DNA from: Thermoanaerobaculia bacterium
Lineage (GTDB): Bacteria; Acidobacteriota; Thermoanaerobaculia; JALWYX01
Direction: 5' to 3'
Assembly (NCBI GenBank): GCA_027078415.1
Contig: JALWYX010000064.1
Span: 1-39,273 of the forward strand
DNA length: 39,273 nucleotides
The notes under the pieces were generated by a model. The model made no database searches, was not told where the DNA came from, and saw only the letters and a list, made by a program, of their open reading frames with translations. The position numbers and the translations under genes were made by a program. Below are positions 1 through 39,273 of the stretch, piece after piece; position 1 is the first letter of the stretch, and the number at the start of each line of letters is the position of its first letter.

Positions 1-2
1 GG

Positions 3-743
3 TTAACAAGTTCAAAACATATAAACTTTGCAGAAGTTTCCCCAGCAACAAGCTTATTTACACCCTCACGTGATTCTGGAATAGCGATCTTTGGTAATAT
101 AAATAAATTAAATTTAAGCGGAGGTATCTTCTACGAATCAGATAGCACAGGTACAAATATAGCACCAGGTAATGTTCATTACACCGCCAGAATTTTTTAT
201 CCTTTTACCTTTCGAAAAACCACGGTTCACCTAGGAGGAAGCGTACGCTATAACTCGCTAGGTAAAAGCTCTACTGTAAGCTACAAAGCAAAAGTACTAC
301 CTTTAGAGAAAATAGTAGATTTCGATTTACAGGCAGATTATGTTACCGTTTACGGTGTTGAACTTGCTCTTTTTTATGACAAAACGTGGCTTAATGGGGA
401 GTATTTTCTTAATATTACCAAAACTCTTGACGATACAAACCCTACGTTTAAAGGATTTTACGTTTCGGGCGGAAGATTATTTAAAGGAAGCAAAAAGTAC
501 TCCCCTGCAAAAGGAATAATTACAGGTGTTGAAGGAGAAAACAGTGTATGGGAGCTAACATTAAGGTTTTCTACAAGCAACTTGAATGACGGTACAATAA
601 GAGGGGGTACAATAGATGAATACACTTTGGGTTTAAACTGGTACTACGGCAAATTCAAATGGCAAGTTAACTATACATTTGTAAAGTTAGACTCAGAGGG
701 ATCGGGTAACGGTTTTATAATATTGTGGCAACTATATAAATAG
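3..743 (+). CDS. Phosphate-selective porin OprO/OprP-like protein, 3' part only
   Basis: The window opens inside a gene; one frame is open from base 3 to a TAG at 741-743, giving about 246 C-terminal residues. The translation alternates polar and hydrophobic/aromatic residues as in outer-membrane beta strands. Its end shows features I associate with the OprO/OprP (Porin_O_P) family: a VSGGRLFKGSKKY stretch, WELTLRFSTSNLNDG and a strand-like C-terminus ending in LWQLYK. Such trimeric porins pass phosphate, pyrophosphate or other anions across the outer membrane. The N-terminus and signal peptide lie outside the window. The UDG gene begins 3 bases after the stop, so the two are probably co-transcribed. 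Substrate cannot be told from this part. Confidence 0.75.
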   Translation, partial: LTSSKHINFAEVSPATSLFTPSRDSGIAIFGNINKLNLSGGIFYESDSTGTNIAPGNVHYTARIFYPFTFRKTTVHLGGSVRYNSLGKSSTVSYKAKVLPLEKIVDFDLQADYVTVYGVELALFYDKTWLNGEYFLNITKTLDDTNPTFKGFYVSGGRLFKGSKKYSPAKGIITGVEGENSVWELTLRFSTSNLNDGTIRGGTIDEYTLGLNWYYGKFKWQVNYTFVKLDSEGSGNGFIILWQLYK

Positions 744-746
744 GAT

Positions 747-1403
747 ATGAGTAAACACCTACAAGAGTGGTTACATTTTTTTCTAGATAACGGTTTTGAA
801 TGGATAAAACAGCCCCTTAGTAATACAACGGAACAATTTGAGAAAAAAGAAATACTACTCTCGCTGGCCAAAGAAGCAGCCGCATGCAAAAGGTGTGCTC
901 TTTATAAAACCAGGAATAAGGTAGTTTTTGGTAAAGGAAACGTAGACGCAAAACTACTATTTATAGGAGAAGCACCTGGGAGAGATGAAGATCTTCAAGG
1001 AGCACCTTTTGTAGGAAGAGCAGGCAAACTTTTAACCCGTATCATAGAGGCTATGGGATACAGGAGAGAAGATGTGTATATAACAAACGTTATAAAATGT
1101 AGACCCCCTAAAAATAGAGATCCTCTTCCTACCGAAGTAGAAGCGTGTAGAAGCTTTCTAGAAACGCAAGTAAAAACTATCTCTCCAAAAGTTATATGTG
1201 CTTTGGGTAGAATCGCTGCGCAAACTTTATTAGGTGTAGATCTACCCCTTAAAGAGTTAAGAGGACGATGGCACACTTTTTTAAATATACCTTTACGTGT
1301 AACTTATCATCCTGCAGCTATACTGAGGAACCCTTCCCTTAGACAACCTACTTGGGAAGATATTCAAACGATCAAAAAATTTCTGGAAAATGAAACTAGT
1401 TAA
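747..1403 (+). CDS. udg: Uracil-DNA glycosylase, family 4 (Fe-S)
   Basis: 218 aa. Removes uracil from DNA made by cytosine deamination, the first step of base excision repair; family 4 enzymes are typical of thermophiles but occur in other bacteria. Visible signatures are the GEAPGRDE uracil-binding/catalytic motif at residues 74-81, NVIKCRPPKNRDP in the middle and HPAAILRNP near the C-terminus. Four cysteines expected for the [4Fe-4S] cluster are present: C47 and C50 (CKRC), the cysteine of IKCRPP and the one of VEACRSF. The first ~40 residues are an extra N-terminal stretch before the family core. ATG start 3 bases after the porin stop. The 3' end overlaps the convergent coaBC by 8 bases. 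Confidence 0.93.
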   Translation: MSKHLQEWLHFFLDNGFEWIKQPLSNTTEQFEKKEILLSLAKEAAACKRCALYKTRNKVVFGKGNVDAKLLFIGEAPGRDEDLQGAPFVGRAGKLLTRIIEAMGYRREDVYITNVIKCRPPKNRDPLPTEVEACRSFLETQVKTISPKVICALGRIAAQTLLGVDLPLKELRGRWHTFLNIPLRVTYHPAAILRNPSLRQPTWEDIQTIKKFLENETS

Positions 1404-2574
1404 AGAAATATTCAAAAGCTATATTAACTATCTTATACGCTACCTCTTTCTTGGTTGTCTTAGGAATAAAGAACCTATTCCCTTTTTCTGTTATAACAGT
1501 AACCTCGTTGTAATCCGTAGTAAAACCAATATCTTTCCTAGATATATCGTTAGCTACTATTATCTCTATACCCTTTTCTAGCAACTTAGTACAGGCATTT
1601 TCTATAATATCTGAACTCTCCGCTGCAAAACCTACAACTTTTAGATTAGGGTATCTACTTTTTATCTCCATGATTATGTCTGGATTTCTAGTAAGTTCCA
1701 GTGTAAGTAATTTTTGGGTCTTTTTTATTTTCTCTTTTCTATACTCTGGAGCATAATCAACGGGGGCTGCTGCCATGAACAACACTGAAGGATCAAATTT
1801 ATCTATAGAGTTAAGTAGTACAGATAACATCTCCTTGGTAGTTGCAACTTCTATTTTATTTTCAAGATTATTGGAGTGTACTCCAACACCGTGTATAAAA
1901 AGCACCTCTGCACCTTGCAATGCCAGAGCTTCTGCTATAGCAAGACCCATCTTTCCTGAGGATCTATTGGTTATAAACCTTACAGGGTCTATAGGCTCTC
2001 TTGTAGCTCCTGCTGTTACAATCACCCTTTTTCCTTTCCATCTCCCTTGACAGATAGAAGATATAGTATCTACTATCTCCTCAGGTTCTGCCATTCTTCC
2101 TACACCTGTACCTACAGCTAATGCTCCCTCTTTAGGATCACACACTATTACTCCTTCCTCTCTTAATTCAGCCACAGCCTTTCTAACACGATAAGCTTTC
2201 CACATCGAAGAATGCATAGCAGGGAAAAATATTTTTCTCTTATTCCAACTAAGTGCTAAAACTGTCAACAGATCATCTGCCAAACCAACGGAACACTTTG
2301 CCAGAAAGTTAGCAGATGCAGGAGCAACTACAAGTAGATCTCCCCATTGCTCCAACTGTAAGTGTAATTCGTGAGTTATATCGGGAGAAAAATATTTATC
2401 ATCATCTAAGATTTCATTGCCACTAAATATAGATAAAGACAAGGGAGTAACAAAACGTTTGGCTTTTTCGCTCAAAACCACTTTTACTTCAAAACCTTTT
2501 TCCTTTAACCTTCTTACTATAAAAGGAGCTTTAACTGCAGCAATACTACCTGAAACTCCTAAAACAACTTTCAT
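1396..2574 (-). CDS. coaBC: Bifunctional CoaBC: phosphopantothenoylcysteine decarboxylase / phosphopantothenate-cysteine ligase
   Basis: 392 aa, normal length for the fused enzyme. Makes 4'-phosphopantetheine from 4'-phosphopantothenate and cysteine in coenzyme A synthesis. The CoaC flavoprotein half shows GSIAAVKAP near the N-terminus, an active-site histidine at about H71 (HLQL), VAPASANFLAK and PAMHSSMW. The CoaB half starts near residue 180 with VIVTAGATREPIDPVRFITN and SSGKMG, and ends with the NDIS motif preceding a short C-terminal strand region. Its ATG overlaps the rpoZ stop in an ATGA, so it is translationally coupled as the last gene of the rpsA-coaBC run. rpoZ-coaBC is a frequent pairing in bacteria. 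Confidence 0.95.
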   Translation of the reverse strand: MKVVLGVSGSIAAVKAPFIVRRLKEKGFEVKVVLSEKAKRFVTPLSLSIFSGNEILDDDKYFSPDITHELHLQLEQWGDLLVVAPASANFLAKCSVGLADDLLTVLALSWNKRKIFFPAMHSSMWKAYRVRKAVAELREEGVIVCDPKEGALAVGTGVGRMAEPEEIVDTISSICQGRWKGKRVIVTAGATREPIDPVRFITNRSSGKMGLAIAEALALQGAEVLFIHGVGVHSNNLENKIEVATTKEMLSVLLNSIDKFDPSVLFMAAAPVDYAPEYRKEKIKKTQKLLTLELTRNPDIIMEIKSRYPNLKVVGFAAESSDIIENACTKLLEKGIEIIVANDISRKDIGFTTDYNEVTVITEKGNRFFIPKTTKKEVAYKIVNIAFEYFFN

Positions 2575-2813
2575 TTCATTATCAATTCTTTAACTTCGTC
2601 GTCTTTCCAAGGAGCAACTCCACTTTCAACTTCAGCTAAAGCTACCGTAATCGGTTTTTCACGTGACAATTTGTCTACGTTGGGTATATCTCCCTTTATC
2701 AACTGTTCCATTCTACGAGCAACCAGAAGAGTAAAAACAAACCTACTACCCACTTTTTTATAAGCGGTCTCTACAGCATAAACTACAGGTTTTATTTCTT
2801 CTCCCCGTTTCAT
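2571..2813 (-). CDS. rpoZ: DNA-directed RNA polymerase omega subunit
   Basis: 80 aa. Omega helps assembly and stability of RNA polymerase by clamping the beta-prime subunit. The sequence shows the family pattern: N-terminal KPVVYAVETAYKKVGSRF, then LLVARRMEQLIKG and KPITVALAEVESG, corresponding to the AARRARQL and TIALEEI segments of other omegas. The assignment is supported by the classical neighbours gmk upstream and coaBC downstream. The ATG is in an ATGA overlap with gmk and has a strong Shine-Dalgarno sequence (GGAGGAGG) 3-4 bases upstream, stronger than that of its neighbours, which suggests independent reinitiation. Confidence 0.9.
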   Translation of the reverse strand: MKRGEEIKPVVYAVETAYKKVGSRFVFTLLVARRMEQLIKGDIPNVDKLSREKPITVALAEVESGVAPWKDDEVKELIMK

Positions 2814-3445
2814 AACTCCTCCTCCAACAAGGATTTAACAAAAGTGATTATACTCTTCCTACTTTTATACCCGTTTAAAATCTTATCTAAAAAGATCGCT
2901 TTTATTAAATCTTTAGTTTTGAACGGATCATCGTTTATAACAGCGTAATCGTACTCTATAGCTTTATTTATCTCATCCTTAGCTTTCTCTATCCTTCTTT
3001 CTATAACCTCAAAACTTTCGGTTCTTCTTACTTCCAACCTGTTCCTGAGCTCCTTCAGCGAAGGAGGAAATATAAATACAGTTATAGCTTGCTTAAACGA
3101 ATTTTTAACCTGCAAAGCACCTTGGACATCTATATCCAGAATAACATCTTGCCCTCGTTCTATAAATTTCAAAACGTCTTTACCTGTCCCGTAGTAATTT
3201 CCATGGACTTTTGCCCACTCAAGAAAAAAAGAGTTATGAACTTTACTAAGAAACTCCTCTTTAGATATAAAATGATAATCTTTTCCGTTGATCTCTCCTT
3301 CTCTTTTAGATCGTGTTGTATAACTAACAGAAAAATGAACGTTAAAAGCACTTACTTCTTTTAGAAACAGTTTTATAACAGTTGTTTTTCCAACTCCTGA
3401 AGGACCCGATATAACAAAAATATCACCCTTATCTTTTTTCCACAT
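2810..3445 (-). CDS. gmk: Guanylate kinase
   Basis: 211 aa from the chosen ATG. Phosphorylates GMP to GDP with ATP. P-loop GPSGVGKTT near residues 13-21, GMP-binding region SYTTRSKREGEINGKDYHF, DIDVQGALQVK and the lid-containing region EVRRTESFEVIERRIEKA are all visible. A GTG two codons further upstream (3451) is possible; I prefer ATG at 3445 because neither has a clear ribosome binding site and the ATG gives a family-like N-terminus. The gene start lies within the last bases of msbA (17-base overlap) and its stop is in an ATGA with rpoZ. Confidence 0.95.
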   Translation of the reverse strand: MWKKDKGDIFVISGPSGVGKTTVIKLFLKEVSAFNVHFSVSYTTRSKREGEINGKDYHFISKEEFLSKVHNSFFLEWAKVHGNYYGTGKDVLKFIERGQDVILDIDVQGALQVKNSFKQAITVFIFPPSLKELRNRLEVRRTESFEVIERRIEKAKDEINKAIEYDYAVINDDPFKTKDLIKAIFLDKILNGYKSRKSIITFVKSLLEEEL

Positions 3446-5261
3446 TTTCACTAGAAGCTGCCACCGCTTTGCTATACAGTTCGTAATACAACCCGCGTTT
3501 ACTTATAAGTTCACTCGGAGAACCTATCTCTTGTACAGTGCCGTTCTTTACCACTATTATTCTATCCACCCAATCTATACTTTTTATTCTATGAGCTACA
3601 AATATAACGGTTTTATCTTTAAGCAAAGTCTTTATTTTATCTATTATCATCTCTTCTGTTTTTAAATCCAGCTGAGAGGTTGCCTCATCGAAAACAAATA
3701 TCTCAGCATCTCTATAAAAAGCTCTAGCTATTGCTATTCTTTGCCCTTCACCACCTGAGATAGAATGATCATCTTTTAGACTCTTTTTAAACCCAATTCT
3801 ATCCAAGTCTACAAAAGCGTTGCGTAAAGCATTTCGCATTCTTTCTACATCCAACTTATCCGTGGCATAAGCCACGTTCTCAAAAATATTATCGCTCAAC
3901 AGATAGCTAGCTTGAGGTATGTAAGCTATAAAGCTACGCCACGAAGATGTTTTAATGATATTCAATGGAACATTATCAATTTTGATCACTCCTTCGTTAG
4001 GTAAATAGAATTTCATAAGAAGAGCTATTATGCTACTTTTCCCACCTCCAGAAGGTCCAACAAACGCGATCTTCTCACCCTTTTTTATCTCAAAAGATAC
4101 TCCGTTTAATATGTTTTTTTCTCCTAGTTTGAAAGAAACGTTCTCAAATGAGATCTGTTGTGTAAAATCTTTTATCTCAACCTCACCCTCCTTTTCTATA
4201 TTACTACTCTGAGTAGTAAAAGCAGATATTCTATCTATAGCGGCAAACGAAGTTTGAATATTCATATATATTTTATTAAGTTTACGAATAGGATCATACA
4301 TAAGGAGCAAAATGGACAAAAAAGCGATAAGTTCTGAAGGAGATAACGAACCTTCTCTTATCCTTATACCGGAATACACAAAAAGAGACGCTACAGCTAG
4401 CGCTGCTGCAGATTCAATTACTGGGGAAGAAAGCAGCGTAAAAAGCTGTTGCCTTAAAAGGTGAGAAAGGTATTGAGAAGAAAACTTTTTGAATTTTCTT
4501 ATCTCGTATTCCTTAGCGTTATAACTCTTAACTATTCTTCTAGCTCTTAAAGCGACAGAAGCAATTTGAGTAAAATCACCTACTTTTTCTTGCGATAATT
4601 TGCTATTCTCTTTTACTTTCTTTCCAAAAAAAGCTAATAAAGTTCCTAAAGCAGGTATAACCAACAAAGAAAAAAGCGCCAAATGCCAATCGGTAGAAAA
4701 AAGCAACCAAAGAAGACCTATTAAAATAAGAGGCTGTTCAATTATATCTGCTACTCTAGAAGTTACTATGGATTGTAATACATTTACGTCATTTATTAGC
4801 CTACCTAGAATTTCACCTTGACTACGTTTATCAAAAAAATACTCATCTTGGTTTATGACAAAATCGTAAACAACGTTTCTTACATCGTTCACTGTAGATA
4901 ATCCCACAAACTGGAGTGTAAATCCTGAGATAAAACCTGTTATACTTCTTAAAACAAAAATAACAACAAATAAAAGAGGGACAAAATATACAACTGCGTC
5001 TCCTTCTATTCCCAATATAGACTTCAGATACATATAGAACAGCCGCAGTATATACTCTAGATCCAGATAGAAAAACTTACTTTCGGCAAAAAAATCGATC
5101 CTATTAGAATCGTTCACTAAAAGTACTTCGCTAAATATAGGTTTAACGAGATAGGCCAGGAAGACAGTAGTCGATACGTATATTGCGCTTGCTATTACAG
5201 AGATTACAAAATAGGTTTTATACCTTTTTAAATACGGCCAGAAAAATTTAAAATATTTCAT
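3429..5261 (-). CDS. msbA: MsbA-like ABC transporter (lipid A/lipid flippase), fused membrane and ATPase domains
   Basis: 610 aa half-transporter that would act as a homodimer in the inner membrane. The N-terminal ~330 residues hold about six membrane segments, starting with FVISVIASAIYVSTTVFLAY. The nucleotide-binding domain has Walker A GPSGGGKSS near residue 404, signature SISGGEGQRIAIARA near residue 500, Walker B/D-loop IFVFDEATSQLD and the H-loop VAHRI. MsbA flips core-lipid A from inner to outer leaflet; placement directly after lpxB supports that job, although substrate cannot be proven by sequence. ATG start sits in a TGATG junction with lpxB; a GTG one codon upstream is an alternative. 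Confidence 0.88.
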   Translation of the reverse strand: MKYFKFFWPYLKRYKTYFVISVIASAIYVSTTVFLAYLVKPIFSEVLLVNDSNRIDFFAESKFFYLDLEYILRLFYMYLKSILGIEGDAVVYFVPLLFVVIFVLRSITGFISGFTLQFVGLSTVNDVRNVVYDFVINQDEYFFDKRSQGEILGRLINDVNVLQSIVTSRVADIIEQPLILIGLLWLLFSTDWHLALFSLLVIPALGTLLAFFGKKVKENSKLSQEKVGDFTQIASVALRARRIVKSYNAKEYEIRKFKKFSSQYLSHLLRQQLFTLLSSPVIESAAALAVASLFVYSGIRIREGSLSPSELIAFLSILLLMYDPIRKLNKIYMNIQTSFAAIDRISAFTTQSSNIEKEGEVEIKDFTQQISFENVSFKLGEKNILNGVSFEIKKGEKIAFVGPSGGGKSSIIALLMKFYLPNEGVIKIDNVPLNIIKTSSWRSFIAYIPQASYLLSDNIFENVAYATDKLDVERMRNALRNAFVDLDRIGFKKSLKDDHSISGGEGQRIAIARAFYRDAEIFVFDEATSQLDLKTEEMIIDKIKTLLKDKTVIFVAHRIKSIDWVDRIIVVKNGTVQEIGSPSELISKRGLYYELYSKAVAASSENVEKR

Positions 5262-6346
5262 CACTCAAGAAATCTTTGTATTATGCTACGTGCAACTCGC
5301 TCACTAACGCGCGGAGGACCCAACATCCTCTTCAGAGCAAAAAGTTTCTCTCTAGTTGCGTGCAACTTCTCTATAGCTAGCAGTTGCTCTATAGTTCTAG
5401 AAAGATTAACAGGGTTAAATTTATCTTGTATCAATTCTGGCACCACTTCTTCTTGAAATACTAAGTTTACCAAAGATATCCATTTTACTTTTACTACTCT
5501 AGAAGCTAGAAGGTAAGTTAAACGAGCAAGTTTATAAACCACAACCATAGGAATAGCTGCTAATCCTAGCTCCAAAGTAACAGTTCCAGAAGCACAAATA
5601 GCTAGATGAGCATTTTTAAACGCTTCTCTAGCGTTATCTCTATATACGATAGGTATATCTAAAGATCGCAAATCTGCGTATTCAGCTTCTTTTTTTGCCA
5701 TAACAATTGTGGCCTCCACAGGTATTTCAAGTAGCTTCAAAGCATCGAGCATTATAGGTAGATGGTTATTTATCTCGTCTCTCCTTGAACCTGGGAGAAG
5801 AAGCAAATTAAATGGAGGAGAAAATTTAGGTTGGCTAACGAAATCTATTTTATCGACCAGAGGATTGCCCGTATAAAAAACTTCAATTGCAAGAGATTGA
5901 AAAAACTCTTTTTCAAATGGTAAGATGACAATCAAAAAATCTACATACTCTTTCAAAATCTTGGCTCTATTCTCATTCCAAGCCCACAGTTGCGGTGCTA
6001 TATAATATACAACAGGTATATCAAACTCTTTTATTACCTTAGCGATTCTGAGGTTAAAACCTGGGGAATCCACCAGTATAACCAGATCAAAGCGTTGTGA
6101 AATACATAGAATCCTAATTTTATTTACAAGTGAAAAAGCTTTAGGAACTACTTTAAGAGCTTCTAAAAAACCAACTACAGAAATAAGGGAAGATTCTCCT
6201 ACAATCTGCGCTCCAGCATTTTTTAGGTAGTTACCTCCTACTGCGTAAAATTTTATATTTGGTTTGAGATCTTTCAAAGAATTAACCAGAGCAGCAGCAT
6301 GCATATCGCCAGATTCCTCTCCGGTAACAACTAAAATCTTTTTCAT
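5261..6346 (-). CDS. lpxB: Lipid-A-disaccharide synthase
   Basis: 361 aa. Transfers a glucosamine lipid from UDP-2,3-diacylglucosamine to lipid X, forming the beta-1,6 disaccharide of lipid A at the cytoplasmic face of the membrane. Recognisable motifs are VTGEESGDMHAA at the N-terminus, LVDSPGFNLR, YYIAPQLWAWNE, LLLPGSRRDEI, CASGTVTLELGL and the C-terminal PELIQDKFNP. The reading frame continues 15 codons further upstream, but the ATG at 6346 sits in an ATGA overlap with the small membrane-protein gene and places the MKKILVVTGEESGD motif at the N-terminus as in other LpxB proteins, so it is preferred. Directly followed by msbA. Confidence 0.95.
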   Translation of the reverse strand: MKKILVVTGEESGDMHAAALVNSLKDLKPNIKFYAVGGNYLKNAGAQIVGESSLISVVGFLEALKVVPKAFSLVNKIRILCISQRFDLVILVDSPGFNLRIAKVIKEFDIPVVYYIAPQLWAWNENRAKILKEYVDFLIVILPFEKEFFQSLAIEVFYTGNPLVDKIDFVSQPKFSPPFNLLLLPGSRRDEINNHLPIMLDALKLLEIPVEATIVMAKKEAEYADLRSLDIPIVYRDNAREAFKNAHLAICASGTVTLELGLAAIPMVVVYKLARLTYLLASRVVKVKWISLVNLVFQEEVVPELIQDKFNPVNLSRTIEQLLAIEKLHATREKLFALKRMLGPPRVSERVARSIIQRFLE

Positions 6347-6534
6347 GAGAATGGTGGTGGAGGTGCAGAGGGTAGATAATACATAATCCAAGCTAGCGCT
6401 ATACCGCCCAGTACCAAACCAAAGAAAATTTTTGCAAAAGTTATAAGTTGCTCTTTAGGATTATCATGCCAGAGGAAGGCGAAAAATACACCTAATAAAA
6501 AAGCATGCAACACCATAAAAAGGAAATGACTCAT
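6343..6534 (-). CDS. Small hypothetical membrane protein (63 aa)
   Basis: 63 aa with no family I recognise. Two predicted membrane helices (about residues 3-22 and 33-54) flank a short polar loop containing HDNPKEQL; the tail is proline-rich (YLPSAPPPPFS). The frame is credible because it is locked into the operon by ATGA overlaps at both ends, with the DUF6677-like gene before and lpxB after, and the hydrophobic pattern is coherent. Likely an inner-membrane protein with N-in/C-in or N-out/C-out topology. A role in lipid A or envelope assembly is suggested only by position. Confidence 0.7.
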   Translation of the reverse strand: MSHFLFMVLHAFLLGVFFAFLWHDNPKEQLITFAKIFFGLVLGGIALAWIMYYLPSAPPPPFS

Positions 6535-6902
6535 TGCTTTTCTCCACTAATAACTAACCACACGTCAAGTACTAATAACCAGTTGAGTATACCTGCGGTT
6601 AACAAAAAAGCGGTACCGTAATCGTAGCTTATACGAGAAGGATCCGCTTTATATCCAGATATAAGAGATAATAGGTAAAATATTCCTGCGCCCAGCTCTC
6701 CTACTGTAGCAAATATTGTCCTCTGAAAAGCAGGATCAGGAGTATAAAGCTGACCTTTAAGGTAGATTCCTAGAGTGAAAAATATGGTTATTATTACAAA
6801 AAAGAGTACAGCCTTCAATTTTTTTTTAAGTAAAAAGTGTCCACTTCCGGGAATTAACCACGATACAAGTAACATTAAGATGCTACGTTTCCAACTCATC
6901 AT
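6531..6902 (-). CDS. DUF6677-like small integral membrane protein
   Basis: 123 aa, three to four hydrophobic segments. The N-terminus has LLVSWLIPGSGHFLLKKKLKA, a pattern like TM2-type proteins (proline-glycine-rich turn, then a basic stretch). The C-terminus has ISYDYGTAFLLTAGILNWLLVLDVW, which I associate with DUF6677 proteins, though I cannot run a profile search. Function is unknown. The ATG overlaps the HIT gene stop (ATGA), a second ATG follows at once, and its own stop overlaps the next small membrane-protein gene. Sitting between HIT hydrolase and lpxB it is part of the same transcript. Confidence 0.75.
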   Translation of the reverse strand: MMSWKRSILMLLVSWLIPGSGHFLLKKKLKAVLFFVIITIFFTLGIYLKGQLYTPDPAFQRTIFATVGELGAGIFYLLSLISGYKADPSRISYDYGTAFLLTAGILNWLLVLDVWLVISGEKQ

Positions 6903-7393
6903 TCGAAACCTAATTCGACAAATTCTCTTCTAAGTTTATTCCATGTGACCTCCAACTCTTCTGGGATCATTCTAACTCCTCCTATAACACTCATGAAGTT
7001 GTGATCCCCTTGCCATCGTGGAACTACATGGAAATGATAATGTTGAGGTAACCCAGCTCCCGCTACTCGAGAAAGATTCATACCGATATTAAAACCCCAA
7101 GGATTATAGAGTTTTTTGACCACTTCAACAGAACGTATAACTATCCACCATTCATCTTCCAAAATCTTCCTTTCACTCTCTAAAGGGGTTGCTACGTGCG
7201 TAGAAGGAGCTATTAACAGATGTGCCGTTGTATAAGGATATTTGTTAAGAACAACAAGGTGGAATCTCTTTTTTGCAACTATCAAGTTTGCAGGAGAGGG
7301 CTTTTCGTTTTTTATTGCACAAATAAAACACTCTTCTTTGCTCTCTCCGCTTGTAACGTACTTATATCGCCACGGAGTAAACCAAATATCCAT
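6899..7393 (-). CDS. HIT family nucleotide hydrolase/phosphorylase
   Basis: 164 aa from the ATG. HIT proteins hydrolyse or phosphorolyse dinucleoside polyphosphates or nucleoside phosphoramidates through a His-x-His-x-His triad, seen here as QHYHFHVVPRW near residue 130. An N-terminal CFIC zinc-type pair and LLIAPSTHVATP match the Ap4A phosphorylase/FHIT-like branch, whose members commonly begin with a W-x-PWR-x-xY motif; here WFTPWRYKYV starts three residues in. That is why ATG at 7393 is chosen over GTG at 7417, and it also removes the overlap with rpsA, leaving a 7-base gap. Exact substrate unknown. Confidence 0.9.
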   Translation of the reverse strand: MDIWFTPWRYKYVTSGESKEECFICAIKNEKPSPANLIVAKKRFHLVVLNKYPYTTAHLLIAPSTHVATPLESERKILEDEWWIVIRSVEVVKKLYNPWGFNIGMNLSRVAGAGLPQHYHFHVVPRWQGDHNFMSVIGGVRMIPEELEVTWNKLRREFVELGFE

Positions 7394-7400
7394 TTCCAAC

Positions 7401-9062
7401 TTAGTTACTTTTAGCACCGATATCTTTAAGGTATTCCTCTATCTCCTTTTCGTTGGGTCTAGGAAGCCCACGCACGGTAAGTGAGACTTTTCTATTGATA
7501 TCATCTATTTTTAATATTCTCGCCTTTATCCATTGACCCGGCTTAAAGTGTGCTTCAAGTTTCCCACCAGGAAAATCTATTTCGCTTATATGGGCTAATC
7601 CTTCTATCCCTTTGAATATATCCAAGAAAAGTCCAAAACTAACTACTCGTGTTATTTTACCTATAACTGTATCACCTATCTGGAATTTAGATACGAACGG
7701 TTCCCAATCGTCTTCTATAAACTCCTTTATAGAAAGAGATATCTTTTTATTTATAGGGTCTACGTTAGTTATTCTAGCTTTTATTGTTTCTCCTACAGAT
7801 AAAACACTTTTAGGATGAGAAATTCTCTTACCCCATGACATATCCGACACATGGACAAGTCCTTCTATACCGTAATCTATTTCGACAAAAGCACCAAAAT
7901 CTACCAACCTTGTGACACGTCCTTCTACAACTGTACCTACCGGAAATTTCTGAGCTATCTGATCCCATGGATTAGGCTCTAGGGCACGTAGAGAAAGATT
8001 TATTCTTCTTTTCTCAAAGTCTATACCTACTATCTTAGCTTGTATAGTATCACCTACTTTGGCAACATCTTGTGGTTTGATATTTTTTTGCCAGGAAAGT
8101 TCCGTTAGATGTACAAGTCCCTCAACTCCCTCTTCAAGTTCAACGAATATACCGTATTCAACTATATTGATAACCCTCCCGGTTATAACGTCTCCTACTT
8201 TGTATTTATCCTCCACAAAAGACCAGGGATCTGGTTTTTTTTGCTTATATCCTAAAGACACTTTACCACTTTTCTTATCGTACTTTAGTACCATTACTTC
8301 TATCTCGTCTCCAACTCTAAATAGTTCGCTCGGATGCTCTATTCTGCCCCACGATATGTCTGATAGATGTAGTAAACCATCTATACCACCTAAATCCACA
8401 AACACTCCAAAATCTGTAATGTTTTTAACCGTTCCTTTCAAAATGTTGCCGGGAACCAAACGCTTTTTAAGTTCCAATTTTTTGCGTTCCAACTGCTCCT
8501 CTATAACAGCTTTCCTCGATACAACAACGTTGTTTCTCTTTCTATCCAAGCTGAGAATCTTCACTTCCATAATTTCTCCCTTAAAATCGCTCATACCCTT
8601 AACAGGTTTTACATCAATTTGAGAAGCAGGAAGAAAAGCCGTAATACCACCTAAGTCTAGATACAAACCGGCTTCCTTTACTTTATCTACAACTCGTCCT
8701 TTTACCGTTTCCTTCTCTTTAAAAGAACGCTCTAAAAGTTCCCATCTTTTCTTTATAACAGCTTTCAAATGCGACAAAACCACATTGCCGTCAACATCTT
8801 CTAACCTTTGCAAAACAACGGGAACAACGTCACCAACTTTTACTGTAACGTTACCTTCAAAATCGATAAATTCATTCTTTGGCACCCGACCTTCCGACTT
8901 GTAACCTATATCAATTACTACGTAATCATCTTTCACAGCTATAACTTTACCTTCAATTAAATCACCTACTTCCAGTTTACGAAAACTTTCATTGTAAAGA
9001 GAAGCGAGATCATCGAAAGAACGCAAAGAATCACCTCTATTTTCACGGTCATCTGTTACCAT
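7401..9062 (-). CDS. rpsA: 30S ribosomal protein S1, six S1 domains
   Basis: 553 aa, typical length for a six-domain S1. S1 binds mRNA leaders and helps dock them on the 30S subunit. Six OB-fold repeats can be followed, beginning near residues 32, 117, 203, 288, 375 and 462; repeats 3-6 show the conserved ITDFGVFVDLGGIDGLLH-type core (VEYGIFVEL, VDFGAFVEI, VSFGLFLDI) and downstream basic segments such as KKISLSIKEF. It is the promoter-proximal gene of the nine-gene minus-strand run and is preceded by a well-formed promoter (9113-9142), giving a leader of about 45 bases. ATG at 9062. Confidence 0.97.
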   Translation of the reverse strand: MVTDDRENRGDSLRSFDDLASLYNESFRKLEVGDLIEGKVIAVKDDYVVIDIGYKSEGRVPKNEFIDFEGNVTVKVGDVVPVVLQRLEDVDGNVVLSHLKAVIKKRWELLERSFKEKETVKGRVVDKVKEAGLYLDLGGITAFLPASQIDVKPVKGMSDFKGEIMEVKILSLDRKRNNVVVSRKAVIEEQLERKKLELKKRLVPGNILKGTVKNITDFGVFVDLGGIDGLLHLSDISWGRIEHPSELFRVGDEIEVMVLKYDKKSGKVSLGYKQKKPDPWSFVEDKYKVGDVITGRVINIVEYGIFVELEEGVEGLVHLTELSWQKNIKPQDVAKVGDTIQAKIVGIDFEKRRINLSLRALEPNPWDQIAQKFPVGTVVEGRVTRLVDFGAFVEIDYGIEGLVHVSDMSWGKRISHPKSVLSVGETIKARITNVDPINKKISLSIKEFIEDDWEPFVSKFQIGDTVIGKITRVVSFGLFLDIFKGIEGLAHISEIDFPGGKLEAHFKPGQWIKARILKIDDINRKVSLTVRGLPRPNEKEIEEYLKDIGAKSN

Positions 9063-9112
9063 ACTGTCTAAACCCCCACAATCAAGATTTACCGTTTTAG
9101 ACGTTATTGGGA

Positions 9113-9142
9113 AGTATACGATTTTTTCTAAACCTCAGTCAA
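9113..9142 (-). promoter_or_regulatory. Sigma70-type promoter of rpsA operon
   Basis: On the minus strand a -35 box TTGACT (9142-9137) and a -10 box TATACT (9118-9113) are separated by 18 bases, each one mismatch from consensus. Transcription would start about 45 bases before the rpsA ATG and is expected to drive the nine-gene run. Confidence 0.7.
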
Positions 9143-9300
9143 TCAAAACAGCAACTCCCTTTTACCTATCCTGTAATATATATCTATTTTGCTGTAAATA
9201 CAATACCAAATCTAATTACCTCACTCTGCTCGAGAAAGAGGAGAAATAGGAAAAACACTATTAGAATATAGTTATGCAATAAAGTAAAAGAGAGAGAATA

Positions 9301-10512
9301 ATGAAAAAATACGATGTAATCTTTGTTGGTGGAGGAACAGCGGGAATAAGTGGAGCCGCATACCTAAGACGCTTGGATGATGAAGTAACAATTGCCATCA
9401 TAGAACCCTCAGAATGGCACTATTACCAACCAGCATGGACATTAGTGGGCGCAGGAGTATACAAAATCGAAAAAACTCGCAAAAAAGAAGCAAACTATAT
9501 ACCTAAAAACAGTGTATGGATAAAATCGGAAGCTACCGAGATCGACCCAGTAAATAACGAGGTGAAACTTGGAAACGGAGAAAAAATACAATATAAGGCA
9601 TTAGTTATAACAACAGGTGTATCTTACCAACTAGAAAAAATAGAAGGATTTAAAGAAGCTTTAAACACACAGTACGCTTCTACCAACTATATATACAAAT
9701 ACGCTCCTCATACTTGGGAAATTCTCAAAAACTTTAAAGAAGGTAAAGCTATATTTACCGTTCCAGATACACCGTACAAATGTGGAGCTGCTCCTCTTAA
9801 AATTATGTTTTTAGCGGATGAAATATTTAGGAAAAAAGGTATAAGAGACAATGTAGAGATAATCCTTTTCACTCCTAAAGAACATCTTTTTAGTATAAAA
9901 GGATTTGCAGAGTCTATAAATGCTACAGCGCAGGCTAAAAATATAAAAACATATTTTCTCCACAGGTTGGTTGCTATAGATCCTGAAACAAAAAGAGCCA
10001 CCTTTGAAAATATCCAAAACGGCAAAAGATTAACAGAGGAGTATAATTTTATACATCTGGTACCTCCACAAAAACCACCAAAAGTAGTATGTGATAACCC
10101 TGATCTAGTTGAAGGATCAGAACAACCTTTTTTTCTGAATGTTTCTAGATATACTCTTCAACACAAACGTTTTGAGAATATATTTGGAATGGGTGATGTA
10201 TGCGGTGCACCATTTGCAAAATCTGGAGCAGCTATAAGAAAACAGGTAGGGGTAGTTATACCAAACATACTCCAAACATTACGTTCTCACACCCCAACAC
10301 ACAAATATTCAGGGTACACCGGATGTCCATTTATAGTAGGATACAGAAAAGTAGTTATGGCAGAGTTTCTATACGACGGAATACCAACTTCCTCCTTCCC
10401 TAAATGGCTAATCGATACAACAAAACCCTCATACCTTATGTGGCTCCTAAAAGTTTACTTCCTACCTTGGATGTACTGGAACATGATGCTAAAAGGTAAA
10501 ATGGTAGGTTAA
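9301..10512 (+). CDS. sqr: Sulfide:quinone oxidoreductase, type II (SQRDL-like)
   Basis: 403 aa. Membrane-associated flavoprotein oxidising sulfide and passing electrons to the quinone pool. The FAD site GGGTAGISGAA is at residues 10-20. Two redox cysteines expected in type II enzymes are present: C161 in YKCGAAPLK and C342 in YTGCPFIVGY; the third cysteine of type I enzymes is not seen at its usual place. The FGMGDV motif (295-300) contacts FAD. The C-terminus LKVYFLPWMYWNMMLKGK closely resembles that of mitochondrial-type SQR and should form the membrane-dipping helix pair. Monocistronic, divergent from rpsA; no persulfide dioxygenase or rhodanese gene is adjacent. Confidence 0.92.
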   Translation: MKKYDVIFVGGGTAGISGAAYLRRLDDEVTIAIIEPSEWHYYQPAWTLVGAGVYKIEKTRKKEANYIPKNSVWIKSEATEIDPVNNEVKLGNGEKIQYKALVITTGVSYQLEKIEGFKEALNTQYASTNYIYKYAPHTWEILKNFKEGKAIFTVPDTPYKCGAAPLKIMFLADEIFRKKGIRDNVEIILFTPKEHLFSIKGFAESINATAQAKNIKTYFLHRLVAIDPETKRATFENIQNGKRLTEEYNFIHLVPPQKPPKVVCDNPDLVEGSEQPFFLNVSRYTLQHKRFENIFGMGDVCGAPFAKSGAAIRKQVGVVIPNILQTLRSHTPTHKYSGYTGCPFIVGYRKVVMAEFLYDGIPTSSFPKWLIDTTKPSYLMWLLKVYFLPWMYWNMMLKGKMVG

Positions 10513-10694
10513 ATGAGACCTCTGTAACTCAGTCTAGTTAATAAAAACCTTGTAGGTAGGAACTTACTAAACATAAAGCCATACTTTTTCCTCTCTAAGA
10601 ACAGCAAAGCAAAATGCTACCAATTTTAATAAATAGTTGGCTATCATAAAAAATAAAGCTAACTTATACAATTTATAGAACAAAAAATTTTACG

Positions 10695-11609
10695 ATGTAT
10701 CCGCTTTACTTAGAAAAGCTCATAAAAGTTGAACAGCATATAAAACATAAAGCTACAGATTTTGTAGTAGGCGAGGTACCCCTCTACACACCCAGTGGAC
10801 AAGGAAAACACGTATGGTTATTTATACGAAAAATTGGTATCAATACTACAGATGTAGTTAATTACATTTCAGATAAATACAAAATCAAGCGAAAGTATAT
10901 ATCATTTGCAGGAAGAAAGGATAAAAAAAGCGTATCTATCCAATGGTTTTCTATTTATAACCCACAAAATTTTAAAAAATTTAAAGCAGCTAGTTTTGCC
11001 GTACTATCATATAGATACAGCAACTTTCCAATAAAACTAGGCGAACTAGCGAAAAACGTATTTACCATAACAGTTAACAACGTAGAGGCAAGAGAGCATT
11101 TTCTAGAAAATTTAAAGAAAACCTCAAAAAACGGTTTTATCAATCTATTTGGACTTCAAAGGGTAAACAGCAAAAACTTGAGAAAAGCGTTAGAAACCTT
11201 TAGAGAAGACACTTTCTCTAAAAGAGAGATGTTTCTTTTCTCGGTAATCCAATCCGAGATATTTAATAGGATAGCTATAAGAAGACCTAAAAAGAGAGTA
11301 GAAGGAGATATATTAACAGTTAGTGGTGTACCCACTGCTCCCTTGTTTGGGTATGATACTAGAATACCCAACAATGAAATAGCCAAGTTGGAAATTGGTT
11401 GTTTAGAAGAGGTAGTAAAGGAAAAGAGAAAATTTTTTAAAATAGCAAAAAAATTAAACCTAAAGGGGCAAAGGCGTCCGTTGATTGCTTATCCTACCAT
11501 TTACGCTTATAGATTTTTAGACAAAAATAGAGTACGCATAATATTCTCTTTACCTTCAGGTAGTTATGCAACTGTTTTTTTATCTCAGCTACTTGGGTAT
11601 ATAAACTAA
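10695..11609 (+). CDS. truD: tRNA pseudouridine(13) synthase TruD
   Basis: 304 aa, somewhat shorter than E. coli TruD (about 349). Converts U13 of certain tRNAs to pseudouridine. The N-terminal ATDFVVGEVPLY matches the family's DF-V-E motif; the catalytic aspartate is D76 in FAGRKDKKSVSIQWFS; NLFGLQRV matches the NYFGEQRFG motif of the family. The middle TRUD insertion domain appears reduced, which explains the shorter length. A 182-base gap separates it from sqr, and no convincing ribosome binding site precedes the ATG. Its 3' end overlaps the convergent SDR gene by 4 bases. Confidence 0.93.
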   Translation: MYPLYLEKLIKVEQHIKHKATDFVVGEVPLYTPSGQGKHVWLFIRKIGINTTDVVNYISDKYKIKRKYISFAGRKDKKSVSIQWFSIYNPQNFKKFKAASFAVLSYRYSNFPIKLGELAKNVFTITVNNVEAREHFLENLKKTSKNGFINLFGLQRVNSKNLRKALETFREDTFSKREMFLFSVIQSEIFNRIAIRRPKKRVEGDILTVSGVPTAPLFGYDTRIPNNEIAKLEIGCLEEVVKEKRKFFKIAKKLNLKGQRRPLIAYPTIYAYRFLDKNRVRIIFSLPSGSYATVFLSQLLGYIN

Positions 11610-12445
11610 AACAACCGTTTTGTAATCGAATAAGGTAGTATTTTATAAGTCAAAAGTGCAACTTTGGCATCTAAACCAACTAAGTAACGAATTTTGGGAT
11701 TCTTTTTCTTGACAACTTTATAAATAACTTTGGCAACTTTTCTAGGAGAAGTAGTAAACTTAGGTGGCTTTCCTCCCACTTCTAGTAATTTTTCTATAAC
11801 ACCAGAGTACAATTCACGTTCAGTTAAAGGTATCTTATTAAGATATTTAACACCCAACGAGTAAGCCTCTCCCCATATCTCGGTTTTTACAGCACCAGGT
11901 TCTATAAGAACTACTCTTACTCCTGACCTTGAAAGTTCCTTGTCCAACGTCTCACTAATAGCTTCCAAAGCAAATTTAGAAGCAGAATATAAACCTATAA
12001 ATTTCATCGGTACACGCCCTACTATAGAGCTAACATTTATCAACTTACCTCTGGACTCACGTAATAGAGGTAGGAATTTCTTACTTACAATAAGTACACC
12101 TTCAACATTAACGGCAAATTGCTCTCTATAAGCATCAATAGGCATGATTTCTATGGGGCCCGGTATAACTATACCAGCGTTATTAACAACAGCTACAAGC
12201 TCAAGTTTTTTAGCTTCCACCGTTTCAAAAGCTTTACTTATATCCTCCTCTTTTTTTACATCCATCTTTATAGGTACTATTTTCCCTCTATAAGAGGAAC
12301 TCTCTTTTTCCAATTCTCCAAGTTTGTCTTCTCTTCTAGCAGCAGCGAAAACTGTATAACCCTTCTTTGCCAATAAAAGAGCGGTCGATCTGCCTATTCC
12401 GGAAGAGGCACCTGTTATAAAGACCGCCTTTTCCTTTTTACCCAT
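11606..12445 (-). CDS. Short-chain dehydrogenase/reductase
   Basis: 279 aa classical SDR. The NAD(P)-binding motif TGASSGIG is at residues 11-18, NNAG at 88-91, and the catalytic Ser139/140, Tyr153 and Lys157 (NVSS...LYSASK) are all present. Basic residues after the second strand (AARRED) suggest NADP(H) preference, which is inference. PGAVKTEIW follows as usual. The C-terminal extension with KKKNPKIRYLVG is like that of 17-beta-hydroxysteroid/retinol dehydrogenase-type SDRs, but the substrate is not determined. Start ATG overlaps the rlpA stop by one base (TAATG) and has a strong AAGGAGGAG ribosome binding site. Last gene of the ALDH-to-SDR run. Confidence 0.92.
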   Translation of the reverse strand: MGKKEKAVFITGASSGIGRSTALLLAKKGYTVFAAARREDKLGELEKESSSYRGKIVPIKMDVKKEEDISKAFETVEAKKLELVAVVNNAGIVIPGPIEIMPIDAYREQFAVNVEGVLIVSKKFLPLLRESRGKLINVSSIVGRVPMKFIGLYSASKFALEAISETLDKELSRSGVRVVLIEPGAVKTEIWGEAYSLGVKYLNKIPLTERELYSGVIEKLLEVGGKPPKFTTSPRKVAKVIYKVVKKKNPKIRYLVGLDAKVALLTYKILPYSITKRLF

Positions 12446-13071
12446 TATCTCCTCCTTTCAAATACTTTATAACCCTTAGCTTCTAACATCTTCCTAACGC
12501 TTTTAGCCTTTTTTATTGGCATAGGTGCACACAGAACTTTGTAAAACTTGCCTTCCATTGTAACAAAAGCGTCACATAGATCCTTTACCTCATTTAACAA
12601 GCTGTAAGCTCTACTTTTATCCAGAAAAGCTCCTAGTTGGAGCGACACAACATTATCAATTTTCCCACATAGATATATATCGACATTAGCTGTTCCTTTT
12701 TCTACCATATCTAAAGACTTAGCAGCAGCGAAGGAAAGATCTATAATCCTAGAGTCAACAAAAGGCCCTCTATCGTTTACAGTTACGAATACTTCTAGTT
12801 TGTTATCCAAATTAATAACTTTCAAATATGAACCAAAGGGTAGAGTGGGATGGGCAGCAGTGTAACTGTACATATCGTATACATCTCCACTAGCCGTTTT
12901 TTTGCCATGAAAAGAAGGTCCGTACCATGACGCAATACCTCTTTCTACAAATCTGCATTCTTCAGGAAACTTGTGAACAAACTCGTCTATCCTGTATTTT
13001 CTACACGCTTCCCAGAAAAACAAAAAAAACAATACAGAAAATTTTAATACTCTACTGTAGGGATCTCGCAA
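12445..13071 (-). CDS. rlpA: RlpA-like septal ring lytic transglycosylase with SPOR domain
   Basis: 208 aa. RlpA proteins cleave naked peptidoglycan glycan strands at division sites. The double-psi beta-barrel domain runs over about residues 43-135, with ERGIASWYGPSFHGKKTASG, FGSYLKVINLDN and the VNDRGPFVDSRIIDLS catalytic segment. A C-terminal SPOR-type domain begins near residue 142 (VSLQLGAFLDKSRAYSL). The N-terminus is hydrophobic with a cysteine at residue 23 (FFWEACRK), so it may be an exported lipoprotein, although the lipobox is imperfect. The best start is TTG at 13071, preceded by GGAGG four bases upstream, all inside the 3' end of purB (28-base overlap). Confidence 0.87.
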   Translation of the reverse strand: MRDPYSRVLKFSVLFFLFFWEACRKYRIDEFVHKFPEECRFVERGIASWYGPSFHGKKTASGDVYDMYSYTAAHPTLPFGSYLKVINLDNKLEVFVTVNDRGPFVDSRIIDLSFAAAKSLDMVEKGTANVDIYLCGKIDNVVSLQLGAFLDKSRAYSLLNEVKDLCDAFVTMEGKFYKVLCAPMPIKKAKSVRKMLEAKGYKVFERRR

Positions 13072-14432
13072 GGTTCCTCCAGAAACTCTTTGAGTTTATC
13101 AAGAAAAATATCTACTTGGTAAGGAGCAAGACCTACAAGTTCGCTAAAATCAACTATTTCTTCAATATCTTCTGCGTTTAGAGGAAACTCTGGATCCTCC
13201 ACCAAATCTTTCAAAGAATCACCTTTAAATACGGCATTTCTTATCTTTTCATGTACCTTAACTCTATCAGCTCCTTTTTTAACGGCTTTTATAATCAGTT
13301 TTTCTGTAACTAAAAAGAGAAGATTTTGTTCCAAGCGTTTCTTTATGTTATTACAATCCACTTCTAAATCTTTTATCACGTTTATAAGAAGTATAAGTAT
13401 AGCATCCAAAGTGAGTAAGGAATCGGGGATAATTAATCGTCTAATTGCCGAATCGTCCAAGCTACGTTCCAACCATTGGTTGGCTGAAGTTATATAGAAA
13501 CCCAAAAGATCGGTTAAGATTCTTCGCGCTAAGGAACATATACGCTCAGATTTAACGGGGTTTCTTTTATAGGGCATAGCTGATGATCCAATCTGATTTT
13601 TACCAAAAGGTTCTCTTATCTCTCCTACGGCTTGCAGAAGTCTTATATCTGTTGCAACTTTATGGGCACTTTCAGCTATCCTTGCAATCAACGAAAAAAC
13701 AACAACATCCTGTTTACGAGGATAAGTTTGACCCGTTAGTAAAAACGGTTCTTCGAATCCTATCTTTTTAGCAACTAATCTATCTAGAGCTACAACTTTC
13801 TCTCTATCACCATCGAAAAGCTCTAAATAACTAGCTTGGGTACCGGTGGTGCCTTTAGCACCTCTACATTTAAGATTTTTAATTAAATCAGATAGATCTA
13901 AATAGTCATTTAGGAAATCTTGGGCCCACAGGACAAACCTCTTTCCTACAGTAGTAGGTTGAGCTGGTTGGAAATGAGTGTAGCCTAAAGTAGCAATATT
14001 TTTATATTGTTCAGCTTTCTTTGCCAAGTAATAGAGCAGATGAGATATTCGTTTCTTTATAATAAGAAGAGCATCTTTAATCAAGATAACGTCCGAGTTA
14101 TCGGTAACAAAAGCGGAGGTGGCCCCCCAGTGCAACACCTTCCCTGACTCTCCAGCTAATTCGGCAAAATGTTTTAAATGAGCTATAACGTCATGCTTGT
14201 ATATTTTCTCCAGTTGAGCAACTCTAGAAAAATCTATAAGATCAGCCTTTTTTTTCAACACCTCTATATCCTCTTTAGAGATAGGTGCTCCCAATTCCAT
14301 TTGAGCTTCTGCAAGCGATATCCATACTTTTCTCCACGTCAAATACCTATTCCTCGGAGAAAAAAGGGTAACCATCTCTCTAGAAGCGTATCTCTCCACT
14401 AGAGGAGAGGTATATATCATTTCTTTGGCCAT
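13044..14432 (-). CDS. purB: Adenylosuccinate lyase
   Basis: 462 aa. Catalyses two fumarate-releasing steps: SAICAR to AICAR and adenylosuccinate to AMP. The fumarase/aspartase superfamily signature SSAMPYKRNP is present with the mobile catalytic serine; GATSAFVTDNSD and GYTHFQPAQPTT carry the catalytic histidine regions. The N-terminus (YTSPLVERYASREM) is closer to the type found in eukaryotic ADSL and some bacteria. ATG at 14432, with GGTGGA eight bases upstream, is preferred over a TTG five codons earlier. It overlaps the DUF2330 gene by 16 bases and rlpA begins within its end. Confidence 0.95.
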   Translation of the reverse strand: MAKEMIYTSPLVERYASREMVTLFSPRNRYLTWRKVWISLAEAQMELGAPISKEDIEVLKKKADLIDFSRVAQLEKIYKHDVIAHLKHFAELAGESGKVLHWGATSAFVTDNSDVILIKDALLIIKKRISHLLYYLAKKAEQYKNIATLGYTHFQPAQPTTVGKRFVLWAQDFLNDYLDLSDLIKNLKCRGAKGTTGTQASYLELFDGDREKVVALDRLVAKKIGFEEPFLLTGQTYPRKQDVVVFSLIARIAESAHKVATDIRLLQAVGEIREPFGKNQIGSSAMPYKRNPVKSERICSLARRILTDLLGFYITSANQWLERSLDDSAIRRLIIPDSLLTLDAILILLINVIKDLEVDCNNIKKRLEQNLLFLVTEKLIIKAVKKGADRVKVHEKIRNAVFKGDSLKDLVEDPEFPLNAEDIEEIVDFSELVGLAPYQVDIFLDKLKEFLEEPCEIPTVEY

Positions 14433-15754
14433 ATTTTTTTCCACCAAGGAATATCTGGATCAGAAACTGGATAGTTATCTAATCCGTATCTTTTTCGTAT
14501 ATAATCTATGCTCCAGCCCGTCAAACGAGCAAGATCAACCAATTCTTGGTATCTTCTTTTCTTGAGCTCTCGCAAATATTTTTCTCCTTCTGGACAAGTT
14601 ATATTCCCTACAAAGGGATGACGCAATATATACCTAACTTGATAATTATTTTTATTACCTGTAGATATGAACATTATATCGTCGGGGAAAAGATCTTTAT
14701 TATATCGTACGTGTAAACGTGTAACATACACATTAACTCCAGGACGGGGAACTCTCCTCTTCTCTAGAAATCTATAATCATCTAGCCAAAAGACACCTAT
14801 TTCACGCAACTCTTCCCTAGTTAAAGGATCTGCTGCGCAAGGATCGCACCAACCCATATCCCAAGCATATTCAAGAAAAACAACTTTTTTCCCTTCCTTC
14901 TTCCACTGGTTATTAAATATCGTTTTATAAACATTTGCAAAATCTTCCTTTGTAGCAGGTGGAAGTTCTATATCTGTAGGTACATAAACCGTACGATAAT
15001 TAACAGTTTCCACCCTACCTGTCCTTGTAAGGATAAATATGAAAAGTTCTTGATCTTCATGAGCATTTACAGTACCTAATCGTATAGGAAGCATAAAGCG
15101 TCTCGATTCATACGCTATAGAAAGAGGTCTCAAATAAGTAAACCCCAATTTTGCTTTCTCTTTAAGATTAACCTTAGCTACAAAAAAATAAAGCCCCTGC
15201 TTTATATAACTATTTACTATCCGTTCTGCACCTTTAGGTAACGTGTATCCTTGAGAAATTAAAAACCTAATAAGACCTGAACTCTTTTCAGAAGAGAGAA
15301 TCATTATATCGTATTCTCCTACCGTATAAGAGGCTTCTATAACAACTCCAAAACTCTTTGCTTTATCAGCAACACTTTCTTTCTTTTCAATTAACATATC
15401 TACTACCGCACCGTTTTCTCTATACCTCATTACTATACACGGATCTCGATCGTAATATTCAACCAATCGCGGTGCGGTATACGCATCTAAATGTTCCATT
15501 ATACTTTGCCTATTCACGTGAATCTGTTCCTTTTTAAGTATCTGCGGAACGGGTATAACTATAGCGAACTCTTTTGGATCACCTTTGTAGTCATTAGACA
15601 TAGTTAGTACCGTTCTGATACCGTCACGCACTATAGCTACTTTAGAGCTTTTATTATAAAGTTCCGAAGTTGCTCTAGATACATAGAAACCACAAAATCC
15701 GTAAACTGGGAAAGACAACAGAGATCCTATTAAAAGTAAAAAAAACTTAAGCAT
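14417..15754 (-). CDS. Exported DUF2330 family protein
   Basis: 445 aa. The N-terminus MLKFFLLLIGSLLSFPVYG is a signal peptide, followed at once by FCGFYVSRA, the cysteine-containing start typical of mature DUF2330 proteins. Other family-like segments are SNDYKGDPKEFAIVIPVP, YDRDPC, the WDMGWCDPCAADPLTREEL block in the middle and YVTRLHVRYNKDLFPDDI. Several cysteines suggest disulfides in an exported protein. Function is unknown. The ATG at 15754 is preferred over a start nine codons upstream because a strong GAGAGGAG ribosome binding site sits 5-6 bases before it and it then follows the DUF1684 stop by two bases. It overlaps purB downstream. Confidence 0.87.
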   Translation of the reverse strand: MLKFFLLLIGSLLSFPVYGFCGFYVSRATSELYNKSSKVAIVRDGIRTVLTMSNDYKGDPKEFAIVIPVPQILKKEQIHVNRQSIMEHLDAYTAPRLVEYYDRDPCIVMRYRENGAVVDMLIEKKESVADKAKSFGVVIEASYTVGEYDIMILSSEKSSGLIRFLISQGYTLPKGAERIVNSYIKQGLYFFVAKVNLKEKAKLGFTYLRPLSIAYESRRFMLPIRLGTVNAHEDQELFIFILTRTGRVETVNYRTVYVPTDIELPPATKEDFANVYKTIFNNQWKKEGKKVVFLEYAWDMGWCDPCAADPLTREELREIGVFWLDDYRFLEKRRVPRPGVNVYVTRLHVRYNKDLFPDDIMFISTGNKNNYQVRYILRHPFVGNITCPEGEKYLRELKKRRYQELVDLARLTGWSIDYIRKRYGLDNYPVSDPDIPWWKKIWPKK

Positions 15755-15756
15755 AA

Positions 15757-16635
15757 CTACTCCTCTCTTGATAACTTCCACACTTTTTCTCCTGCTCTAA
15801 CGTGTATAGGGAGTTTGTTTTGGGTAGGAGGTAATGGACAAGTAGAATAAGGGGTAAAAACGCACGGAGGATTATACGCTTTGTTAAAATCGATAATAAC
15901 TTCGTTATCAGAGACTTTTTCTACAGGTACAAATCTTCCTCCACCGTAGCTTTCTACACCATTTGTAAGATCTCCGAATATTGTCCAATAGGAATCTGAA
16001 TTAAATACAAGTAACGAATACTCTTTACCCCCCAACTTAAATAAAGCTTTGCCAACAACCCTAACCTTTTCTTTAACACCTACAACGGTATCTATAAAAG
16101 TCTCATCTTCTATTTTTTCAATTTTAGCCCTTACTTTCCATTTTTTATCTACGGGAAATCTATCTATACCTTTAAATTCTCTTAACAACTTAGCGTTCTT
16201 ATCTTTTATCCTGACTCCAACCTTGTTACCTCGCTTTATAAGATAAAAGACAACCGTTCCTATCTCTATTTTTGTAGGATTTCCCGAACTATCATCCTTA
16301 AGTTCTATTTTATTTGTTACCCTTTCACCCTTACAATAAGCTAAAATGTCCTTAAACGGGACAAAGAACCATCTATCATCTTCACGCATTATATAACCAG
16401 CTTTTCTGGGAAAATGAGAAGAGTTGACTACTATATCACTTGTCGTATCACTCCCTATCGATAACTTTTTTCCTTCCAACCACTCCAACCCTATAAGGGA
16501 AAGCCATCCTTCGGGATCCTTTAAACGTTCAATTCTCTTTTTGTGCCACTTATTTACCTTTTCAACGTAATCTGCATAAACATTGGAAACAGCTGTGAGA
16601 AAAGCAACAAATGCCAACAACGATTTCACTTTCAT
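15757..16635 (-). CDS. Exported DUF1684 family protein
   Basis: 292 aa. A signal peptide (residues 1-21, ending in SNVYA) precedes the DUF1684 domain. Diagnostic blocks are LKDPEGWLSLIGLEWLEGK, a variable middle, SYGGGRFVPVEK, then IDFNKAYNPPCVFTPYSTCP and NKLPIHVRAGEK at the C-terminus. DUF1684 proteins are widespread but of unknown biochemical function; the conserved C-terminal cysteines and acidic residues suggest a binding or catalytic site. The ATG overlaps the pepT stop (ATGA) and the DUF2330 gene follows after two bases, so the two exported proteins are probably made together. Confidence 0.88.
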   Translation of the reverse strand: MKVKSLLAFVAFLTAVSNVYADYVEKVNKWHKKRIERLKDPEGWLSLIGLEWLEGKKLSIGSDTTSDIVVNSSHFPRKAGYIMREDDRWFFVPFKDILAYCKGERVTNKIELKDDSSGNPTKIEIGTVVFYLIKRGNKVGVRIKDKNAKLLREFKGIDRFPVDKKWKVRAKIEKIEDETFIDTVVGVKEKVRVVGKALFKLGGKEYSLLVFNSDSYWTIFGDLTNGVESYGGGRFVPVEKVSDNEVIIDFNKAYNPPCVFTPYSTCPLPPTQNKLPIHVRAGEKVWKLSREE

Positions 16636-17879
16636 CTACTATTGTGTTCCCATATGGTAAGTAGAACCTTTACATATTTGAGCGTTGTTACAAGATTACC
16701 TACACTATTCCACTCTGTAAGACTGTGGAAGTTGTACCCTCCTGTAAAGATGTTAGGAGTAGGTACTCCTAGCTCCGAGAGTTTTGAACCGTCAGTACCT
16801 CCTCTTACTTTATTTAAGGTTACATTTATACCCATCTGTCTGCCTGCTTTCACTGCGTACTCTATAGCTTCTGGAGCATACTTTTCTATGTAGTACCTCA
16901 TATTTCTGTATTGCCAATTAAATGAAAATTTTATCTTTGCTTGCGGGTAACGCATACTGAAGAGGTCTACCAACCTTTTTATATACTCTATACGCCTCTC
17001 TATCCCTTCTTCAGAAAAATCTCTAATAAGCCAAGATAACTTTGCTTTAGAATTTGTTCCCGATATATCTCTAAGGAAGAAATACCCCTCATCGTCCGAA
17101 GTTGTTTCTGGTCTTTCGCTTTCAGGAAAATTAGCTGCAATCTCGGCTGCTATCTGAGCAGCGTTCACAAGGCGCTTTTTTGCGTAACCTGGATGGTATA
17201 CTATCCCTTCTATCATAACAATTGCAGAAACAGCGTTGAAGGTTTCAACATCTATATTACCTATAGGACCTCCATCTATAGTATAAGCAACCTTAGCTTG
17301 TAATTTTTCTAAGTCAAGCTTAGATACACCTCTTCCTATCTCCTCATCCACAGTAAAAACTAAACGTACCGGCATAGAAAGCCTAAAGTCTCCTCTCATC
17401 CATTCAGAAGCAAGAGACATCATAACAGCAACACCGCTTTTATCGTCACTACCTAAGAGAGTAGTGCCATCAGAAGTGATTATGGTATCCCCTTTACATT
17501 TCAAGAGATCTGGGTTCTCTCGTGGATCAAGAACTAAAGTTGGATTATTAGGATATTTTATAACTCTTCCATCGTAATCGAAATGTAACTGGGGAGAAAC
17601 GTTCGTTCCTGAGACGTCGGGGGAAGTATCTAGATGAGCTAAAAGGGCAAGTTTCGGGTTTGAAGTTTTTCCATCCCTAGAAGGTAAAGTTGCATAAAGA
17701 TAACCGTATCTATCCAACTCCACATCCTCTATTCTCATCTTCTCCAACTCTTCTTTAAGCATTTCAGCTAGTTCCAACTGTCCTTTCGAAGATGGAGTGG
17801 TGTTGGAGAGAGGGTTACTAGTTGTTGTAACTTTTACATACCGGAGAAACCTTTTAGCAACTTCTGGTAATTCATACAT
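16632..17879 (-). CDS. pepT: Peptidase T (tripeptide aminopeptidase, M20B)
   Basis: 415 aa. Zinc aminopeptidase removing the N-terminal residue of tripeptides in the cytoplasm. M20 metal-site motifs are clear: LLAHLDTSPDVSG with the first ligand His and catalytic Asp, LLGSDDKSG with the bridging Asp, TVDEEIGRG with the catalytic Glu, YTIDGG, and HSLTEW near the C-terminus with the last His ligand. ATG at 17879 overlaps the ALDH stop by 8 bases; a TTG one codon upstream is possible. GGGAGTGA lies about 7-10 bases before the ATG. Confidence 0.95.
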   Translation of the reverse strand: MYELPEVAKRFLRYVKVTTTSNPLSNTTPSSKGQLELAEMLKEELEKMRIEDVELDRYGYLYATLPSRDGKTSNPKLALLAHLDTSPDVSGTNVSPQLHFDYDGRVIKYPNNPTLVLDPRENPDLLKCKGDTIITSDGTTLLGSDDKSGVAVMMSLASEWMRGDFRLSMPVRLVFTVDEEIGRGVSKLDLEKLQAKVAYTIDGGPIGNIDVETFNAVSAIVMIEGIVYHPGYAKKRLVNAAQIAAEIAANFPESERPETTSDDEGYFFLRDISGTNSKAKLSWLIRDFSEEGIERRIEYIKRLVDLFSMRYPQAKIKFSFNWQYRNMRYYIEKYAPEAIEYAVKAGRQMGINVTLNKVRGGTDGSKLSELGVPTPNIFTGGYNFHSLTEWNSVGNLVTTLKYVKVLLTIWEHNSR

Positions 17880-19392
17880 CAAATTTCACTCCCTGAGCAA
17901 GAGGCAATTCATCTGCCCAATTTATAGTACATGTTTGTCTTCGCATATAGTTTTTCCACGCATCTGAACCTGCTTCACGACCTCCTCCTGTATCCTTTTC
18001 TCCACCGAAAGCTCCTCCTATCTCAGCACCAGAGGTGCTGGTGTTAACATTTGCTATTCCACAATCACTCCCCTCAGGAGAAAGGAATAACTCCGCTTCT
18101 CTAATATTAAGGGTAAAGATCGCCGATGATAATCCTTGAGGAACAGAATTATGCATTCTTATAGCTTCTTCCAGGTTATTATACTCAAAAATGTAGAGTA
18201 TAGGAGCAAACGTTTCTTCACAAGTTATAGGCATATCGTTGTGTGCTTCCACTAATGTGGGTTCTACAAAAAAACCTTTAGGACGTATATAAGTTTTACC
18301 TCCGTATATAATTTTACCTCCCTGTTGTTCTGCTATCTCCAAAGCTTTAGCCATCTTATCCACAGCATCACTAGTTATAAGAGGTCCCATAAGAACACCC
18401 TCTTCCAAAGGATCCCCGATAGTTATAGAAGAGTACGCCTTTACCAATCTATCAACAAATTGGTCTTTGATACTTTTATGCAGGAATAGTCTTCTAGTTG
18501 TAGTACATCGCTGTCCCGATGTTCCAACTGCGGCAAATAAAATAGCACGTAGAGCCAAGTCAAGATCTGCATTTTCTGTTACTATACTTGCGTTGTTACC
18601 TCCAAGTTCTAATAACGATCTACCCAACCTTTGGGCAACCAAAGTACCAACTCTTCTCCCCATAGCTACTGAACCAGTTGCTGAAATAAGAGGATACCTT
18701 CTATCTTTCACCATCGGCTCTCCAACTTCCTCCACTGTTCCTATTATCAGATTAAAAATAGGCGGGGACGAAGTTTCTTTTTGAACTTCTTCAGCGATCT
18801 TTGTTATAGCTATAGCAGTTAGAGGAGCCAGAGGCGACGGTTTCCACACAACGGGGTCTCCACATACCGCCGCTATCATAGAGTTCCAAGACCAAACAGC
18901 TGCAGGAAAGTTAAACGCTGTTATTATTCCAACCGGTCCTAAAGGTATCCACTGTTCAAACATTCTGTGCCTGGGCCTTTCAGATGCTATCGTTAAACCG
19001 TAAAGCTGCCTAGAAAGCCCTACAGCAAAATCTGCAATATCTATCATCTCTTGAACCTCGCCTAGACCTTCAGAAAGAATCTTCCCCACCTCCAAAGATA
19101 CCAACCTACCTAGATAATCTTTCTTCTTTCTCAACTTTTCAGCGAACAACCTAACCACTTCCCCTCTGCGGGGAGCCGGTACGCTACGCCACTTTTTGAA
19201 AGCTTCAACAGCTTTACTAGTAACTATCTCTAGCTCTTTTGACCTGGCTAAGCGAACTTTACCCAAGATCTCTTCATTAGCTGGATTAATAGAAGACAGC
19301 TCTTTGTCAGAACAATCAAGCCACTCACCGCAAAAAGCTCCACTCTCAACCTCGCTAAGACCTAAAGTTGAAAAAAGATCCTCTTTCCTCAT
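17872..19392 (-). CDS. ALDH7-type aldehyde dehydrogenase (alpha-aminoadipate semialdehyde dehydrogenase-like)
   Basis: 506 aa. NAD-dependent oxidation of a semialdehyde to its acid. The catalytic cysteine is at about C296 in GTSGQRCTTTRR and the general-base glutamate at about E262 in LLELGGNN; FNFPAAVWSWN and WKPSPLAP line the cofactor site. The C-terminus (EIGGAFGGEKDTGGGREAGSDAW, then MRRQTCTIN) is characteristic of the antiquitin/ALDH7 group, whose members act on alpha-aminoadipate semialdehyde/piperideine-6-carboxylate in lysine breakdown. No lysine catabolic gene is adjacent, so substrate remains inferred. ATG at 19392 has an AAGGAGG site five bases upstream. First gene of a seven-gene run. 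Confidence 0.9.
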   Translation of the reverse strand: MRKEDLFSTLGLSEVESGAFCGEWLDCSDKELSSINPANEEILGKVRLARSKELEIVTSKAVEAFKKWRSVPAPRRGEVVRLFAEKLRKKKDYLGRLVSLEVGKILSEGLGEVQEMIDIADFAVGLSRQLYGLTIASERPRHRMFEQWIPLGPVGIITAFNFPAAVWSWNSMIAAVCGDPVVWKPSPLAPLTAIAITKIAEEVQKETSSPPIFNLIIGTVEEVGEPMVKDRRYPLISATGSVAMGRRVGTLVAQRLGRSLLELGGNNASIVTENADLDLALRAILFAAVGTSGQRCTTTRRLFLHKSIKDQFVDRLVKAYSSITIGDPLEEGVLMGPLITSDAVDKMAKALEIAEQQGGKIIYGGKTYIRPKGFFVEPTLVEAHNDMPITCEETFAPILYIFEYNNLEEAIRMHNSVPQGLSSAIFTLNIREAELFLSPEGSDCGIANVNTSTSGAEIGGAFGGEKDTGGGREAGSDAWKNYMRRQTCTINWADELPLAQGVKFDV

Positions 19393-19419
19393 CAATACCT
19401 CCTTATCTCTTTAACAGTT

Positions 19420-19427
19420 ATTATAAT
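19420..19427. promoter_or_regulatory. Overlapping divergent -10 elements
   Basis: The sequence ATTATAAT contains TATAAT on both strands (minus 19425-19420, plus 19422-19427), between the ALDH start (19392, minus) and the O-antigen ligase start (19452, plus). No strong -35 box is seen on either side, so this is a plausible but incomplete bidirectional promoter. Confidence 0.4.
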
Positions 19428-19451
19428 TCCTCTAAAGAACGTCTTTGTAAC

Positions 19452-21020
19452 ATGACAAAAAAAATAAGCAAAATCGTTCTATTTATTTATCTCCTCTTAA
19501 TAGTATATTTATCTTCTCGCACTGCGGTCTTATGGTGGCAACCTTTAACACTCAAACTTCTACTAATAATACCCTCAATTTACTCAACAGTAACTTTTAA
19601 GCTTAATTTATATCAAATATTAACCTTAGTCTATCTGATCTTCTCCTGCTATTTATCGCCGTTTCCTCGTGCTGGTCTAGAAGAAATAATACCTTCTATA
19701 GCATTTGTTACACTTTTCCAACTTTTCCGCTCTATCCCTAAAGATACTCTAGAGTACATAATAACCGCTATATCTATCGTGCTGGCATTTACAGAGTTGA
19801 TTGCCAGACTATTTTTTGTAAACCATTGGGGCATTATCTTTGGACATCACCTGCCATTTCTCCTTTTTCTAATAAGTACCTGGCCTGTCGTGTACAAAAA
19901 GTTGATAGATACTAAAGCTAAAATTTTACCTTTCCTACTGTCTATAATAGTATTCTTGGTAAATTCAGTAGCAGGATCTATAGGACACCTGTTACAATTG
20001 GCATTAATAATACCCAGAATACGCAAGATTTTAGCTGTAACAATAATCCTAGTATCACCGCTACTCCTACACCTAGACAGAAGTTCCATAGTAGCAAGAT
20101 ATTGGATGTGGAAAGAAGCTTTTGCAGAAATAACAGAATCCCCTTTAGTAGGGTGGGGATTAGGCACAAAAGCGTGGGTCTTTAAAGCAGACCTACAACC
20201 AACAAATATCTTAGTTTCAGATCCACACTCTATACTACTTACCTTACTTATAGAACTAGGTATAATAGGAACAGTACTTATATTACTAACTTCTTACTCA
20301 CTACTATACCCATCATCCAACTTAACAATACTATCATCTATAGTTGGAGTAGCAGCCTTATTAGTAACAATGCCCGCAAATGGACTTGCCTTTTACCCTG
20401 TTCTTCTATCAGTAATAGTAAACGCAGAAAGAGGAAACAGTCACAACATAAGATCACCACTTCCCTACTCTTTTCTAAAAGCCCTTTTGATAGTACTTTT
20501 TGCAATTTATATATCGCCTGTCCAATCCAACATTGCTAAAGCGCACTATTATTACGATCTATTTTGCAACAGTAAAGATATCTCTAAAAAATTTATTTAT
20601 ATCTCCAAATCTGTAGTTCTAGATCCTACCTTTCCACTCTATAGAGCTCACAGAGACAGTATGATTAGATTTATACCACAAGAAAGTAAAGAAATATTAG
20701 AAAAACTATTATCTCATAAAGGAGCTGCTAGTTATGTAGCATTCATCTGGTTACAAAATATAGATAACGTAGAGCTCTGGGAAAAAACTAGTAAAGTTTT
20801 TCCTAACCAATGGCTACCATACTTAATACTCTTTAAAATAACAAAGCAAGTGCACTATCTAGAGAAAGCCAAAGAACTTATAAACAACTCTCCGCAATCA
20901 GATAAAACAGAACTATCGTTTGAAGTAGACACGTATTCAAACCTCTCTCCAACACTATTTATATTCAAAAGAGTCGGAACAGAGGTAAAATACTCAAAAA
21001 TAACTCTTCAAGATCGTTGA
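19452..21020 (+). CDS. O-antigen ligase/Wzy-type membrane protein with C-terminal helical domain
   Basis: 522 aa from ATG 19452. About 10-12 hydrophobic segments fill the first ~360 residues. A Wzy_C/O-antigen-ligase type motif is present: WMWKEAFAEITESPLVGWGLGT followed by DPHSILLTLLIELGIIG, including the PH pair typical of these enzymes' periplasmic loop. They attach or polymerise glycan on lipid carriers at the periplasmic face. The last ~140 residues are soluble and helix-rich (VLDPTFPLYRAHRD onward), possibly repeat-like, as in ligases with extra C-terminal domains. An upstream in-frame start would overlap the ALDH gene and has no support. No clear ribosome binding site and no adjacent glycosyltransferases; substrate unknown. 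Confidence 0.78.
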   Translation: MTKKISKIVLFIYLLLIVYLSSRTAVLWWQPLTLKLLLIIPSIYSTVTFKLNLYQILTLVYLIFSCYLSPFPRAGLEEIIPSIAFVTLFQLFRSIPKDTLEYIITAISIVLAFTELIARLFFVNHWGIIFGHHLPFLLFLISTWPVVYKKLIDTKAKILPFLLSIIVFLVNSVAGSIGHLLQLALIIPRIRKILAVTIILVSPLLLHLDRSSIVARYWMWKEAFAEITESPLVGWGLGTKAWVFKADLQPTNILVSDPHSILLTLLIELGIIGTVLILLTSYSLLYPSSNLTILSSIVGVAALLVTMPANGLAFYPVLLSVIVNAERGNSHNIRSPLPYSFLKALLIVLFAIYISPVQSNIAKAHYYYDLFCNSKDISKKFIYISKSVVLDPTFPLYRAHRDSMIRFIPQESKEILEKLLSHKGAASYVAFIWLQNIDNVELWEKTSKVFPNQWLPYLILFKITKQVHYLEKAKELINNSPQSDKTELSFEVDTYSNLSPTLFIFKRVGTEVKYSKITLQDR

Positions 21021-21055
21021 GCTGTAAAAAATTTACTCCACAATTTTACAAACTC

Positions 21056-21064
21056 TGATATAAT
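21056..21064 (+). promoter_or_regulatory. Extended -10 promoter for roadblock gene
   Basis: TGATATAAT is a perfect extended -10 (TGn-TATAAT). No good -35 is spaced to it. Transcription would give a leader of about 85 bases containing several GGAGG-like sites before the roadblock ATG at 21158. Confidence 0.55.
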
Positions 21065-21157
21065 TGGAAATAAGGAGGATGTTGCTTTAGATATAACAAG
21101 AGGAACCGAGGAGGGAAAATACAAGTTTTTAAGATATAGAGAAAGGAGGAACAGTAA

Positions 21158-21520
21158 ATGCTAATCAAAACTATTCAGGAGGAATGTGCGAAATTTCTAA
21201 ACAACGTTCCAGGGGTGGAAGGAGTATTTGTAGTATCAAAAGATGGTTTTGTGATCTCAAGTAATTTTCACAGCAATTTGGACGAAAACGAAGTGGGAGG
21301 ATTGATTGCGTCTTTTATCTCTTTAGCAGAGAAAACAACAGACCAACTAAACAGAGGTACTCTAACAAATGCACTTATAGAAGGAACTAAAGGGCTTATC
21401 GTTATAGTACAAGCAGATGGAGAAATATCTTTAATAGCAATCACAAGCGAAAAATCTCAGACAGGACTTGTCTTATTTGAAATGAACAAGTTAGCTAAAA
21501 AGATCGTAGGATTGCTGTAA
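21158..21520 (+). CDS. Roadblock/LC7 domain protein
   Basis: 120 aa, a single roadblock/LC7 domain. The pattern VPGVEGVFVVSKDGFVISSN (central strand and turn) and the LIEGTKGLIVIVQADGEISLIAITSE strand pair are typical. Members such as MglB dimerise and regulate small Ras-like GTPases that set cell polarity or motility. No GTPase gene (MglA-like) is adjacent, so the partner would be elsewhere or this is a stand-alone member. A strong AAAGGAGGAA ribosome binding site precedes the ATG. The gene stands alone between an extended -10 promoter and a long gene-free stretch. Confidence 0.85.
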   Translation: MLIKTIQEECAKFLNNVPGVEGVFVVSKDGFVISSNFHSNLDENEVGGLIASFISLAEKTTDQLNRGTLTNALIEGTKGLIVIVQADGEISLIAITSEKSQTGLVLFEMNKLAKKIVGLL

Positions 21521-22044
21521 CAATTTCTTAACCGTAAACAAACAAGGAAAAGGAGGGAGGGAGAGAAAATTTTTGTTAAATCAGAGATTTTGCTTGTAAG
21601 TAACTTTTATCGCAAAAAGTAAGGTATAGGTAGTAATTTACATAATAAAAAGTGATAGTGTAAGAGGTTATTGATAAGTTGAATATGTAGGTAGGAGGGG
21701 TCTTTTTTAATCTCGGCTGAGAGCAAAAAAGACGCAATTATCTTTATACAGCTCAGAATCTGATAAAGATGTTTTGCCCAAGATAGGGAAGATAGAGGAG
21801 TATGTAATTGTTTTAATAATGTAAATAGCCGCCTGAGATCTATTTTTGATAACCAACACCATAGGAATAAGTTATTTTCAATTATAAGAGTTTTATACAG
21901 TTCTCTATCATAGAGTGTTAAAAAATAAGTTGTAAACGTTTTTTATAAGGAAGTTAAAAGTAACGAGCTCTTGTGCACACGGAAAAAGAGCTAGTAAATA
22001 TGAACGAAAACGCTTCAAAAAAGAGACAAAAAATAATAAATACT
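21521..22044. other. 525-bp gene-free stretch with several hairpins
   Basis: No open frame of coding character is seen between the convergent roadblock and GGDEF genes. It holds small perfect hairpins: 21603-21620 (ACTTTT/AAAAGT), 21700-21733, 21740-21770, and 21966-21992 (AGCTCTT/AAGAGCT, 13-base loop). A purine-rich tract (AAAAGGAGGGAGGGAGAG) lies near 21547. None is followed by a long T-run, so simple terminators do not explain them all. Confidence 0.6.
21700..21770. ncRNA. Candidate structured RNA: two adjacent hairpins
   Basis: Hairpin 1: GTCTTTTTT (21700-21708) pairs perfectly with AAAAAAGAC (21725-21733), with an inner TCTC/GAGA stem and GGCT loop. Hairpin 2: ATCTTTA (21740-21746) pairs with TAAAGAT (21764-21770), with inner TCAG/CTGA stem and AAT loop. 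Two nested, non-terminator-like structures within 71 bases suggest a small RNA or the 3' end of an mRNA. I do not recognise 6S, SRP RNA, tmRNA or a riboswitch core. Strand is undetermined. Confidence 0.3.
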
Positions 22045-23208
22045 TTACTTATTTACAGATGCGACGATAACTGTATTTTTCCCTCTTTCTTTTGCTTGAT
22101 ACATAGCAAAATCTGCGAATCTTAACAGCTGATCTTTAAGAGTCTCAGCTGCTTCTTCAAGTATCAAACTTTGCAAGGAAGTAACACCCAAAGATGCGGT
22201 TAGTCCCTTTATAGGAATCTTTTTGCCATGAGAATCTATAACTAGTTCTGTAGAAGAAATAGTTTGTCTTATAAATTCCGCTATTTCTCTAGCGCGTTCC
22301 AAATGCACTTCGGGCATTATAATAACAAACTCATCTCCTCCATACCGTGCCGCTACCAATCCATATTCATTAGATATTTTTCGTAGTATCCACCCTATCT
22401 CTTTAAGAACTTTACTTCCCACCAGGTGCCCAAAAGAATCGTTTATCAGTTTAAAGTCATCTAAATCCAAAAATGCAAGAGAAAGATCCTCGTTAGAGGC
22501 TAAAGACTTTTTGACTAACATACTTAACTTTATGTGTAGAAAGCGATCGTTGTACAATCCAGTCAAATCGTCCTTTTTTGCAAGCTCTTGAGCAAACTTA
22601 GCATCGAGTGCATTCTCTATTGAAAGAGATATATAATCTGCAAAAATTTCTAGTATCTGCAGGTCTTTACTTGAATACTTAGAGCCTTCTACCCTATTTA
22701 CCAGCTCCAGTACTCCACATATTTTTTTCCCTATACGTATAGGAACCGCTATCAACGACTTTGTCGAATAGTCAAGTTCTTCATCCATATCTTTGAAAAA
22801 AAGAGAATCTTTCTGAGGATCATCGCTTAGATATGAGACTCCTCGAGTATAAACTTCTCCAGCTATACCTTTGTTAGCAGGAATCTTTTTCCCTACTATC
22901 TTAGAAGCCATTTCCCCAAAAGCCGTTATAAAATACAGGTATTGTGAAAGAGTACCACTGTTTTTTTCAAGAGGATCATCCAGTAAGATAGAACCAGCGT
23001 TGGAGGGTACCAATTCATTAGCCTTTACAAGTGCTGTTTCCAAGTGGGTACGTAAAGTAATATCGGTGTAAAAAGTTGGGAAATTAAAGAATCGTCGATT
23101 TAAAAATCTATCCAGATCTTCATCGGATATACATACTATTTCAAAGTCTTTTTTTTGAATGCCCACCAAAATATAGAATACCAGAAATATCAAAATAAAA
23201 TGAAGCAA
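22045..23208 (-). CDS. GAF-GGDEF diguanylate cyclase
   Basis: 387 aa at the longest. Predicted to make cyclic di-GMP from two GTP. Residues 1-18 are hydrophobic (LHFILIFLVFYILVG) and may be a membrane anchor. A GAF domain spans about 55-200 (SNAGSILLDDP, GIAGEVYTRG, AVPIRIGKKICGVLELVN). The GGDEF domain follows KKDDLTGLYNDRFL and has an intact RYGGDEFVII active site. The RxxD inhibitory site five residues upstream is absent, so product inhibition by that route is not expected. Start is uncertain: TTG at 23208 keeps the anchor but overlaps the divergent ksgA start; GTG at 23166 would remove it. Neither has a ribosome binding site. Confidence 0.88.
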   Translation of the reverse strand: MLHFILIFLVFYILVGIQKKDFEIVCISDEDLDRFLNRRFFNFPTFYTDITLRTHLETALVKANELVPSNAGSILLDDPLEKNSGTLSQYLYFITAFGEMASKIVGKKIPANKGIAGEVYTRGVSYLSDDPQKDSLFFKDMDEELDYSTKSLIAVPIRIGKKICGVLELVNRVEGSKYSSKDLQILEIFADYISLSIENALDAKFAQELAKKDDLTGLYNDRFLHIKLSMLVKKSLASNEDLSLAFLDLDDFKLINDSFGHLVGSKVLKEIGWILRKISNEYGLVAARYGGDEFVIIMPEVHLERAREIAEFIRQTISSTELVIDSHGKKIPIKGLTASLGVTSLQSLILEEAAETLKDQLLRFADFAMYQAKERGKNTVIVASVNK

Positions 23209-23973
23209 AAAAGTAACAAAAGTAGTAAACCCTCCTTTAAAAAACGGTTAGGGCAACACCATATAGTTAATAAAGGTATACTCACCCCTATGATCGATTT
23301 TCTATCACCATCCCACAGACTTGTTATAGAAGTAGGTGCAGGTGGAGGAGTATTAACAGAACTACTTCTAGAAGCAAGAGCAGATGTTATAGCAATAGAA
23401 TACGATTTGGAATGGGCTATCTACCTAAGAAAAAAAATAACCAATAGATCTTTAAAAATAGTAACAGCTGACTTTCTATGTTTAGATATCTCTTCCCTTC
23501 CACCATTTGTTGTATGCGGTAATTTACCTTTTAACATAGCTTCGCAAATAATATTAAAAACTTTAAGAAGTCCCAATGTGGAAAGAGCTGCTTTTATGGT
23601 ACAAAAAGAGGTTGCTTATAGATTAATAGCAAAACAAGGAGATAGTAACAGATCGGCTTTTTCTGTAATAACAGAACTTTACTCTGAAGTTAGAATATTA
23701 AAACATGTAAAAAGGACTTCATTTATTCCTCCACCCAAAGTAGACTCAGCAATAGTAGGTTTTAAGAAGAAACAGAACACTCTTCACCATAAAAAGCAAC
23801 TAGAAGATCTAATATTTTCTTTCTTCAGATACAAGAGGAAAAAGATAGCTAAAATAGCTAAAACGTTAGGATATCACAATCTATCCCTGCCACACGGTGT
23901 ATCCAATCTGCGACCTCATCAACTTTCATTAAATGACTGGATAAAAATATCTGATATAATCAACTCACACTAA
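23200..23973 (+). CDS. ksgA: 16S rRNA (adenine1518/1519-N6)-dimethyltransferase
   Basis: 257 aa. Dimethylates two adjacent adenines in the 3' hairpin of 16S rRNA with S-adenosylmethionine, late in 30S assembly. KKRLGQHHIVN is the family N-terminal motif (usually GQ-N/H-F-L), EVGAGGGVLTELLL is the SAM-binding glycine loop, and CGNLPFNIASQI is the NLPF/YxI catalytic motif. The RTSFIPPPKVDSAIV segment in the C-terminal half is also conserved. ATG at 23200 is preferred over a TTG 15 codons upstream, which would extend deep into the divergent GGDEF gene. ftsK follows after 8 bases. Confidence 0.94.
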   Translation: MKQKSNKSSKPSFKKRLGQHHIVNKGILTPMIDFLSPSHRLVIEVGAGGGVLTELLLEARADVIAIEYDLEWAIYLRKKITNRSLKIVTADFLCLDISSLPPFVVCGNLPFNIASQIILKTLRSPNVERAAFMVQKEVAYRLIAKQGDSNRSAFSVITELYSEVRILKHVKRTSFIPPPKVDSAIVGFKKKQNTLHHKKQLEDLIFSFFRYKRKKIAKIAKTLGYHNLSLPHGVSNLRPHQLSLNDWIKISDIINSH

Positions 23974-23981
23974 GGAGGGTA

Positions 23982-26156
23982 ATGTTGGCTCTAAGAAAAC
24001 TTTTCGGTTTTACTATTATGATATTAGGAATATATACGCTTCTAGCCCTCTTAACATTTGACCCTAATGATCCGTCATTTATAAATATAGTTATACCTCA
24101 ACCAACCGAAATAAATAATATTGGTGGTATAGTAGGAGCCAATATAGCAGCTTTTCTTCTTTGGGCTACAGGTATACTGTCCTATTATCTGGTACTAGGT
24201 ATAACAGCCTACGGTATTCTACTTTCCATAGAAAACAAACGAGTAGCAAACACCTATAGAAAAATTTTTATTTACTTTTTAATAGGATCTTTGCTTACGA
24301 TCTCAGGGTATTTCCTTCCTACTTTAGATAATTTCCATCCTGTAGGAGAGATAGGAAAAATAACGGTAGGTTCTTTGATTGAACTTATAGGAATAGGTGG
24401 TTTATTAATAGTAACTTCTATTTTAACGTTTCTCTTAGTAGATAGTGTGAAACCTAGCTTATTTAACGGGTTTTTTATGAAAATAGCCTCAAAGATAGCT
24501 ACCTTAAAGCTTGTTAAACCTTATAAAAACAAACCTAAAAAAGATGAAACCAGTTCCATTTTCCAAATAAAAGTAAAAAAGAGAATTTTACTAGAAAACG
24601 ACTCACCTTTTGACGAAGGCGAAACAACAAGTAGAGACGATAAAGTGATAACTTTGGAAGGAATAATAGGATTAGAAGAAGAAGTAGAAAAAAATTCATT
24701 TGACGTACCTGATTCTGATCAAATAAAAGTAGTGCCCTCTGGCAATACGTACCCTCCTATAGAATTACTAAACATTACACCTCCTAAGAACGAAGGAATA
24801 TCTCAGATTGATGCTCAGGAAATAGCTTCTAAAATAGAAAAAAAAGCTAAAGAGTATAACGTTAACGGTAAAATAGTAAAAATCTTACAGGGGCCCATTC
24901 TCTCTGTGTATTACTTCAAGCCTGCAGTTGGAATAAGGGTATCGAAGGTAATCAGTTTAACTCCAGAATTCAGTTTAGAAGTTGGTAATGTAAAAATATC
25001 CTCTCTAGATGCTCGTGGAGTATTGGCTATAGAAGTGCCTAATCCTAGAAGATCTACTATAAATTTAGGATGGCTTATACAAAACGAGAGGTTTTTTGCA
25101 GCTACTTCTAAATTATTTTTAGCACTAGGGGTAAAAGTTGACGGTACACCTTACTACGCAGATCTAGCAAAAATGCCTCACCTTCTAGTAGCAGGATCCA
25201 CCGGCTCTGGAAAAAGTGTAGGTTTGCACAACATCGTTTTGTCTATTCTTTATAAGTCTACACCTAGTGAAGTAAACTTTGTGTTTATAGATCCAAAAGC
25301 TATAGAATTTAGCTTTTACGAGAAGTTACCCCATCTACTTTTACCTGTAGTAAAACAGATAGACAAAGCGTTGCATGTGCTCTCCAAGTTGGTTAACGAG
25401 ATGGAGTTAAGATATTCTAAGATAGCACAGTTAAGAGTACGCGATATAAGTGAATACAACTATTTAGCAGAAGAGAGAGGGGAAACTCCGCTTCCATATT
25501 TAGTAATTGTAATAGATGAGTTGGCTGATCTCTTAATGGGCAGTAGTGATAGAAAGAAGATAGAAAACACGTTATGCCGTTTGGCTCAAAAAGGAAGAGC
25601 TGCTGGGATCCATTTAGTAGTAGCTACACAACATCCCAGTTTTAACATAATAGGAGGTGTAATAAAGGCTAATTTCCCTGCGAAAATAGCGTTTAAAACT
25701 TCTCGTGCTACAGACTCCAGAGTGATAATCGATGCAAGCGGTGCTGAGCGATTATTAGGTAAAGGTGATATGCTTTACGTACCACCAAACAGCAGTGCTC
25801 CTATAAGGCTACACGGTGGTTTTGTAACTAATGAAGAGATAAAATCTGTAGTCGATTGGTATAAGGAGCACCACGTAAGCTACACAGAGCAAATTTCATC
25901 TTATCTAGATTCCGAAACAGACAGTGAGTTGAACAGCTACAAAAGTGAAGTAGAAGCGGATGAACTACTCGAAAAGGCTATAGACTTGGTTGTTGAGCGA
26001 GGTGAAGCATCAGCAAGCTACTTACAAAGGAGGTTATCTATAGGGTTTGCGCGAGCATCTAGATTGATAGATATAATGGAACAAAAAGGCATAGTAGGCC
26101 CTCCAAGAGGCAGTAAGCCTAGGAAAGTTTTAATAAAGCCTGAAGATAAACGGTAG
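23982..26156 (+). CDS. ftsK: DNA translocase FtsK
   Basis: 724 aa. Hexameric ATPase that pumps chromosome ends through the division septum and promotes dimer resolution. The first ~170 residues carry about four membrane helices (TIMILGIYTLLALLTF, IAAFLLWATGILSYY, and others). A short linker leads to the alpha/beta motor with Walker A AGSTGSGKSV (about 404-413) and Walker B VIVIDELADLL (about 507-517). The winged-helix gamma domain (about 660-724, ASYLQRRLSIGFARASRLID) reads KOPS polarity sequences. Strong AAGGAGGG ribosome binding site before the ATG. Fmt follows after 11 bases. Confidence 0.96.
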   Translation: MLALRKLFGFTIMILGIYTLLALLTFDPNDPSFINIVIPQPTEINNIGGIVGANIAAFLLWATGILSYYLVLGITAYGILLSIENKRVANTYRKIFIYFLIGSLLTISGYFLPTLDNFHPVGEIGKITVGSLIELIGIGGLLIVTSILTFLLVDSVKPSLFNGFFMKIASKIATLKLVKPYKNKPKKDETSSIFQIKVKKRILLENDSPFDEGETTSRDDKVITLEGIIGLEEEVEKNSFDVPDSDQIKVVPSGNTYPPIELLNITPPKNEGISQIDAQEIASKIEKKAKEYNVNGKIVKILQGPILSVYYFKPAVGIRVSKVISLTPEFSLEVGNVKISSLDARGVLAIEVPNPRRSTINLGWLIQNERFFAATSKLFLALGVKVDGTPYYADLAKMPHLLVAGSTGSGKSVGLHNIVLSILYKSTPSEVNFVFIDPKAIEFSFYEKLPHLLLPVVKQIDKALHVLSKLVNEMELRYSKIAQLRVRDISEYNYLAEERGETPLPYLVIVIDELADLLMGSSDRKKIENTLCRLAQKGRAAGIHLVVATQHPSFNIIGGVIKANFPAKIAFKTSRATDSRVIIDASGAERLLGKGDMLYVPPNSSAPIRLHGGFVTNEEIKSVVDWYKEHHVSYTEQISSYLDSETDSELNSYKSEVEADELLEKAIDLVVERGEASASYLQRRLSIGFARASRLIDIMEQKGIVGPPRGSKPRKVLIKPEDKR

Positions 26157-26167
26157 TAACCGATAGT

Positions 26168-27109
26168 ATGAAGATAGTTTTTTTTGGAACACCTAAGTTT
26201 GCATCTGTATCTTTACTTGCTTTGCTAGATTACGGTATAAAACCGTCCCTTGTTATAACAAAGCCACTTACAGGAAAGACAACAATAGACAGAGAGTCTA
26301 TTCCCGTATACTTTTTGGCAAAAGAAAACGGTATAACTGTTTTAACTCCTAAAGGGAAATTGATAGAGGAAAAAAAACTTTTATCTACGATTTCAAGTTT
26401 AAAACCGGAGTTAGGGGTAGTAGTTGCCTATGGGAAAATATTACCTCCCGAACTGTTCAACTTATTCAAATATGGCTGTATAAATATCCACGCTTCACTT
26501 CTACCTAAGTTGCGTGGTCCAGCGCCGGTAGAATGGGCAATAATGAAAGGTTTTACAGAAACAGGTGTTACTATAATGCAAATAGATGAAGGAATAGATA
26601 CAGGTCCTATATATCTACAAGCAAAAACTAAGATATTTCCAGACGAAAACTCGCAAGAAGTAAAAAGCAGACTAGCGTATCTGGGCTCCTCTTTACTTAT
26701 AGAAACAATAAAAGGAATTTTCACAAACTCGCTTGTACCCAAACCTCAAACTGGTAATCCTACTTACGCTCCATTTATCAAAAAGGAAAATTGTATTATA
26801 AACTTTTCTTGTAAAGCATCAGAGATATACAATTTATACAGAGCTTTAGTCCCCAAAAGACAACCTTTTTTCTACAAAAAAGGTGAAGAAATAAAAGTAC
26901 ACTCTATGAGAATAGCAAATCTTGCTCAGCAAAACGATCAAACGTGCAGAATAAAAGGAGTATCAGGAAAAGGCATAATAGTTTCTTGTTCTGTGGGGGA
27001 TCTGATATTAGAAAGGCTTCAACGCCCAGGTAGGAAAATAGTAACAGGTATAGATTTTGTAAACGGTCTAAGGTTAAAAGTAGGGGATTACATTTGCGAC
27101 TATGCCTAA
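26168..27109 (+). CDS. fmt: Methionyl-tRNA formyltransferase
   Basis: 313 aa. Formylates the amino group of Met-tRNAfMet using 10-formyl-tetrahydrofolate, for bacterial initiation. The catalytic triad falls at the same numbering as in E. coli: N106 and H108 in INIHASLLPKLRGPAP and D144 in EGIDTGP. The N-terminal FFGTPKFASVSL starts the Rossmann-like domain and the C-terminal OB-like domain starts near 205. No peptide deformylase gene is adjacent. The 3' end overlaps rsmB by 8 bases. Confidence 0.96.
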   Translation: MKIVFFGTPKFASVSLLALLDYGIKPSLVITKPLTGKTTIDRESIPVYFLAKENGITVLTPKGKLIEEKKLLSTISSLKPELGVVVAYGKILPPELFNLFKYGCINIHASLLPKLRGPAPVEWAIMKGFTETGVTIMQIDEGIDTGPIYLQAKTKIFPDENSQEVKSRLAYLGSSLLIETIKGIFTNSLVPKPQTGNPTYAPFIKKENCIINFSCKASEIYNLYRALVPKRQPFFYKKGEEIKVHSMRIANLAQQNDQTCRIKGVSGKGIIVSCSVGDLILERLQRPGRKIVTGIDFVNGLRLKVGDYICDYA

Positions 27110-28496
27110 AAGCGGTCTATCTCCACGAAAATGGGTAAAAGCTGAGAAAGAGAGCACGAAGAATACTGTTCTCTTTCAAAGTGCACGCTCTGCTGCTTGG
27201 TGGATAGTTGAAAAACTATTAACAGACAAATACTCAAATCATGACCAGCTATTTGACCGTTTTTTATCTTTTTTTTCGCAACGCGATAAAGCAAAAATCC
27301 GTAAATTGGTCCTAGGTACCTTAAGGTGGCTATCACGTCTGGACTACATAATAGAGCAGATATCAAACAGAGAACTGGATAAAATACAACCTACAATTAT
27401 GACAATCTTACGCGTTAGTACGTATGAACTTCTGGAACTACCTAGAACACCGGCGTATGCAATTTTAAGTGAAGCAGTAGAAGGGGCAAAAGCTGTAGGT
27501 AAAAGAGGAGCAGGATCTTTTGTCAATGCCATATTAAGGAAAATTGCTACTAAACGATCGTTTGAGAAGTGGCCTATTGAGGAGAGTGATCTAATTAAAA
27601 AGTTATCTATAGAGTATAGTCATCCTGAATTCCTTATAAAAAGGTGGCTAAAACTGTTTGGGTATGAACAGACGTTATCGATTTTAAAAAGTAACAACGA
27701 AGAGCATCCTGTTACTATATTAACGTTCAAAAGTAAAGGAGGCAGAGAATACGCTGCAGAGCATTTGATTGAAGCAGGAATAGACGTTGAACCATCATTT
27801 GTCTCACCTCTGGCACTTATTGTAAAAAGCAAACTACCTGCATCACTAGGCAAGATAATTGCCGACAACTATTACGTTCAAGACTCTGGTGGCCAGATGG
27901 CTGCTCTTACCCCTTTGCCTTTCGAAGGAGAAAATATTTTAGATGCAGCTGCATCCCCAGGAGGTAAAACCTTCTCTCTTTTAGCTTTTAATAACAACTT
28001 AAATATAGTAGCCAATGACGCTTCAGTAAAGAGAGTTGCACTTTTAGCTCAAAACGCATCAAGGTTAGGATTCAACCTCGATCTTTGCGCTTCTAGATAC
28101 GCTGAAGGGATAGAAGAGAAATTTGACAGAGTTATAGCAGACCTACCTTGCAGTGGCACAGGTACATTGAAGAAAAATCCGGAAATCAAATGGAGAATAA
28201 GTGAAGAAACAATAAATAAATTCAAAAGCGAAAACTACAAATTTATAGAAAAACTAAAAGATAAAGTTAAAGTAGGAGGGCTTTTAGTTATAATCACTTG
28301 TAGTATAGAACCAGAAGAAAACCTTGAGATAGCACAACAATTTCTCGAAAAGTATAGAAACTTTACATTTTACATACCTAGAGTTGCTTTTCCCAACGTT
28401 CGTTTTTACCGAATATCCTCATCATTAGTTATCCTACCTACTAAAGAAAACGACGGTTATTCTATAACAATTTTAAGAAAGGTAGCTGATGAGTAA
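27102..28496 (+). CDS. rsmB: 16S rRNA (cytosine967-C5)-methyltransferase RsmB
   Basis: 464 aa. The N-terminal ~150 residues form the NusB-like RNA-binding domain (ILRVSTYELLELPRTPAYAILSEAVEGAK). The SAM-binding core starts at LDAAASPGGKT. The two conserved cysteines of RNA m5C methyltransferases are present: about C350 in DLPCSGTGTL (motif VI side) and about C400 in ITCSIEPEEN. Pairing with fmt (8-base overlap) is the classical fmt-rsmB arrangement. A ~30-residue basic extension precedes the NusB-like domain. The ATG lies inside the fmt 3' end. Confidence 0.95.
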   Translation: MPKSGLSPRKWVKAEKESTKNTVLFQSARSAAWWIVEKLLTDKYSNHDQLFDRFLSFFSQRDKAKIRKLVLGTLRWLSRLDYIIEQISNRELDKIQPTIMTILRVSTYELLELPRTPAYAILSEAVEGAKAVGKRGAGSFVNAILRKIATKRSFEKWPIEESDLIKKLSIEYSHPEFLIKRWLKLFGYEQTLSILKSNNEEHPVTILTFKSKGGREYAAEHLIEAGIDVEPSFVSPLALIVKSKLPASLGKIIADNYYVQDSGGQMAALTPLPFEGENILDAAASPGGKTFSLLAFNNNLNIVANDASVKRVALLAQNASRLGFNLDLCASRYAEGIEEKFDRVIADLPCSGTGTLKKNPEIKWRISEETINKFKSENYKFIEKLKDKVKVGGLLVIITCSIEPEENLEIAQQFLEKYRNFTFYIPRVAFPNVRFYRISSSLVILPTKENDGYSITILRKVADE

Positions 28497-28524
28497 AACC
28501 GTCTCTCTATTAACCCTAAATAAC

Positions 28525-28552
28525 TTGACAAATATAACATTTTGTCTATAAA
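28525..28552 (+). promoter_or_regulatory. Sigma70-type promoter of HU gene
   Basis: A perfect -35 TTGACA (28525-28530) and a -10 TATAAA (28547-28552) with a 16-base spacer, ending about 37 bases before the HU start. This is the best promoter in the window and fits a highly expressed gene. Confidence 0.75.
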
Positions 28553-28588
28553 GTTGGGTAACATCAAAAAATAGTAAGGAGGTTGGTA

Positions 28589-28873
28589 ATGGCTGGAAAA
28601 ATGGAAATAGTTGATTACCTAGCTAAAAACGTGGACGGTTTAACAAAAAAAACCGCGAAAGAGGTTGTGGATGCATTTATAGATGGTTTACAAGAAGTTC
28701 TTTTAGAGACGGGATATGTAAGATTACCCAATTTAGGAACGTTTAAAATTAGTATGCGCAAGGAGCGCACGGGTAGAAATCCTAGAACCAAAGAGGTTAT
28801 CAAAATACCCGCAACCAAAGTAGTAAAATTTAACCCTGCCTCTTCTCTGAAGGAAAAAGTAGCCAAAAGTTAA
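28589..28873 (+). CDS. hup: HU family DNA-binding protein
   Basis: 94 aa. Small basic histone-like protein that bends and compacts DNA as a dimer. The DNA-binding arm signature GRNPRTKEVIKIPATKVVKFNP is present, preceded by LPNLGTFKI. ATG at 28589 is preferred over an in-frame TTG two codons earlier, because AAGGAGG lies at 28577-28583, five bases before the ATG. The gene has its own consensus promoter and a strong terminator, so it is monocistronic. Confidence 0.95.
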   Translation: MAGKMEIVDYLAKNVDGLTKKTAKEVVDAFIDGLQEVLLETGYVRLPNLGTFKISMRKERTGRNPRTKEVIKIPATKVVKFNPASSLKEKVAKS

Positions 28874-28904
28874 AAATACTTTTTCTATAAATTACTGCAT
28901 CATC

Positions 28905-28944
28905 AGGAGTTTAAACTCTAGAGTTTAAACTCCTAATTTTTTTT
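28905..28944 (+). terminator. Intrinsic terminator of HU, built from a tandem palindrome
   Basis: Bases 28905-28934 are a perfect 30-base inverted repeat (arms AGGAGTTTAAACTCT and its complement) followed by eight T (28937-28944). Each half contains the 12-base palindrome GAGTTTAAACTC (28907-28918 and 28921-28932), so one long hairpin or two short ones can form. The hairpin plus T-run is a classical terminator in the plus direction. Confidence 0.85.
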
Positions 28945-28952
28945 GTTATAAA
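28944..28952 (+). promoter_or_regulatory. Extended -10 promoter for sdhCAB
   Basis: TGTTATAAA (TGn at 28944-28946, TATAAA at 28947-28952) directly follows the HU terminator T-run. The -35 position falls inside the second GAGTTTAAACTC palindrome, so a protein bound there could control the promoter. Confidence 0.45.
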
Positions 28953-28985
28953 ATCAAAAATGCACATATGTAGAGAGGGAGGAAG

Positions 28986-29666
28986 ATGAAGATATCTTAC
29001 TTTTACTCCACTCCCATAGGCAAAAAAATCGTAATGGCCGTAACTGGGATAATTCTATTTATCTTTGTTCTTTTCCATATGTTAGGGAACCTTATAATTT
29101 ACTCTGGTCCTGAGAGGTACAACGGCTACGCTGAACATTTAAGAAAGTTGGGAGAACCTTTCTTGGGAGAGAATCAATTTTTATGGATAGCTCGAACAGT
29201 TCTACTTATAGCTCTGATACTACATATCCATTCTGCGTGGGCGGTTAGTAAAACTTCGTGGGATGCTAGGAAGAAACCTTATCACGTTTATTCTCCTGTG
29301 CAGCTAGATTATGCTGCTCGCACTATGAAGATAGGTGGTGTTATAATACTTTTATTCGTTATCTACCACCTAGCTCACTTTACTTTCGGCTTTTCGTGGG
29401 CGCATCCAAACTTCATTAAAGGCGACGTCTATCATAACGTAGTTGTTGGCTTCAGTGTTTGGTGGGTAAGCGCAATTTATATAGTTGCACAATTAGCTCT
29501 CGCTATGCATCTATATCACGGTTTATGGAGCTTATTTCAAACTATCGGTATAACAGCTAACAAAAAGAGAGATTGGCGTAGAAATTTTGCTATATTATTC
29601 GCGCTTCTTATTGCTATAGGCAATATATCTATACCCATTTCGGTCCTTTTAGGTATAGTTAAATAA
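28986..29666 (+). CDS. sdhC: Succinate dehydrogenase/fumarate reductase cytochrome b subunit (five-helix type)
   Basis: 226 aa. Single membrane anchor with about five helices, the type found in Bacteroidota, Epsilonproteobacteria-like Frd and some others, carrying up to two b hemes and linking SdhAB to quinone. Histidines suitable as heme ligands lie in or near helices: H31 (LFHMLGNL), H80/H82, H128/H131 (YHLAHF) and H175/H178 (MHLYHGLW), spaced much like those of Wolinella FrdC. The N-terminal STPIGKKIVMAVTG is typical of this group. GGGAGGAAG ribosome binding site. sdhA follows after 12 bases. Direction (succinate oxidation or fumarate reduction) cannot be told from sequence. Confidence 0.92.
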   Translation: MKISYFYSTPIGKKIVMAVTGIILFIFVLFHMLGNLIIYSGPERYNGYAEHLRKLGEPFLGENQFLWIARTVLLIALILHIHSAWAVSKTSWDARKKPYHVYSPVQLDYAARTMKIGGVIILLFVIYHLAHFTFGFSWAHPNFIKGDVYHNVVVGFSVWWVSAIYIVAQLALAMHLYHGLWSLFQTIGITANKKRDWRRNFAILFALLIAIGNISIPISVLLGIVK

Positions 29667-29678
29667 ATAGGAGGTATA

Positions 29679-31646
29679 ATGGAAATAAAGCTAACTACAG
29701 GCAGCAGTTTAGAGATAGAGGAATCTAACTACAAGTTTGACGCGCGTGTTCCAGATGGTCCTTTAGAAAAGAGATGGAAAAACAAAAAAGATCAATTAGA
29801 GTTAATAGCGCCTCCTAATAGAAGAAATTTCAGGGTTATAGTTGTAGGAACTGGATTGGCTGGTGCTTCTGCAGCTGCAACTCTAGGCCAACTAGGGTAC
29901 AGAGTAACCGTATTTTGTTATCAAGATTCTCCTAGAAGGGCTCATAGTATAGCTGCTCAAGGAGGTATCAATGCCGCTAAAAATTATCAAAATGACAACG
30001 ATAGTACTTGGAGACTATTTTACGAAACAATAAAAGGAGGAGACTATAGAGCACGTGAGTCAAATGTTTATAGACTTGCAGAATTGTCTGTCAACATAAT
30101 AGATCAAGCGGTAGCTCAGGGGGTACCTTTTGCAAGAGATTACGCTGGATACCTAGATAACAGATCGTTTGGAGGTGTACGTGTAGCTAGAACGTTTTAC
30201 GCTAAAGGGCAGACGGGTCAACAGTTGCTTTTAGGAGCTTATCAAGCCCTTATGCGTCAAGTTGACAAAGGCAATGTCACTATATATCCTCGCCACGAAA
30301 TGTTGGACGTTGTACTAATAGATGGGAAAGCAAGAGGTGTTGTAGTAAGAGATCTTGTAACGGGAGAGATCAAAAGTTTTGCTGCAGAAGCTGTAATATT
30401 AGCCACAGGAGGTTATTCCAACGTATACTATTTATCTACCAACGCTAAAGGTTCCAACGCAACTGCCATTTGGAGAGCTCACAAGAAAGGAGCCGCTTTT
30501 GCTAATCCATGTTTTACTCAAATACATCCAACGTGTATTCCTCCTAGCGGTGAATATCAATCGAAACTCACCCTCATGAGTGAATCCCTTAGAAACGACG
30601 GTCGTATTTGGGTTCCTAAGAAAAAAGGAGATAAAAGGAACCCTAAAGAGATACCTGAAAATGAAAGGGATTATTATTTGGAGCGGATCTATCCAGCTTA
30701 TGGTAATCTCGTTCCCAGAGATATAGCCTCCAGAGCTGCTAAGCGAATGTGTGACGCTGGATACGGCGTGGGACCAAATGGTATTGGTGTTTATCTGGAT
30801 TTTTCTGATGCTATAAAAAGGTTAGGTAAAGAGGTTATAGAAGCTCGCTATGGAAATCTATTTGATATGTATGAAAAAATCACAGGAGATAGCCCGTGGG
30901 AAGTTCCTATGAAAATATATCCAGCACCCCATTACACCATGGGAGGGTTATGGGTAGATTACCACCTGATGAGTACAATACCGGGTCTTTTCGTTATAGG
31001 AGAAGCCAACTTCTCGGATCATGGAGCAAACAGACTTGGTGCCAGTGCGTTAATGCAATGTTTAGCCGATGGATATTTTATTATCCCAAACACTATAGCA
31101 GATTATCTAGCTCCTATGTTAACGGAGAAAAAAGTTGATACAGATCATCCGGAATTTAAAAAATCAATTGAAAATGTAAAGTCCACCATCGATAGATTGC
31201 TCTCTACAAAGGGAAAATATTCTGTTGATCATTACCATAGAACCCTTGGCAAGATAATGTGGGATAAGTGTGGTATGTCGCGCAATGCCAAAGGCTTATC
31301 AGAAGCTATAGAAGAGATAAAAGGGTTAAGAGAAGAGTATTGGAATGAAGTTAAAGTTCCTGGAGACAACAATGAACTAAACCAATCGCTCGAAAAAGCT
31401 ATGAGGGTTGCAGATTTTATGGAATTAGCAGAGCTTATGTGTATAGATGCTCTGGCTAGAGAAGAGTCGTGTGGAGGACATTTTAGGGAAGAATTTGCAA
31501 CTCCTGAAGGTGAGGCTCTGAGAAACGACGAAAAATTCTCCTTTGTTTCATGCTGGTTTTGGAATGGAGAGGTCGGAAAATGGGCTTTTGCAAAGGAAGA
31601 TCTAGTTTTTGAATTCGTAAAACCCACTGTAAGGAGTTATAAATGA
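29679..31646 (+). CDS. sdhA: Succinate dehydrogenase/fumarate reductase flavoprotein subunit
   Basis: 655 aa. FAD-binding [11 protein letters not shown] at residues 57-67 and the FAD-linking histidine H89 in [10 protein letters not shown]. Active-site segments include [37 protein letters not shown] and [14 protein letters not shown]. The ~50-residue N-terminal extension before the dinucleotide fold and total length match the SdhA partnering five-helix SdhC. It oxidises succinate or reduces fumarate at the flavin. AGGAGG ribosome binding site before the ATG; the stop overlaps sdhB in ATGA. Confidence 0.95.
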
Positions 31647-32383
31647 AGCTAAAACTAAAAATCTGGCGGCAAAAAAACTCATCGTCACCAGGCCAATTTG
31701 TAGACTATACTGTAGATAACATATCCCCAGATATGTCTTTCCTTGAAATGTTAGATGTTTTAAATGAACGGTTAATAGAAGAAGGTAAAGATCCAGTAGC
31801 TTTTGATCACGATTGTAGAGAAGGCATATGTGGAACGTGTGGAATGATGATAAACGGTGTAGCACACGGGCCGTTGCCAGGTACTACAACGTGCCAACTG
31901 CATATGAGACATTTTAAAGACGGAGATACCATAGTAATAGAACCTTTTAGAGCAGACACTTTTCCAGTTATAAAAGACTTGATTGTAAATAGAAATGCGT
32001 TTGACAGAATAATAAAAGCTGGAGGGTATATAAGTGTAAACACAGGTAGTGCACCTGAAGCAAACAGTACAAGAGTAGCTAAAAGCATAGCAGATACAGC
32101 TTTTGAAGCAGCGGCATGTATAGGTTGTGGTGCGTGTGTAGCACAATGCCCCAACGCTTCAGCATCCCTCTTTGTAGCAGCTAAAATAGCTCACTTAAAT
32201 ATACTTCCTCACGGACAACCGGAACGTAGACAAAGAACTATTCAGATGATCAACCAAATGATAGAAGAGGGATTTGGAAGTTGCTCAAACTTCAGAGAAT
32301 GCGAAGCAGTATGCCCCAAAGAGATCTCTGTAGATTTTATAGCCTTTCTAAACAAAGAGTTCATAAAAAGCATCTGGAAATAA
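31643..32383 (+). CDS. sdhB: Succinate dehydrogenase/fumarate reductase iron-sulfur subunit
   Basis: 246 aa. Carries electrons from the SdhA flavin to the SdhC hemes or quinone. The [2Fe-2S] cluster cysteines are C58, C63, C66 and C84. The second domain has C159[11 protein letters not shown] (C159, C162, C165, C169) for [4Fe-4S] and C214, C220 and C224 completing [4Fe-4S]/[3Fe-4S] binding, all present. Overlaps sdhA by ATGA with an AAGGAG site before it. Last gene of the sdhCAB operon. Confidence 0.95.
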
Positions 32384-32862
32384 ACTTTCACTCGGTTAAA
32401 ATAATAAAATATACAAAACCTACTTTAGCCAGAGAGGCCGTACATACTAACCTTAAATATCCTCTTACTAATAAAATATCTCCCAATACTTCTTAAAAAT
32501 TTTTAAAAATGTAAATTTACCCGTGTTTATTAAACATAACTACAAAAACAAAACAACAATCTTTACTTATCCCAAACGACGTTATAAATTACCACGCACC
32601 TAACAACTTTGCAAATCCAGATAATATAAGAGCAAAAACCTCTCAACGATCTAAATAAAGTATTTCCTATCCAATACAGATTAAGTACAAACGTAGAAAA
32701 ATATATACGCCACGGATCAAATATAGGTAGGATTAACCTATCCTTAAATGAACTAAACGTTAGATTCTAGAACAGGAGTATCTGCTACAATTCAAACACA
32801 AACATTTCACATAAGATAAAAAATGTAGTACAATTTAGCAAATAAAAAAGGAGGAAGGTAAT
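32384..32862. other. 480-bp AT-rich gene-free stretch
   Basis: No credible gene is seen between sdhB and the P-domain protein; a run of short frames has no ribosome binding sites. A weak promoter-like pair (TTTCAC at 32805, TACAAT at 32829-32834, 18-base spacer) lies about 30 bases before the next start and may serve the P-domain gene. Confidence 0.5.
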
Positions 32863-33489
32863 ATGAAAAAAGTAACGAAAATAGCGGGACTTATAGCCTT
32901 TATACCAACTCTCACTTTAGCTCAGATATATACAACTTCAGATGCACCTATATCTATACCTGACGGTGGTGGTACTGCAAATCCAGCATGTCAAACTATA
33001 ACAGTCGCAGGAGGACCTACTTCAATAACCCAAGTAGGAGTCTCTGTAACACTTACACACACCTGGCTAGGCGATTTAGCTATAGAAGTCACATCTCCAG
33101 CAGGTACCACACTTACTATAGCTAATAGACCAGGTCATCCTGGAAGCTCCTTTGGAGACAGCTCCGATTTAGACCCTAACTATCCTCTAGACTTTGATGA
33201 CGGCTTCGGTTTAGACGCAGAAGCGATGGGTGCTGCTTGTCCTAACAGTGGAGACACTGTAGGGTTAGATTGTGATGATCCTCCAGACTATTTCCCTAAT
33301 CCAGATGGAGCCGGTACAGGAGGTGGAGTAGGTACAAACTTTAGCGATTTTGCTGGAGAAGATTGCAACGGTACGTGGACTTTATGTGTAATGGACAACG
33401 TAGGTGGAGATTCAGGTACCTTACACAGTTGGTCACTTGCTTGTAATGCAACAATACCTGTTACTCTAAAGAGCTTCAGCATAGAGTAG
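32863..33489 (+). CDS. Secreted stand-alone P-domain (P/Homo B) protein
   Basis: 208 aa. A signal peptide (residues 1-20, cut near TLTLA) precedes a P/Homo B-type beta-sandwich: SVTLTHTWLGDLAIEVTSPAG and later NGTWTLCVMDNVGGDSGTLHSW are diagnostic of the C-terminal domain of proprotein convertases and many bacterial exoproteases. No protease domain is attached. Between them is an acidic Asp/Gly/Pro-rich insert (FDDGFGLDAE, LDCDDPPDYFPNPDG) likely to bind calcium. Six cysteines (43, 126, 137, 168, 175, 194) suggest disulfides. The protein ends IPVTLKSFSIE, which could be a cut-down sorting or anchoring tag. Very strong AAGGAGGAAGG site and own terminator suggest high expression. Confidence 0.82.
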   Translation: MKKVTKIAGLIAFIPTLTLAQIYTTSDAPISIPDGGGTANPACQTITVAGGPTSITQVGVSVTLTHTWLGDLAIEVTSPAGTTLTIANRPGHPGSSFGDSSDLDPNYPLDFDDGFGLDAEAMGAACPNSGDTVGLDCDDPPDYFPNPDGAGTGGGVGTNFSDFAGEDCNGTWTLCVMDNVGGDSGTLHSWSLACNATIPVTLKSFSIE

Positions 33490-33505
33490 CTAAAATACAA
33501 AAACC

Positions 33506-33549
33506 AATTAAAAAGGGAGAAACGTCTGTTTCTCCCTTTTTAATTTTTT
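33506..33549 (+). terminator. Intrinsic terminator of P-domain gene
   Basis: An 18-bp perfect stem (33506-33523 with 33528-33545, core GGGAGAAAC/GTTTCTCCC) with a GTCT tetraloop, followed by a T-run through 33549. It lies 17 bases after the P-domain stop. Because the outer stem is A/T, it may also work in the reverse direction. Confidence 0.88.
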
Positions 33550-33666
33550 AAGGATCTATTGAAAATTTGGGAAGCAATTAGAGGTAACGCTTGTCTCAAA
33601 ACAAAACCGTTTGCTTAAAAAACCATAAGATGCGTAATGCTATCAAAGAACACAAGTGAGGTGAAC

Positions 33667-33728
33667 AAACTGTTAAAAAGTAAGTTACTTTTTTATTAAC
33701 TAAATAATCTCCATTGTTTTAACAGTTT
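33667..33728. repeat. Nested inverted repeat upstream of E1 gene
   Basis: AAACTGTTAAAA (33667-33678) is repeated inverted as TTTTAACAGTTT (33717-33728) with a 38-base spacer; inside, AAAAAGTAA-G-TTACTTTTT (33675-33693) forms a second perfect dyad followed by T. It lies just upstream of the E1 promoter and may be an operator or a terminator-like barrier. Confidence 0.5.
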
Positions 33729-33749
33729 TTACAACTATCTATAACAACC

Positions 33750-33777
33750 TTAACTTATATTTAACTAATGTTATAGT
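33750..33777 (+). promoter_or_regulatory. Promoter of E1-sir2 operon
   Basis: -35 TTAACT (33750-33755), 16-base spacer, extended -10 TGT-TATAGT (33769-33777). Transcription would start about 95 bases before the E1 ATG. The leader contains TTAAGT and ACTTAA arms around a T-rich loop (about 33814-33838). Confidence 0.5.
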
Positions 33778-33879
33778 ATTCGTTTAGAGCTAAAATATAA
33801 GTAAAATGAAATTAAGTGTTTTAGTTTTTTTACTTAACTGTTTTGTTGTGTAATTTTTTATTATTAGAAAGGGGGAACG

Positions 33880-36252
33880 ATGGCTACTTTTACAAAAAAC
33901 AAAGCTGTATTACCCGAGAAAGAGGTAATTCTTAGGGATTATAAAATAGCAAGAATAAGTAGAGAAGCTAGTTTACGCGGTAGGCAAGATGTTTTCTTTG
34001 GTAGAGGTAAATTTGGCATATTTGGAGATGGGAAAGAGGTAGCCCAAGTAGCTCTAGCTCATTTTTTTAAAAAGGGAGATTTTAGATCCGGTTATTACAG
34101 GGATCAAACTATTCTGTTTGCTCAAGGAATTCTTTCTGTAAAGCAGTTTTTTGCGCAACTATATGCAGACTTTCATCCGGGTCACGATCCTTTTTCACAA
34201 GGTAGACAGATGAACAACCATTATGCAACTCCTATATTTGACGAGAAAGGTAATTATACAGAACACACCAAACAGTACAACCATATAGCAGACCTAGCTC
34301 CTATAGCTGCTCAGATGCCTAGAATAGTTGGTCTCACGCAGGCTTCTGTTTTTTACCGTCAACGTGAAGAGTTAAGAGGCAGAACCCATTTATCCAACAA
34401 CGGTAACGAAGTTATCTTTGGAACTATCGGCAATGCAGGATGTGCGGAGGGAATATTCTGGGAAACTATAAACGCTATTGGTATAATACAAGGTCCAGCA
34501 GTCATATCTATATGGGATGACGGATACGGAATATCGGTACCTAACGAATATCAGATAGCAAAGGAAGATATAGGAGAGATATTACAGGGTTTTGCTATAG
34601 AGGATGGCAAAAAAGGAGGATATCTGATTTTGAAAGTCAAAGGTTGGGACTACCCTGCCTTATATCAAACTTACAAACAAGCAACTGAAACAGCTAGAGA
34701 TCACCATATCCCTGTAATAGTACATGTCGAGGAGTTGACCCAACCACAAGGACATTCTACTTCCGGTAGTCACGAGCGCTATAAACCTAAAGAACGACTA
34801 GAGTGGGAAAAAGAGTTTGACTGTCTAAAGAAAATGCGTGAATGGATGGTAGCGGAAAAAATAGCTACCGAAGAGCAATTGGATTTCATAGATCAGGAGG
34901 CCAAAGAGTTTGTAAGAAAAGAGAGAGACGCAGCTTGGGAAGAATTGCAACAACCTATACGAGAGGAGAAAAAGAAGCTGTTTACTATATTAGAAAAAGT
35001 AATAGAGGAGACAGGAGATAGATCTTTAAAAGATAGAATGGGAGAGTTAGATAAGAAACAAATACTTTTATACCGCAACTTACTCTCTTTAGCTAGGGAA
35101 ACCAAATTTATATATCACGACTCCAAAGCAAGCTCTATATCTGAACTGAACCGGTGGATAGAAGATCTGGAGAGCAGGCTAGATCAATACGTATCGACGC
35201 ATCTGTACAGTTCTACACCTAAGTCTCCCTTAAACGTAAAGGAGATAAAACCTGTATATTCCGAGGATTCTCCTGTTCTCTACGCATTTGAAGTTTTAAA
35301 CCGTTTCTTTGATAAGGCGCTGGCTAAGTATCCTGAGATGGTGATATTTGGAGAAGATGTAGGTCATTTAGGAGATGTTAACCAAGCGTGCGCCGGATTA
35401 CAGAAGAAATATTCAAAATTAAGGGTGTTTGATACCGGTATAAGAGAAGCAACTATATTAGGTCAAGGAATAGGTTTAGCTTTACGAGGATTTAAACCTA
35501 TAGCAGAGATTCAATACCTAGATTATCTTCTATACGCACTTCAAATAATATCTGACGATTTAGCCACGCTACGTTACAGAACAGCTGGAATTCAAGGGGC
35601 CCCAGTTATTATAAGAACTAGAGGTCACAGGTTGGAGGGTATATGGCATACCGGTTCTCTTATGGGAGGTATACTAAACCTGGTACGAGGTGTTTGGGTA
35701 TGTGTACCAAGAAATATGACTCAAGCGGCTGGTATGTACAACACCCTTTTACAAGGAGATGATCCTGCTATAGTAGTTGAAGTACTCAACGGGTATCGTC
35801 TCAAAGAAAAACTTCCAGATAACATAGGAGAGTTTAATGTACCTTTAGGTATTCCAGAGGTTCTACGCGAAGGTAAAGATATAACAATAGTTACCTATGG
35901 AGCGTGTTGTAGAATAGCTCAAGAAGCGTGTAAACTACTATCACGCAAAGGTATCGACGCCGAACTGATAGACATACAAACTTTGACACCGTTTGATCGA
36001 CCCAACACTATACTAGAATCTGTCAAAAAAACTTCTAGGTTACTTATAGTTGACGAAGATGTTCCCGGTGGAGCATCCGCTTATATACTAGACCAACTTA
36101 TAAAACGAGACATATTTTGGTGGCTAGACAGAGAACCATTTACTCTAACAGGCAGAGCACATAGGCATCCGTACGGCTCTGATGGTGATTACGTAGCAAA
36201 GCCTAACAGAGAAGATATAGTAGAAGCAGCAGAAAACTTAGTTAAGGGATAA
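33880..36252 (+). CDS. Fused 2-oxoacid dehydrogenase E1 (alpha-beta), branched-chain or pyruvate type
   Basis: 790 aa; E1 alpha and beta in one chain. Decarboxylates a 2-oxoacid with thiamine diphosphate and passes the acyl group to a lipoyl E2. The alpha part (1 to about 450) has the ThDP motif in the variant form GNAGCAEGIFWE...IWDDGYGISVP (about 182-222) rather than GDG...ENN, as I recall for fused E1s of Bacteroidota and relatives. The beta part (about 460-790) has FGEDVGHLGDV, FDTGIREATILGQGIGLALRG, IIRTRGHRLEG, and IVDEDVPGGASAYIL. AAGGGGG ribosome binding site. No E2 or E3 gene is in the window. Substrate (pyruvate or branched-chain oxoacids) cannot be settled by sequence alone. Confidence 0.88.
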   Translation: MATFTKNKAVLPEKEVILRDYKIARISREASLRGRQDVFFGRGKFGIFGDGKEVAQVALAHFFKKGDFRSGYYRDQTILFAQGILSVKQFFAQLYADFHPGHDPFSQGRQMNNHYATPIFDEKGNYTEHTKQYNHIADLAPIAAQMPRIVGLTQASVFYRQREELRGRTHLSNNGNEVIFGTIGNAGCAEGIFWETINAIGIIQGPAVISIWDDGYGISVPNEYQIAKEDIGEILQGFAIEDGKKGGYLILKVKGWDYPALYQTYKQATETARDHHIPVIVHVEELTQPQGHSTSGSHERYKPKERLEWEKEFDCLKKMREWMVAEKIATEEQLDFIDQEAKEFVRKERDAAWEELQQPIREEKKKLFTILEKVIEETGDRSLKDRMGELDKKQILLYRNLLSLARETKFIYHDSKASSISELNRWIEDLESRLDQYVSTHLYSSTPKSPLNVKEIKPVYSEDSPVLYAFEVLNRFFDKALAKYPEMVIFGEDVGHLGDVNQACAGLQKKYSKLRVFDTGIREATILGQGIGLALRGFKPIAEIQYLDYLLYALQIISDDLATLRYRTAGIQGAPVIIRTRGHRLEGIWHTGSLMGGILNLVRGVWVCVPRNMTQAAGMYNTLLQGDDPAIVVEVLNGYRLKEKLPDNIGEFNVPLGIPEVLREGKDITIVTYGACCRIAQEACKLLSRKGIDAELIDIQTLTPFDRPNTILESVKKTSRLLIVDEDVPGGASAYILDQLIKRDIFWWLDREPFTLTGRAHRHPYGSDGDYVAKPNREDIVEAAENLVKG

Positions 36253-36253
36253 A

Positions 36254-37081
36254 GTGGATGCAGTTGATTTACTAAAAAACTCGTTAGAAGAAAAAGAAAA
36301 TCTGTTGGTAGTAACGGGAGCGGGTATTAGTGTTGCTAGTGGAATTCCTCCATTTAGACGTAGTTCAAACGCTATATGGGAAAAAGATGTAACGGAAATG
36401 GCAACTAGGAGTTTTTTTTTAGCAGATCCAGTAAAGTCGTGGTTGTGGTATCTGCAGCGATTTGAAACCGTACTAAAAGCACAACCCAATCAAGCTCACA
36501 TAGCGCTTGTAACTTTGGAACAACTGTACAAAGCTAAAAACAAAAACTTCATGCTAGTAACCCAAAACATAGACGCTTTACACAGAAAAGCAGGTTCCCA
36601 GAATCTTATTGAGATCCACGGTACAGTATTAAAAGTAAGATGCTCGCGAGACGGATGCACTTTAGGCTCACCTAAAGGATATTTATTACTAGAACATGTC
36701 AATCTACAACGTTTTAAAGAACAACCTTCAATAGATACTATCCCTAGATGTCCAGAGTGCGAATCGTTTATAAGACCACACGTTTTATGGTTCGACGAAT
36801 ATTACCAGGAACACCAAGACTACGGTTTTGATACCGCCATACAATTCGCCCAAAAGGCAGAAGTTTACCTATTTATAGGTACATCTTTCTCTGTAGGCAT
36901 AACGGATATATTTCTAAAGTATGCCTATTTGAACAGTAGCGATATATATGTTATAGATCCTAACGGTATGCCTTTTCATTTAACATCTTTTCCTAAGATA
37001 GTAGAGATAAAGGAGGAAGCAGAAAAAGTTATACCTTCTATTCTAGATACTTTGCTTAAAAAAGGAAGGGAGGGGCATTGA
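36254..37081 (+). CDS. Sirtuin (Sir2 family NAD-dependent protein deacylase)
   Basis: 275 aa. Uses NAD+ to remove acyl groups from lysines. TGAGISVASGIPPFR (21-35) binds NAD, TQNIDALHRKAG (103-114) forms the core, and H122 in EIHG is the catalytic base. Zinc cysteines are C130, C135, C166 and C169. A Tyr66-x-x-Arg69 pair (WYLQR) matches the YxxR motif that in SIRT5 and CobB recognises succinyl/malonyl-lysine. The GTSFSVG segment replaces the usual GTSLxV. GTG start one base after the E1 stop, so coupled with E1. Its 3' end contains the hairpin that terminates the convergent phasin operon. Confidence 0.92.
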   Translation: MDAVDLLKNSLEEKENLLVVTGAGISVASGIPPFRRSSNAIWEKDVTEMATRSFFLADPVKSWLWYLQRFETVLKAQPNQAHIALVTLEQLYKAKNKNFMLVTQNIDALHRKAGSQNLIEIHGTVLKVRCSRDGCTLGSPKGYLLLEHVNLQRFKEQPSIDTIPRCPECESFIRPHVLWFDEYYQEHQDYGFDTAIQFAQKAEVYLFIGTSFSVGITDIFLKYAYLNSSDIYVIDPNGMPFHLTSFPKIVEIKEEAEKVIPSILDTLLKKGREGH

Positions 37082-37091
37082 GCCCCTCCTT
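37058..37091 (-). terminator. Intrinsic terminator of phaR-phasin operon
   Basis: GGAGGGGC and GCCCCTCC (37069-37076 with 37082-37089, 5-base loop, extendable by two pairs) followed on the minus strand by CCTTTTTT (37065-37058). It lies in the last codons of sir2 and just after its stop. The plus direction lacks a T-run, so it is mainly a minus-strand terminator. Confidence 0.75.
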
Positions 37092-37109
37092 CTAAGAAAG
37101 GGGGATTGG

Positions 37110-37517
37110 CTACTTCTTGACACTCTTTGAAGGAGTCTCTTTTTTCGCAGTAGCTTCTTTTCTAAGCTTATCAACAGCTTTTGTAAGCTCCTCTACCCTC
37201 TTTGTAAGTGTAGCTATCTCTTCTCGAGTGGGAACTCCAAGCTTATGAAGAACTTCTGCAACCTTTTCATCAAATGAACCGGTAACTTTTTCAACCGTCT
37301 CTTTAGCAGATCCCACAGTTTTTTCAGCTACACTCTCAAAAGTTTCCTTAACCTTGGATAAACTATCACTAGTTTTTTTCTCCAACTCTTCACCTTTCTC
37401 TACAAGGGTTTTAAATATTTTAGATCCTTCTTCTTCTGCAACCGCAAGAGCACCAAGACCTGCCAACCACACTTTTCTAACAGAATCGATTAGATCTTTA
37501 GGAACTTTAACAGTCAT
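37110..37517 (-). CDS. Phasin-like polyhydroxyalkanoate granule-associated protein
   Basis: 135 aa from ATG 37517. Begins MTVKVPKDLIDSVRKVWLAGLGALAVAEEEGSK, the typical start of poly(hydroxyalkanoate) granule-associated proteins (PhaI/PhaF-like phasins). The rest is helical and Lys/Glu-rich with coiled-coil character (TKRVEELTKAVDKLRKEA), ending in a basic tail (KKETPSKSVKK) that could bind DNA or granules. The frame extends upstream into phaR, but a clear AGGAGG site fits ATG 37517. Starts 4 bases after the phaR stop. No PHA synthase gene is in the window, so storage is inferred. Confidence 0.85.
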   Translation of the reverse strand: MTVKVPKDLIDSVRKVWLAGLGALAVAEEEGSKIFKTLVEKGEELEKKTSDSLSKVKETFESVAEKTVGSAKETVEKVTGSFDEKVAEVLHKLGVPTREEIATLTKRVEELTKAVDKLRKEATAKKETPSKSVKK

Positions 37518-37521
37518 GACA

Positions 37522-37995
37522 TTACCTCCTATCATCTTTATTTTTTCTGTTTCTATCTGAATCAACTTCTCTAGAACCCAAAAACCTCTCATTCTCAAGA
37601 GCTTCTAACGCTTTCTCCAACTCCTCTAACCTCTTTCGCAAATGCGCCATCTTCTCTCTAACCTCCCGAATCGGAGTTAAATTATCCAAAGACTTCACAA
37701 GAAAACTATCTACACTGTTTTGCAAACGCTTAACACCTAAACTAAAAGTTTCTCCCCCTACACGAATTATGTTGTGCAAAAAACGAGCAGATATTATAGA
37801 ACCTTTCTTTTTACCTTCCTCCAATATAATTTTCGTCAAAACCTGAGAGGTAACATCTTCAGAAGTAGCATTATCTATAACCTTAACCTCCTGACCTTCT
37901 CTTATCCATTCCGCTATCTCAGAAAGAGATACATACCTACTTTCCTCCGTATCGTATAATTTCCTACTCTCATACCTTTTTATAAGCCTTACCAT
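37522..37995 (-). CDS. phaR: PhaR-like polyhydroxyalkanoate synthesis regulator
   Basis: 157 aa. The N-terminal domain is MVRLIKRYESRKLYDTEESRYVSLSEIAEWIREGQEVKVIDNATSEDVT, which matches the PHB/PHA accumulation regulator DNA-binding domain. The second half has helices ending in a coiled coil (MAHLRKRLEELEKALEALENE) and a charged tail. In other bacteria PhaR represses phasin genes and leaves DNA when it binds polymer; the pair phaR-phasin fits this. ATG 37995 is about 10 bases after AGGAGG; upstream in-frame codons are not family-like. Promoter at 38032-38037. Confidence 0.88.
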   Translation of the reverse strand: MVRLIKRYESRKLYDTEESRYVSLSEIAEWIREGQEVKVIDNATSEDVTSQVLTKIILEEGKKKGSIISARFLHNIIRVGGETFSLGVKRLQNSVDSFLVKSLDNLTPIREVREKMAHLRKRLEELEKALEALENERFLGSREVDSDRNRKNKDDRR

Positions 37996-38031
37996 TACTA
38001 CCCATCCTCCTTCAAAAGTAATCTCTCTTAT

Positions 38032-38048
38032 ATTATACCGCATTGCGG
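38032..38048 (-). promoter_or_regulatory. -10 box and TGC-rich dyad before phaR
   Basis: Minus-strand TATAAT (38037-38032) with CCGC-ATT-GCGG (38038-38048) immediately upstream, between -10 and the expected -35, giving TGCCGCAATGC on the minus strand. PhaR homologues are known to bind TGC-rich sites, so this may be an autorepression operator. No good -35 is seen. Confidence 0.4.
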
Positions 38049-38435
38049 CAAAAATTTATTCCAATTTGATGGAAAAATCAGACAAAACAACTTTTACACA
38101 CAATTACGGTTCTAAACAGGCTCCCAGTAAGGTGGCGAAAGATAAAAACATAAACTTTTTTCAATATACAAATACACTAAACGGAAATAAAAAACCGTTT
38201 ATTAGGAAGATAACGCTGCTTCAATAATTCAAATTCGACAGCCATTTATAACTACCAAGCAGTATAACAAGACTTAAAAGTTTCAAAATCATACAAAAAA
38301 GGACAATCACAATCTAAGAAGAGGAATAGCAAATAATTAATATTTTTACAAGGTATTTACTTAGCGTTAATTTTCCTTTAAGGGAGCGAGCATCTATAGA
38401 AGAAGTTTTAGTTTTAGGATATAATAAGCCCGGAT
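38044..38435. other. 390-bp intergenic stretch before tRNA
   Basis: No gene is seen. It contains a hairpin TAAACGG (38178-38184) with CCGTTTA (38195-38201) around an A-rich 10-base loop, and the tRNA promoter at its right end. The rest is featureless AT-rich sequence. Confidence 0.5.
38420..38425 (+). promoter_or_regulatory. -10 box of tRNA-Arg
   Basis: TATAAT about 11 bases before the tRNA 5' end, followed by AAGCCCGG. Transcription would begin almost at the tRNA. No consensus -35 was found at 16-18 bases. Confidence 0.55.
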
Positions 38436-38509
38436 GCGCCCTTAGCTCAACTGGATAGAGCGGCAGACTACGGATCTGCAGGTTGGGGGTTCGAGTCCTC
38501 CAGGGCGCA
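38436..38509 (+). tRNA. tRNA-Arg (anticodon ACG)
   Basis: 74 bases with a complete cloverleaf: acceptor GCGCCCT/AGGGCGC fully paired, D-stem GCTC/GAGC, anticodon stem GCAGA/TCTGC with loop CTACGGA (anticodon ACG at 38470-38472), variable loop AGGTT, T-stem GGGGG/CCTCC with TTCGAGT loop, discriminator A. A34 would be edited to inosine to read CGN codons. The CCA end is not encoded, so it must be added. Confidence 0.95.
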
Positions 38510-38777
38510 GGAAATGTTGTTGCTAGTAGGTAAGTAGAAGAATAAAAGAGTAGTTATTCTACAAAAAATACTGTTCAAGAAAGTGTAGGGATTTTGTGCC
38601 AAAATATTACTAGGAGATAGTACCGAAACACTTTAAACATCCAAAACTATCTCAGAAATATAAATAACTAAACTCCAATATACAAAAATTTACTAAAATA
38701 TTAAAAAATCTAGGCATACTGTCCTTTTATTATGGATTGAAATTTACACAAAGACTTTTCCATTATTTAAAATCTAA
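38510..38777. other. Gene-free stretch after tRNA
   Basis: About 270 bases of AT-rich sequence between the tRNA and the possible pseudogene. I see no gene, no clear terminator and no repeat. Confidence 0.5.
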
Positions 38778-39180
38778 AAAGTTTGGAGAAAGTATGTACA
38801 AATTTTTCTTCCACTTACAAGCCACATTAGGGTTCAGGATACATTTTTACACTTTGCAATCACGATAACCAGTTATAACTTCATAACTCATCAAGTAAAA
38901 AGTGGTTTAGATAAATCTTACCAATTAGCCTTCAATTACTCGTTTGTAAACAAACTACAAATAGGTAAAAACATTATTTTTACCTACACCCCCTTAGGAT
39001 TTTCAGTTTTCTCTCAACATATAGAAGAAGATCTACTCTAGAAGATATCTCATTAGAGAACCGGTAAGTAAAGTAACCTTTTTATTTAAAGATAAAATCA
39101 AAATGCCTTTTGACCTATTTCAGATACTGCCGAAAGAGGTATACGAGGCACTCCTTTTTCAGTTGATCTATTTTAAGTAA
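38778..39180 (+). pseudogene. Possible frame-disrupted gene remnant (beta-barrel-like)
   Basis: Three consecutive frames overlap stepwise: an ATG frame 38794-38868 (MYKFFFHLQATLGFRIHF), an 87-codon frame 38778-39041 without ATG/GTG/TTG, and a 51-codon frame 39025-39180. The middle frame has an alternating pattern (SYQLAFNYSFVNKLQIGKN, IIFTYTPLGFSVFS) like outer-membrane beta strands; the last reads MPFDLFQILPKEVYEALLF. Together they look like one gene broken by indels rather than chance frames, but AT-rich DNA gives open frames easily. No family is recognised. The ATG has only GGAGAAAG upstream. Sequencing error is an alternative explanation. Confidence 0.35.
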
Positions 39181-39273
39181 AAGAGATTGATCACACCATT
39201 GTAGCTGTTTTCGACAAACACCATAGTAAAGTGGGTGAAATATAACTCAATAGTAAAGACCCTTTTAGACTTT

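Follow-up and report, generated by a model that had tools for sequence, protein, structure and literature searches.

A short, acidic-ended C-terminal tag on a secreted stand-alone P-domain protein and on unrelated exported proteins of Acidobacteriota and Gammaproteobacteria, a candidate sorting signal

In the PEP-CTERM/exosortase (EpsH) system (PMC1569441), a short C-terminal region recurs on many unrelated signal-peptide proteins, several per genome, and the partner was recognized through its phylogenetic profile. GlyGly-CTERM/rhombosortase (PMC3237569) has a many-to-one tag whose cargo families also carry alternative tails and whose target adjoins the partner in single-target genomes, and the signal of the type IX secretion system (T9SS) is a folded Ig-like domain (PMC11285876). 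The tag described below likewise sits on many diverse signal-peptide proteins per genome, as in PEP-CTERM; it shares with GlyGly-CTERM the many-to-one relation, the alternative tails and the closeness of target and partner in single-target genomes; and, as in T9SS, it is a C-terminal feature of Sec-exported proteins in outer-membrane bacteria. It differs from PEP-CTERM in lacking a membrane helix or basic cluster, in being only ∼11 residues long with a terminal Glu, and in its partner, which is a chaperone where PEP-CTERM has a membrane transpeptidase and which is not universal. GlyGly-CTERM combines a Gly/Ser motif with a membrane helix and a basic end, and the tag has neither helix nor basic end; in contrast to the T9SS signal, it is an 11-residue tail instead of a folded Ig-like domain. 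In its distribution the tag resembles PEP-CTERM and GlyGly-CTERM, and we infer that it serves as a C-terminal protein-sorting signal. The tails of 11 tagged proteins gave no match to NCBIfam models, IPTL-CTERM (TIGR04174) included, and no description of the tag was found in the openly licensed PMC literature.

The window, by which we mean the whole stretch of 39,273 nucleotides that was analysed, comes from a Thermoanaerobaculia genome (G000; 1.96 Mb, 80 contigs, 97% complete), and the features of the gene under study are collected in Table 1. Its product had been described in an earlier note as a secreted P-domain protein standing alone, and this description holds: the protein matches PF01483 (P_proprotein) at 62.1 bits, where the cut-off is 21, with an Asp-rich insert dividing the match into two stretches, its N-terminus (MKKVTKIAGLIAFIPTLTLA-Q) reads by eye as a Sec signal peptide, and Pfam found no S8 protease domain in its 208 residues. 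It contains six cysteines, and inserts occur at the same position in tagged P-domain relatives. Structure prediction, which the note had proposed, agrees with the family assignment. The AlphaFold2 model, built from four sequences and of low confidence (mean pLDDT 57.7), carries the P-domain strands at residues 42–88 and 170–194, leaves 90–158 unresolved and places the tag downstream of the last long strand (185–194), and Foldseek, with a best E of 2.7e-6, matched the P-domain core to chains of furin and Kex2. The protein shares sequence and fold with the P-domain of proprotein convertases, from which it differs in being stand-alone, tagged cargo with no protease domain.

Table 1. Features of the P-domain gene and its surroundings (positions in the window).
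Feature	Position	Strand	Evidence
Coding sequence, 208 aa, ATG start; secreted P-domain protein with C-terminal tag	32863..33489	+	ORF list, sequence, Pfam
Shine-Dalgarno-like GGAGGAAGG, 4 bases 5' of the ATG	32850..32858	+	sequence
Signal peptide, codons 1–20 (MKKVTKIAGLIAFIPTLTLA)	32863..32922	+	sequence; cleavage site by eye
P-domain (PF01483), first stretch, model positions 2–38	33028..33138	+	Pfam and structure match
Asp-rich insert within the P-domain, unresolved in the model	33139..33342	+	sequence, AlphaFold2 model
P-domain, second stretch, model positions 53–85	33343..33441	+	Pfam and structure match
C-terminal tag IPVTLKSFSIE, residues 198–208, immediately 5' of the stop codon	33454..33486	+	pattern and profile searches
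18-bp hairpin, terminator-like, possibly bidirectional	33506..33545	.	terminator scan; count not above shuffles

The surroundings of the gene are housekeeping in character: sdh genes precede it, and genes for a fused dehydrogenase E1 and a Sir2 protein follow. The terminator scan assigned the hairpin to the minus strand, although its stem is symmetrical, and neither terminator-like sites (1 found; shuffle mean 0.8) nor promoter-like sites in the region (2 found; 4.8 expected) were in excess. These chance-level counts lend no support to the abundance that the note had suggested for the protein. A role as a separately supplied stabiliser of a protease, which the note had suggested, was rejected: the tag sits on unrelated cargo, neither adjoining gene encodes a protease, and none was seen among ten further window ORFs scanned. 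Nor is the gene simply a truncated protease gene, the alternative that the note had raised in case all relatives had a fused protease, since short tagged P-domain relatives exist; at least four others (L006/L165, L131, L149 and L193) leave no room for a protease domain. These four, of a size similar to that of the window protein, come from four other genomes. As an aside, the fused alpha-beta dehydrogenase E1 protein of the window (33880–36252, 790 aa) is alike by eye to a second one encoded elsewhere in the same small genome (L244, 11119–13443, 774 aa).

The note had also singled out the end of the protein as a short tag and proposed searching the genome for it. That search, now run, found four tags, and the reach of the tag proved far wider than the note had said. 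The pattern, [VIL]-P-V-x-L-x-x-F-x-[VI]-E-COOH, recurs where unrelated exported proteins end, right at the stop codon, and its consensus is [VIL]-P-V-E-L-[QM]-S-F-[ST]-[VI]-E-COOH, with D or N endings in some genomes. Searching DNA for P-V-x-L-x-x-F-x-[hydrophobic]-E-stop, with the reversed pattern as control, gave three exact matches in the window genome and none for the control; a composition estimate with an assumed 1800 proteins puts the chance expectation at ∼0.0006, and the tag is therefore not a chance feature. Two more places appear at one mismatch, one a tag (PVTLKSLFVE, contig C40) and the other, on C3, not. All four tags found in this genome follow a divergent dialect, P-V-x-L-K-x-[F/L]-x-[V/I]-E, in which −6 is K and −8 is never E. 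The nearest stand-alone relative (L006, genome G038) also has a tag at its end, PVELLTFSIE. Scored against a tag profile built from named genomes, to which four of the tested genomes also contributed, the window tail reached 24.6 bits. In a background of 1087 ORF tails (835 distinct), no tail other than this one and that of L006, also a true tag, exceeded 8 bits, and the next best scored 0.4. Among 146 distinct tagged ORFs, a few of them chance matches, position −2 is V or I only, and 139 have V, L, I or T at position −11. The search pattern itself sets P, V, L, F and the final E, and the named-genome search partly sets −8 as E and −6 as Q/M.

Seven genomes matched in a sample of 60 that included the window genome, one of them through a TGG codon alone, and the reversed control gave nothing in 60/60. 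In a sample of 396 genomes from the phylum, 20 matched, of which we count 11 as real carriers and nine, with a single match each, as chance. The carriers hold 56 places (G000 3, G003 7, G009 1, G038 14, G051 2, G238 11, G337 3, G353 4, G387 1, G395 8 and G402 2), or 54 once the one place each in G038 and G238 that ends in TGG is set aside, whereas the reversed control gave 19 single matches over the 396 genomes, never more than one per genome and none in any of the 11 carriers. A single match, as in G009 and G387, is insufficient alone; both genomes also carry the chaperone family F1, described below, beside a tag-like neighbour. The window genome has four tags that were found, and the sampled relatives have up to 13 (G038). 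One of the TGG places (L047, G038:C15:11407–11439) is a perfect tag followed by TGG in place of the stop and ∼48 residues of read-through, a possible stop loss.

Of 150 distinct tagged ORFs, at least three of them chance matches, a heuristic signal peptide was read in 116 and a lipobox in three, 15 are cut off by the end of the locus, and the remaining 19 do not pass the signal-peptide heuristic, some through a non-ATG start and three as chance matches. Pfam, run on 93 chosen tagged ORFs, assigned seven to the P-domain and six to the lamin-tail domain (LTD), with no more than three in any other family; the P-domain share is not a frequency, as five were known before the choice. The minor families include kelch propellers, a beta-helix and one S8 protease, and the P-domain is one among many types of tag cargo. 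A tagged S8 subtilase (L137, 302–2134) and a protein with a tagged end that is P-domain-like by motif (L139, 167–1300) were seen in one assembly, JAICEW01. Two untagged homologues of tagged proteins (L156, 4596–7250; L297, 12995–14119) bear a hydrophobic IPTL-CTERM-like tail; the IPTL-CTERM model scored L297 at 15.5 bits, below its cut-off of 20.5, and did not match L156. These sequences are suggestive of tail swapping between the tag and IPTL-CTERM-like tails.

Clustering of the genes around tags brought out two families that are themselves untagged, F1 and F2, in 16 and 15 of 180 loci respectively. F1 proteins are ∼600 residues long and contain two PPIC-type PPIase domains, that is, two SurA/PrsA-like chaperone-parvulin units in tandem; a structure model (pLDDT 87.8) matches SurA, PrsA and HP0175. 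With these F1 shares the N-terminal helical chaperone part and the parvulin domain, and it differs from them in its tandem units, in being often encoded in pairs and in its link to the tag. F2 belongs to the sulfatase superfamily and contains TPR repeats; its T83, invariant across 10 aligned members, occupies the position where sulfatases have Cys or Ser and is, we presume, the catalytic residue at the nucleophile position. At 18 of 22 F1 loci an F2 gene is no more than 500 bp from F1. A lipobox regex matched 12 of 31 F1 and 10 of 20 F2 ORFs, with start codons uncertain. Genes for FG-GAP/ASPIC-UnbV proteins (family c4/F6) are also recurrent next to F1, F2 and tag loci, L149 and L246 among them. 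The neighbours of the four other tagged stand-alone P-domain genes (L149, L165/L246, L131 and L193) are F1, F2-family or FG-GAP/ASPIC genes; none of these adjoins the window gene.

The F1 profile has 12 rows, some supplied by the carriers G238 and G353 and by nine of the 16 F1-positive named genomes introduced below. Ten of 12 carriers had a best F1 match at E 3.1e-82 or better; for the two others, and for each of 24 non-carriers, it was no better than 5.9e-47. With three candidates per genome scored, full-length F1 was found in nine of the 396 phylum genomes (E 3.1e-82 or better), all nine of them tag carriers; four other genomes of the phylum (G034, G067, G194 and G362) pass 1e-45 with partial matches only. 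Fisher's test on this co-occurrence gives 9e-17, or 3e-13 with the chance matches counted as carriers, both uncorrected for shared ancestry, and families f2, f12 and f13 each contain F1-positive carriers as well as F1-negative non-carriers. In ten F1-positive genomes, eight of 47 strict tags have F1 no farther than 5 kb away, against 0.31 expected, and the other 39 do not. Viewed from the F1 side, the tag profile applied in all frames finds a tag-like tail within 5 kb at 22 of 26 F1 loci (18/22 and 4/4; the lossier count from gene-caller ORFs only is 16/22), including PVELLYFNID, PVELMSFGID and PVELLEASVE. Of the four loci without one, three are at contig ends (G051:C24, G337:C96 and G353:C21), and at the fourth (G003:C5) a homologue of the usual tagged protein bears a hydrophobic IPTL-like tail. 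Variants adjoining F1 (L273, L275, L276 and L303) end in SAE, GVD, DVN and GID, so in some genomes, above all in G337, there are more tags than the strict pattern with its final E counts.

F1 cannot be the universal reader of the tag, a role that we considered and rejected. It was found neither in the window genome (6.9e-32 at best, covering 168 of 583 positions) nor, by its profile, in G038 with its 13 tags, nor in 10 of 26 pattern-bearing named genomes, and no recurring gene was seen by eye among the neighbours of tags at seven loci of F1-negative genomes. F2 likewise fails as a specific marker of the tag, as its family is present in 32 of 36 genomes at E 1e-60. The 20 best F2 matches are all in carriers, two of which gave profile rows. 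In the window genome, an F2-like gene close to the tagged gene on C40 matches weakly (160 bits) and lies by eye among sulfate-activation genes. At that locus (L245, G000:C40, 748–7720) the genes in line with the fourth tagged gene read by eye as encoding a putative metalloprotease, a fused ATP sulfurylase/APS kinase, a CysQ-like protein and a sulfatase-like protein.

Beyond the phylum sample, a scan of named genomes returned at least 117 stretches with the pattern, from Acidobacteriota MAGs and Gammaproteobacteria; among the matches listed, the latter comprise Dokdonella, Xanthomonadaceae, Lysobacterales and Alcanivoracaceae, and there are single records labelled Deltaproteobacteria, Phycisphaerales and others. 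In 26 named genomes picked for their pattern matches, the pattern was present in all and the reversed control in none. Full-length F1 (E 5.1e-59 or better) was found in 16 of these, with three Gammaproteobacteria (Lysobacterales, Alcanivoracaceae and Xanthomonadaceae) among them. Three Dokdonella genomes are among the ten in which F1 was not found. These ten are G426 (11 tags), G420, G434, G423, G435, G429, G432 and G442, with a best F1 match of 4.9e-37, together with G438 and G440, in which the pattern itself looks like a chance match. A record titled as a Klebsiella pneumoniae MAG (CAMBFS01) carries three PVEL tags (L069, L096 and L162) and gives the impression of being mislabelled.

We consider it somewhat more probable than its negation, at roughly 55%, that the last 11 residues are a previously undescribed C-terminal sorting tag without a membrane helix, escorted by F1 where F1 is present. 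A tagged protein would pass the inner membrane by Sec and lose its signal peptide, leaving the tail exposed, with its strand-like hydrophobic pattern and a free acidic residue at the end. A periplasmic reader would then bind the tail, and unrelated cargo would be sent to one destination, either passage through the outer membrane or attachment at the cell surface. F1, usually encoded next to F2 and near a tagged gene, is, on the genomic evidence above, probably the reader or escort in most carriers that have it. It is not the whole story, since the window genome, G038 and G426 carry tags without it; either there is another, universal reader to which F1 is an add-on, or F1 has been replaced, or it was missed in fragmented assemblies. 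In the window genome, where no F1 was found, the P-domain would simply be cargo, and the proposal in the note of a surface or appendage component is compatible with this.

Four other explanations of the tag were weighed. The tail could be the terminal beta-strand of a shared fold, capping a beta-sandwich, and so no signal at all: V-x-L-x-x-F-x-V is strand-like and much of the cargo is beta-rich by eye, yet that cargo spans P-domain, LTD, kelch propeller, beta-helix and S8 protease, and the window model, at low confidence, puts the tag past the last long strand. The position of the motif also makes this explanation unlikely. Searched without the stop in 12 carriers, the motif occurs in 75 places (reversed control, 12), and 62 of these, two TGG places having been dropped, lie directly before a stop codon, against ∼3.5 expected at 3/64; the 13 others are about as many as the control gives, and most of those inspected have no relation to the tag or lie out of frame, the exceptions being a few extended tails such as PVELMSFSIED-stop. 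The same count led us to reject the tag as the start of a longer domain and bears on whether it is the remnant of a longer C-terminal module. In Bacteroidota a 'PVELxSF...' strand precedes type IX secretion tails, and the wording of the motif is similar; however, TIGR04183, the T9SS tail model, matched neither the window protein nor anything in 10 of the 12 carrier genomes, the window's included, and was above cut-off only once each in G387 and G395, in proteins of ∼1600 residues. A T9SS tail was accordingly rejected, and a remnant of this kind is very improbable.

A degradation or quality-control signal for a periplasmic tail-specific or PDZ protease would suit the strict C-terminal position and the chaperone genes close by. 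Tails recognized by PDZ/Tsp proteases usually end in a hydrophobic residue, unlike the acidic end of the tag; dozens of exported proteins would moreover carry such a signal constitutively, and no protease appears among those recurring neighbour families that were annotated, all of which makes this explanation improbable. The tag might instead accept a covalent modification or anchor, with F2, as a member of the sulfatase/alkaline-phosphatase superfamily with its Thr, transferring a group to a tail presented by F1. The closeness of F2 to F1, the carrier origin of the best F2 matches and the invariance of T83 speak for this, but non-carriers too are rich in F2-family proteins, the only invariant side chain that the tag could offer as acceptor is that of the C-terminal acidic residue, and no transpeptidase-like family is found among the few annotated neighbour families; we regard an acceptor role as unlikely. 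Returning to the sorting tag, a more specific form of it is possible, though less likely than not: an export or surface-display pathway in which F1 would capture the soluble, acidic-ended 11-residue tail and F2, with its Thr nucleophile, would act on the cargo or on its lipid anchor, the whole perhaps forming a sorting class without helix or folded C-terminal domain across Acidobacteriota and Gammaproteobacteria. The C-terminal sorting signals compared here consist of a motif, a helix and a basic end, or of a folded domain, and a helix-free tag of 11 residues would be a new class. Through it, many exported proteins that are now just 'hypothetical' in uncultured Acidobacteriota become approachable, and F1 is a testable partner for it.

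A regex for LFA(H/D)GFE-like ends, run over the collected loci, gave no further clear case beyond the two that led to it. These are neighbouring ORFs of a Dokdonella sp. (L086, 3737–4996 and 4725–6815), which end LFAHGFE-stop and LFADGFE-stop at a locus that also holds a PVEL-tagged gene, and their ends are possibly a second short C-terminal tag.
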